Shown piece by piece: positions 1-44,912 of a stretch of DNA of 44,912 nucleotides. The DNA is from Bacillota bacterium (lineage in GTDB: Bacteria; Bacillota_I; Bacilli_A; RFN20; CAG-826): the NCBI GenBank assembly GCA_030537155.1, contig JAUNOH010000003.1, positions 63,847 through 108,758 of the forward strand. Reading direction: 5' to 3'. Under the pieces are notes generated by a model. That model had not been told where the DNA came from and ran no database searches. It was given only the letters and a program-made list of their open reading frames with translations. The first letter of the stretch is position 1; each line of letters opens with the position of its first letter. Both the position numbers and the translations under genes were made by a program.

Positions 1-1121
1 ATGCAGGCGAAGCCGATATAGGCCACCGCCACGATCGCCAGGCCGATCTGGATGGTGTGCTTTCTTCCGATTTTATCGGCGATGAAGCCGCCGATGACGA
101 ACATGATTGCCGAGCAGACGCCGGAGATGAGGTCGAGGGTCGACTTAAAGCTGGTCGAGAAGTCGAGGTAGAACATCGTGTACTGGCTGGCGAAGGTCTC
201 AATCGCGTTGAAGGACATGAACCAGAGGAATTCGGCCACCAGGATGAGGATGAGGTTGCGTTTATTGGCCTTGCTCATCGGGGCGTCCTCATCGACTTTG
301 TCGACGGTTTCGCCCATGGCGTCGCCCCTGGCCATCTCGTCTTTCATCTCGGCCGCGATCTCGTTCTCGTGGACCTTCCATAGCAATAGGAGCATGGAGA
401 CCAATAGAATCACGCTGGCGACGATGAAGGGTATCTCGATGTACCAAAAGTTATGGTAATTGGAGCTTTCGTTGGAGACGTAGCTTGAGAAAGGCATGAA
501 CATGCCGAAGACGACGGCTAAGGCCCCGCCGACGTAGCCGACGATGTTGATGATGCCGTTGGCTTTACTACGTAAAGGCTTCGGGGTTAAATCCGGCATC
601 AGGGCCACGGCCGGGGAGCGATACATCATCATCACGCAGAGAACGATCAACATGGTGGCGATTAGGCCGATGATGCCCCCGATCATCGAGATGTGGTCGT
701 TGCTGGCCAAGTCGAAGAAGAGGGGGATGAAGGGAAGGGCGATCGCGGTTATGACGGTCCCGACGAGGATATAGGGCATCCTCTTGCCGAGCTTGGTATG
801 GGTTTTATCGGATAGACGGCCGAAAATCGGCATCAGGAAGAGGGCGGCCACGTTATCGAGGGCCATGATGATGCCGACGATCCACTGGACCTGGAGGTAT
901 TTATCGGCGTTGGCCACTTCAGAGAGGGCGGCCGAGTCGAGGCCGAACATCTGCTCGGCGAATAGGAAGGTGAGGAAGTTCGCGCAATAGGAATTGTAGA
1001 TGCCCCACACCAGCAGGATGCCGAAGAAGGCCACGGCTATCCACATCGTGCGTTTGACGTTGAGCTTAAAGGGCTTATTCTCCACTGGGCCCGTCGAAAC
1101 GGGGGTCTTGCTTTCTTCCAT
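1..1121 (-). CDS. MFS sugar transporter (GPH/SLC45-like), 3' part cut off by the window edge
   Basis: The first 373 residues are visible; the C-terminus lies outside the window. It is probably a 12-helix major facilitator importing a sugar with a cation. After a short polar N-terminus come hydrophobic helices (about residues 27-50, 85-105, 120-140, 150-170). The helix 2-3 loop carries the MFS signature around FGRLSDKTHTKLGKRMP, and a segment near YRSPAVALMPDLTP is typical of sucrose/maltose-type MFS proteins. The start is the ATG after GAGG about 8 nt upstream (CCGAGGTAAACAC). It follows the terminator of the neighbouring small gene, so it is probably its own unit. Nearby pullulanase and malQ make a maltodextrin or disaccharide substrate plausible, but this is inference. 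Confidence is high for MFS and low for the substrate. Confidence 0.85.
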   Translation of the reverse strand, partial: MEESKTPVSTGPVENKPFKLNVKRTMWIAVAFFGILLVWGIYNSYCANFLTFLFAEQMFGLDSAALSEVANADKYLQVQWIVGIIMALDNVAALFLMPIFGRLSDKTHTKLGKRMPYILVGTVITAIALPFIPLFFDLASNDHISMIGGIIGLIATMLIVLCVMMMYRSPAVALMPDLTPKPLRSKANGIINIVGYVGGALAVVFGMFMPFSSYVSNESSNYHNFWYIEIPFIVASVILLVSMLLLLWKVHENEIAAEMKDEMARGDAMGETVDKVDEDAPMSKANKRNLILILVAEFLWFMSFNAIETFASQYTMFYLDFSTSFKSTLDLISGVCSAIMFVIGGFIADKIGRKHTIQIGLAIVAVAYIGFAC

Positions 1122-1158
1122 GTGTTTACCTCGGATATGTGATTTATGCGTTGGCATC

Positions 1159-1164
1159 ATTATA
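1159..1164 (-). promoter_or_regulatory. -10 box (TATAAT) of the MFS transporter gene
   Basis: On the minus strand a perfect TATAAT lies 37 nt before the transporter ATG, leaving a leader of about 30 nt that contains the GAGG ribosome binding site. No good -35 hexamer is found at 17 nt; TTACAC occurs but at a 20-nt spacing. Confidence 0.45.
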
Positions 1165-1192
1165 CATTAGCCATCCATTTTATTGTGTAAGG

Positions 1193-1215
1193 AAAAAGCG
1201 GACCGCCCGATCCGC
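1193..1215 (-). terminator. Rho-independent terminator after the OB-fold-like gene
   Basis: On the minus strand GCGGA and TCCGC form a GC-rich stem around an 8-nt loop, followed directly by TTTTTCC. It closes the long minus-strand run that starts at the GlpA-like gene and separates it from the MFS transporter. Confidence 0.75.
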
Positions 1216-1224
1216 CTCCGGTTT

Positions 1225-1509
1225 TTAGATTTTGCGCATGCCTTTTGGCATTTGGAAGATCTCGTCGAGCTCGTTGACGACGATGAGGTGTCCTTCCTCA
1301 TCGACCTCAAGATGGCCCAATAGCACGATGAAGGCGCCATTGGGTTCGCTCATGAAGGGACCTTCCAAAGCCAGCATGCTCCGCACCGGGATCGCGTCGA
1401 CCCGGAATTTCCCGCCGCCATCCGGCAAGAGCCTATCGACCTCGACGTAACGCGTACGCTTGTCGATCTTCTCCCCGAGGCGCCCGGAAATGGTGATGTT
1501 GGATAGCAT
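1225..1509 (-). CDS. Small protein of probable OB-fold / SSB-like type
   Basis: This 94-residue protein has no confident family match by eye. The N-terminus (MLSNITISGRLGEKIDK) resembles the first strand of single-stranded DNA-binding proteins. The second half has a strand-rich stretch (FIVLLGHLEVDEEG, then LIVVNELDEIF) with the rhythm of SSB strands 4-5. It is shorter than a normal SSB (about 110 residues for the core) and lacks a visible acidic DDDIPF-type tail. It sits 37 bp after pulA with AGGG before the ATG and ends at a terminator, so it is the last gene of the unit. A general OB-fold protein or a PriB-like factor is equally possible. Confidence 0.45.
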   Translation of the reverse strand: MLSNITISGRLGEKIDKRTRYVEVDRLLPDGGGKFRVDAIPVRSMLALEGPFMSEPNGAFIVLLGHLEVDEEGHLIVVNELDEIFQMPKGMRKI

Positions 1510-1546
1510 TCCCTGACCCTTTCTGACGCCGAAATAGGGGCGCCGC

Positions 1547-3649
1547 CTATTTTTTTACGAAGATGGCGGCCGAACGGGCCTCGATTTTCCCGATGGCCTC
1601 CTCCTTCCCGGCTTCCTTGACTCCATCCTTCCCCAGGCGGGCGGACATGGGGGTCGGGTGATTGTAGGAATATGGGGAATCCGTGGGGTTGAGGAACACC
1701 TCGGCCTCCTTGAGGGGGGCGATGGTGTTGTGATCTAAGTATATCACGTGGATGCACTTGCCGAAGTCCACCACATCGATCAACTGGTCGATCAGACGGG
1801 GGTCGTAGACGTGGAGGAAGCTGGTCTTCCGGCGGAGGGAGATGAGCCCTTTGGCGAATTCGGCCATCTCGAAGCGATCATCCAGCACCTTATAGGAGAA
1901 TTTGTTGTAATGGTCGCCTTGGTTATATGAGTTATGGCTCCCCCACTTGCTCAGGGCGATTTCCTGCCCGGCGTGGATGAAGGGGACGCCATAGCTTAAA
2001 AGGACCATCGAAAGAGCGAGTTTGGACCTATCGAGCTTATTCTCCAAAGGCATATTGGGGTCATAGGCCGATAAATAGTCGAAATACGTCTCGTTATCGT
2101 GGCATTCGACGTAGTTTATCGACTGTCTGGCGTCGAGGAAGCGCCGGGGCATGATGAAGTCGAGGCTGCTCGAGGTATAGACGGCCTTGGCGGCCTGTTG
2201 GCGGTCCTCGCTTCCGGCGCAATAGGCCTTCACGTTTTCACGGAAGACGTCGTTGAAAAAACCATAATCGGGCAGATGGGCGTAATTGGCCATGGTGCCG
2301 AGGGGGGCACCCCCGATGTCGCTGCCCATGTTCCAGCCCTCGCCGTATAGCAAGAAGGTGGGGTCGACCTTTTTGGCGTAATCTTTGATGGCGTTTAAGG
2401 TGGCGACGTCGATTATCCCCATCAAGTCGAAGCGGAAACCCCGGATATGATAGGCGTCGATCCACCACTTGCAGCAATCGAGGATGAGCTTGGAGACCAT
2501 CTTGCGTTCACTGGCTAAGTCATTCCCACAGCCCGAGCAATTGGTCATCTTGCCCTTATGCCACCTTCTGAAGTAGTAATTGGGCACCACTTTCTCGAAA
2601 ATCGAGTCCCTGGCCTCGTATACGTGGTTGAAAACCACGTCCATCACCACCCGGATGCCGCGGCTCTCTAAGGCCCTGATCATCACGGATAGCTCCTTAA
2701 CCCTGGCGATGGGATCGTCGGGATCGGTCGAATAAGAGCCCTCGGGGACGAAGTATTGGGCGGAGTCATAGCCCCAGTTATACGATAGTTCGGGATGCCT
2801 CTCGTCGACGGTCTGATAATCGTAGATCGGGAGCAGCTGGAGGTGGGTTATCCCAAGGTAGGTGAGATAATCCAGCCCGGCCGGATGGCCGCCATCGGTT
2901 TTCCTATTGGGCTCGGAAAGGCCCAGGAATTTGCCTTTATGGGCGATGTCTGTGTGATGGTCGATGGTCAAGTCCCTGACGTGGCCCTCATAGATCACGC
3001 AGGAAGTCGGGGATGGCATCCGCGGGAGGGCCTGCTCGTCATAAGGCGATAATATCGAGGCGAAGTCGAGGCTCACCGAGCATTCGCCATTCGCGGTGCT
3101 GGATTTGGCGTAGGGGTCGGCCACCTCGGTGTAGACCTCGGAGTTAACTACCTCATAGAGGTAGTAAATGACGGGGTGGTCGCCTTTTATCTCGCCATGG
3201 TAGACGCCTTTATCGCCCCTTTCCATCTCGATGAAAGCCCACTCCTGCTTGGGGGCGAAGCGGTATTTGAGGATGACCGAGCTAGCCAAGGGGGCCCAGA
3301 GGGAAAATAGGGTCTTCTGCTTGGAATAACGGGCCCCGAGGGGTCCATCGTAATAGTATTTCTCCTCGAAGTCGGGGAAGCTGGTGGCCTCGCTGACGTC
3401 GAGGGGGATGTTGCCTAGATGCTGGATGTGGAGCTGATAGCTATGGCCTAATTCCAAATCCTTTTCTAGGGCGAAGTCGCACATCAAAATGCCGTTGGAG
3501 CTATGCCTTCTCCCGGCTTTTAGGGGGTAAATCTTCTTCTGGTCGACCAAAAGCGAGGCGAAGACGCCCTCGAGGGGTTCACCGGTGAAGATGACGGCCC
3601 TGATGAGGTTTTTCTCGATCAGGCGGGCTTGGCAATAACTATCTTTCAT
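1547..3649 (-). CDS. pulA: Type I pullulanase (GH13, debranching enzyme), cytoplasmic
   Basis: The enzyme hydrolyses alpha-1,6 branches of pullulan, glycogen or limit dextrins. At 700 residues it matches bacterial type I pullulanases. An N-terminal carbohydrate-binding region (CBM48-like, about residues 95-190) precedes the GH13 barrel. The barrel has the pullulanase signature YNWGYD, region I (DVVFNH), region II with the nucleophile Asp (GFRFDLMG), region III with the acid/base Glu (LYGEGWN) and region IV with the transition-state Asp (ECHDNET). There is no signal peptide, so it should act inside the cell. It lies 8 bp after ftsK on the same strand. MalQ at 32.9-34.4 kb would process the linear dextrins it releases. 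Confidence 0.95.
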   Translation of the reverse strand: MKDSYCQARLIEKNLIRAVIFTGEPLEGVFASLLVDQKKIYPLKAGRRHSSNGILMCDFALEKDLELGHSYQLHIQHLGNIPLDVSEATSFPDFEEKYYYDGPLGARYSKQKTLFSLWAPLASSVILKYRFAPKQEWAFIEMERGDKGVYHGEIKGDHPVIYYLYEVVNSEVYTEVADPYAKSSTANGECSVSLDFASILSPYDEQALPRMPSPTSCVIYEGHVRDLTIDHHTDIAHKGKFLGLSEPNRKTDGGHPAGLDYLTYLGITHLQLLPIYDYQTVDERHPELSYNWGYDSAQYFVPEGSYSTDPDDPIARVKELSVMIRALESRGIRVVMDVVFNHVYEARDSIFEKVVPNYYFRRWHKGKMTNCSGCGNDLASERKMVSKLILDCCKWWIDAYHIRGFRFDLMGIIDVATLNAIKDYAKKVDPTFLLYGEGWNMGSDIGGAPLGTMANYAHLPDYGFFNDVFRENVKAYCAGSEDRQQAAKAVYTSSSLDFIMPRRFLDARQSINYVECHDNETYFDYLSAYDPNMPLENKLDRSKLALSMVLLSYGVPFIHAGQEIALSKWGSHNSYNQGDHYNKFSYKVLDDRFEMAEFAKGLISLRRKTSFLHVYDPRLIDQLIDVVDFGKCIHVIYLDHNTIAPLKEAEVFLNPTDSPYSYNHPTPMSARLGKDGVKEAGKEEAIGKIEARSAAIFVKK

Positions 3650-3657
3650 AAGAATCC

Positions 3658-6471
3658 TTAATCCTCGTCGAGGTTGAGGGTGAAGTCGGTGTCGGCGCTA
3701 TTTCCGGGGTTGACCGATGGATTGGCGTCCGCATGCTTTATGACCTTCCTCCCCTTGGCGTTGGTGGAGTTGTCGTTTTTGGCGATGACGCCCTCGGCCT
3801 CGAGGCGGGCGAATATCTTGCCGGCTCTCGGGAAACCGACCCCGAACTCGCGCTGGATGGCCGAGATGGAGGCATAATCCCTCGTCATGATGATCTCCTT
3901 GATCATCTGATACTTATCCTCGCCCTGGGCCTCCCTCATCTGGGCGGCGGTGGCCGGGGAGATCTGCGGCTCATCCGAATAGGCGTCGGAATGATCGCTG
4001 AGATCGAGGAAATTCGGGTCGTAACGGTAACGCTGCTGGGAACGGATGTAGGATACGGTCTGGCTGATCTCGGCCCCGGTGACGAAGCAACCCTGGAGAC
4101 GTGTGAAGCCGATCCTCGAGACTTGGGCGCAGCTGACGAGCATATCGCCGTGTCCGGAAAGCTTCTCGGCCCCGCCTTCCCCTAAGATGACCGAGCTATC
4201 GATGCTCGAGGAGACGGAAAGGGCGACCCTGGTGCCGATATTGGCCTTTAGCCTCCCCTCGATGACCCTGACGTCGGGCCTCTGGGTGGCGATGATCAAA
4301 TGGATCCCGGCCGCCCTGGCCTTCTGGGCTAGGCGGGTGACGGGCTCATTGACGTCTTTGCAGGAATCGACCAAATCGGCGTATTCGTCCACCACAGCCA
4401 CGATGAAGGGCAGCTTCTCACAACCCATCTTCGGGGCGACGTCGGCGTTGAATTCGCGGATCTGGCTGACGCCGGAGTTCTCAAATAGGGTGTAGCGCCG
4501 TTCCATCTCCTCGACCAGCTTCAAGAAGGCCACCTTGGCCTGACCGGGGTCTTTGATGGGCGGGCAAAGAAGATGGGGCAGCTCATTGTATTTGCTCATC
4601 TCAACCCTCTTGGGGTCGATGAGGATGAGCTTTAAATCCTCGGGGCGGTTACGCATGATGAGGGTCATCAGCATGCCATGCATGAAAATCGATTTGCCGG
4701 ATCCGGTCGTGCCGGCCACCAGCATATGGGGGAATTCGGAGAGGTCGCCATAGACGATTTTGCCCTCAATCGACTTCCCAAAGGGGATGATCATGTTATC
4801 CTGCGGGCGTTTCGGCAAGGCTTCGAAAGTCTCCTTAAAAGGCACGATGGCCTGGACGTTATTGGGGATTTCGAGGCCAGAGCAGCTGCTGCCGGGGACG
4901 ACCGAGGCGAAACGCCCCAAGACGCCGCCTAAGCGGATCATGATGTCCTCGACGACGTTTTTGATGGCCTGGACCTTGACGGAGGGGTCGCTTTTGATGT
5001 TGTAACGGGTGACGCCGGGGCCGATGGTGTGGCTCTCGACGTGGGCCCCGATGCCCAAATCGGCCAGGGATTGGTCGATCAACTGCGAACGCATGATGGC
5101 ATCAGCTTCGTTTTGGGCCGCGTTTTTATCCTCGGGGTACTCCTTGAGGAATTCGGCGCCCGGGAACTTATAGCCGGGGCGCTTTTTGGCCTTGGGCTGG
5201 CAAGAGGGTCCGAAGAGGACCATCTCCTCCTGGGCCTTTTCCTGCTTGGCGGGGGCGCTTTCCGGGACGATTGGGGCCTCTTCGACGAGAGGCTCGGGGG
5301 TGGGTTCCACCGCTTCCTCGGCGAGCGCCGGAGCCGGCACAATGATCGGCTCTTCCTGAATGGCCTCTTCCTCGGCGATCGGGGTCTCCTCCACTTCGGG
5401 ATATAGGCTCTCCTCGGGGGTTTCCTCCACGACCGGCTCTGGTTCGGCCATCGGGGTCGCCTGGGGGGCGGGGGTTACTTCCTCCACCTCGCGGGGTTTG
5501 AGGAAATTGGGGTCGATGGGGCTATTGCTGCCCATATCGAAAACCGCGGTCACCAGGCCGCTTCTTTGCGGTTTGAGGAAGGATTGGGAATCGAGTTTTG
5601 GGGATTCGACTTCCTGCGGGATGCCCTTATCGGGGGCAGGCGGCTCGCTCTTATATAGGGTCCTCCTGGACGGGAGGGGGTAGATGTCGATGGGCTTTTC
5701 GGGGAGGGGCTCCGGCTCGGGCTCAGCTTCGGGCTCGGGGGTTAATTCCTCCTCTTGGATTGGCTCCTCCGCCACGGGGGCGGGTTCTTCTTCCCTCAGG
5801 GGAGGCAAATAGCCGATCGGCTCCTCGCTTTGGGATTCGCTCCCGATCGAGATCTGCTCCTCCTTCTCCTCCTTAAGGCGCCTCCGCTCGGCCTTCTTGG
5901 TGACGGCCTTGGCCCGGAGGAAGAGGAAAAGATGCCAAATCTGGCGGTGGTAGATGATTATCAAGGCCAGCAAGACGGCGGCTGAGAAAAGCAGGTAGTA
6001 TACGACCTCGTTGCTGAAATTCATGGCCGAGGAGAGGGCAAAGCCCACTAAGCCTCCGCCCAGAGAGAACATGCTCCGGAGTTCCGCCCCATAATTGAGG
6101 GTCGATTCCCTGAAGGATTCGAGGAAGCTCTCATAAGCCCACTCGTCGAATCCCTCCTGGCCGCGGAAGCTGAGATGGCTCAATAGGGACATCGCCGCCA
6201 GATAAAGCAAAAAGAAGCCCAAAAGCCAATGCCACTTCCCAAGCCTAAAGGGCAGAATGCGCTTGAAGATGAAATATAGGCCCAATAGGGAGATCAAAGG
6301 CAAAAAGGCGTAATAGCCGGCGATGCCAAAGAAGAAAACGGGCACATAGTTCCACCACCACATGAAGGTGGAGGGGCAGATCAATCCGAGGATGCCGGAA
6401 AAAAGGAGGATGAAGCCGATGGCCACCCTGATTTTGCCGGGGGTATAAACGCTTTTGAATTCCTCGTCCAT
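3658..6471 (-). CDS. ftsK: FtsK/SpoIIIE DNA translocase
   Basis: This hexameric, membrane-anchored ATPase pumps chromosomal DNA through the division septum. At 937 residues it has the full family layout. About five membrane segments lie in residues 15-175, then a charged linker to about residue 460 that is very rich in Glu, Pro and Ala. The motor domain has Walker A GTTGSGKS (587-594) and Walker B VAVVDEYAD (about 688-696). A C-terminal winged helix (about 855-910) would read polar DNA sequences. It follows the RNase J gene by 77 bp, and that gap holds a perfect 16-bp palindrome. No Shine-Dalgarno precedes the ATG; TATAAG ends 5 nt upstream, so a leaderless transcript is possible. Whether it works as FtsK or SpoIIIE cannot be told from sequence. 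Confidence 0.96.
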   Translation of the reverse strand: MDEEFKSVYTPGKIRVAIGFILLFSGILGLICPSTFMWWWNYVPVFFFGIAGYYAFLPLISLLGLYFIFKRILPFRLGKWHWLLGFFLLYLAAMSLLSHLSFRGQEGFDEWAYESFLESFRESTLNYGAELRSMFSLGGGLVGFALSSAMNFSNEVVYYLLFSAAVLLALIIIYHRQIWHLFLFLRAKAVTKKAERRRLKEEKEEQISIGSESQSEEPIGYLPPLREEEPAPVAEEPIQEEELTPEPEAEPEPEPLPEKPIDIYPLPSRRTLYKSEPPAPDKGIPQEVESPKLDSQSFLKPQRSGLVTAVFDMGSNSPIDPNFLKPREVEEVTPAPQATPMAEPEPVVEETPEESLYPEVEETPIAEEEAIQEEPIIVPAPALAEEAVEPTPEPLVEEAPIVPESAPAKQEKAQEEMVLFGPSCQPKAKKRPGYKFPGAEFLKEYPEDKNAAQNEADAIMRSQLIDQSLADLGIGAHVESHTIGPGVTRYNIKSDPSVKVQAIKNVVEDIMIRLGGVLGRFASVVPGSSCSGLEIPNNVQAIVPFKETFEALPKRPQDNMIIPFGKSIEGKIVYGDLSEFPHMLVAGTTGSGKSIFMHGMLMTLIMRNRPEDLKLILIDPKRVEMSKYNELPHLLCPPIKDPGQAKVAFLKLVEEMERRYTLFENSGVSQIREFNADVAPKMGCEKLPFIVAVVDEYADLVDSCKDVNEPVTRLAQKARAAGIHLIIATQRPDVRVIEGRLKANIGTRVALSVSSSIDSSVILGEGGAEKLSGHGDMLVSCAQVSRIGFTRLQGCFVTGAEISQTVSYIRSQQRYRYDPNFLDLSDHSDAYSDEPQISPATAAQMREAQGEDKYQMIKEIIMTRDYASISAIQREFGVGFPRAGKIFARLEAEGVIAKNDNSTNAKGRKVIKHADANPSVNPGNSADTDFTLNLDED

Positions 6472-6502
6472 AGCAACTTATATTCTAATGCAAAAGATAG
6501 CC

Positions 6503-6518
6503 CCTAAACTAGTTTAGG
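6503..6518. promoter_or_regulatory. Perfect 16-bp palindrome upstream of ftsK
   Basis: CCTAAACTAGTTTAGG is its own reverse complement. It lies between the RNase J stop and the ftsK start, about 20 bp upstream of the candidate ftsK -10. In RNA it could extend to a hairpin with AG/CT outside a 2-nt bulge, followed by ATCTTTT, so it could also be a weak terminator of the upstream unit. Operator or terminator cannot be decided here. Confidence 0.5.
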
Positions 6519-6548
6519 CTGAAGCAATTTATATGGTTGGTTGAAAGA

Positions 6549-8222
6549 TTATTCGACCTCGATGATCAGGGGGAGGACCATCGGCTCCTTGCCGGTCTGC
6601 CTGCGGATGTTCCTCAAACACTTCTCATAGACGTTTTGCTTGATTTCGTCGATGTTATAGGGGCCATCCTTGAGGAAGTCGTTGATGGTCGAGACGAACA
6701 TCCTGCCCGTCTCCTTCAATAGGCTATCGGCGTCCTTATTGAAGACGAAGCCCCGCATCTGGACGTCGGGTCCGGCGATGATCTTCTTCCTCTTCTTCGA
6801 GAGGGTGACGGCCAAAACGACGACGCCATCGGATAGTTTCTGGCGGTCCTCGATGGCCTTCGCGGTCACATCCCCCACCCCGATGCCATCGATCATGATG
6901 TCGCCATGCGGAATATCCTCGTCGACTAATCTGGCGCCCTTTTCGTCGATTAATAGGGATGTCCCATTCTCGAGCAGGAAGACGTTCTGGTGGCTGAGGT
7001 TCAAGCCCATTGAGAGGGCGACCTGGGCGTTTTTGAGCAATTCCTTATAAAAGCCATTGACCGGGATGTAATACTTCGGCTTCAAAAGGGAGATCATCAT
7101 CTTCAGATCCTCCTCCGAGGCGTGCATATCCAATAGCTTCTTCCCGTTGATGTGGGTGACGTGGCAGCCGGAGCGATATAGCTCATCGACCGCATCAGTC
7201 GCCTCAATCGAGGTGTAGTCATCGCTCGGCGAGGCCACGATGAAGGTGTCCTCGGGCTTGAGCTTGATGCGCTTATCCTCCTGGTTCCCGGAGGCGAGGA
7301 TGGCGATCTTATTGAATAACCTGGCCCCGAAGCCGCAGATGAGGATGATCAAATCGGCGTCCCGGAAGCGGAGGACGTCGTCCATCGAGGCGATGTTCTC
7401 CTTGGGGACGATTAGATGGCCGCTTTCGACCATGGCCTCCCAAATCGACTTGGTGGTCGCATCGTAGGGAATGATCTTCCTCCTGGTGGCTTTGGCCAGC
7501 TTGATGATCTCGTCGATATTGTAGAAGTTATCGGAGAAAATCGAGACGAAGATGCGGCCGGTCGCGTTTTTGAAGCTCTCCTCCACCAAGGGGGTGAGCT
7601 TATAGCGGGGGGCCGTATAGCCCGGCTTATCGGCGTAGACCGATTCGGATAATAAAGCCAAAGTGGGCGTCTCGGCCAACTTGGCGATGGCGTTCATATC
7701 GTGGAGGTAGCTCGGCTGGGCGGCGTTTTCGACGACGTAATCGCCGGTGAAGACGATGTTGCCATAGCTCGTGGGGATGGCTAATCCCGAGCTATCGGCG
7801 ATGTTATGGGCCGTGTGGAAGAAGACCATCTTCCTGCCGGCGACGGAAAACTCGCCGCTGGCTGGCACGACTTGGAATTTATATTGCTTCGGATCGGCCC
7901 CGATGTGGCTGGTGAAGATCTTAAACATCGTGACCGTGGCCCGGGAGCCATAGATGGTGGCCGGAGCGTCTTTGTATATATAGGCCAAGCCGCCGGTCAC
8001 GTCATCGTGGCCATGCAAAAGGAAATAACCCCTGATCCTATCTTTGTTTTCGACCAAATAGTCCGAGCGCGGGATGACGTAGTCGATGCCCGGCATGGTC
8101 CGATCGGGGTAACGGAGGCCGCAGTTGACGACGAAGATGTCGCCGTTGATCTCGACGACGGTGCATTCCTTGCCGATTTCGTCGAGCCCACCTAAAGGCA
8201 GGATCCTGATTTTGTCTCCCAT
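6549..8222 (-). CDS. RNase J paralogue (J2-like) with substituted metal ligands
   Basis: This is a 557-residue metallo-beta-lactamase/beta-CASP ribonuclease of the RNase J family, which processes and degrades mRNA, often as a J1-J2 complex. The fold is complete, but catalytic positions are altered. The HxHxDH motif reads HGHDDV (residues 70-75), so the last His is Val. The C-terminal PVHGEY motif reads PVNGFY (about residue 385). The HTAH His (139) and TGD Asp (161) remain. RNase J2 proteins are known to lose a metal ligand and depend on J1, so this is probably the non-catalytic or weak partner; no second RNase J is in the window. It lies 26 bp after the DUF1667 gene. AGGAG is present but 15 nt from the ATG, which is unusually far. 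Confidence 0.88.
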   Translation of the reverse strand: MGDKIRILPLGGLDEIGKECTVVEINGDIFVVNCGLRYPDRTMPGIDYVIPRSDYLVENKDRIRGYFLLHGHDDVTGGLAYIYKDAPATIYGSRATVTMFKIFTSHIGADPKQYKFQVVPASGEFSVAGRKMVFFHTAHNIADSSGLAIPTSYGNIVFTGDYVVENAAQPSYLHDMNAIAKLAETPTLALLSESVYADKPGYTAPRYKLTPLVEESFKNATGRIFVSIFSDNFYNIDEIIKLAKATRRKIIPYDATTKSIWEAMVESGHLIVPKENIASMDDVLRFRDADLIILICGFGARLFNKIAILASGNQEDKRIKLKPEDTFIVASPSDDYTSIEATDAVDELYRSGCHVTHINGKKLLDMHASEEDLKMMISLLKPKYYIPVNGFYKELLKNAQVALSMGLNLSHQNVFLLENGTSLLIDEKGARLVDEDIPHGDIMIDGIGVGDVTAKAIEDRQKLSDGVVVLAVTLSKKRKKIIAGPDVQMRGFVFNKDADSLLKETGRMFVSTINDFLKDGPYNIDEIKQNVYEKCLRNIRRQTGKEPMVLPLIIEVE

Positions 8223-8248
8223 GTTATCTATATGATTCTCCTAAAAAA

Positions 8249-8602
8249 CTATTTCTCGATATCCCGGGTGGCCACCACCGCCACACCGGTGTGGCAGACA
8301 TCCCCGATTAAGACGTCGCCCACGTGGACGGGGGCCTTAAGATGGAGGGCGTTTATCTCCTTCATGACGTCGAATATCTTCTCCTTCGGAATCGGCGAGG
8401 CCGTCTTCAGGGGGCAGACCGGCAAAACCTCGGAATCGATTTTGGCGGTCGAGGTGACGACGCGGGTCGGATGGGTCAATTCGTCTTTGGCATAGCTGAC
8501 CCCGCGGGGGCAGCGGTTGCCGGTGACGTTGAGGTTTTCGTCGACGTGGAGCATGCACCCATTCGGGCACATGATGCAGATCAATTCCCTATCCTGCTTC
8601 AT
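8249..8602 (-). CDS. DUF1667 protein, cysteine-rich partner of the GlpA-like oxidoreductases
   Basis: This 117-residue protein matches the DUF1667 family, found in Firmicutes directly after a GlpA-like dehydrogenase and a GlpB-like FAD protein. The N-terminus has CIMCPNGC and then NRCPRG, four cysteines that could hold an iron-sulfur cluster or other metal. The rest (GDVLIGDVCHTGVAVVATRDI) is the conserved C-terminal part. It overlaps the upstream oxidoreductase gene by 4 bp, which indicates translational coupling. The role is probably electron transfer or assembly in that complex; there is no direct proof in the sequence. Confidence 0.85.
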   Translation of the reverse strand: MKQDRELICIMCPNGCMLHVDENLNVTGNRCPRGVSYAKDELTHPTRVVTSTAKIDSEVLPVCPLKTASPIPKEKIFDVMKEINALHLKAPVHVGDVLIGDVCHTGVAVVATRDIEK

Positions 8603-9864
8603 AAAGTCTCCTCCTTCGGTTGGAGCGAAACGGTGATATCCCCGCCATCATTGCTTAGCAATGACTTCGGGAGTTTGATGATCTCCATCTCCGAGGGGAT
8701 GATGCTCATCTTGTAGATGCGCTTTATCGATTTATCGCCCTGTTTGATGTCGATGTAGACGTTCTTGCTCGGCTTCCTGACCCGGAATTTGAGGTCGATT
8801 TTCTCCGAGGCGTTCTCCAAATCGACGAACGACGGCACGACGTATCCGATGCCATTCCCCGGCCCGACCTTGAGTTTCTTCTCATGCTCGGGGAGCTCGC
8901 CCTTAATGTAGAGGGCGGCGCTTTCCCCGGCCAGTTCGGCCTCCACCACCACGTTATCCACCAAGTCATGGACATGGAGGACGTTACCACAGGAGAAGAC
9001 GCCCGGGAGGGCGGTCTCCATATGCTCATTGACGGCGGCGCCGCGGCTATTCGAGGTCGGTAGACCCAGGTTATCGAGCAATGAATTATAGGGAATCAAC
9101 CCGATGGATAAAAGCAAAACGTCGCACTCGAAGCGCATTTCGGTGCCTGGTATCGGTTTCAGGCGTTCGTCGACCTTCGAAATCTCGATGGCCTCGAGCC
9201 TTTCCTTGCCGATGCAACGGGAGACCGTGTGGCTCAAATATAGGGGGATTCCATAGTCTTGGAGGCATTGGACTATGTTGCGGTTTAAGCCGTTGGAATA
9301 AGGCATGATCTCGGCCACGCCCAAAACCTTGGCCCCCTCCAAAGACATCCTCCTGGCCATGATCAATCCGATGTCGCCGGAACCGAGGATGAAGACCTTC
9401 TTGCCGACGAGGTAACCATATTCGTTCAGATAAAGTTGAGCCTGGCCGGCGGTTAAAATCCCGGCCGGACGATCGCCGGGGATGGCGATGGCGCCCGCGC
9501 TTCTTTCATAGCATCCGGTGGCCATGACGATGGCCTGGGCCTTTATCTTCTCCAGCCCGGATTTGGGGCTGATGTAGGTGACCGTCTTATCTTTGCCTAG
9601 GCCGATGACGAAGGCATTCAGTTCGTATTCGATGCCCCGCTCCTCGACCTTTTTGGATAGCCTCGTCAAAAATTCGGGGCCGGTCAATTCCTCTTTGAAA
9701 TAGGTCAATCCAAATCCGTTATGGATGCACTGGTTTAAGACGCCACCGAGGAATTCGCCCTTCTCGAGGATGAGGATCTCCTTCACCCCCTTGTCGAAGG
9801 CGGAGATGGCCGCGGCCATGCCGGCCGAGCCGCCGCCGATGACGACCAACTGGTATTCGCGCAT
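8599..9864 (-). CDS. FAD-dependent NAD(P)/pyridine nucleotide oxidoreductase (GlpB-like subunit)
   Basis: This 421-residue flavoprotein has a pyridine nucleotide-disulfide oxidoreductase fold. The first dinucleotide site is GGGSAGMAAAIS near the N-terminus, a second is GSGDIGLIMARR (about residues 156-167), and a C-terminal FAD motif ends around GVFSCGNVLHVHD. It lacks the CxxxxC redox disulfide of true disulfide reductases. Its setting between a GlpA-like dehydrogenase (2 bp upstream) and DUF1667 (4-bp overlap) makes it the probable NAD(P)-linked partner that reoxidises the dehydrogenase flavin. The substrate of the complex, glycerol 3-phosphate or a 2-hydroxyacid, is not shown by the sequence. 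Confidence 0.85.
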   Translation of the reverse strand: MREYQLVVIGGGSAGMAAAISAFDKGVKEILILEKGEFLGGVLNQCIHNGFGLTYFKEELTGPEFLTRLSKKVEERGIEYELNAFVIGLGKDKTVTYISPKSGLEKIKAQAIVMATGCYERSAGAIAIPGDRPAGILTAGQAQLYLNEYGYLVGKKVFILGSGDIGLIMARRMSLEGAKVLGVAEIMPYSNGLNRNIVQCLQDYGIPLYLSHTVSRCIGKERLEAIEISKVDERLKPIPGTEMRFECDVLLLSIGLIPYNSLLDNLGLPTSNSRGAAVNEHMETALPGVFSCGNVLHVHDLVDNVVVEAELAGESAALYIKGELPEHEKKLKVGPGNGIGYVVPSFVDLENASEKIDLKFRVRKPSKNVYIDIKQGDKSIKRIYKMSIIPSEMEIIKLPKSLLSNDGGDITVSLQPKEETL

Positions 9865-9866
9865 GG

Positions 9867-11294
9867 TTATTTGCTCTCCTCAAGCAGGATGTTGCTCCCC
9901 AGCTTGTCGTAGCATATCTCAGTCGGTGAGACGCCCTTATGTTTGGCGATGATCATCAATACGCGGGGTTGGCAGAAGCCACCCTGGCATTTCCCGAATC
10001 CGGCCCTGGTCCTCTTCTTGACGGCCTTGATGCTATTGCAGGGAAGGGAACGGGAAAGGACATCCTTTATCTCCCCGAGGGAGACTTTCTCGCAATTGCA
10101 GATAATCGTGCCGTAATCGGGGTTTTCCGCGATTAGCTTGGCTCTTTCCTCCTGGCTTAGCTGCATCGGCTTCACATAGGGCTTGATGCGGGGATTCCAG
10201 TTTTCCTTCTTCTTGAGCTCGAATAATTTGCCGAGCAATTCCTCGGCCACGTATTCGGCGATGGCCGGGGCGCTGGCGAGCCCCGGGCTTTCGATGCCGG
10301 CGATGTTGATGAAGGAATCATATTTCTTGCTCGGCTCGATGATGAAGTCGTGGGTTGAGGGGGTGGCGCGCAATCCGGCGAAGACCCTGATCTGATGCTG
10401 GAAGGGGATATTGGGGACCATGAGGGTGGCCTGGGCGCGGACGTTGGCCAAGGTCATGGCGTCGGTGGCGAAATCCTCCTTGGAGGAGACTTCCTCGCTG
10501 GAGGGGCCGACGATGTAATTGTTGGAGGTGGTCTTGCTGACTAAGACGCCCTTGCCCTTCTCGCTGGGGAGGGGGAAGAGGACGTGGCTTACGAAGTTGG
10601 CCTTGAAGTGGTCGAGGACAAAGTATTCGCCTTTGCGGGGCTTAAGGGTCCACTCAATCGGCTCGATGGCGCTGGCCATCTCCTCGCTATATAAGCCGGC
10701 CGCGTTGACGACGGCTTTGGCCTGATAGACGCCTTTGCTGGTGTAGACATCGTAATGCCCATCGACCCGCTTGATGTCCTCCACCGCTTCGTTCAATAAG
10801 AGGCGGACTCCGTTATCGAGGGCATTCTCCATGCAGTGGGTCACCAAGGTGAAGGGGTTGATGATGCCGGCGCTCGGGCAAAGTAAGCTCCCGGTCACCT
10901 CGGGGGTGATATTTGGTTCTAGTTTCTTTGTCTCTTCGGCGGAAAGCAATTTGGCCTCGACGCCATTTTGCTCGGCCCTCTTCAAAAGGTCCTTCAGGGT
11001 CTCAAGCTGCTTCTGGCTGGTGGCGATGGTCAAAGAGCCGATCCGCTCGAACTCGACGTCGAGGTCCTCGGCGATCTCCGTATACATGGCGTTGCCTTTG
11101 ACGTTGAAATGGGCCTTCTTACTGCCCGGGAGGGGGTCATAGCCCGAATGGACGATGGCGGAATTGGCCATGCTGGTCACGTTTCCGACGTCGTTTTCCT
11201 TCTCGATGACCAAAACCTTGAGGTCATATTGGGAAAGTTTCCTTGCTAGGAAAGAGCCAGTCACGCCGGCCCCAATGATGATGATGTCTTCCAT
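9867..11294 (-). CDS. GlpA-like FAD dehydrogenase with C-terminal BFD [2Fe-2S] domain
   Basis: This is a glycerol-3-phosphate / 2-hydroxyacid dehydrogenase family flavoprotein of about 475 residues. A DAO-type FAD domain starts with IIIIGAGVTGSFLARKL. The C-terminus carries a BFD-like [2Fe-2S] domain with CNCEKV and then GFGKCQGGFCQPR, as in anaerobic GlpA. The longer frame could begin 7 codons earlier (MRYNVSY), but those codons contain the perfect -10 box TATAAT, so I start at MEDIIII. No Shine-Dalgarno is present and the -10 ends 9 nt before the ATG. It heads the run dehydrogenase, oxidoreductase, DUF1667, RNase J, ftsK, pulA. No glycerol kinase or facilitator is in the window, so the substrate remains open. 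Confidence 0.88.
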   Translation of the reverse strand: MEDIIIIGAGVTGSFLARKLSQYDLKVLVIEKENDVGNVTSMANSAIVHSGYDPLPGSKKAHFNVKGNAMYTEIAEDLDVEFERIGSLTIATSQKQLETLKDLLKRAEQNGVEAKLLSAEETKKLEPNITPEVTGSLLCPSAGIINPFTLVTHCMENALDNGVRLLLNEAVEDIKRVDGHYDVYTSKGVYQAKAVVNAAGLYSEEMASAIEPIEWTLKPRKGEYFVLDHFKANFVSHVLFPLPSEKGKGVLVSKTTSNNYIVGPSSEEVSSKEDFATDAMTLANVRAQATLMVPNIPFQHQIRVFAGLRATPSTHDFIIEPSKKYDSFINIAGIESPGLASAPAIAEYVAEELLGKLFELKKKENWNPRIKPYVKPMQLSQEERAKLIAENPDYGTIICNCEKVSLGEIKDVLSRSLPCNSIKAVKKRTRAGFGKCQGGFCQPRVLMIIAKHKGVSPTEICYDKLGSNILLEESK

Positions 11295-11303
11295 ATATGA
11301 GAC

Positions 11304-11309
11304 ATTATA
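11304..11309 (-). promoter_or_regulatory. -10 box of the GlpA-like operon, 9 nt before the ATG
   Basis: A perfect TATAAT on the minus strand. At the usual 6-8 nt from box to start point, the mRNA would begin 1-3 nt before the ATG or on it. The -35 is poor (ATGCCT at 17 nt). No ribosome binding site fits between box and start. Confidence 0.6.
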
Positions 11310-11345
11310 GCGCATTAATCGGGCAAAGGCATATTCCCCGAATGG

Positions 11346-11373
11346 GGAAAAATAAAGGCGGGATCGACCCGCC
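11346..11373 (-). terminator. Rho-independent terminator of the lipoprotein gene
   Basis: On the minus strand GGCGGG and CCCGCC form a 6-bp stem with a 5-nt loop, followed by TTTATTTTT. It lies 18 bp after the lipoprotein stop and isolates it from the GlpA-like operon. A second hairpin (TTCCCC/GGGGAA, 11334-11349) abuts it. Confidence 0.8.
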
Positions 11374-11390
11374 TTAGGCTTTCGTTTTAT

Positions 11391-12212
11391 TTAGGCCAAG
11401 ACCCACTCTCCGCTGGAGAGGTCCGGGGTCTCGATGCTGAGGGAATCCGGATAGGAGAAATCGAAACTCACCTCGGCGTTGATGCCGTATGTCGACTCAT
11501 AGACGGTGGCGGTCAGACTCTTGGGCAGGCAGTCCTCGATATCGAGGCTATAGGAGACGCCCCCGGCTTCCGAGGTGGCCTCACCTTCTAATCTGATATC
11601 CCCCAAATCGCCGTCTTTACCATAGCCGATAATCGAGGAATCATCGTAACTTTCGAGGGTTTCCTCATAGCCGAAGATTAATCCCTCATCGCCGAAGATA
11701 TAGTCGTTGACATATGAATCAAAATCAAAGTCGACGTAGGAATAGGTGTAGGATTCGGTCTCATCCCCATATGGATAGCCATTGAGCGAGGTGCTCATGA
11801 GGGTGGCGTTGGCCAAGACGAACTTATCCTCGTATTCAAAAAGATGAATCTCCTCCGAGGCGTTGCTGGTAAGCGTCGTGCTGAGGCCGGCATAAGACAT
11901 CGGGACGTTGGCGGTGCTATTTGAATAGGCATGGAAAACCTTCTGCGTCAAACTGGCCTCGACCGTCGAACTCTGATTGATGGAGATGTTGGTTGAGGTC
12001 GTCGAATCGGTGGCCGAGCCAGAGAGGGTTCCGGAGGCGACGATGTTGCCATTGGCCAGGGCGACGGCGAAATTCTCCTTGATGTACTCCTTGCGCTCGG
12101 AAATCTCCTCCTTGGTGAGTTCATGCTCCTGGGCGATGGCGGAGGCGACGCAGGAAGTTAAAGCTAATAATGAAAGCGGCAAAACCGCGTATAGGTATTT
12201 ATGTATATTCAT
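11391..12212 (-). CDS. Predicted secreted lipoprotein of unknown function
   Basis: This is a 273-residue protein with a lipoprotein signal peptide: MNIHKYLYAVL, a hydrophobic core and the lipobox LTSC with Cys near residue 21. The mature part is rich in Ser, Thr, Asp, Glu and Tyr and looks like repeated beta-strands, with no domain I recognise. The frame is open 57 codons further upstream, but the signal peptide and the GGGAG ribosome binding site fix the start here. It is a single-gene unit between its own promoter and terminator. It is probably anchored to the outer face of the membrane; ligand or partner unknown. Confidence 0.75.
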   Translation of the reverse strand: MNIHKYLYAVLPLSLLALTSCVASAIAQEHELTKEEISERKEYIKENFAVALANGNIVASGTLSGSATDSTTSTNISINQSSTVEASLTQKVFHAYSNSTANVPMSYAGLSTTLTSNASEEIHLFEYEDKFVLANATLMSTSLNGYPYGDETESYTYSYVDFDFDSYVNDYIFGDEGLIFGYEETLESYDDSSIIGYGKDGDLGDIRLEGEATSEAGGVSYSLDIEDCLPKSLTATVYESTYGINAEVSFDFSYPDSLSIETPDLSSGEWVLA

Positions 12213-12230
12213 AGGATTGCTCCCAAATAA

Positions 12231-12245
12231 TTGCTTTTTAAGCAA
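12231..12245. promoter_or_regulatory. Inverted repeat in the lipoprotein leader
   Basis: TTGCTT and AAGCAA flank a 3-bp centre. The site begins 5 bp downstream of the lipoprotein -10 and overlaps the probable transcript start, a classic repressor position. It could also fold as a short RNA hairpin before the ribosome binding site. Confidence 0.4.
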
Positions 12246-12249
12246 CCCC

Positions 12250-12278
12250 AATTTAACACAGGAATTAGGGTTTGTGAA
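12250..12278 (-). promoter_or_regulatory. Promoter of the lipoprotein gene
   Basis: On the minus strand TTCACA (-35), a 17-nt spacer and TAAATT (-10) preceded by TG at the extended -10 position. The leader is about 30 nt and carries the inverted repeat and GGGAG. Confidence 0.55.
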
Positions 12279-12308
12279 AACTTTTCTCCCCACTTTCATC
12301 ATTTTGCA

Positions 12309-12314
12309 TAAAAT
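12309..12314 (+). promoter_or_regulatory. -10 box of the spermidine-synthase-like gene, 6 nt before the ATG
   Basis: TAAAAT lies 6 nt before the ATG. There is no Shine-Dalgarno and no convincing -35. This fits the leaderless pattern seen at several first genes in the window. Confidence 0.45.
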
Positions 12315-12320
12315 GTCCTT

Positions 12321-13415
12321 ATGATTTTTCGTCTCGATGGGAAAGCCAATGAATATCTGAAGGCCGCCCTGGAAAAAAGCCACGAATCCGAATACGCGGA
12401 CGCCATCTTCAACGCCTACCTCTACTCGGATGTCCCCATGCTTGGGAAGGAGAATGAAGGCGGGCCCATGGATTGGCTTAAACAGGCCATCGGCGAGGAG
12501 AATATCCCCCTATTGGATTCGCTTTCGGAAAAAGGCTATTTCAACCATATCCGTTTGCTTAAGGAAGGCGATTATTCCTCCAACCCCTACTACCAACTTT
12601 TAAAGAAAGTAAAACCGACCCATTCCAAGGTCAGTTTCCTAATGGATAGTTACCTCCCAAAACAGCTATTTTTATCCGATGAGAGGCTGCTTTTTCCAAA
12701 CGATCATTTCGCCGATGCCCCGGTGATAGGCTATTTTGCGGAGGGCTTTTCCTTTCCGGCTTTGATCGAGGATGGAAAGACCTGGATGAGCCTGATCCCC
12801 CACGAGATATCCACCATGGATAAGGCGATAAATAAGGCCCACGGAAAGGTCATAACCTATGGACTTGGGCTTGGCTACTACGCCTTCATGGCCAGCGAAA
12901 AGAAAGAGGTCGAGGAGGTGAGTATCGTCGAATTCGACCCCAAGATAATCTCCTATTTCCGGGCTAACCTCCTACCCCTATTCCCCCATAGGGAAAAGAT
13001 AAAAATCGTCGAAGGGGACGCGCTTTCCTTCGCCCAAAAAATGAAGGCGGGAACCTATGATTTCCTCTTCGCCGACCTCTGGCATAACGAGGAGGATGGC
13101 TTAAAGCTATACCTCCCCCTAAAACGCTTTGAGGGGGCGGCTAGGAAAAGCCATTACTGGATCGAGACCTCGATACTTGTCTACCTCCGGAGGCATCTAT
13201 TGGAATTAATGGATGAGGAGAGCTCTCCCGAGTACGATCCAAGCATCTACGTCGATAAAAGGGGCGAGAGCTATGGCGACGCCCTGATCAACGCCCTCCA
13301 CCGCCACTATGAGAATAAGATAGTAAGAGAGGAAGGCGATATCCGTGAGTTGCTAAGCGATAGTTCCCTTAAGAGTTTAGCCGCCGAATTGAGGTTGCCA
13401 GAATGGATCCGATAA
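12321..13415 (+). CDS. Spermidine synthase-like / class I SAM-binding protein
   Basis: The central part of this 364-residue protein has a Rossmann-like nucleotide fold. Motif I reads YGLGLGYYAFMA, the following acidic strand end is VEFDPK, then VEGDALSFA and YDFLFADLWHNEEDG, the layout of spermidine synthases and related methyltransferases. The first ~150 residues are not recognised. The polyamine-synthase active-site Asp pair is not clear, so it may be a methyltransferase rather than an aminopropyltransferase. No Shine-Dalgarno; a -10 ends 6 nt upstream. Its end overlaps the YjbR gene by 13 bp, so the two are co-expressed. SAM use is inferred from motifs only. Confidence 0.65.
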   Translation: MIFRLDGKANEYLKAALEKSHESEYADAIFNAYLYSDVPMLGKENEGGPMDWLKQAIGEENIPLLDSLSEKGYFNHIRLLKEGDYSSNPYYQLLKKVKPTHSKVSFLMDSYLPKQLFLSDERLLFPNDHFADAPVIGYFAEGFSFPALIEDGKTWMSLIPHEISTMDKAINKAHGKVITYGLGLGYYAFMASEKKEVEEVSIVEFDPKIISYFRANLLPLFPHREKIKIVEGDALSFAQKMKAGTYDFLFADLWHNEEDGLKLYLPLKRFEGAARKSHYWIETSILVYLRRHLLELMDEESSPEYDPSIYVDKRGESYGDALINALHRHYENKIVREEGDIRELLSDSSLKSLAAELRLPEWIR

Positions 13416-14044
13416 TCGATTTAAACGCCATCTTCGAGATGGGCTTTCATAAAGAAGGCGACTCCTATATTTATAAAGAGGATATAGGAGATGGCTTCAT
13501 CCTGATCGTCAAGATGGATAAGGATTGCCATTTCTCCTCCACCGTCCTCGATGAGTTCGGGGAACCTTATGCCCCCTACCTCTCCAAAAGGCCGCATGGG
13601 GATTTCGTCGGGAGGATGAAGGAGGAGGCCGAGGCCATAATCGGCATGGCCGAATCATATATCTCCTATCCAGAGAAGGAAGACCCCCACAAGGGGGCCA
13701 TCGAGCTGATAGATAAATTATTGGGGATCAAGCCAGAGTATCCCTTCAGCGAGGAGGATAGCTACACCCCCGTCTGGCGCGTCAAGCCAAACGGCAAGTG
13801 GTTTGCCGTCGGATTAAACGTATCCTATAAGAAGCTTGAATACGAGGAAAATGGCGATGTGGCCGTGCTTTTAGTGAAACAGGACCCGGGGAAAATCAAA
13901 TCGCTCGTATATCATGATGGATACGCGCCGGCCTATCATATGAACAAGACCCACTGGCTGAGCCTGCTATTGGATGGAAGGCTAAGCGAACAGCAATTAT
14001 CCGAGGCCATCCTCGAATCGCATAAGCTAGTCAAAGGCAAATGA
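13403..14044 (+). CDS. MmcQ/YjbR family protein with an extra N-terminal half
   Basis: The C-terminal ~110 of 213 residues carry MmcQ/YjbR features: WRVKPNGKWFAVGLNV, then YHDGYAPAYHMNKTHWLSLLLDG and a final helix LSEAILESHKLV. MmcQ/YjbR proteins are about 115-residue double-wing proteins thought to bind DNA; their function is unsettled. The N-terminal ~95 residues (YIYKEDIGDGFILIVK and following) are extra and resemble a small beta-rich domain that I do not recognise. GAGG lies 9 nt before the ATG, inside the upstream gene. It ends at a shared bidirectional terminator. Confidence 0.75.
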   Translation: MDPIIDLNAIFEMGFHKEGDSYIYKEDIGDGFILIVKMDKDCHFSSTVLDEFGEPYAPYLSKRPHGDFVGRMKEEAEAIIGMAESYISYPEKEDPHKGAIELIDKLLGIKPEYPFSEEDSYTPVWRVKPNGKWFAVGLNVSYKKLEYEENGDVAVLLVKQDPGKIKSLVYHDGYAPAYHMNKTHWLSLLLDGRLSEQQLSEAILESHKLVKGK

Positions 14045-14047
14045 AAA

Positions 14048-14076
14048 GGACGGGGATCAACCCCGCCCTTTATTTT
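14048..14076. terminator. Bidirectional terminator between the YjbR-like gene and pnp
   Basis: GGACGGGG and CCCCGCCC pair around ATCAA with one mismatch. On the plus strand it is followed by TTTATTTTTT; on the minus strand by CCTTTTCA. It serves the two convergent genes. Confidence 0.8.
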
Positions 14077-14079
14077 TTA

Positions 14080-16320
14080 TCAGTGGCGATTGTTGCCCCC
14101 GCGGTTTCCGCCGCGGCGGTTGTTGTCGCGTCCACCTTTGCCGTTGAAGGAGCCGTGGCTATTATGCGGCTTCTCGGGGCGCTCGACGTAGCCTTCCGGC
14201 TTATCGAGGAACTCGCGGTGGCTGACCTTGACCTTGCCCATCTCGAGGCCGATGACGACGACCTTGAGTTTGTCGCCGACCTTGACGACGTCGTTGGCAT
14301 TGTCAATGTACTTCCAATCCAGACGGGAGACGTGGCAGAGGCCGTCGGTGTCGCCGAAGAGGTTGACGAAGGCGCCATAATCCTCAACGCGGTTGACGGT
14401 GCCCTCATAGATCTCGCCGATCTTGGCTTCTTTGGTGATGTCATCGATCATCTGCTTGGCGCGCTCAATGATGGCCTTATCGGAGTGGTATAGGGTGATG
14501 GTGCCATCCTCCTCCACGTCGATGGTGATGTTGTCGCAGGCGGCCTGGATGCCATGGATGGTCTCCCCACCCTTGCCGATGACGTCGCGGATCTTGTCGG
14601 TCGGGATCTTGAAGGTGACCATCTTGGGAGCCCACTGGGAGACTTCCTTGCGGGGTTCGGGGATGCACTTCTCGATGACCTCGCGGATCTCGGTCCTGGC
14701 TTTGTTAGCCTGGGCCAAAGCTTCGCTTAACACCTCGCGGGTGACGCCGTGGATCTTGATATCCATCTGGAGGGCGGTGATGCCCTTGGCGGTGCCGGCG
14801 CATTTGAAGTCCATGTCACCGAAGTGGTCTTCAAGGCCCTGGATGTCGGTGAGGATGGTGTAATGGTTGCTTTCCTTATCAGGGGAACGGGTCGGATCGT
14901 TGGTGATCAACCCCATGGCGATGCCGGAGACGACGCCCTTGAGGGGGACGCCGGCGGCCATTAAGGACATGCAGTTGGCGCAGATGGAGGCCTGGCTGGA
15001 GGAGCCATTGCTCTCCACCACATCCGCCACGCAGCGGATGGTATAGGGGAATTCCTCCTCGGAGGGGAGGACGTAGCTTAAGGCGCGCTCACCGAGCTTA
15101 CCATGGCCGATTTCGCGGCGGCCGGGACTGCCCATGCGGCCGATCTCGCCCACGGAGAAGGGCGGGAAGTTATAGTGATGCATGAAGCGGCGGGCGGTCT
15201 CGCCGGTCAGGTTGTCGATGATCTGCTTGTCGGAGAGGGGGCCTAGGGTCGTGGTGCCGATGACCTGGGTCTGGCCGCGGGTGAACATGGCAGAGCCATG
15301 GGCGCGGGGCAATAAATCGACCTGGGCGTCCAAAGGACGGATCTCGTCGACCTTGCGGCCGTCGGGACGGATCTTCTCCTCGATGATGAGGCGGCGGACT
15401 TCGTCGGCCACCATCGATTCCTCGATGCCGTGAACCATCATCATGGTCATGTTGTGGTCGCGCTCGGAATCGTATTCGCGATTGTCGTAGTCGTCGTTGA
15501 TCTCCTTCTTGAGGGCGTCGACGGCATCCTGCCTCTCGAGCTTATCGAAGATGGAGATGGCCTTGACCAAACGCTCGCCGATGCGGGCTTTGATGTCGGC
15601 GACGATCTCGGGATTGGGCTTATAGAGGGAGATTTCGCGCTTGGGCTTGCCGATTTCGGCGATGATGGATTTCTGGAAGGCGCAGAGCTGCTTGATGGCC
15701 TCGTGGCCGAACATGATGGCGTCGAGCATCTCCTCTTCGGGGACCTCTGCGGCGCCGGCCTCGACCATCATGATGGCCTCTTCGGTACCGGCAACGGCCA
15801 GTTCGATGTCGGAGTGCTCACGCTCCTCGACACTCGGGTTGATGATCAATTTCCCGTCGACGCGGCCGACGTAGACGCCGGCGACCGGGCCGTCGAAGGG
15901 GATATCGGAGATGCAGAGGGCCAAGGAGGCGCCGAGCATTCCGGTCATTTCGGGGGTGTTATCCTGGTCGACGCTCATGACGGTGGCGACGATCTGGACT
16001 TCGTTGCGGAAGCCATCCGCGAATAAGGGGCGGATCGGGCGGTCGATCAGACGAGCCGATAAGGTGGCGTGCTCGCCCGGGCGGCCTTCGCGGCGGAGGA
16101 AGGAGCCGGGGATTTTGCCGACGGCGTACTGCTTTTCCTCATAGTTGACGGTCAATGGGAAGAAATCCCCATCTTTGGGCTCGTCGGCGCAGCAGGCGGT
16201 CGCCAAAACGACGGTGTCGCCAAAGCGGACGAAGACGGAGCCATCGGCCTGTTTCGCGATCTCGCCGGTCTCGACTTGGAGATGGCGTCCCGCGAATTCG
16301 GTTTCGAATACTTTTTTCAT
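14080..16320 (-). CDS. pnp: Polyribonucleotide nucleotidyltransferase (PNPase)
   Basis: PNPase degrades RNA 3' to 5' with phosphate and can add nucleotides in reverse. The 746-residue protein has two RNase PH domains (about 10-145 and 310-545, with the GSPGRREIGHGKL stretch in the second), an all-alpha linker, a KH domain (IRDVIGKGGETIHGI, about 565-600) and an S1 domain (IYEGTVNRVEDYGAFV, about 625-690). The last 25 residues are a Gly/Arg/Asn-rich tail (GGNRGGNNRH) that probably adds RNA affinity. AAGGAAA precedes the ATG. It follows rpsO after a terminator hairpin, the usual rpsO-pnp order. Confidence 0.98.
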   Translation of the reverse strand: MKKVFETEFAGRHLQVETGEIAKQADGSVFVRFGDTVVLATACCADEPKDGDFFPLTVNYEEKQYAVGKIPGSFLRREGRPGEHATLSARLIDRPIRPLFADGFRNEVQIVATVMSVDQDNTPEMTGMLGASLALCISDIPFDGPVAGVYVGRVDGKLIINPSVEEREHSDIELAVAGTEEAIMMVEAGAAEVPEEEMLDAIMFGHEAIKQLCAFQKSIIAEIGKPKREISLYKPNPEIVADIKARIGERLVKAISIFDKLERQDAVDALKKEINDDYDNREYDSERDHNMTMMMVHGIEESMVADEVRRLIIEEKIRPDGRKVDEIRPLDAQVDLLPRAHGSAMFTRGQTQVIGTTTLGPLSDKQIIDNLTGETARRFMHHYNFPPFSVGEIGRMGSPGRREIGHGKLGERALSYVLPSEEEFPYTIRCVADVVESNGSSSQASICANCMSLMAAGVPLKGVVSGIAMGLITNDPTRSPDKESNHYTILTDIQGLEDHFGDMDFKCAGTAKGITALQMDIKIHGVTREVLSEALAQANKARTEIREVIEKCIPEPRKEVSQWAPKMVTFKIPTDKIRDVIGKGGETIHGIQAACDNITIDVEEDGTITLYHSDKAIIERAKQMIDDITKEAKIGEIYEGTVNRVEDYGAFVNLFGDTDGLCHVSRLDWKYIDNANDVVKVGDKLKVVVIGLEMGKVKVSHREFLDKPEGYVERPEKPHNSHGSFNGKGGRDNNRRGGNRGGNNRH

Positions 16321-16384
16321 TCTCTTTTCTATTTCCTTTTGTATACCTCGGCTATCTTATCACTTTAGTGATGGCTGGGCATAG

Positions 16385-16409
16385 AAAAAACCGCTCCAGT
16401 ACGGAGCGG
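16385..16409 (-). terminator. Terminator hairpin between rpsO and pnp
   Basis: CCGCTCC and GGAGCGG form a perfect 7-bp stem with a 5-nt loop. On the minus strand it is followed by TTTTTTC; on the plus strand by CCTTTTT. Downstream there is a second short hairpin (ATCACT/AGTGAT) in the pnp leader but no clear promoter, so some read-through into pnp is likely. Confidence 0.8.
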
Positions 16410-16423
16410 CCTTTTTCCAATGC

Positions 16424-16693
16424 TTATTTGCGGATGCCGAGTTCGCCGATCAATTTGGCATAGGCCTCGCTGTCGTTCTTGGCGAGGTAGTCCAATAATC
16501 CACGGCGCTTTCCGACTAAGATGAAGAGGCTGCGGCGGGCGGCCGAGTCCTGACCATTCTTCTTCAAGTGCTCGGTGAGGTCCTTGATCCTCTTGCTGAG
16601 GATGGCGATCTGGACGCGGGCGTTGCCGGTGTCCTTCTCGTTGGCGCCGAACTTCTTGACCAATGAAGCGGTCTCTTCTTTCGATAAAGCCAT
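16424..16693 (-). CDS. rpsO: 30S ribosomal protein S15
   Basis: This 89-residue protein is of exact S15 length. Recognisable parts are QIAILSKRIKDLTEHLK and the C-terminal RRSLFILVGKRRGLLDYL, the helices that bind 16S rRNA at the central domain. The ribosome binding site AAAGGAG lies 8 nt before the ATG. Upstream is a good promoter and an ~80-nt structured leader; S15 is known in several phyla to bind its own leader. Confidence 0.98.
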   Translation of the reverse strand: MALSKEETASLVKKFGANEKDTGNARVQIAILSKRIKDLTEHLKKNGQDSAARRSLFILVGKRRGLLDYLAKNDSEAYAKLIGELGIRK

Positions 16694-16773
16694 CGTTGTT
16701 TCTCCTTTCCTTTGAATTAATAGGCGTTGACCACGTGCTAACTAAGGAGATAGATAGCACCCAGCCAAGTCCG
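16694..16773 (-). promoter_or_regulatory. rpsO leader with hairpin, candidate S15 autoregulatory RNA
   Basis: Between the predicted start point and the rpsO ATG the RNA can form a stem GTGCTA/TAGCAC enclosing a 14-nt loop (16740-16759), then an unpaired stretch with the strong ribosome binding site. S15 leaders differ between phyla, so matching by sequence is not possible here. Confidence 0.4.
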
Positions 16774-16779
16774 TCGATA

Positions 16780-16808
16780 ACTATATAAGAAACGATTTAC
16801 CCCTTCAA
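16780..16808 (-). promoter_or_regulatory. rpsO promoter
   Basis: On the minus strand TTGAAG (-35), exactly 17 nt, then TATAGT (-10). A perfect 12-bp palindrome CTCCTTAAGGAG (16816-16827) lies 7 bp upstream of the -35 and may be a regulator site or a weak terminator for the upstream membrane-protein gene. Confidence 0.65.
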
Positions 16809-16873
16809 GGAAATTCTCCTTAAGGAGGCGGTAAATTTAATCAAAAAGTTGCTTCGAAAGAAAAACCAGTTTA

Positions 16874-17989
16874 TCAGATGCGCGTCAATTCCGCGTTGAA
16901 CTTCGGATCGAGGTCGAAGCCAAGGCTTAGTCCGTAAATACTGCCGCCCGTCTTTTCAAGTTCCTCATCGACCACATCGGAGAGGATATCCTCGACCTTG
17001 CTGTTCTCGCGGTAACAGGTCTGGACGGCGGAGACATCGTCGTTTGGATTGGCCCATTGCGTCATTCCCATCACATAGGTTATCTGCACAGCTAGGGATT
17101 TCCCCCACCATTTTGAGCTGATATTGATTTCCAGCAGGGAATAGCCGTTCGGGAAACTGATTAACGAGCTGTGGCATAAATATCTTGTCCGCCGCATGAA
17201 CTCGGTTTCGATTTTTAATCGGAAGAGTTCTTTTGGATTGCTGGAGAGGTCGAAATCGACACTGCTAGCGGGGGCGCGTTCGCTCTCAAAAAGAGATCCG
17301 GCAGTTTGGCTGGGTCTGTAATCGGCATCCTGTTTCTTTTCCCGCTTGCGAGGTTTCTCGCGGTGCAAACTGAGGGCAAAAGGCACTGGGGCCTCACGGA
17401 CGTGAATCGCGACCAAAGCGATGATGAGCGGCAAGCAGAAAATCACCGCCACGGCTATTCCTCCCCCTGAGGAATTCAGATAAATCGCGGCGATTGCCAG
17501 GCTGAGAAAATAGCTCACTAAGTAAAATATCAAATTGACAAAGGGGAACAATCGTCTCGGCCTGCCGATGAAGAAATGAACCAATAGGTATCCAATCGGC
17601 AACAGGGGATTGCAAAAGGCGGTGAAAATAAGAGCCCACTCAAAAACGGAGATGCCGGCGTATTCGGGCCGACTTGGGTCAAGATTGCCGATGCTTAGCG
17701 CAAGAAAGCAGAGAAATAGCGAAAGCAGTACCAGGAGAAAATATACGATGTCGGCTAACAAACTTAAGAAGATGTTGTGGGATCCCCCGTCTCCTCCGTA
17801 CCAATAAAATACGATGAAATATACAAGCGAGAGTAACGCGGTGAATCCAAATAGAAGCGTCGATGTTTCCAAAACCGTTTTCTCGTAGTGTCCCAAAGCT
17901 AGGCAAACGAGAAAGATGAAGGCTCCAAGCGAAGTCAAAACGCCTATCAAAACAGGCGCTATTTTCTTTAGAACGGAAGCCACCCCCAT
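16874..17989 (-). CDS. Multi-pass membrane protein with a soluble C-terminal domain, unknown
   Basis: I do not recognise this 371-residue protein. It has about six hydrophobic helices in residues 10-200 (for example FIFLVCLALG, ADIVYFLLVLLSLFL, FVNLIFYLVSYFL). A basic linker (HREKPRKREKKQ) then leads to a 150-residue soluble part with ISSKWWGKSLAVQITY. Base use is more AT-rich than in pnp or typA, with many AAA, ATA and TTT codons, which hints at a different origin. The ATG has no Shine-Dalgarno; a good promoter has its -10 only 9 nt upstream. It is a single-gene unit between rpsO and the divergent typA. Confidence 0.6.
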   Translation of the reverse strand: MGVASVLKKIAPVLIGVLTSLGAFIFLVCLALGHYEKTVLETSTLLFGFTALLSLVYFIVFYWYGGDGGSHNIFLSLLADIVYFLLVLLSLFLCFLALSIGNLDPSRPEYAGISVFEWALIFTAFCNPLLPIGYLLVHFFIGRPRRLFPFVNLIFYLVSYFLSLAIAAIYLNSSGGGIAVAVIFCLPLIIALVAIHVREAPVPFALSLHREKPRKREKKQDADYRPSQTAGSLFESERAPASSVDFDLSSNPKELFRLKIETEFMRRTRYLCHSSLISFPNGYSLLEINISSKWWGKSLAVQITYVMGMTQWANPNDDVSAVQTCYRENSKVEDILSDVVDEELEKTGGSIYGLSLGFDLDPKFNAELTRI

Positions 17990-17998
17990 ACCGCAAAA

Positions 17999-18027
17999 AA
18001 TATATATCCCAACTCGCTTCGAGGCAA
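17999..18027 (-). promoter_or_regulatory. Promoter of the 371-residue membrane protein
   Basis: On the minus strand TTGCCT, 17 nt, TATATT. The -10 ends 9 nt before the ATG, so the leader would be 0-3 nt. The spacer contains a short inverted repeat CTCG-AAG-CGAG. Confidence 0.55.
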
Positions 18028-18148
18028 AAGCAAAATCGCAATTCAGCAGCTATGTCGGTTGCTCACTGGCTCCGAGGTACTCACCACGCACTAATCAAAT
18101 GGAACCGATTTCAAAGCCCCACATAGTGGCCTTTAGGGAGTTTGGTCG

Positions 18149-18177
18149 TTGCGCGCGTGAAAACGGAAGTCTATTAT
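18149..18177 (+). promoter_or_regulatory. typA promoter
   Basis: TTGCGC, 17 nt, TATTAT. The 8-mer GCGCGCGT starts 21 bp before the -10, exactly as in the Nudix promoter at 43.07 kb. A leader of about 25 nt carries GGAGG. Confidence 0.5.
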
Positions 18178-18208
18178 TTTCAAGTCTTTTCAGCCCGGAG
18201 GTATCCCC

Positions 18209-20047
18209 ATGAACGTCAGAAACATCGCCATCATTGCCCACGTCGACCATGGGAAAACCACCTTGGTCAATCAGCTGTTAACCCAGTCTGGCACTTTTCG
18301 CGATAACGAGGCCATCCAGGATAGGATGATGGACTCCAACGCCCTCGAGAGAGAGCGTGGCATCACCATCCTCGCCAAGACCACCGGCATCAACTACAAG
18401 GGATATAAAATCAACATCGTCGACACCCCGGGGCACGCCGACTTCGGCGGCGAGGTCGAACGCATCATGCACATGGTCGACGGGTGCCTGCTTCTAGTCG
18501 ACGCCTTTGAGGGCACCATGCCCCAGACCCGCTTCGTCTTGAAGAATGCCCTCGAGAACCACATCAAGCCGATCGTGGTCATCAACAAAGTCGACCGTCC
18601 TAACGCGGACGTTCAAAAAGCCGTGGACGAGGTTTTGGACCTCTTCATCCAGCTGGGCGCCCCCGATGAGTTCCTCGATTTCCCAATCTGCTACGCCTCG
18701 GCCTTAAATGGCACCTCGAGCCTTTCGCCCGAGCTTGAAAGCCAAGAGCACACCATGGATCCGATTTTGGATTCCATCATCAAATACTGCCCCGAGCCCC
18801 AATGCGATCCGGATGGCGCCTTCCAGTTCCAGCCGGCCCTATTGGACTATAACGATTTCGTCGGCCGTATCGGCATCGGCACCGTCAAGAAAGGCTCCAT
18901 CAAGGTTGGCGACACCGTCACCGACATGAGGCTAGATGGCACCACCAAAGACTTCAAGATCATGAAGCTATACACCTTCTATGGCCTCAAGCGCATCGAG
19001 ACCGACAAAGTCGGAGCCGGCGACATCGTGGCCATGGCCGGGTTCCCCGAGATGAACGTCGGCGAGACCATCTGCCTCCCCGGCCACCTCGAGGCCTTGG
19101 AGAAACTCCGCATCGACGAGCCGACCCTCCAGATGTCCTTTGGCACCAATAGCTCCCCCATGCGTGGGCAGGATGGTAAATTCGTCACCGCCCGTCTGAT
19201 CGAGGAAAGGTTATACCAGGAAGTCCAAAGGGACGTCTCCTTAAAGTTTGAGCGCCTCCCCAATTCCGAGACCTGGATCGTCTCCGGGCGCGGTGAACTC
19301 CACCTCTCCGTCTTAATCGAGACCATGCGCCGCGAAGGCTATGAATTGGAGGTCTCGAAACCCCAGGTCATCGTCAAGGTGATCGACGGGGTCAAATGCG
19401 AACCCTACGAGGATGTTCAAATCGATGTCCCCACCGAGTATGTAGGTGACGTGATGGAAACCCTGGGTAACCGCGGGGCCCAGTTAATCGACATGACGGA
19501 CGCCAACGACGTCTCCAGGTTGATTTACGTCATCCCCTCCCGTGGTTTACTGGGATTCGTCAATAACTTCCTGACCCTGACTAAGGGATATGGCATCATC
19601 AACCACACCTTTAAGGAATATCGCCCACAGCTCAATAAAGTCGTGGGCGAGCGTCCGGTCGGCGTCTTGGTGGCCTCAGAGGCCGGCAAATCCACTGAGT
19701 TTGCCATCGTCAAGATCGAGAACCACGGCACCATGTTCATCTCCCCCGGCGTCATCACCTATGAGGGGATGATCGTCGGTGAGCACCGCTATCCCAATGA
19801 CCTCGTGGTCAATGTCACCGAGAAGAAGCCCCAGAATAACATCCGCTCCTCCACCAAGGAGCAGACCGAGGTCTTAAAGGCCCCGAGGAGGATGTCGCTG
19901 GATGCCTGCCTCGACTACATCAACGAGGATGAGTTGGTCGAGATCACCCCAAGTGCCTACCGCATGAGGAAGAGGATCCTCTCCACCCCCGAGCGTAAGA
20001 AATACGACGCCCGCAAGAAGGCCGAGAAGGAAGCCCTCAACAAATAA
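18209..20047 (+). CDS. typA: Ribosome-associated GTPase TypA/BipA
   Basis: This 612-residue translational GTPase binds 70S ribosomes and aids 50S assembly under stress or cold. The G domain has HVDHGKT (G1), GITI (G2), DTPGHADF (G3) and NKVDRP (G4). The second domain, two EF-G-like domains and the TypA-specific C-terminal region (ending near [12 protein letters not shown]) follow. Length equals that of typical TypA. The start is set by GGAGG 8 nt upstream. Single-gene unit with its own promoter and terminator. Confidence 0.98.
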
Positions 20048-20052
20048 AATAA

Positions 20053-20080
20053 AGCGCAGCCCGTTGAGCTGCGCTTTTTT
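20053..20080. terminator. Bidirectional terminator between typA and ribF
   Basis: AGCGCAGC and GCTGCGCT form a perfect 8-bp stem with a 7-nt loop. The plus-strand tail is TTTTTT; the minus-strand tail is TTATTTTATTT. The ribF stop codon lies at the edge of the T-run. Confidence 0.88.
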
Positions 20081-20966
20081 ATCTATCCAAACTCTTCCGC
20101 CAAAGGAAGTCTTTCTCCAATTGGGCCGATAGCTTTTCCAGGCTATCGAACTTCATCTCGTCTCGTTCTCTATCAAAGAGGGAGAGATGGACTTTTTTCC
20201 CATATAGGTCTTCGCCCTCATAATCGAGGAGATAGGCCTCGAATGATGGGGTATCCCTTTTCCCGATGGTCGGGTTGACGCCGACGTTGACCATGGCCCG
20301 GAAGCTTTTTCCATCGATTTCGGCGATTCCGGCATACACCCCGAATTTAGGGACGACATATTCATACTCCAAAGCCAAATTTATCGTCGGGAAGCCGAGT
20401 TTATGGCCGTTATGGAGACCTTTGGCCACTACTCCCGAAAGGACGTAGTCATGCCCCAGAAGGCGATTGGCCTTTTTTATATCGCCGTTGGCGATGAGGA
20501 TTTTTATATTCCTCGAGGCGATCTTCTCGTCACCGTCATTAAGTAAGTCGATCTCCTCGACCGCAAAGTGTTTTCTCAATTCCTCCAAGCCGCCTGAGGC
20601 CTTGCTCCCGAAGCGGTAATCGGAGCCGCAGATGACCTTTTTGACGCCAAGGAGCACGAGGTACTTATTTATGAATTCCTCGGGGCTCAGGGCGAAGAAT
20701 TCAAGGTTGACGGGGATGATGTAGAAATCGTCGATCCCAATCTTACCCATCAAGGCGACCTTATCCTTTAGCCCGGTGAGGACATAGGGCGATTTCCCAT
20801 TTTGGAGGAAGGAGGCGGGATCTTTATCGAATAGCAAAACCCCGGCCTTTTGCCTGGCCCCGGATTCCAATAGCTTCTTATGCCCGAGGTGGACCCCGTC
20901 GAAATCCCCGAGGCAGATTATCGGGTTACCGGCTTTGATGGGTCCTTCCAAAATAGTGATACCCAT
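20079..20966 (-). CDS. ribF: Bifunctional riboflavin kinase / FMN adenylyltransferase
   Basis: The enzyme makes FMN and then FAD from riboflavin. The 295-residue protein has an N-terminal nucleotidyltransferase domain (GDFDGVHLGHKKLL near residue 20; GSDYRFG near 115) and a C-terminal flavokinase domain (KLGFPTINLALE, then VNVGVNPTIGK and LLDYEGEDLYGK). It shares one base with the truB stop (TAATG), so the two are translationally coupled, an arrangement common in Firmicutes. Confidence 0.96.
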   Translation of the reverse strand: MGITILEGPIKAGNPIICLGDFDGVHLGHKKLLESGARQKAGVLLFDKDPASFLQNGKSPYVLTGLKDKVALMGKIGIDDFYIIPVNLEFFALSPEEFINKYLVLLGVKKVICGSDYRFGSKASGGLEELRKHFAVEEIDLLNDGDEKIASRNIKILIANGDIKKANRLLGHDYVLSGVVAKGLHNGHKLGFPTINLALEYEYVVPKFGVYAGIAEIDGKSFRAMVNVGVNPTIGKRDTPSFEAYLLDYEGEDLYGKKVHLSLFDRERDEMKFDSLEKLSAQLEKDFLWRKSLDR

Positions 20967-21808
20967 TAGAATAATCCCCTCTCGGAGACGTATTTATCCC
21001 CGCTTCTTTTATAGACGGCCAAGGCCACTCCCTCATGGATAAGAAGCAGCTTCTCCTCCTCTCTGTTCAAATAAATCGATACCCCGTTCATGACTTTTTT
21101 GGATAGGGTCTCGTCACATTCATAATGCGGTAGATCTATCAGGGGGGTCGGGTCGATGATGTCCTCACTGGACAAGACATCCAATTTAACCGCGTCCTCT
21201 ACCGAAAGCTTCCCAATTTTAATTCTCCTGAGGGAGGTCAGATAGCCGACGGATCCCAATTCTTTGGCGATATCCTCGCCCAAGACGCGGATATAAGTCC
21301 CTTTCGAGGCTTTGACCCGGAAGGATATCTCATCCTCAGAGAAGGAAACTAGTTCCAGGGAAAAGATCTCGATCGGATAGGATTTCCTCTCCATCTCCAC
21401 TCCTTTATGGGCGTATTTATACATCGCCACCCCATCGACTTTATGGGCGCTCGTCAAAGGGGCCAGCTGCATCTGCTTCCCAAGGAATTTTAAGAAGACG
21501 GATTTGATTTTCTCCTCGTCAAAAGAAGGGATGGGATCGTTGCTTTTTGTTATTTCCCCATCGGGATCCCCGGTCGAGGAATGATATCCCAGTTTGAGGG
21601 TGGCCTCATATTCCTTCTCGCCATCCTCCAGATATGGGAGGAATTTCGTCCCCTTATTGACGGCAATCACCAAAAGACCGCTCGCGAAGGGATCCAGGGT
21701 ACCCAGATGACCCACCTTTTTAAGGTGAAGGGAGTGCGCTATGATATTATCGGCTTTACGGCTGGTTAGGCCGATGTCTTTATCCAGGAGAATTAATCCG
21801 TCATTCAT
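20966..21808 (-). CDS. truB: tRNA pseudouridine(55) synthase
   Basis: TruB makes pseudouridine 55 in the T-loop of tRNAs. At 280 residues it starts GLILLDKDIGLTSR and carries the catalytic motif GHLGTLDPFASGLL with the nucleophile Asp near residue 40. KxDGVAMYKYAHKG-type and RVLGEDIA segments follow. In most Firmicutes truB comes straight after rbfA; here a TtcA-like gene on the opposite strand lies between. There is no Shine-Dalgarno; a perfect TATAAT ends 8 nt before the ATG. Confidence 0.96.
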   Translation of the reverse strand: MNDGLILLDKDIGLTSRKADNIIAHSLHLKKVGHLGTLDPFASGLLVIAVNKGTKFLPYLEDGEKEYEATLKLGYHSSTGDPDGEITKSNDPIPSFDEEKIKSVFLKFLGKQMQLAPLTSAHKVDGVAMYKYAHKGVEMERKSYPIEIFSLELVSFSEDEISFRVKASKGTYIRVLGEDIAKELGSVGYLTSLRRIKIGKLSVEDAVKLDVLSSEDIIDPTPLIDLPHYECDETLSKKVMNGVSIYLNREEEKLLLIHEGVALAVYKRSGDKYVSERGLF

Positions 21809-21835
21809 GCGGTGAAATTATATATAATTTAAACC
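21809..21835. promoter_or_regulatory. Symmetrical divergent promoter of truB and the ttcA-like gene
   Basis: The 27 bp between the two ATG codons hold a perfect 16-bp palindrome (21815-21830) made of two abutting -10 boxes: ATTATA (21817-21822, TATAAT on minus) and TATAAT (21823-21828, plus). They end 8 and 7 nt before their ATGs. Neither side has room for a Shine-Dalgarno, and -35 boxes would fall inside the opposite coding regions, where matches are poor. Confidence 0.7.
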
Positions 21836-22981
21836 ATGCAGAGCATCAGGAAAGTATTGGCGGCCTTACGGAAGGCCGATGAACAGTTCTCGTTGATCGA
21901 GGATGGGGATAAAATCGCCCTCGGCGTCTCCGGGGGCAAGGATTCAATGTGCCTTTTGAAGGCCCTCTCGATCTATGGCAAATTCGCCAAGAAGAATTTC
22001 ACCATCTTCCCGATCATGTTAGACCTCGGCTTCGATGGCTTCGATTCCAGCAAGGTTGAGCGTTACTGCGGCGAACTCGGATTATCCCTCCAGGTCGTCG
22101 ATAACAAATTCGTCTACGGCATCCTCTTGTCCCATCAGGATCAGGGCAAGCACATCCCCTGCTCCATCTGCTCGAGGATGAAGAAGGCCGGCATCAACGA
22201 CGCGGCCAAGAAACTCGGCTGCAACAAAGTGGCCTTCGCCCATCATAAAGACGATGCCATCGAGACTTTGTTCATGAACATGGTCCATGGCGGGAGGATT
22301 GCCACCTTCGAGCCGAAGATGACTCTTGAGAGGGCCGGCGTCACCTTCATCCGCCCCCTGATACTATGCGGGGAGAAGGAGATTACCAAGATGGTCAAGG
22401 AGGAGCACATCCCGGTGCTCCGCCGCATCTGCCCCGCCGATGGCGAGACCGAACGCGAGGAGATCAAGGAAGAGCTTAAGAAGATTTATAAATCCCGCCC
22501 CGAAAGCGAGAAGAACTTCCTCTCGATGCTATCCGATTATAAGCATGCGAAGCTATTCTACGACGACCTCCAATACCAGAACGCCGAGGATGACACCATC
22601 TCCCTCCACCCCCTCACCAGCCCCCAGGATGTCCTCGAATACGATGAGCTCCGCGAGGCCCACCGGAAGGATTTAAACGCCATCCCCCTCGGGAGCGAGG
22701 CCTACATCATCTTAAGGAACGGCCGCACGGTCGGGGCCGTCTCAATCAAAATCGAGAACCCCCATCAGGTGAATATCCTTCAGCTCGACGTCTTATCGGG
22801 CGCCAAACCGCGCCGCGAGGCGGTCTTGCGCCAGATAATGTATATATATTCCCGCCAGATGAACCCCTGCCTATTCGTCTATCAGGCCATCGGCAAAGAG
22901 GTGGCCAGGCACTGCAACTACAAGCAGGAGACCCTCGAAAACGGCAAGCTCGGTGAATACACCTACAAGTCGATTAAATAG
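21836..22981 (+). CDS. TtcA/TilS-family tRNA thiolase-like PP-loop enzyme with extra C-terminal domain
   Basis: This 381-residue protein is a PP-loop ATPase related to TtcA, which puts sulfur on tRNA cytidine 32. Motifs are SGGKDS (32-37), CSICSRMK (about 109-116), HHKDDAIET (about 142-150) and a third cysteine in RRICPADGE (about 200), matching the three Cys ligands of the TtcA iron-sulfur cluster. TtcA proteins are about 250-310 residues. Here residues ~250-381 form an extra domain with AYIILRNGRTVGAVSI and a later helix-strand-helix that looks like a GNAT acetyltransferase half. It is divergent from truB and convergent with rbfA. The enzyme class is firm, the exact target less so. Confidence 0.8.
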   Translation: MQSIRKVLAALRKADEQFSLIEDGDKIALGVSGGKDSMCLLKALSIYGKFAKKNFTIFPIMLDLGFDGFDSSKVERYCGELGLSLQVVDNKFVYGILLSHQDQGKHIPCSICSRMKKAGINDAAKKLGCNKVAFAHHKDDAIETLFMNMVHGGRIATFEPKMTLERAGVTFIRPLILCGEKEITKMVKEEHIPVLRRICPADGETEREEIKEELKKIYKSRPESEKNFLSMLSDYKHAKLFYDDLQYQNAEDDTISLHPLTSPQDVLEYDELREAHRKDLNAIPLGSEAYIILRNGRTVGAVSIKIENPHQVNILQLDVLSGAKPRREAVLRQIMYIYSRQMNPCLFVYQAIGKEVARHCNYKQETLENGKLGEYTYKSIK

Positions 22982-22990
22982 AAAAAAGAA

Positions 22991-23019
22991 AACGGATGCC
23001 GCGAAGCATCCGTTTTTTT
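22991..23019. terminator. Bidirectional terminator between the ttcA-like gene and rbfA
   Basis: AACGGATGC and GCATCCGTT form a perfect 9-bp stem with a 6-nt loop. The plus tail is TTTTTTTC; the minus tail is TTTCTTTTTTC. Confidence 0.9.
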
Positions 23020-23390
23020 CATTCGTCGGAATCGCCCTTTTTGGCGTTCTCGAGGTCATCGCCCTCTTTTTGGAGGGCCTTCTCGAGGCTATCCATCCGG
23101 TCGAAGGATTCGTCATAGACGAACTCGATCTGGGGGGCTTTGTAGAGGTCGAGCCGCTTGGCGAGCTTGCTCCTGACGAAGCCCTCGCTTTTTTTCAGCT
23201 CCAATAACCTCTGATGGGGGTATTTCTGCCCGAGGAAGGTCACATAGACTATGGCCTTGGAATAATCGTTATAAACCTCGACCTCATTGACCGAGACCAT
23301 CCCGATCTTCGGGTTTTTTATCTCCAGTTGGACGATATCGGCGATGTTTTTCCCGATCAGGTGCTTGATGCGTCCGTTTCTCTCGGCCAT
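23019..23390 (-). CDS. rbfA: Ribosome-binding factor A
   Basis: RbfA binds the 30S subunit and helps mature the 5' end of 16S rRNA. The 123-residue protein has the KH-like fold; recognisable parts are HLIGKNIADIVQLEIKNPKIGMVSVNEVEV and the RLDLYKAPQIEFVYDES strand. The acidic C-terminus (DDLENAKKGDSDE) is a normal variable tail. It lies 2 bp after infB with AAGGAG inside the infB end, and is the last gene of the nusA operon. Confidence 0.95.
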   Translation of the reverse strand: MAERNGRIKHLIGKNIADIVQLEIKNPKIGMVSVNEVEVYNDYSKAIVYVTFLGQKYPHQRLLELKKSEGFVRSKLAKRLDLYKAPQIEFVYDESFDRMDSLEKALQKEGDDLENAKKGDSDE

Positions 23391-23392
23391 CC

Positions 23393-25246
23393 TTACTCCT
23401 TCTCGACGAGCTCGTAGCCCTCGACGATGTCGCCTTCCTTGATGTCGTTATAGCCCTCGATGGTGAGGCCGCATTCATAGCCTTCCTTGACCTCCTTCGC
23501 ATCATCCTTGAAGCGTTTTAAGGAGGCGAGCTTGCCTTCGTAGACGATTAGGCCATCGCGGAGCAAACGAATCGAGCAGCCGGCTTTCAATAAACCGGAG
23601 ATGACGTAGCTCCCGGCCACGGTCCCGACCTTGCTGATTTTATAGATGTGGCGGATTTCGGCCTGACCGAGGATCTGCTCGACTTTCTCGATTTTGACGG
23701 CGCCCTTGATGGCGGCGCTCATCTCATCGAGCAGTTCATAGATGATTCGGTGGAGCCTGATCTCGACGTGCTCCTCATCGGCCTTCTGGCGGACCCTGGC
23801 GTCCGGGCGGACGTTGAAGCCGTAGATGATGGCGTTGGAGGCGCTGGCTAAGAGGATATCGCTATCCGATATGGCGCCGGCGGCCGTGTAGATGACCTTG
23901 ACCCGGACTTTATCGGTGGATAGCTTCTCCAAGGAGGCCTTTAAGGCCTCGGCGGAGCCGTTGGTGTCGGCTTTGATGAGGACGTTGATGTCGGTGACGG
24001 ATCCCTCGTTGACGAGGTTATTGAGGTCGGAGAGCGACCTGGCGGCCGAGGCGTTTTGGCTGGCGGCCTTCTTCTCGAGGGCGCGGGCCTCGGCGATGCT
24101 TTTGGCTTCCTTCTCACTCGGGAAGGCCATAAAGCGGTCACCGGCCTGGGGAACGCCGGATAAGCCGATGACGGACACCGGGGTGGCCGGGGTGGCGGCC
24201 TTCAGTATCTGGCGGTGCTCATTCGACATGCGGCGGATTTTGCCATAGATCTCACCCACGACCACGTAATCGGTGGCCTGGAGGGTGCCATTTTGGACCA
24301 AAAGGGTGGCCTTGGGGCCCTCGCCCTTATCGAGGTTTGCCTCCAAAACGGTGCCGGAGGCATAACGGTTGGGGTTGGCCTTTAACTCCCTCATCTCGGC
24401 GACGAGGAGGATCATCTCGAGCAATGCGTCGACCCCGATGCCCTTTTTGGCCGAGATCTCGCAGCTCATCACATCGCCCCCGTATTCCTCGAGGATGACG
24501 TCGTGGGCCAATAAGCCCTCCTTGACGCGCTTGGGGTTGGCCCCGTCCTTATCGATCTTATTGATGGCGACGATGATGGGGACGCCGGCGGCTTTGGCAT
24601 GGCCGATGGCCTCGATGGTCTGCGGCATGACGCCATCATCGGCGGCCACCACCAAGACGACGATGTCGGTGACGGAGGCTCCGCGGGCGCGCATGGCCGT
24701 GAAGGCGGCATGCCCCGGGGTGTCGATGAAGGTGATTTTCTTGCCGTTGACCTCCTTCTGGTAGGCACCGATGGCCTGGGAGATGCCCCCGGCCTCGGTG
24801 GCGGTGATGTGGGAATTCCTGATGGCGTCGATCAAAGTGGTCTTACCATGGTCGACGTGGCCCATGATGGTGACTACCGGCGGCCTCTCGACGAGTGAAG
24901 CCGGATCGTCCTCGATCTCTAATTCCTCAAAGTGGGTGGCGTCGACCAATTTCTCCTTCTTGAAGTCATAGTCGAATTGGAGGCAGACCTCGCCGATCGT
25001 ATCATCGTCTAAGGTCTGGTTCAGGGTGACGGCCTTCCCATTCATGAACAGGTGCTTGATGATGGCGGAGGCGGGGATATTGATGGCCTCGGATAGTTCC
25101 GAGACGGTCACGGGTTTGGTATAGACGAAGACCCCGCCGTTGACCTTGGCCCGGGTGTCGGGTTTCTTCTGGTGCCCTTCGAAGTTGGATTGGCGCTGCG
25201 GGCGGTCGTCGCGCTTATTGAAGTTGTTGTTGCCTTTTTTCTTCAT
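23393..25246 (-). CDS. infB: Translation initiation factor IF-2
   Basis: IF-2 is the GTPase that places initiator tRNA on the 30S subunit. The 617-residue protein has a short basic N-terminus ([19 protein letters not shown]), an IF-2N domain ([23 protein letters not shown]), a G domain with [16 protein letters not shown] and NKID, then domains II, III and the fMet-tRNA-binding C2 domain. The reading frame is open six codons further up (MERRIG), but those codons are the Shine-Dalgarno AAAGGAG itself, so I start at MKKKG. It lies 2 bp after ylxQ. Confidence 0.98.
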
Positions 25247-25248
25247 CC

Positions 25249-25545
25249 CTATTCTCCTTTCCATGATTCCGCCAATTTCTTGGCGGCTTTTTTATCCAAT
25301 AATCCGATGGCGGAGACCTCCCCCAGTCCGAGGGAAGCCCCGAGTTCGGCTTTGCTATAGCCGCCTAAGACGGCGACTTCGGCCGATTTGGCCTTGTTGA
25401 GGTAGGTCTTGCGGCTCCTATCGGAGGCATCATCGGCCAGAATCAATATGGCGATCCTATCCATCTTGTAGAGGAGGCTCTCCCCTATCAATAGCTTGCC
25501 GGCCCGATTGAGCAGTCCGAGGAATTGAAGGCTTTTGTCGTTCAT
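25249..25545 (-). CDS. YlxQ, L7Ae-like RNA-binding protein
   Basis: This 98-residue protein has the L7Ae/L30e fold: GLLNRAGKLLIGESLLYKM, then IAILILADDASDRSRKTYLNKA and VAVLGGYSKAELGASLG. Members bind kink-turn-type RNA. Its place between ylxR and infB is the standard Firmicutes position. It overlaps ylxR by 4 bp. Confidence 0.9.
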   Translation of the reverse strand: MNDKSLQFLGLLNRAGKLLIGESLLYKMDRIAILILADDASDRSRKTYLNKAKSAEVAVLGGYSKAELGASLGLGEVSAIGLLDKKAAKKLAESWKGE

Positions 25546-25790
25546 AGTTTTGCCCTCAATTCCGCGTAGAAACCCTCAGGGAGCTTGAGCCTGAAGCGCT
25601 TCTCCAATAGGAGCTTCGCCTCGGCCTTATCGAGGGTTTCCTCATCTTTCAGTAGGTATATGCCCCTCCCTGGCATATCGCCTTTTTCATCGAGTACCGG
25701 GGTCTCCCCCACCACGACGAAACGGAAGAGCCTATCTTTCGGATAGGACTTCCGAGAGAGGATGTCCATGCGGGTATTTTCTACCTGCAC
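25542..25790 (-). CDS. YlxR family RNA-binding protein, short N-terminus
   Basis: This 82-residue protein occupies the YlxR position and has the family signature MPGRGIYLL (GRGxY). The usual N-terminal RKCxxxG part is weak: DILSRKSYPKDRLFRFVVV keeps the basic strand but lacks the Cys. YlxR proteins are small basic proteins, in Clostridioides linked to RNase P. It starts 2 bp after the nusA stop. Confidence 0.8.
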   Translation of the reverse strand: MQVENTRMDILSRKSYPKDRLFRFVVVGETPVLDEKGDMPGRGIYLLKDEETLDKAEAKLLLEKRFRLKLPEGFYAELRAKL

Positions 25791-25792
25791 GA

Positions 25793-27511
25793 TTAACGGC
25801 GGCCTCCCTCGTCGTCGTCATAGTATTGATCGTAGTCCTCGTAGTCGATCTCCTCGTCCTCGTAGTCGTAGGAATCCTTCTCGGCATCCTCCTCGGCGAT
25901 GGCGTCCAGCTCCTCTTGGGTGTAGACGGCCATCTGGGGCTTGTGCTCGTCGGATTTCGGGGCGCTCGGCCTCTCGACTTCCTTCTCGGTGATCTTGCGG
26001 GGCTTCTTGACCTTGACCGGTTGGGACTTCTTCTCCTTGGCGGCCTCGAGTTCCTTCTCGAGATCGTCGAGGGAGACGGTGGTCTTGACCTCGGCCTTCT
26101 CGAGGCGCGGGGCGACGGGCTCCTCTTTCTTCGGGGCCTCTTCGAGGGCGGCTTTCTGGGCGTCCTCTTGCTTGGCCTGGGCCAATGCGGCGGCGGCTGG
26201 GTTGATGGCCTCCTCGGGGAAATCCTCGGGCTTGGCCGTGGCTTTCGGGGCCACGGGTTTGGCTTCTTCCTCGGCCTTCTTGGCGGCTTCGGCGCGCTTG
26301 GCGGCCTCTTCGTAAGTCTTGGCTAGGAAGGCTTCCTTGTCGCGGTTACGCTTGGCGGCGTCGGCTTTGGCGATCCACTCCTCGCTGGCGGTGTATTCGA
26401 GGCCGTCGGCTTTGGCCTGGCTCTCCTCCTTGATGTCGATGGAGTAGCCGGTGATCTTGCTGGCCAGCCTGGCGTTGGCGGCTTTCCTGCCGATGGCGAT
26501 GGAAAGCTGGCCGTCCTTGATGACGGCTAAGGCCTTGGGGTTCTCGTTCTCACTTTCCCTCTCATAGAGGGCGACGCCCAAGACGGTGGCCGGGCGGAGG
26601 GCCTCCATGATGAAGACGGCGGGTTCCTCGGAATAGTTGATGACGTCGATCTTTTCCTTGTCTTTGCCATTGCCAAGGCAGGAGACGACTTTCTGGATGC
26701 GGACGCCGCCCGCGCCGATGCAGGCGCCGGTGGCATCGACGTCCTCGTTGGTGGAGTAGACGGCGACTTTGCTGCGGATGCCGGCCTCACGGGCGATCTT
26801 CTTGATGACGACCGAGCCCTGGTAGACCTCGGAGATCTCCTGCTCGAAGATGCGCTTTAGGAAGCCCTCGCTGGAGCGGGTGGCCTCGATGAGGGGTCCG
26901 CGGGTGGGCTTGCCCTCCTCGGCTTTGCTCGGCTTAACCTCCTGGAGGTAAACCTTGATGGTATCGCCGATCTTATAGGTCTCATCGCCGATTAGGGCGC
27001 GGCGATCCAATTCGACGGTGGTGCGGCCGATGTTGACGGAGATGGAGCGGTCATCGCTCTTCTCGACGGTGCCGGTGATCAATTCGCCGATGCGGTCCTT
27101 ATATTTCTCGTAGAGGGCGCTCTTTTCGCGCTCGGAGATTTTGGCGCGGAGGAAATTCTTCGTCGACATGGCGAACAATTTCGATAATTCGGCGACCGGG
27201 GCCTCGATGGCGAAGTCGTCGCCGACGTTGTATTTGGCTTTCTTCAATCCGGCATTGGCGTCCTCAACCGCGATCTCGAGGTAATCGTCCTCGACGTCTT
27301 TGACGACGCGCTTGATCTGGGCGAGGCTGATCTTGCCCTTCTCGGTATCGATGCTGCAGGTGACCACGGCATCGTCTCCGCCACCTAAATATTTGATATA
27401 GGCCTTGGTGATGGCCTCCTGGAGGGCCTCGACGACGTCTTCCTTCTCGATGCCTTTGGCATCCGCCACTTCCTGTAAGCCCTCGTTCAGGGCCTTGGCA
27501 TTAACATCCAT
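25793..27511 (-). CDS. nusA: Transcription termination/antitermination factor NusA with long acidic tail
   Basis: NusA binds RNA polymerase and modulates pausing and termination. Residues 1-~345 are a normal NusA: N-terminal polymerase-binding domain, S1 domain (LITGTVEKSDDRSISVNIG), KH1 (GIRSKVAVYS, then GACIGAGGVRIQKV) and KH2 (QLSIAIGRKAANARLASKITG). The protein is 572 residues against about 350-370 in typical Firmicutes. The extra ~200 are Ala/Glu/Lys-rich, probably disordered, and end in an Asp/Tyr/Glu tail (DYEDEEIDYEDYDQYYDDD). AAGGAAG precedes the ATG. It lies 37 bp after rimP. Confidence 0.97.
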   Translation of the reverse strand: MDVNAKALNEGLQEVADAKGIEKEDVVEALQEAITKAYIKYLGGGDDAVVTCSIDTEKGKISLAQIKRVVKDVEDDYLEIAVEDANAGLKKAKYNVGDDFAIEAPVAELSKLFAMSTKNFLRAKISEREKSALYEKYKDRIGELITGTVEKSDDRSISVNIGRTTVELDRRALIGDETYKIGDTIKVYLQEVKPSKAEEGKPTRGPLIEATRSSEGFLKRIFEQEISEVYQGSVVIKKIAREAGIRSKVAVYSTNEDVDATGACIGAGGVRIQKVVSCLGNGKDKEKIDVINYSEEPAVFIMEALRPATVLGVALYERESENENPKALAVIKDGQLSIAIGRKAANARLASKITGYSIDIKEESQAKADGLEYTASEEWIAKADAAKRNRDKEAFLAKTYEEAAKRAEAAKKAEEEAKPVAPKATAKPEDFPEEAINPAAAALAQAKQEDAQKAALEEAPKKEEPVAPRLEKAEVKTTVSLDDLEKELEAAKEKKSQPVKVKKPRKITEKEVERPSAPKSDEHKPQMAVYTQEELDAIAEEDAEKDSYDYEDEEIDYEDYDQYYDDDEGGRR

Positions 27512-27548
27512 TGTTTTACTTCCTTTTCCTTTATTGAATTTTTGTTTA

Positions 27549-28013
27549 TCAGAATTTGATGGCCAACCTCGCCCGATCCACGTCCTTAAGCGGGATCTCG
27601 ATGTCTTTGGCCCTTCCCTTCAGCTTGAGCTTCAGGGTCAACGTCCCATCTTTTATGGCGACTAGCTCGCCCTCCAGTATGTTCTCGCCCTTATATGGGT
27701 GGGAGAGATGGAGGTTTAGGTAGCTTCCGATGTAGCTAGGTAGCTTATCCACCGCCACCGGCTTCTCGGCCCCCAGGCTTGAGACATCCAGGGTATAGGC
27801 CCCGGGGAAGGGGTCGTCCTCATCGAGGATGGCGGATATCTTCTCGCTGACCTCGACGATCTGGTTGAGGCTTATCGGCTCATCCCTATCGATGGTCACC
27901 TCCAGCTTGGGCCCATCCTTGGAATTGGGATGGTAGATGACGGATACCACCGAATATCCGAGTTCGGATAAAGGGGCCTCGATCAGTGATTTCACTTTGC
28001 TTTCTTCGTTCAT
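27549..28013 (-). CDS. rimP: Ribosome maturation factor RimP
   Basis: RimP acts in 30S assembly. The 154-residue protein shows the family core VSVIYHPNSKDGPKLEVTIDRD, then VSEKISAILDEDDPFPGAYTLDVSSLGAEKPV. The start is MNEESKVK, after GGGAGG; the upstream in-frame codons overlap the leader hairpin. It is the first gene of the nusA operon, behind a promoter and a terminator-like hairpin. Confidence 0.95.
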   Translation of the reverse strand: MNEESKVKSLIEAPLSELGYSVVSVIYHPNSKDGPKLEVTIDRDEPISLNQIVEVSEKISAILDEDDPFPGAYTLDVSSLGAEKPVAVDKLPSYIGSYLNLHLSHPYKGENILEGELVAIKDGTLTLKLKLKGRAKDIEIPLKDVDRARLAIKF

Positions 28014-28095
28014 GCATCCTCCCATAAAAGAAAGAGCGGCATCTAAGGCCACTCCTAGGATTTGGACTTACGCTGAACCGCGACGGGATTTCAGC
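28014..28095 (-). promoter_or_regulatory. rimP-nusA operon leader with terminator-like hairpin (candidate NusA attenuator)
   Basis: The predicted leader starts near 28095. It can form a first hairpin GCTGAA/TTCAGC (28072-28095) with inner CCG/CGG pairs. A second hairpin, GAGUGGC/GCCGCUC with one G-U pair (28034-28054), is followed at once by TTTCTTTTAT and then the ribosome binding site. That is the layout of a weak intrinsic terminator. In Bacillus subtilis the same operon is reported to be autoregulated by NusA-dependent termination in its leader. Confidence 0.55.
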
Positions 28096-28101
28096 AACGA
28101 C

Positions 28102-28130
28102 ATATTACACGCCCGCGGATTGCTTTGCAA
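28102..28130 (-). promoter_or_regulatory. Promoter of the rimP-nusA-infB operon
   Basis: On the minus strand TTGCAA, exactly 17 nt, TAATAT. It lies immediately after the end of the upstream membrane-protein gene (stop at 28141), so the -35 is only 10 bp past that stop. Confidence 0.5.
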
Positions 28131-28140
28131 TGATGGTGAA

Positions 28141-29094
28141 TCATTTGTGCCGGAAGTGGGCGTAGGTCAGTTTGCCGAGGGATATAAGCGATCCCAATAG
28201 GCTCGGGAAGAGGGCAAAGAAGGGACCGAAGGCATACGATTCCATCAGCATGTGGTCGAGGGGGAAGAGGGCGCTGCCGCTTTCGGTGAGGAAATTGGGG
28301 TCAGCCGCCTCGGCGATCATTATCCAGGCGAATAGCAATAAGCCGCTCCCGAGGATGATGGTGGAGTATATCCACTGCTTCCTTTTTCTCTTCTCCCAAT
28401 CGGGTTCACTCCGGTAGAAGAATTCGTAGAGTATCAAAGCCGCCCATGGCAAAGCCATGGCTAGATAGACGCCGAGCATCCCAGCGAAATGGTCGAATGA
28501 GGTGTCGAAGGTGATGAAGCTAAAGCATAAGCCGCCGAGCATATAGAGGGCGATGACGAGGTAAAAGCCCCGAGCGAAGGCCCGGCCCGGACGGAGGCGG
28601 ACCGTCTTAAGGCTCTTCTGGGGATAGGATTCCTTTTCCTTTAGGAACCTCTGCCCATAAAAGTAGAGGAAGCAGCCAAAGAAGGCGAAGAAGAGGCCAT
28701 AGATGATCAAATCGACCGGGTAGATGACGTTGATGCGGCCCCCGATGCGGGAATAGGTGCCGTTAAATAGATAGACGACGGAAAGCAAAACCTCCAAAAA
28801 GCCGAGGATGGCGAAGGATAAGCCATTGCCCATGTAGGCTTTTTTGCTTTTTTGATAGCTCGTCGCGTAAAGGATGTTATGGATGGCGAAGACGGCGTAT
28901 ATCCAGACCACCACGTTGAAATAGAAGGGCGCGTTGACGATGAATTGCCCAAAGCGGCCCCCCACCGCCGAGTCATAGCTCCCATAGTCATTTAGGAACA
29001 TCATGAAAAGCATGTAGGTGAAGATGCCGGCCCCGATCGAGAAGGCCACCAGCCCAACTTTGAGGGGCGAAATTTTACTAATGAAGGCCTTCAT
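28141..29094 (-). CDS. Multi-pass membrane protein, unknown family
   Basis: This 317-residue protein has about eight hydrophobic helices (for example LVAFSIGAGIFTYMLFMM, NVVVWIYAVFAIHNILY, YGLFFAFFGCFLYFYG, STIILGSGLLLFAWIMI) and short basic loops (KRKRKQ). I recognise no catalytic or transport motif. Its start overlaps the stop of the phosphoesterase lipoprotein by 4 bp, so the two are probably made together and may work together at the membrane. Confidence 0.6.
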   Translation of the reverse strand: MKAFISKISPLKVGLVAFSIGAGIFTYMLFMMFLNDYGSYDSAVGGRFGQFIVNAPFYFNVVVWIYAVFAIHNILYATSYQKSKKAYMGNGLSFAILGFLEVLLSVVYLFNGTYSRIGGRINVIYPVDLIIYGLFFAFFGCFLYFYGQRFLKEKESYPQKSLKTVRLRPGRAFARGFYLVIALYMLGGLCFSFITFDTSFDHFAGMLGVYLAMALPWAALILYEFFYRSEPDWEKRKRKQWIYSTIILGSGLLLFAWIMIAEAADPNFLTESGSALFPLDHMLMESYAFGPFFALFPSLLGSLISLGKLTYAHFRHK

Positions 29095-30230
29095 AATCCC
29101 AAATCCTCATATCCCAATAAAATCTGCTGGTAATCCGGGCCATCATCCTGCCAAGAAGAGACGGCGGGGCGGGAGGAGAAATCAAAGCTCCCATCCGCAT
29201 GGATCCTCATCATCGAGGCCCCCATCAGACCGGTTTGATAGTAGAGCTCACTTCCGGTTTTGGTGCCATAGGCCAGTAAGACATCGTTATAGTCAGCCCA
29301 GAAGTCGTTGATGTGGTCGTGGCCATAGAAGATGCCCACCACCCCATTTTCCTTGGCCGCGTCATAGAAGCCGCTTTCCTTATAGCCGGAGTAGCTGGCG
29401 CAGGCCTCGGGGGATAGCTGGCCATAGAGGGGATGCTGCTCATTCGGGGTTTCCCGGAGTTCGCCTCCATGGGCGAGGCTTTCGCCATCCAAAACGCTTT
29501 GATAGGCCATCGCGGTCTGGAGAAGGGGGATATGGATAAAGGCCAAGCCGGGGATGTTGGATCCGCCGTTTCTGGTCTCGGCGGCTGCATCCTCGAACCA
29601 TTCGATTTGATCCTCGTGGATGATGTCGTAGGAATAATGGGAGCCGAGGTAATAGTCGGTGTTGGAGTCTAAGCCCCAGAGCTGCCAAGCGATGGATCCC
29701 TCCTCGTCTAAGAGGTTGACCACGTAATTGCTACGTCCCTGAATATCGTCGTCGGGATCAGCGAAAATACCGTAATGATCGGTGTTTTGCTTCGTATATT
29801 CGTAATAGGCGTTTGAGTAGGAGGAGGCTAGATCGCTCGGATAGTTGGGGGCATATAGGCCAGTCCGGTCGTGGTTGCCCCAGACGACGCCCCAATAGAT
29901 GTGGGTGCCATCATTCTTTTTGAGGGAATCCATCGTCTGGAAGAGGGAGGTCCAATTATCCGTATTGGCCACCAGGCAGCAATCGCCCGTCAGCATGATG
30001 ATGTCGGGGTTGCCTTTGGAGACGAGGGTCTCGAGGTAGAGGATCTGCTTATCCAGATCGGTGGCCATGTTCCAGTGGATGTCGGTGAGCTGCATGATGG
30101 TTACATCCTGCTTCTCGGCCGAGAATATCGAGAGATTGACCGTATAATCGCCGACGGTCAAAGGGGCGCCGCCGGAACAAGAAAGCAGCGCCAACGAAAG
30201 GGTGGGTAGAACTAATAACGACTTCTTCAT
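29091..30230 (-). CDS. Calcineurin-like metallophosphoesterase lipoprotein
   Basis: This 379-residue protein has a lipoprotein signal peptide (MKKSLLVLPTLSLALLSC, Cys 18). The metallophosphoesterase motifs follow in order: LTDIHW (a change from DxH with surrounding Trp), LTGDCC, WGNHDRTG, FIHIPL and GHDHINDF. It should be an extracellular metal-dependent phosphoesterase similar to the Icc/purple acid phosphatase group; the substrate is unknown. It lies 9 bp after degV, with the membrane-protein gene overlapping its end. Confidence 0.85.
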   Translation of the reverse strand: MKKSLLVLPTLSLALLSCSGGAPLTVGDYTVNLSIFSAEKQDVTIMQLTDIHWNMATDLDKQILYLETLVSKGNPDIIMLTGDCCLVANTDNWTSLFQTMDSLKKNDGTHIYWGVVWGNHDRTGLYAPNYPSDLASSYSNAYYEYTKQNTDHYGIFADPDDDIQGRSNYVVNLLDEEGSIAWQLWGLDSNTDYYLGSHYSYDIIHEDQIEWFEDAAAETRNGGSNIPGLAFIHIPLLQTAMAYQSVLDGESLAHGGELRETPNEQHPLYGQLSPEACASYSGYKESGFYDAAKENGVVGIFYGHDHINDFWADYNDVLLAYGTKTGSELYYQTGLMGASMMRIHADGSFDFSSRPAVSSWQDDGPDYQQILLGYEDLGL

Positions 30231-30239
30231 GAGTATATT

Positions 30240-31112
30240 TTACTCGTGGGGTCCGTCGTTGAAAAACAAAATACCTAAGGTATAGGGTCCGCAATGGCAG
30301 CCGACGGTCCCGCCGGCGATGGTCTGGTGGATGTTCTTGAAGAAGTTCTCCTTCTCGAGGCGCTCCTGGACCTTATCGGCGATCTTGTGGGCCTCTGGTG
30401 TATTGGAGGAATAGGTGATAAAGATGTGCTCCGGGTCCTTGTTGGTGAACTGGGCGAGGGTATCCTCGACGTAATCCATCGTCACCTTCTCGATGGGGCC
30501 GCGGTACTTCTTTCCAGCCACCATCACCCCATTTTTGACTATGATCTGGGGGCGGATCTTCAATAGGCTCCCGAAGAAGGCCGACATGGCCGAGCAACGG
30601 CCACCCTTATAGAGGTAGTCGACCCTGGAGACGACGAAGGAGGCCTGGGAATAGGGAACCCTGGCGAGTACCTTCTTGGCGATCTCCTCGGGATCCTCGA
30701 GGCCGCTTTTGATCAATTTATCGGCGTACATCAGCTCCAACCCGATGGCGGTCGAGAGGGTCATCGAGTCGATGACGAACACCTTGCCGGGATATAGCCT
30801 AGCCGCCACGTTTGTGGCGTTTTGGAAGGAGCTGGACATCGTCTTGGAGAGCGAGAAATGGATGACGGCGTCATAGCCGTCGTCGAAGATCTTCTTGAAG
30901 TGCTCCTCGAACATGTACTCGTTGACGGCGCTGGTCTTGGGGAGTTTGCCGGTCTTCTCGACGGTCTCGTAAATCTCCTCGTTGGTGTAGGTTCCGTCCC
31001 ACACCTCCTCACCGGCGACGTTGATCTTCGGTTTGGCGACGTAGACGTGGTATTGCTCGACCAATTCCTTGGTGAAGTCGATGGTGGTTTCGGCGGATAA
31101 AGCGATTCTCAT
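30240..31112 (-). CDS. DegV family fatty-acid-binding protein (FakB-like), copy 1
   Basis: DegV/FakB proteins hold a fatty acid for phosphorylation by FakA before entry into phospholipid. This 290-residue copy has the N-terminal segment with KTSAVNEYMFEEHF (the TS motif), HFSLSKTMSSSFQNA, the hallmark YLYKGGRCSAMSA, KKYRGPIEKV and the C-terminal CHCGPYTLGI (HxGP). It differs from typical FakB in having TSAVN rather than TSxPS. AAAGGAA precedes the ATG. A second copy lies at 42.2-43.0 kb. FakA is not in the window. Confidence 0.9.
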   Translation of the reverse strand: MRIALSAETTIDFTKELVEQYHVYVAKPKINVAGEEVWDGTYTNEEIYETVEKTGKLPKTSAVNEYMFEEHFKKIFDDGYDAVIHFSLSKTMSSSFQNATNVAARLYPGKVFVIDSMTLSTAIGLELMYADKLIKSGLEDPEEIAKKVLARVPYSQASFVVSRVDYLYKGGRCSAMSAFFGSLLKIRPQIIVKNGVMVAGKKYRGPIEKVTMDYVEDTLAQFTNKDPEHIFITYSSNTPEAHKIADKVQERLEKENFFKNIHQTIAGGTVGCHCGPYTLGILFFNDGPHE

Positions 31113-31133
31113 AGCAAAACTTCCTTTTAGGAA

Positions 31134-31139
31134 ATTATA
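31134..31139 (-). promoter_or_regulatory. -10 box of degV copy 1
   Basis: A perfect TATAAT on the minus strand, 21 nt before the ATG, without a good -35. A 15-bp inverted repeat TCTACT-ATC-AGTAGA (31162-31176) sits just upstream, where a regulator would contact the -35 region. Confidence 0.45.
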
Positions 31140-31161
31140 AGGTAAATTCCAATCAAATCTC

Positions 31162-31176
31162 TCTACTATCAGTAGA
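31162..31176. promoter_or_regulatory. Inverted repeat upstream of degV copy 1
   Basis: TCTACT and AGTAGA flank a 3-bp centre, at the expected -35 position of the degV promoter. The second degV gene also has an inverted repeat in its promoter, with a similar but not identical half-site (CTAGTT). Confidence 0.4.
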
Positions 31177-31302
31177 ATTTTAACTAATAGAGCACCACCA
31201 CAACCGCAGGAAACACATTTTGCTTTTTTTCTGGCGCTTCCATCAGCGTTCCTATTTGAACAAAAGAGAAGAACTTAAATCAAAAGCGGCCAAAATTAAA
31301 CA

Positions 31303-31327
31303 ATAAAAAATCCCCGAGATGGGGATT
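31303..31327 (-). terminator. Rho-independent terminator downstream of tRNA-Thr
   Basis: On the minus strand ATCCCC and GGGGAT form a 6-bp stem with a 5-nt loop, followed by TTTTTTATTG. It lies about 90 nt past the CCA end of the tRNA, so the primary transcript has an unusually long 3' trailer. Confidence 0.75.
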
Positions 31328-31330
31328 GAT

Positions 31331-31413
31331 TTGAGTTCTTAATTTAACGACTTCGCACGTTTTCCGCACGTTTTGCGCACACTTTCCCGAATTTATTCGA
31401 TAAATACTGGGTG
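31331..31413 (-). repeat. tRNA 3' flank with tandem CGTGCG-AAAA units and an inverted repeat
   Basis: Right after the tRNA lies ATTTAT-TCG-ATAAAT (31391-31405), then on the minus strand three near-identical 11-bp units of the form (C/T)GTGCG(C/G)AAAA. The same stretch reads as an open frame ending VCAKRAENVRSR and a stop, which looks like an integrase C-terminal tail. It may be a scar of an element that used the tRNA as its attachment site. Confidence 0.4.
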
Positions 31414-31487
31414 TGGTGCCCCCTGGCGGAATTGAACCACCATCTGGACATTACCATTGTCCCGTTCTGCCGCTGAACTAAGGGGGC
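31414..31487 (-). tRNA. tRNA-Thr (anticodon GGU)
   Basis: The minus strand folds into a full cloverleaf of 74 nt: acceptor GCCCCCT/AGGGGGC, D-arm GTTC-AGCGGCA-GAAC, anticodon stem GGACA/TGTCC with loop ATGGTAA, 4-nt variable region, T-arm GGTGG-TTCAATT-CCGCC, discriminator A and an encoded CCA. Anticodon GGT reads ACC and ACU. G1-C72, C2-G71, G35 and U36 are known threonine identity elements and all are present. Confidence 0.93.
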
Positions 31488-31525
31488 GTTGCTTCAGGGC
31501 TCGCTACAAACCCTTCGGCTAGAAG

Positions 31526-31554
31526 ATTATAGCCATCCTGTTTTGCTTCATCAA
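31526..31554 (-). promoter_or_regulatory. Promoter of tRNA-Thr
   Basis: On the minus strand TTGATG, exactly 17 nt, and a perfect TATAAT, in the 74-bp gap after the rimO stop. The start point would be about 30 nt before the mature tRNA 5' end. Confidence 0.7.
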
Positions 31555-31561
31555 TAAGGAA

Positions 31562-32860
31562 TTATTGGCTTTCCTCGACCCCCCGCAAATCATAGACGAA
31601 GGCCGAAGTTATCTTAACTTTTACGATGTCCCCGTTATGGAGTTCGCGCGTGGAGGCGAAATAGATATTGCCGTCGATCCCATCGGGGGCATTCCAGCTG
31701 GAACGGAGGAGGTATTCGTTCTCCTTCTCCCTCCCGATTACCAACCCCTCCATCACTTCGCCGATGTGGGATTTATTATTGGCGTAGGATATCTTCCTCT
31801 GAAGCGACATCAGCTCGTCGCGCCTGGCGTTTTTAACTTCCTCCGGGAGCTGCTCCTTCATCCTCGCGGCCGCGGTCCCCTCCTCTTTCGAGTAGGCGAA
31901 GACCCCGAGGTGGTCAAATCTGACTTTATTGAGGAATTCGATGGTTTCCCTTTGGTCTTCCTCATTCTCGCCGGGGAAGCCGGAGATGAGGGTCGTCCTC
32001 AGTATGGCGTCGGGGCATTTCTCCCTAATAAGGGAGAATAGATCCTCCATCTGTTTCTTGCTCCCGTGGCGGTTCATCCGCCTCAGGAGATGGTCGGAGG
32101 CGCACTGGATGGGGATATCGAAATAATGTTTGATGGAGTGGCTATTGGCCACCAGATCGATGAATGATTCATCCAATTCGTCGGGATATAGATACAGGAG
32201 CCTGATCGAGTAGAAACCCATCGAATCCAACTCCTTGAGGAGGTCGTGGATGTCGGGATGCCTATTGGGGAATTCCTTGCCATAGCTGGCGGTGTCCTGA
32301 CTGACGATGGATATCTCCTTGATGCCTTTCTCTTTGAGGGCTTTGGCCTCCTTTAATATCTCCTCATAGGGCCGGCTTTTGAAGCGTCCCCTTATAAAGG
32401 GGATGGCGCAGAAGGAGCAGAAATTGTCGCACCCCTCCGAAATGCGGAGATAAGCCGAGAATGAGGGGGTGGAGAGCACCCTATCGAGGGGATCGAGTTC
32501 CTTGATTGAGGAGCTATCCTCATCCAATAGCTCGGATAAGGCCTTCGGGAGTCCCCCGTAATTGGCTATCGGGCAGATCAAATCGGCCTCGGGCAAGCTC
32601 TTTTTGAGCTCATCGTAATAACGCTCCGCCAGGCAGCCCACCACCGCGATCTTGGCCTTATGCTGGCTCATCTCGAGGATGGTCTCGATCGATTCCTGCT
32701 TGGCCGAGGCGATGAAACCACAGGTGTTGACGATGATCAAATCCGCCTCCTCTGGGTGGTCGGTGATCTGGTATTTGCCTTTATCAAACATCGCCAAAAT
32801 CATCTCGGAGTCGACGAGGTTTTTGGCGCAGCCTAAAGAAATGAGTCCAATCTTCTTCAT
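31562..32860 (-). CDS. rimO: Ribosomal protein S12 methylthiotransferase RimO
   Basis: RimO is a radical SAM enzyme that methylthiolates an Asp of ribosomal protein S12. The 432-residue protein has the UPF0004 N-terminal domain with cluster cysteines in SLGCAKNLVDSE, NTCGFI and GCLAERY, the radical SAM motif CDNFCSFCAIP (CxxxCxxC), a TIM-barrel region and a C-terminal TRAM domain. The GCAKNLVDSE form separates RimO from MiaB/MtaB. It starts 2 bp after malQ, without a strong ribosome binding site, so it probably depends on coupling. Confidence 0.95.
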   Translation of the reverse strand: MKKIGLISLGCAKNLVDSEMILAMFDKGKYQITDHPEEADLIIVNTCGFIASAKQESIETILEMSQHKAKIAVVGCLAERYYDELKKSLPEADLICPIANYGGLPKALSELLDEDSSSIKELDPLDRVLSTPSFSAYLRISEGCDNFCSFCAIPFIRGRFKSRPYEEILKEAKALKEKGIKEISIVSQDTASYGKEFPNRHPDIHDLLKELDSMGFYSIRLLYLYPDELDESFIDLVANSHSIKHYFDIPIQCASDHLLRRMNRHGSKKQMEDLFSLIREKCPDAILRTTLISGFPGENEEDQRETIEFLNKVRFDHLGVFAYSKEEGTAAARMKEQLPEEVKNARRDELMSLQRKISYANNKSHIGEVMEGLVIGREKENEYLLRSSWNAPDGIDGNIYFASTRELHNGDIVKVKITSAFVYDLRGVEESQ

Positions 32861-32862
32861 CT

Positions 32863-34353
32863 TTAACGGCGTTCGGTGTTCCTGATGAGGGAGGCGAGGC
32901 TGGGGAGTATCTCCTCAAATGAGGAGAAATTCTTCATCTTCCAGCTCCAGTTGATATCGTCGATGATGCCGGGTTTATTGAGGCGGGAATAAGAATCGAG
33001 ACCCAAGACGTCCTGCATCGACAAGACGGCGTAGCGGCATTTCATCCGCATGGCGTATTCGACCATGGCCCAGGGAAGGGGCTTGGTCGGGATATTTAGG
33101 CTCTGCAAAGCCTTGACCCACTTCTTCCGGTGGTCTTTCTCGAGGCTTTTCAGATAACCCTTGATGGTGTCGTTATCGTGGGTGCCTAGATAACAGACGA
33201 GGTTCTCGCGGTCCCACTCCTCCTTCTTCCCGGAAAGCTCGCAGTCGTCGAAGGTGAACTCGATGACGTTCATGCCGGGGAAATGGTAATGGTCGCGGAG
33301 GGAAAGCACCTCAGGCCTTAAAGAGCCCAGATCCTCGGCGATGATGGAGATATCGGGGTTTTCGCCCAATAGCTTGTCGAAGAAGAGATACCCGGGGGCC
33401 TCGATCCATTCGCCCTCCATGGCCGTCGGGCAGGAGGATGGCACCTTCCAATAGGTGTCGAAGGCCCGGAAGTGGTCGAGGCGGATGATGTCATATATCG
33501 CGGCATTGCCCTGGATGCGCTTTAGAAGGAAGGAGAAGCCATCCTTCTCCAGACGGTTCCAATCATAGATTGGGTTGCCCCAGCGTTGCCCGGTCGCCGA
33601 GAAATAATCGGGCGGTACCCCGGCGATGAAGCTCGGTTGCTTGCTCTCGGGGTCTAAGAGGAAATATTCCTGATTGGCCCAGACGTCGCAGGAGTCATAA
33701 CCCACGTAGAATGGGACGTCCCCGATGATCTTGAGGCCTTTCTTATTCGCGTATTTATGGAGTTTCCCCCACTGCTCGTAAAGGGTCTTCTGGAGGAACA
33801 GCTGGTAGAGGCGCCCCCTCTCCAGTTCGGGGGTCAGCTTCGGGCGGGTGTAGATCCAATTCCTCTTCCAATCGGGCCAGCTCTCCCAGGCGATGCCGCC
33901 CTCGCTGTCCTTAAAGAGCTTGAAAACCGAGTAATCGGCCACCCAAGGGTGGGTCTTCTCGAAGTTGGATAAACCCTTCGGATGGGCGGAGAGGAAGTTA
34001 TCGAAGGCCTCCTCGAGGTAGGGTTTTTTGAATTCGCGGAGCTTCTCGTATTCGATCTTCTCCCCGTTTCTCTTCTTGCGGGGCAGCTTTTTGATGTAGC
34101 CCTGCCTGTGCAGCTCCTCCAAATCGATGTATAGCTCGTCAAAGGCGAAGCTGGAGAAAGGCTGATAGGGCGAGTGGCCATAACCCAGAGGGTTAAGGGG
34201 CAATATCTGCCAGAGGGAAAAGCCACCCTCATGGAGCAAATCCACGAACTCGTAGGCCTTCTTGCCGAAGTCGCCGATCCCATAGTTGGACGGGAGGCTA
34301 GCCACCGGCAGTAAGATGCCGGCCTTCCGGCTTTTTAGCGATTGATCGATCAT
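32863..34353 (-). CDS. malQ: 4-alpha-glucanotransferase (amylomaltase)
   Basis: MalQ moves alpha-1,4-glucan segments between maltodextrins and releases glucose. At 496 residues it is a standard GH77 enzyme. It shows GDVPFYVGYDSCDVWA, the nucleophile region IIRLDHFRAFDTYW, the acid/base region IIAEDLGSL and LGTHDNDTIKGYL. No signal peptide, so cytoplasmic. AAAGGGG lies upstream of the ATG, 5 bp after the YwaF-like gene. It pairs functionally with the pullulanase at 1.5-3.6 kb. Confidence 0.96.
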   Translation of the reverse strand: MIDQSLKSRKAGILLPVASLPSNYGIGDFGKKAYEFVDLLHEGGFSLWQILPLNPLGYGHSPYQPFSSFAFDELYIDLEELHRQGYIKKLPRKKRNGEKIEYEKLREFKKPYLEEAFDNFLSAHPKGLSNFEKTHPWVADYSVFKLFKDSEGGIAWESWPDWKRNWIYTRPKLTPELERGRLYQLFLQKTLYEQWGKLHKYANKKGLKIIGDVPFYVGYDSCDVWANQEYFLLDPESKQPSFIAGVPPDYFSATGQRWGNPIYDWNRLEKDGFSFLLKRIQGNAAIYDIIRLDHFRAFDTYWKVPSSCPTAMEGEWIEAPGYLFFDKLLGENPDISIIAEDLGSLRPEVLSLRDHYHFPGMNVIEFTFDDCELSGKKEEWDRENLVCYLGTHDNDTIKGYLKSLEKDHRKKWVKALQSLNIPTKPLPWAMVEYAMRMKCRYAVLSMQDVLGLDSYSRLNKPGIIDDINWSWKMKNFSSFEEILPSLASLIRNTERR

Positions 34354-34358
34354 AACGC

Positions 34359-35279
34359 TTAATCCCCTTTCTTGTTGGAGTCGTCCCCACCGCTTCCTAT
34401 TTTAGCGCGCCTGCTTTCCTTATAGGCGAGCAAATCGCCCTTCAGGTGGGGGAATTCGAAGGGCATGATCAATAGGAAATAAATCGGATAGGCGAATAGA
34501 TAAGCCGGCACCAGGGCCCATAGCCCCGGGACGTAGGCCAATTCGCCATTCGGCAACGTGTATTTGAGGAAATTGGGGATCAGGTACTGGGCCCATTGGA
34601 TGGCGGGTATGTCCCCGCGGATGCCATAGGCGAAGGCCGGGTTCCCGGCCCAGGTGGAGCTGAATAGCTCGTATACCTCCTCATACTCCCCATACCAGCC
34701 TAGCAACCCCCCGAATAGCTCGGAGAGGGCGATGATGCAGAGGGCAGCCGTGAAATAGATGGGCAAGCTCCAGGAACGGCGATAATCCGGCCGATAAATC
34801 CCGGAGGTCAGCATCATGACCCCGTTGGCGGCCAACAGGATATGGCAGATGTAGTAACGGATGCTCTCCAGCCAGCAATAGGCCAGGCTATAGGTCGTGC
34901 TCCCATTGGCCAATCCGCGCGAGAGCTCGCTCGGCGTGGTCGGGATGATCAAAGCCGCCACCCCGCCGACGATGGAAAGCAAGACGAAATAATCCTTCAT
35001 CCTCCCCCGGCCCCACTTGATGACGAAGGGGGCGATCAGGATCGAGAGGGCGCAGAGGTTCTCCGGCAATAAGTGCCTGATGGCCCCCGGCATATCGTCC
35101 AGATAGAGGAAGATCTTCACAAAGTGAAGGGCGAAGTTGGCGATGGCGATCCCCATCGTGAAGGAAAAGGCCCTCTCCCGGCTCATCCTACTGGCAATTA
35201 TCGAGATAGCCGCGATCAAAAGAGCCGATAAGACGGTGAAAATTATGTACTGGGTTGTGACGAAGCCGACCTCGAGCAT
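34359..35279 (-). CDS. YwaF/TIGR02206-like integral membrane protein
   Basis: This 306-residue protein has about seven membrane helices and features that recall the YwaF family: a helix with LPENLCALSILIAPFVIKW (the LPxHxC-like signature), a central WLESIRYYICHILLAANG helix and a C-terminal LFAYPIYFLLIMPFEF. Function in this family is unknown. It starts 3 bp after galK and ends 5 bp before malQ, so it belongs to the sugar operon and may be linked to it. The family call is by pattern, not search. Confidence 0.6.
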   Translation of the reverse strand: MLEVGFVTTQYIIFTVLSALLIAAISIIASRMSRERAFSFTMGIAIANFALHFVKIFLYLDDMPGAIRHLLPENLCALSILIAPFVIKWGRGRMKDYFVLLSIVGGVAALIIPTTPSELSRGLANGSTTYSLAYCWLESIRYYICHILLAANGVMMLTSGIYRPDYRRSWSLPIYFTAALCIIALSELFGGLLGWYGEYEEVYELFSSTWAGNPAFAYGIRGDIPAIQWAQYLIPNFLKYTLPNGELAYVPGLWALVPAYLFAYPIYFLLIMPFEFPHLKGDLLAYKESRRAKIGSGGDDSNKKGD

Positions 35280-35282
35280 GGG

Positions 35283-36449
35283 CTATTCGCCGAGGCTAGG
35301 CCCCCCGTCGGGGATATGGACCTCGACGACCGAGCCATCCCCGTAATAATGCCGCATGGCGGCCATGAAATATTCTTTATCCTCCGGGTAGACGAAGGCG
35401 ATGATGCTCCCGGCGAAGCCCCCGCCCATGATGCGGCAGGCGCCTTTGCCGATGAAGGCATTGGCCACGTCGACCGCCTTCTGGGGGCTCCCCTCGTAAT
35501 GCCCGGGGACCATGGTGTTCCTAAGCTTCTCGCAGCTCGACTCCTGACTCTCCTTAATCAGGGAGAGGAAGGCCTCGACGTCGTTACTCTTCACGGCATC
35601 ACGGGCCTTGAGGACGCGCTTATTCTCCTCGAAGAAGTGCTCGGCCCTCTTCCTGGCGAGCCTGGAGAGCGACTTATCCTCCTTAATCTTGGATTCGGAG
35701 GCGTAGAACTCCTCCTCATCGACCAAGCGGAGGTATTCCTTGCCGAAGTGGTTGGCCACCGCGAACATATCCGCGGGAATCGAGGCGTAGAGGGGGGTTA
35801 GTTTGGCGTGGCTGCCGCCGGAGTTGATGAGGACGATGGAAAGGGGGAAATTCCACTTCATCGGCTCGATGGTGGGCTCATCCAGGGAGGAGAAATCGAG
35901 GAAGTCGATGCCCCCGAAGGAGGTGCCGACCTGATCCAGAAGCCCACAGGGCTTCCCGAAATACTCCCGCTCGGAGAACTGGCCGATTTTGGCCATATCC
36001 AAAGAGGAGACTCTATCCTCGTTATATAAATGGGAGACGATGCCGACGATCAGCGATTCATAGCAGGCCGAGCTGGAGACCCCGGCCCCGGGGAAGATGT
36101 CGCTATCCATGGCCCCATGGAAGCCACCGATCTTATAGCCCAATTCCTGCATCTTGAAGAGGACACCGCGGACCAATCCGATGGATTTACCGAGCTCGCT
36201 CTTCCGCTTTTTTAGGTCATTTATCCTGATTTTGATGTCGGGATAGCCCTCGGAGGAGAGGGTAATCTTATCGCCCTCATTGGGTAAGAAGGCGCAGGAG
36301 ATGCCCATCGAGGCCCCGGCCACCAGGCAGAGGCCGTGGTTGTGGTCGGTGTGGTTGCCGATGATCTCGAGCCTCCCGTGGCTCTTCATGAGGATGGGCT
36401 CCTCATTGGGATAGCTCTTTTTGAACAGTTCGATGGCTTTATTACTCAT
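35283..36449 (-). CDS. galK: Galactokinase
   Basis: GalK phosphorylates alpha-D-galactose at C1 in the Leloir pathway. The 388-residue protein has the GHMP-kinase galactose motif GRLEIIGNHTDHNHG near the N-terminus, the ATP-binding loop FPGAGVSSSACYESL, and the C-terminal RIMGGGFAGSIIAFV motif. The frame is open four codons upstream (MESS), but GGAG 7 nt before the second ATG marks MSNKAIEL as the start. It overlaps galT by 8 bp. Confidence 0.95.
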   Translation of the reverse strand: MSNKAIELFKKSYPNEEPILMKSHGRLEIIGNHTDHNHGLCLVAGASMGISCAFLPNEGDKITLSSEGYPDIKIRINDLKKRKSELGKSIGLVRGVLFKMQELGYKIGGFHGAMDSDIFPGAGVSSSACYESLIVGIVSHLYNEDRVSSLDMAKIGQFSEREYFGKPCGLLDQVGTSFGGIDFLDFSSLDEPTIEPMKWNFPLSIVLINSGGSHAKLTPLYASIPADMFAVANHFGKEYLRLVDEEEFYASESKIKEDKSLSRLARKRAEHFFEENKRVLKARDAVKSNDVEAFLSLIKESQESSCEKLRNTMVPGHYEGSPQKAVDVANAFIGKGACRIMGGGFAGSIIAFVYPEDKEYFMAAMRHYYGDGSVVEVHIPDGGPSLGE

Positions 36450-37929
36450 TGATGACTCCATTCAGGAAGGCGCGGAGTCCATCCTGCCCTTCCTTATCGT
36501 TTTTATAGACGGCGACGTTGCCGAGGATCCCACGGCAAACCTCGTTGATATAGCCTTTGATGTGGCCGCCTTTTTCCTTCAATTCGGCGATTATGGGGCG
36601 GAATATCTCCATATCGGGGTATTCCTTGAGGACATCCTCGAATTCCTTCTTTCCATCCACCACTTCATCGACTAAGGCCCCCTGCCTCTTCAGACGGGCC
36701 GGGAGGATGAATAATCCGGCCGCCTCGATGAGGCCGATGCCCTCGGATTTGATGGGGTGGTATTCCTTATGGGCGTGGAAGATGCCGTCGGGGTATTGTT
36801 CGTTGACCCGGTTGTTCCTGAGGATGAGGAATAATCGATAGGCCCCTTCCTTCTTCTGGAGTATCGGGGTGATGGTGTTATGCTCCCCGGCTTCGTCTTT
36901 GGCGATGATCATGTGCTTGGGGTCGTCGTGGGAACGCCACTTGGTGAGGATTTTATCGGCTAGGTCGAGGACGCTTCCCCTATCCTTGCCATCGATCCTC
37001 ACGACCGTGTTGTAGAAATCCAAGATGGAGAGGGTGCATCCCTCTTTCTCGTAGATCTTCTCGCGGATTGGGGCCTTCATAAGAGGCATCTCATGTCCCC
37101 CGCCCTGGAAGTGCTCATGGTCGAGGATCGAGCCGCCCACGATGGGCAGATCGGCGTTCGAGCCGATGAAATAATGCGGGAATAGATCGACGAAATCGAA
37201 GAGTTTGCCGATGATCCTCCTATTGATCTCCATCTTCTCGTGCTTCTCATAGAAGAGGATCATATGCTCCGGGTAATAGCCATATGGCGAATACTGCATG
37301 AACCACTTCTCCCCATTCAGGTTAAGGGGGATGAAGCGGATGTTCTCGCGGGCCGGCTTCTTGGCGTTCCCGGCAAAGCCGAGATTCTCGTGGCAGAGCA
37401 TGCATTTGGGGTAGCTGGTTGATTTGACGCTTAAAAGCTTGGCGATGTCCTTATTCGACTTCTCCGGCTTGGAGAGGTTGATGGATATCTCCAGTTCGGG
37501 ACCATCATCGTATTCGGCGGTCCAGAGCATGTTTTTCTCGATCTGGGTCTTGGCGACGTAGTTATTCTTGATCGAGAGGTCGTATAGATAATCGGTCGCC
37601 GTCTTGGGCGAGACCTCATATAGCGAGTCGAAGCATTGGTTGACCTGGCTCGGGAGCGGGGTCAATAACCCCATAATCCAGCCGATCTCAAGCTCGGCCG
37701 TGATGGGATCTAATCCCTTCTCCTTCTCCAGATATTCCCTGACGGGGGCAATCAATTCGTCGGGCACCCTCATGCCCTGAAGCTTTTCGGTATCGACTTC
37801 GCCATAGTAGGGTTCGTCCAACTCGAAATACTTCAGCAGGAGGTTCCGCTTATAGGTGGCGTCCTCCTCATCCAGCTGCAGGTGGAGCTTGGCGTAGGCG
37901 ATAAGCTCCTCGACACTTTTTCCAATCAT
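36442..37929 (-). CDS. galT: UTP-hexose-1-phosphate uridylyltransferase, class II
   Basis: GalT exchanges UMP between UDP-glucose and galactose 1-phosphate. At 495 residues it belongs to the large Firmicutes class (GalT2), not the ~350-residue class I type. Markers are CMLCHENLGFAGN, the catalytic HxH-like LDHEHFQGGGHEMP region and FHAHKEYHPIKSEGIGLIEAAG. The frame is open 26 codons upstream, but those overlap galM; AGGAG sits 9 nt before this ATG (MIGKSVEEL). It lies between galM and galK in transcription order. Confidence 0.95.
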   Translation of the reverse strand: MIGKSVEELIAYAKLHLQLDEEDATYKRNLLLKYFELDEPYYGEVDTEKLQGMRVPDELIAPVREYLEKEKGLDPITAELEIGWIMGLLTPLPSQVNQCFDSLYEVSPKTATDYLYDLSIKNNYVAKTQIEKNMLWTAEYDDGPELEISINLSKPEKSNKDIAKLLSVKSTSYPKCMLCHENLGFAGNAKKPARENIRFIPLNLNGEKWFMQYSPYGYYPEHMILFYEKHEKMEINRRIIGKLFDFVDLFPHYFIGSNADLPIVGGSILDHEHFQGGGHEMPLMKAPIREKIYEKEGCTLSILDFYNTVVRIDGKDRGSVLDLADKILTKWRSHDDPKHMIIAKDEAGEHNTITPILQKKEGAYRLFLILRNNRVNEQYPDGIFHAHKEYHPIKSEGIGLIEAAGLFILPARLKRQGALVDEVVDGKKEFEDVLKEYPDMEIFRPIIAELKEKGGHIKGYINEVCRGILGNVAVYKNDKEGQDGLRAFLNGVINE

Positions 37930-37930
37930 C

Positions 37931-38905
37931 TCATTCTCTCCTATCTTTCTTATAAAAGCGGAGGTGCGTGCTCCGCGAGAATCCGTCTTTAGCCGAGCAA
38001 AGGGCATAGGTATTCGGCAGCTCGCCGAATTCGAGGGTCAATCCCGAGTACATGCGGTTCATCTGGCCGTTATTCATCTTCAGACTCGGGAGGGGGTAGT
38101 TGGTGCTATAGCAAACTAGGCAAGGGGCTTCGCTTATGGCCTCGAGGCCGTATTCGGGCCCCTCGAGGATAGCCTTGCCGGGCTTGCCGTCTAGGAGGTA
38201 GATATGGTCATACCCATTGACCCGGTGGTTAATCAAAACGGGGTTACGTACATCTCTCCCAATGAGTTTTGGTTTTCTAAAATCGGTGATGTCATCGACA
38301 TTTTCAAAGCCGACGGGCACCATCTCATCATCGAGGGTGGCCACCTTCGAGGCATCGATTTGGAGGGTGTGCTCAAGGATGGTCGGTTCCCCGCCGAGGT
38401 TATAGTAATTGTGATTTAGCAAGCCAATCGGGGTATCGATGTCGCTTTGACATTCATAACGCATCGAGAAGACGGGCTCATTCGGCTCCAACTCGTAGAT
38501 GACCTTGACGTGGACGTTCCCGGGCAAACCGGATTCACCTCCGATGGAAAAATAGGAGAAAAGAATCCCCTTATCGGTCAGTTCGCTTTCAAAATGCTGG
38601 AACGATAGGCATCCGGGGCCGGAATGGAGGCAGGTGTCGCCCTCGTTTTGGGGCATCTGATACACCTTGCCGTTGAAGGATAGCTTCCCCTGCTTCACCC
38701 TCCCGGAGAGGCGGCCGACTGTTTTGCCGTAGTAATCGCAATGGAGAAAGGTCTTTTTATCGAGGGGTCCGACACTCATGGGATGGCCGTCGTAGCGGAT
38801 CTCATAAACCGCGGCGCCATAATCGCAGAGGGTCACTTCCAGCCCACACTCATTGGCGAGGGTAAAGTAATTGGCACCCGCGACGTTCTCTTTTCTTATC
38901 TTCAT
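37931..38905 (-). CDS. galM: Aldose 1-epimerase (galactose mutarotase)
   Basis: GalM interconverts alpha and beta anomers of galactose so GalK can use it. The 324-residue beta-sandwich protein shows GRLSGRVKQGKL, the catalytic His segment LLNHNYYNLGG and LEAISEAPCLVCYSTNYP near the C-terminus. It overlaps the stop of the alcohol dehydrogenase (TGATG) and its own stop is 1 bp before the galT start, showing tight coupling of galM-galT-galK. Confidence 0.93.
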   Translation of the reverse strand: MKIRKENVAGANYFTLANECGLEVTLCDYGAAVYEIRYDGHPMSVGPLDKKTFLHCDYYGKTVGRLSGRVKQGKLSFNGKVYQMPQNEGDTCLHSGPGCLSFQHFESELTDKGILFSYFSIGGESGLPGNVHVKVIYELEPNEPVFSMRYECQSDIDTPIGLLNHNYYNLGGEPTILEHTLQIDASKVATLDDEMVPVGFENVDDITDFRKPKLIGRDVRNPVLINHRVNGYDHIYLLDGKPGKAILEGPEYGLEAISEAPCLVCYSTNYPLPSLKMNNGQMNRMYSGLTLEFGELPNTYALCSAKDGFSRSTHLRFYKKDRRE

Positions 38906-40104
38906 CAGTTGACCCCCCGAAGGATCTTGGCCAAATCATTATGGTCCATAATGCGTGGGACCGGGTAGAGGGGATTACCCTCCTTCTCGGCGTGCTTGGC
39001 TAAGGGAATGATGTCCTCTTCTTTGATCAATCCGCCGAATTTATCGGGGATTTCCATCGATTTATTCAATTCGTCGTTCCAACTTATGAAAGCCTCGGCC
39101 TTCCTGGCCTGGCTCTCCCCTTTCTCGGTTAGCCCCAATAGATCGGATAGCTTTGCCAACTTCCGATGGGCTTTCTTGCCATAGCTTCTTAGCACCTGGG
39201 GCAATAGCACCGCGTTGGCATAACCATGGGCCACCCCATATTGGCCGCCCAAGGCATGGGCGAGGGCGTGGACATAGCCGACATAGGCCCGGGTGAAGGC
39301 CACCCCGGCTAGGAAGGAGGCGCGTTGCATGCCATCCCTGGCTTCCTTGTCGTTGGGGTCAAGATAGAAACGGTAGAGGTAATCGCGGATGAGCATCACG
39401 GCCCCTTCGGCGGAATGCTTGGTCCGCTTGGTGTTGGAATGGCCGATATAGGCCTCGACCGCATGGGTCAGGGCGTCCATCCCGGTGGTCGAGATGATAT
39501 GGGGAGGGAGGCTGATTAATAGTTCCCCATCCAATATGGCCAGATCGGGGATAAGCTTTGGGTCGTTTATCGCGAATTTATCGTGGTTTTCCTCATTCAT
39601 AACCACCGCGGCCACCGTGGCCTCGGAGCCGCTTCCGGCCGTCGTGGGGACCGCGATCATATACGGGGGTTTCTTACGAACTTTCAAAACGCCCTTTAAT
39701 CCATATAGGTCCATCTTGGGATTGGAGATTAAGGCCCCGGCCGCTTTGGCGATATCGATGGCCGAGCCGCCGCCCAAGGCGATGAGGCAGTCGCATTTAT
39801 TGTCGAGATAAGCCTTCTTGGCCTCATAGACGAGGCGGAATGGCGCGTTGGGTTCGACTTTGTCGAAGGGGATGAAATCGATATGGGCCTCCTCGAGTTT
39901 GGCGTGGGCGCCGCGTCTAAGCATCGAGGGGGTGATGATCAAAAGGGGGCGATGGTAGCCGAGGGAATCGAGCTTATCCTTCAATTGCTTCCCCAAAGCA
40001 TCCTCGCCTTGGAGGATCTCCGGCGGATTGAAATTCAAAAGATAGGAGGCCAAATGCATGGTCTTCTGATAAATCCGATAGCAAAACTTTTTGATGGGAT
40101 TCAT
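38905..40104 (-). CDS. Iron-dependent alcohol dehydrogenase family protein
   Basis: This 399-residue member of the group III (iron-containing) alcohol dehydrogenases has LIALGGGSAIDIAKAAGAL (NAD(P)-binding), PTTAGSGSEATVAAVV, the metal-ligand region MDALTHAVEAYIGHSN and ALAHALGGQYGVAHGYANAVLLP with the ligand His residues. It probably reduces an aldehyde or ketone with NAD(P)H; the substrate is not evident. It lies 6 bp after cls and overlaps galM, so it is transcribed with the galactose genes. Confidence 0.92.
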   Translation of the reverse strand: MNPIKKFCYRIYQKTMHLASYLLNFNPPEILQGEDALGKQLKDKLDSLGYHRPLLIITPSMLRRGAHAKLEEAHIDFIPFDKVEPNAPFRLVYEAKKAYLDNKCDCLIALGGGSAIDIAKAAGALISNPKMDLYGLKGVLKVRKKPPYMIAVPTTAGSGSEATVAAVVMNEENHDKFAINDPKLIPDLAILDGELLISLPPHIISTTGMDALTHAVEAYIGHSNTKRTKHSAEGAVMLIRDYLYRFYLDPNDKEARDGMQRASFLAGVAFTRAYVGYVHALAHALGGQYGVAHGYANAVLLPQVLRSYGKKAHRKLAKLSDLLGLTEKGESQARKAEAFISWNDELNKSMEIPDKFGGLIKEEDIIPLAKHAEKEGNPLYPVPRIMDHNDLAKILRGVN

Positions 40105-40110
40105 GCCAGA

Positions 40111-41679
40111 TTATAGGAAGGGGGCGGCGATCCGGAGGATGCCCCAGTAGGCGAAGTTCCTCTGATGCCACCTCCGCCAGCGCTCAGCGGTGATGAGCTG
40201 GCTCTTGGAGATGCTCTCCTCGAAATCGGCCTTCATGTCGGCGATGACCGAGTTGAGGGCAATAAAGGTCCCGCACTCCAAATGGAGATAGAGGGAACGA
40301 TAATCTAGGTTGATGGTACCGACGGTGGCCATCTTATCATCGACGATGAAGACCTTCTCATGGACGAAGCCGGGGGTGTATTCGTAAACCTTGACCCCAG
40401 AGTCGATTAAGGGTCCATAGAAGGAACGAGATAGATGGAAAACGCCGTTCTTATCGGGGATATGCGGGGTCAATAGGCATACCTTCACCCCGCGGTGGGC
40501 CGCTCGGGTGATGGCGTTTTGCATCTCCTTGGTGATGACTAGATAGGGCGTGACGATATAGCAGTACTCGTTGGCCTTATTGAGCATTTGGATGTAGACG
40601 GATTCCCCGACCGCCTCGGAGTCGTACGGGAGGTCGCCATAGGGCTGGATGTAGCCCTCCCCTTTCGGCATTCCGCCGATCTCATCGATGAAACGCTCGA
40701 CCGAATAGGCCTGCCTATCGATGACGCCGGTGAGGTTTTTGATGGCCATCCAGTTGGAGAGGAACATCATGGTGAAGGAGAAGACGGCCTTCCCGCGGAG
40801 CATGATGGCGTTGTCCTTCCAGTGGCCAAAGCGCTGCTTGACGTTGATGTATTCGTCGGCGATGTTGATGCCACCCGAGAAGGCGGTGTGGCCGTCGATT
40901 ACCAAAATCTTACGGTGGTCGCGGTTATTGAGCCTGACGTCGAGGAAGGGTTTGAATGGTTCGAAGACCGCGGCCTTGATGCCCTCCTTCTCCAAAGTCT
41001 CGGAGTAACGGTATGGCAAAGTGCCTAGGCAGCCCATGTCATCATAGATCAGCCTGACGTCGACCCCTTCGGCGGCCTTCTGCTTTAAGACCTCGTGGAT
41101 GGTATCGAAGAAGATGCCGGGGGTCTCATAGATGAAATACTCCATGAAGATGTAGTGCTTGGCTTTCTTAAGCTCCTCAATCATCTTCGGGAAGGCGTCG
41201 TCACCCAAGGCGAAATATTCGACTGAGGTATGGTCATACGCCCCACTTCCGGTCGCATATTGGAGGTATTCGCTGATGCCGATGGCCGGGAGGTAGTCCC
41301 GTTTGAATTGGACGTACACCTTGGGGTCGGTGGCATCATTCTGAAGGTGCTTGGACAGGCGGACGTACTTCTTTTTCTGGCGTGAGGAGGTCTGCTTATT
41401 GGCAAAGGCAATGTACATGAACAAGCCGACGAGCGGCAGGCAGTTGACCACGAAAAGCCAGGTGAGCCGATAGATGTCCGGGGAGGATGAATTGATGATG
41501 AGGATTGAGGAGATGAGGTTACCGATGAAAAGCAGGACCACGAGCATCGAGAGCATGTTGTGGTCGATGCTGAGGTTGGCCAACATCACCAGGCCATAAA
41601 TCAAAAGGCCCAGTTCGGCCGCCATAAACAGAATGATCAATAGCTTCGGGAGGAAGCTTGGCTTAAGCAGTTTCTTCAT
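40111..41679 (-). CDS. cls: Cardiolipin synthase (phospholipase D family)
   Basis: Cls joins two phosphatidylglycerols into cardiolipin at the membrane. The 522-residue protein has two N-terminal membrane helices (residues ~10-30 and 35-60), a third (~70-90), and two HKD motifs: DHRKILVIDG with HxK(x)4D (about residue 260) and VHEKVFIVDD (about residue 440). Length and order match bacterial Cls. The ATG has no Shine-Dalgarno; the preceding 20 nt are pyrimidine-rich, yet a leader of about 30 nt is predicted. It heads the run cls, adh, galM, galT, galK, ywaF-like, malQ, rimO. Confidence 0.95.
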   Translation of the reverse strand: MKKLLKPSFLPKLLIILFMAAELGLLIYGLVMLANLSIDHNMLSMLVVLLFIGNLISSILIINSSSPDIYRLTWLFVVNCLPLVGLFMYIAFANKQTSSRQKKKYVRLSKHLQNDATDPKVYVQFKRDYLPAIGISEYLQYATGSGAYDHTSVEYFALGDDAFPKMIEELKKAKHYIFMEYFIYETPGIFFDTIHEVLKQKAAEGVDVRLIYDDMGCLGTLPYRYSETLEKEGIKAAVFEPFKPFLDVRLNNRDHRKILVIDGHTAFSGGINIADEYINVKQRFGHWKDNAIMLRGKAVFSFTMMFLSNWMAIKNLTGVIDRQAYSVERFIDEIGGMPKGEGYIQPYGDLPYDSEAVGESVYIQMLNKANEYCYIVTPYLVITKEMQNAITRAAHRGVKVCLLTPHIPDKNGVFHLSRSFYGPLIDSGVKVYEYTPGFVHEKVFIVDDKMATVGTINLDYRSLYLHLECGTFIALNSVIADMKADFEESISKSQLITAERWRRWHQRNFAYWGILRIAAPFL

Positions 41680-41708
41680 AGGTTTTGCGGAGGGGGATTT
41701 CTTACAAT

Positions 41709-41743
41709 CCTTTATTATAAAGGAAGGTCCCCAAGAATGTTAG
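41709..41743 (-). promoter_or_regulatory. cls operon promoter with an inverted repeat on the -10
   Basis: On the minus strand CTAACA (-35), 18 nt, TATAAT (41714-41719). The -10 sits in the middle of the inverted repeat CCTTTAT-T-ATAAAGG (41709-41723), which could be a repressor site for the whole ten-kilobase run. Confidence 0.5.
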
Positions 41744-41792
41744 GAGAAGCCGAATCTTGAGCTAAAGCTCAGGGGAGCAGGAAATATAGAAA

Positions 41793-41918
41793 GTGCGAAC
41801 TTTGGGATTTAGGTTCAGCAAAAAACCAGATGGCTATTTCAAAGATACCTGGCAATCCATGAACGGCAAGAATCCACGGAATATTGGACTATGGAAATTC
41901 TCTAGGTTGCTAAAGTAA
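41793..41918 (+). CDS. Possible small ORF (41 residues), unconfirmed
   Basis: The frame starts GTG and reads MRTLGFRFSKKPDGYFKD, continues through WQSMNGKNPRN and ends FSRLLK and TAA. It is basic, soluble and has balanced composition, unlike most chance frames here. AGGGGAGCAGG lies 12-22 nt upstream, far for a ribosome binding site, and a 14-bp inverted repeat TGAGCT-AA-AGCTCA (41758-41771) lies before it. An ATG at codon 24 is also possible. I cannot assign a function; it could be a gene remnant. Confidence 0.25.
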   Translation: MRTLGFRFSKKPDGYFKDTWQSMNGKNPRNIGLWKFSRLLK

Positions 41919-42122
41919 CAATTTTAAGGAAAATCGGTTTTGAACACCCCGCCATCGAATCTTTTCAAATTCGTTATCTACTATTTTTATACTTGTTTTC
42001 CACTATTTATAAAAATTGCTTTCTAAGGTCAAACAGATGGCCGCAATCTTAGAAATAAGCACCGGGTCCACCAAGATAATTTGAAAAATCGTGAAGACCT
42101 TGTTCAAATATTTTTTGCGGAA
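41919..42122. other. Non-coding, AT-rich stretch with 11-bp phased repeats
   Basis: No credible gene is seen. Three units with an 11-bp period start at 41980, 41991 and 42002 (ACTATTTTTAT, ACTTGTTTTCC, ACTATTTATAA). They match the tandem repeat in the fic promoter at 44876-44899. Short open frames on both strands have no gene-like start. Base composition is clearly richer in A+T than in the flanking genes. Confidence 0.5.
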
Positions 42123-42148
42123 AGAAAAAGACGCCCGTGAGGGGCGTC
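42123..42148 (-). terminator. Rho-independent terminator of degV copy 2
   Basis: GACGCCC and GGGCGTC form a perfect 7-bp stem with a 5-nt loop, followed on the minus strand by TTTTTCTTT. It lies 15 bp after the degV stop. Confidence 0.88.
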
Positions 42149-42163
42149 TCATTCAGTCTTTAA

Positions 42164-43006
42164 TCAGATGTCGTAGAAGAACATGAAGCCGGCGGCATTC
42201 GGGCCGGAGTGATAGGAATTGATGGGGCTGGCCTTGAAGAGATAGACCTGCTCGAAGCCGAAATCCTTGGCGGTCTTCTCGACGTCCTTCAATAGCTCCG
42301 GAGTCGCCGAGGCGTAATTGAAGAAGCACATCTTCTTATCGATGTTGGGGTAGTCCTTAAGCAAATCCTTGATGTAGTCGATCATGCACTTATGGTACTT
42401 GCCGCGATACTTCTTCCCGGTTGTGAACTTGCCTTCATCATCGGCGAGGATGACGGGGTGGAGCTTGAGCACATTGGCCCCGAAGGCGGCCAGCTTGGAG
42501 CACCTGCCACCCTTATAGAGGAAGAAGAGGGTATCGATGAGGAAGCTGCCCTCGGTGTGGGCTTTCCTCTCCTCCACCGCTTTGCAGATCTCCTCGAAGC
42601 TCTTGCCCTGGGCGATGAGCTCCTTGGCATATAGGAGGAGCATGGCGATCTTGCCGGAGGTGAAGCGACTATCGACGACATAGATATCGGGGTCCCCATT
42701 CGCGGCGGCCACGGCGTTGGGATAGCCGGAGGAGATGCCGGAGGAGATGGTGATGTGGATGATCTTGTCGTAGGTCTTCTTCAATTCGGCGAAGTGCTTG
42801 GCGCATTCATCGATGTTGACGGCCGAGGTATGGCAGAGGTTGCCAGTCTGGTTGGTGTACTCCCAGCATTCCTCATTGGTGATCTGGTCACCCCTAAACT
42901 GCTCCCCGCCCTTCTCGACGTGGAAATGGCAGGTATGGATGCCCCATTTGGTCAGATATTCTGGGGTTAAATCGACGGTATCTTCGGCGCTCAATGCGAT
43001 TTTCAT
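42164..43006 (-). CDS. DegV family fatty-acid-binding protein (FakB-like), copy 2
   Basis: This 280-residue paralogue of the DegV at 30.2 kb shares LCHTSAVNIDECAKHF, HITISSGISSGYPNA, FLYKGGRCSKLAA, GKKYRGKYHKCMIDYI and the C-terminal YHSGPNAAGF. Both copies have TSAVN in place of the usual TSxPS, so they form one sub-type. Several FakB copies with different fatty acid preference are common in Firmicutes. It is a single-gene unit with AGGAG before the ATG, a good promoter and a terminator. Confidence 0.9.
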   Translation of the reverse strand: MKIALSAEDTVDLTPEYLTKWGIHTCHFHVEKGGEQFRGDQITNEECWEYTNQTGNLCHTSAVNIDECAKHFAELKKTYDKIIHITISSGISSGYPNAVAAANGDPDIYVVDSRFTSGKIAMLLLYAKELIAQGKSFEEICKAVEERKAHTEGSFLIDTLFFLYKGGRCSKLAAFGANVLKLHPVILADDEGKFTTGKKYRGKYHKCMIDYIKDLLKDYPNIDKKMCFFNYASATPELLKDVEKTAKDFGFEQVYLFKASPINSYHSGPNAAGFMFFYDI

Positions 43007-43034
43007 GAGATGTGCTCCTATCTAATTCGCCAAT

Positions 43035-43063
43035 AATATATCTAGTTTCGTTAACTAGGTCAA
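43035..43063 (-). promoter_or_regulatory. Promoter of degV copy 2 with an operator-like repeat in the spacer
   Basis: On the minus strand TTGACC, exactly 17 nt, TATATT, the best promoter in the window. The spacer is almost filled by the inverted repeat CTAGTT-TCGTT-AACTAG (43042-43058), so a bound protein would block RNA polymerase directly. Confidence 0.7.
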
Positions 43064-43068
43064 TGTTC

Positions 43069-43097
43069 GTGCGCGCGTAGGTGAAAACATTTATAAT
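43069..43097 (+). promoter_or_regulatory. Promoter of the Nudix gene
   Basis: GTGCGC, 17 nt, perfect TATAAT (43092-43097). The -10 ends 7 nt before the ATG at 43105, so the mRNA would start at the ATG. It is divergent from and directly next to the degV promoter, so both may answer to the same repeat. Confidence 0.55.
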
Positions 43098-43104
43098 CCA
43101 AGGC

Positions 43105-43722
43105 ATGGAATGGTTATTGAAAGACGTCATTCAGGAGACTGACCACCCCTTTTTGAATTTCTACACTTTGGTCTATGAGGTCATCGGCGATGACATGAAG
43201 ATAAAGCCCTACCGCTACTTCATGGCCAGCCGGAACAGCAAAGACGAGCTATTGGCCAAAACCCACGATTACTCCAGGCCCAGCGGCGTCCTAATGGCCC
43301 TCTACTACGAGGATCCGGAAAGCAAGGAAATCAGCATCATGATGACCCGTCAGTTCCGACCCCCGATGGGCGATTACATGACTTCGGTCCCGGCCGGATT
43401 ATTGGATCCGGAGGACGAGGATGAATTTGAGGCGGCCGAAAGGGAGGCCTACGAGGAGGCCGGGGTCGAGATAAGCGACATCGAATTGCTTTGCCCGCCC
43501 GGGGCCACCTCCAGCGGCTTCTCCGACGAGATGAATTCGGTGGTCTTAGCCAGAATCAGCCGGATACTTAATCAAAACGAACTTGAGGAATTCGAGGATT
43601 TATCCTCGGGTTTGGTTCCCCTTAGCAAGGTCAGGGAGATGATGAAGGATACGGAGAAATATAAGATCCCGCTTCATATCAGGCTCCTGTTACTTTATCT
43701 ATTGGAACGTTTTAAGGCCTAA
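43105..43722 (+). CDS. Nudix hydrolase, ADP-ribose pyrophosphatase-like
   Basis: This 205-residue protein has the Nudix box in SVPAGLLDPEDEDEFEAAE followed by REAYEEAGVEI. It carries the REUxEExGU core with one extra residue between Gly and the first Glu. The order (MMTRQFRPPMGDYMTSVPAGL before the box) fits ADP-ribose or related nucleoside-diphosphate pyrophosphatases. The frame is open 8 codons upstream (GTG), but those hold the -10 box, so I start at MEWLLK. Its last 11 bp overlap the fic gene tail to tail, and no terminator separates them. Confidence 0.88.
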   Translation: MEWLLKDVIQETDHPFLNFYTLVYEVIGDDMKIKPYRYFMASRNSKDELLAKTHDYSRPSGVLMALYYEDPESKEISIMMTRQFRPPMGDYMTSVPAGLLDPEDEDEFEAAEREAYEEAGVEISDIELLCPPGATSSGFSDEMNSVVLARISRILNQNELEEFEDLSSGLVPLSKVREMMKDTEKYKIPLHIRLLLLYLLERFKA

Positions 43723-44836
43723 TAGGGCTGCTCTTCTTTTTCAGCATTTCAACAAGGGTCTTTTTGTTTTCCAACGCAAAATCGCTCAGACGATATGACG
43801 TAATCCTCTCTTTGACCAAAACAGGGATGAGGAAGCCGGCTGACACCAATTTCGCCGAATGGTTTATGATGGTCTTGTTGTTGACACTTAAAAGACGGGC
43901 CATTTCGGCCGGCTTATACGAGGCATACCCGCCAGCCAATAAGTTCAAAAGAAACCCACTCTCGCTTTTGTTGAGAAAAGATATTGGGGCCGAAATCGAT
44001 TCGTCGGAGCTGGAATTGGAGACATCCACCACCTTACTTGAATATAGTTCCACCATACGTAGGAAATAATCGATCCATATCTCTGGATGTGGCGGGTTGT
44101 CCCGGCCATCATAATAGAGGGCAGGTAGCCCCATTTGCAGCGACTTGTAATATTCGTCGACATCGTAGGCGAAATACTCATCAAGTGAACCAATGCCGAG
44201 GAAATCGTAACCATAATAGTCGAGGATGTAGCCCGACATAAGCCTCGCCGTGCGACCGTTTCCATCCTCAAACGGATGAATTGTGACCAGCTGATAATGA
44301 ACAACGCCCGCTTTTATTAAGGGGTGGTCGTCGCTCTTGTTGACATAGGAAACAAGTTCATCGAGCAAAGCCGGCACATCGCTATGTTCGGGCGGAATAT
44401 AGTCTGGTCTGCCGCTGGCAGAATCATAAACCGCAAACAGGACCCCTGGCGGCATCGGCCCGCGTAAACCAATTTTCTCCGGCGAAGCCCCTTTCTCCAC
44501 CAAGGCCTGGGTATCAAGGATGAGTTGCTTGGAAAACGGGGCTTTCTTCTTAAGGCTCTCAGACAGAAAACCAAGCGCAAGAAAATAATTCCTAATCTCG
44601 ATTTCCGGCTTAAGGAAATGGCGATGACCGTCTTTCTCCAGCAAGGCCGAGACCTGTTCCTCGCTCAGAGGATTGCCCTCGATGCGGTTGGAAGCATAGG
44701 CACTTTTCTTTTTGGAGTTTTTTCGTAATCTGTTGATAACGGATGGCGCGATTTTTGAGCCCCAAAGGGAATGTCGGTTGGACTCAATGGCGATTATCCG
44801 CCTTAATATATCGTTCGAAATTGTGATTTTTATCAT
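43712..44836 (-). CDS. Fic family protein (class II, with C-terminal winged helix)
   Basis: Fic enzymes transfer AMP or another nucleotide to target proteins. The 374-residue protein has the catalytic motif HPFEDGNGRTAR (about residues 192-203, HPFxxGNGR intact). An N-terminal inhibitory helix carries SNRIEGN ([S/T]xxxE[G/N], about 50-56), so it is self-inhibited class II. The C-terminal ~70 residues look like a winged helix-turn-helix (MARLLSVNNKTIINHSAKLVSAGFLIPV), suggesting control of its own gene. Codon use is more AT-rich than in the neighbouring core genes. Toxin-antitoxin or housekeeping role cannot be told; no separate antitoxin gene is seen. Confidence 0.92.
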   Translation of the reverse strand: MIKITISNDILRRIIAIESNRHSLWGSKIAPSVINRLRKNSKKKSAYASNRIEGNPLSEEQVSALLEKDGHRHFLKPEIEIRNYFLALGFLSESLKKKAPFSKQLILDTQALVEKGASPEKIGLRGPMPPGVLFAVYDSASGRPDYIPPEHSDVPALLDELVSYVNKSDDHPLIKAGVVHYQLVTIHPFEDGNGRTARLMSGYILDYYGYDFLGIGSLDEYFAYDVDEYYKSLQMGLPALYYDGRDNPPHPEIWIDYFLRMVELYSSKVVDVSNSSSDESISAPISFLNKSESGFLLNLLAGGYASYKPAEMARLLSVNNKTIINHSAKLVSAGFLIPVLVKERITSYRLSDFALENKKTLVEMLKKKSSPIRP

Positions 44837-44852
44837 GCGGTTTTCTAAGTAA

Positions 44853-44899
44853 ATTATATTGAAAATTCCATTAAATTTCCACTATTTTTCCACTATTTT
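44853..44899 (-). promoter_or_regulatory. fic promoter with tandem 11-bp repeats
   Basis: On the minus strand TGGAAA (-35), 17 nt, perfect TATAAT (44853-44858). The -35 lies inside the first of two identical 13-mers TTTCCACTATTTT on the plus strand (44876-44888 and 44887-44899), 11 bp apart, one helical turn. A third weak copy (ATTAAATTTCC) precedes in the same register. A dimeric or oligomeric regulator, possibly the Fic winged helix itself, is a likely binder. Confidence 0.55.
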
Positions 44900-44912
44900 A
44901 AAAGGGCGGTTT

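Follow-up and report, generated by a model that had tools for sequence, protein, structure and literature searches.

The window, the 44,912-nucleotide stretch of DNA analysed here, comes from an uncultured Bacilli assembly whose close named matches are mostly gut and rumen assemblies. Around the intergenic gap under study, the gene order is nusA-rnpM-ylxQ-infB-rbfA on the minus strand, a ttcA-like gene on the plus strand, truB-ribF on the minus strand, and typA on the plus strand (Table 1). The inverted ttcA-like gene parts truB-ribF from rbfA, while in some relatives (e.g., at locus L003) rbfA and truB are adjacent and codirectional. We use the label TtcA-like because the match of the protein to NF007972 (176.9 bits) was under the NCBIfam equivalog cut-off for TtcA (272). 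The PP-loop, CxxC motif, and third cysteine by which TtcA is recognized are all present, and S32-GGKDS, C109-x2-C112, and C199 were invariant across 14 homologues. On the other side of the gap, ribF and truB presumably form one transcription unit. Terminator-like hairpins close the divergent ribF-truB/ttcA module at both ends, which makes the gap the most likely promoter of the module, and probably its only one.

Table 1. Coordinates of genes and sequence features around the ttcA/truB gap, in window positions.
Feature	Position	Strand	Basis
Terminator-like hairpin separating ribF from typA, bidirectional, T-rich tails	20051..20077	.	sequence
ribF, one-base overlap with truB	20079..20966	-	TIGR00083 above cut-off
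truB, tRNA pseudouridine(55) synthase	20966..21808	-	TIGR00431 above cut-off
Predicted truB transcript start, A of ATG (21808) or G (21810)	21808..21810	-	inferred
Perfect 16-bp palindrome, AAATTATATATAATTT	21815..21830	.	direct reading
TATAAT on minus strand (ATTATA on plus), -10 for truB, 8 nt to ATG	21817..21822	-	direct reading
TATAAT, -10 for ttcA, 7 nt to ATG	21823..21828	+	direct reading; distance within the genome's leaderless peak
Predicted ttcA transcript start, A of ATG	21836..21836	+	inferred from -10 position and purine preference
TtcA-like PP-loop protein, 381 aa, SGGKDS and CSIC motifs, probable tRNA thiolase	21836..22981	+	NF007972, PF01171, motif invariance
Terminator-like hairpin where ttcA and rbfA converge, T-rich tail each way	22989..23016	.	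z -4.3; z -3.4
rbfA, last of the nusA-rnpM-ylxQ-infB-rbfA run	23019..23390	-	profile match

The gap itself (GCGGTGAAATTATATATAATTTAAACC by direct reading) occupies 27 bp at 21809-21835, bounded by the minus-strand start codon of truB (21806-21808) and the plus-strand ATG of the ttcA-like gene (21836-21838). The earlier note had described a 16-bp palindrome in this 27-bp gap, with -10 elements 7-8 nt from the two ATGs, and direct reading confirmed its coordinates and counts. As regards reciprocal overlap, the sharing of key -10 positions between strands that is looked for in bidirectional promoters, the two hexamers of the window lie end to end (offset 6) with no base in common, in contrast to most of the relatives with an exact core, where the overlap is 4 or 2 bp. 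No recognizable -35 or extended -10 was present on either side of the window gap.

Rarity and conservation of the mirrored -10 elements

The 12-bp core ATTATATATAAT had one copy in the 1,326,870-base (1.33-Mb) assembly of the window, from which ATTATATAAT was absent. When the window gap was shuffled with dinucleotides preserved, a palindrome of at least 16 bp arose in 0.55% of shuffles and the exact double -10 core in 5.5%, the latter because the gap is so AT-rich. Taken alone, the single locus is thus only suggestive, or moderately convincing at best, and it is conservation that decides.

To compare gaps, we collected those of 101 genomes of the window's family with divergent ttcA/truB, a set picked via ttcA matches whose start was intact, not drawn at random. 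Mirrored -10s were scored as TATAAT plus ATTATA, offset by -2 to 8 and mismatched at no more than one position overall. They were found in 87 of these 101 gaps, and the genomes that had them spanned 28 of the 29 genera of the family. The mirrored -10s were exact, forming AT(TA)nAT, in 40 of the 101. The earlier note had proposed a divergent promoter and had staked it on the palindrome being kept in close relatives; comparison of the gaps showed that mirror symmetry is retained, which supports a bidirectional promoter. Other families of the order also have divergent ttcA/truB, with ATTATAAT or ATTATATAAT in several gaps. The symmetric core is old, present family-wide and in other families of the order despite changes in (TA)n and in leader length. 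In the gaps of many relatives, one position of the mirrored hexamer is mismatched (e.g., AATATAAT), and there the truB -10 may be another box further out.

Among the first 46 gaps, we counted 20 exact cores against 1.8 in dinucleotide shuffles (maximum 6 in 300 rounds) and 40 against 11.8 (maximum 24) when up to one mismatch was allowed. By comparison, the exact core occurred in 2 of 54 other divergent gaps in stretches sampled from six of these genomes. Genome-wide, ATTATATAAT was single-copy in G021, at the ttcA/truB locus, and had two copies each in G010 and G028, one of them at this locus. These counts bear on the alternative that two independent leaderless promoters stand back to back merely through the shortness of the 27-bp gap, with a symmetry that has no role of its own. 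The leaderless -10s of this genome are mostly 6-10 nt from starts, so that two of them in 27 bp nearly touch, a palindrome necessarily results when a consensus TATAAT faces ATTATA, and the shuffles of the window gap yielded an exact core at the frequency given above. However, gaps of 40-71 bp, with room for separate -10s, retain the overlapping ATTATAAT, often 20-36 nt from both starts, and other divergent gaps are mostly without an exact core. We therefore consider independent promoters unlikely.

Several loci depart from the common arrangement. In the large genus g40 (L162-L165), the ttcA-like gene is divergent from ribF with no truB between, and truB seems to have moved from or been lost at this locus. 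In five species of the window's own genus (L033, L034, L035, L036, and L039), ttcA lies away from truB; in most of these, the ttcA-like ATG is still preceded, at leaderless distance, by a -10-like box. In G021 (L051), the gene divergent from truB (minus strand, start 2418) is an intact 357-aa frame in which SGGKDS has become SLNKAS and the CxxC is missing, possibly representing a TtcA-derived pseudoenzyme. The promoter half of this gene is still kept, within the 20-bp palindrome GGGAAATTATATAATTTCCC. In-frame TAG codons were seen in otherwise conserved ttcA-like frames of G174 and G175 (genus g46), G101, and G054, for which pseudogenes, sequencing errors, or recoding are possible explanations. 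Similar elements also occurred away from ttcA/truB: a second compact divergent gap with mirrored -10s in G010 (L218:18461-18500, CCAATTATACGGGTATAATTGG) has one arm at leaderless distance, and in the window's genome the 14-bp palindrome GGGATTATAATCCC (L203:1501-1508; G000:C28:84962-84969) is separated from a minus-strand ATG by a leaderless-type distance.

Leader lengths in the window and its relatives

Leaderless statistics were obtained from a 325-kb sample of the window's genome, with start codons and transcription units taken from simple gene calls. Of 123 transcription-unit starts, 13 had a -10 ending exactly 6 nt upstream, compared with 0.8 expected, and 28 had one ending 5-10 nt upstream, compared with 3 of 102 operon-internal genes. 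The window pair has the features expected of two leaderless genes, as its -10s end 7 and 8 nt before the respective start codons, within the same 5-10 nt range, and no Shine-Dalgarno-like sequence precedes the ttcA-like gene or truB. Given this strong genome-wide signature and the lack of a Shine-Dalgarno-like sequence, it is plausible that both mRNAs are leaderless, as the earlier note had suggested.

Among the relatives, both -10s were at most 11 nt from the starts in 12 genomes, only that of the ttcA side in 48, only that of the truB side in 12, and neither in 11; no Shine-Dalgarno-like sequence was found in the 12 doubly short genomes. Most relatives kept the mirrored -10s with a start codon more distant on at least one side. 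In G242, the same core lies 26 and 28 nt from the starts, and a sample of that genome was without leaderless-type starts. Given G242 and the varied leader lengths, the mirrored -10 is the conserved part and leaderlessness a variable overlay. On the gene tree, the doubly compact state showed no clear clustering (at least 10 changes, 6 of them forced by starred branches).

In previously described leaderless genes, a TANNNT -10 lies ∼12 bp upstream of the start, and in those Firmicutes genomes that had any, such genes made up 4.2% of genes on average, with a concentration in Lactobacillales and Mycoplasma (PMC3160421). The window resembles these genes in having a -10 at leaderless distance and no Shine-Dalgarno sequence. 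However, that study describes single leaderless genes, whereas in the window one palindrome would serve two.

Spacing, flank symmetry, and alternative explanations

Hexamer-start spacing among the 40 exact cores was 2 in 32 genomes, 4 in 6, 6 in the window, and 8 in 1. This series matches the gain or loss of central TA units, and AT(TA)nAT with n of at least 2 always retains both -10s. Exact hexamers that overlap cannot have offsets of 1, 3, or 5, so spacings below 6 are even by necessity. On the gene tree, the spacing changed at least 5 times with symmetry retained.

The symmetry also reached beyond the -10s. In the first 4 bp on each side outside the exact core, flank complementarity was 97/152, compared with 59.2 ± 5.6 when left and right flanks were paired between genomes. 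Related genomes are not independent, and with one genome per genus the excess was weaker (44/72 vs. 35.9, P 0.011). The signal was chiefly in the first three positions, extending ∼3 bp past the -10s, which suggests that both arms of the palindrome are under linked constraint of whatever kind. A T at -18 was rejected as a general cause of the symmetry: it is frequent in relatives but not in the window species by the 7-nt rule.

Symmetry ∼3 bp past the -10s, together with halves that co-vary within a genome, could also be explained if the palindrome were primarily an operator for a dimeric regulator repressing both genes, with the -10s lying inside it by necessity, and some of the palindromes are long (GGGAAATTATATAATTTCCC in G021 and TTTAATATTATAATATTAAA in G176). 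We find such an operator improbable, given that the half-site distance shifts by 2, 4, or 6 bp between relatives, which the fixed spacing of a dimer would not readily allow, that the flanks differ by lineage, that no regulator gene adjoins ttcA/truB in the window, and that ttcA and truB both have housekeeping functions.

Alternatively, truB-ribF could belong to a noncontiguous operon and owe most of its expression to rbfA transcripts that read through the inverted ttcA, so that the gap would matter for ttcA only. The order of nusA to rbfA, inverted ttcA, and truB-ribF suggests an ancestral operon into which ttcA became inserted, and noncontiguous operons are a described arrangement (PMC7154746). 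However, rbfA and ttcA are separated by a strong hairpin whose T-rich tails run both ways, and the -10 on the truB side matches TATAAT perfectly, which makes read-through an improbable main source of truB-ribF mRNA. Least credible is that a mutational process, such as template switching that perfects imperfect palindromes, upholds the symmetry without selection on both promoters; flanks do match more within than between genomes, but AT(TA)nAT sites elsewhere in these genomes showed no significant flank excess (29/96 vs. 24.5 at 24 sites), nor did a larger control set of 44 such sites (50/176 vs. 53.4).

The coordinated symmetry of the two halves is, in our opinion, the point of greatest interest. 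Returning to a promoter shared by both genes, it is possible, if rather doubtful, that the halves evolve in concert, with flanks and (TA)n length changing across the family while symmetry persists because each half serves as the -10 of one gene and also provides the other gene with its upstream element (-15 to -20). The two tRNA-modification genes would then share a truly single, stably maintained promoter, from which both mRNAs would be leaderless in the compact species.

Proposed mechanism and comparison with known promoters

The founding paper on bidirectional promoters with symmetric -10 elements is reportedly that of Warman et al. (Nat Microbiol, 2021). That such promoters arise from symmetric -10s has been established by experiment (PMC10268837, PMC12825309). 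At the ttcA/truB site, a -10 motif in both orientations, a feature by which bidirectional promoters are recognized, was found in the window and in relatives. On this sequence evidence, the gap is very probably a bidirectional core promoter of the sigma-A type, with a mirrored -10 in an AT-rich palindrome. The best reading is that it belongs to the known kind studied by Warman, Grainger, and colleagues, at its wide-spacing, doubly leaderless extreme. The locus would be what is new here, and the compactness and depth of conservation what is unusual.

In the mechanism that we propose, the short AT-rich palindrome would offer a consensus -10 in each orientation, and RNA polymerase could load either way, producing ttcA mRNA on the plus strand or truB-ribF mRNA on the minus strand. 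The AT-rich mirrored half, ∼15-20 bp upstream of the opposite start, could act as the upstream contact, and the compact gap of the window species puts each -10 at leaderless distance from its own ATG. At known bidirectional promoters, AT-rich DNA near -18 can make up for an absent -35 (PMC12825309, PMC10268837). Matches to a -35 did not surpass those in shuffled sequence on the truB side and did so only slightly on the ttcA side.

Two polymerases at once are sterically excluded at known bidirectional promoters (PMC12825309), and from this and its geometry the window site would be expected to hold a single polymerase at a time. The earlier note had proposed that such exclusion ties the expression of ttcA and truB. 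However, basal activity is usually too low for a cross-effect between directions, unless one of them is activated (PMC12825309), so tied expression does not follow from the geometry and, in our analysis, is not supported as such. Beyond allowing two constitutive genes to be expressed compactly, the shared position may be without regulatory purpose.

Most known bidirectional promoters come from the mapping of start sites in a few bacteria, where one arm often yields a non-coding RNA. A search of a limited body of literature on ttcA/truB divergence and on bacterial promoters that are both bidirectional and leaderless found nothing relevant. Mirror-image -10s kept between the same two housekeeping genes family-wide, with a series of spacings and leaders, amount to a natural experiment that bears on which spacings are workable, on the interdependence of the halves, and on the packing of two leaderless promoters into 27 bp.

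Ordinary back-to-back divergent promoters can likewise serve a divergent pair of housekeeping genes. However, they have separate sets of -10 and -35 elements, whereas the -10s of the window are mirror halves of one short palindrome. With known bidirectional promoters, the window shares a pseudo-symmetric -10 that would engage polymerase in two orientations and give divergent RNAs. The commonest start spacing at these promoters is 18 bp, and 10 and 23 bp are also common (PMC12825309, PMC10268837). In the window, where the starts are predicted from sequence, the spacing would be 25 bp by the 7-nt rule, or 28 bp if both transcripts start at the A of ATG, at or just past the edge of the 7-25 bp definition. 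The window thus differs from the known promoters in this predicted 25-28 bp spacing and in its abutting hexamers, while most exact-core relatives would have 21 or 23 bp. It also differs in that both products would be mRNAs, predicted to lack leaders. Finally, whereas those two studies report no such case (PMC10268837, PMC12825309), the element in the window is conserved at one locus across its family and beyond.
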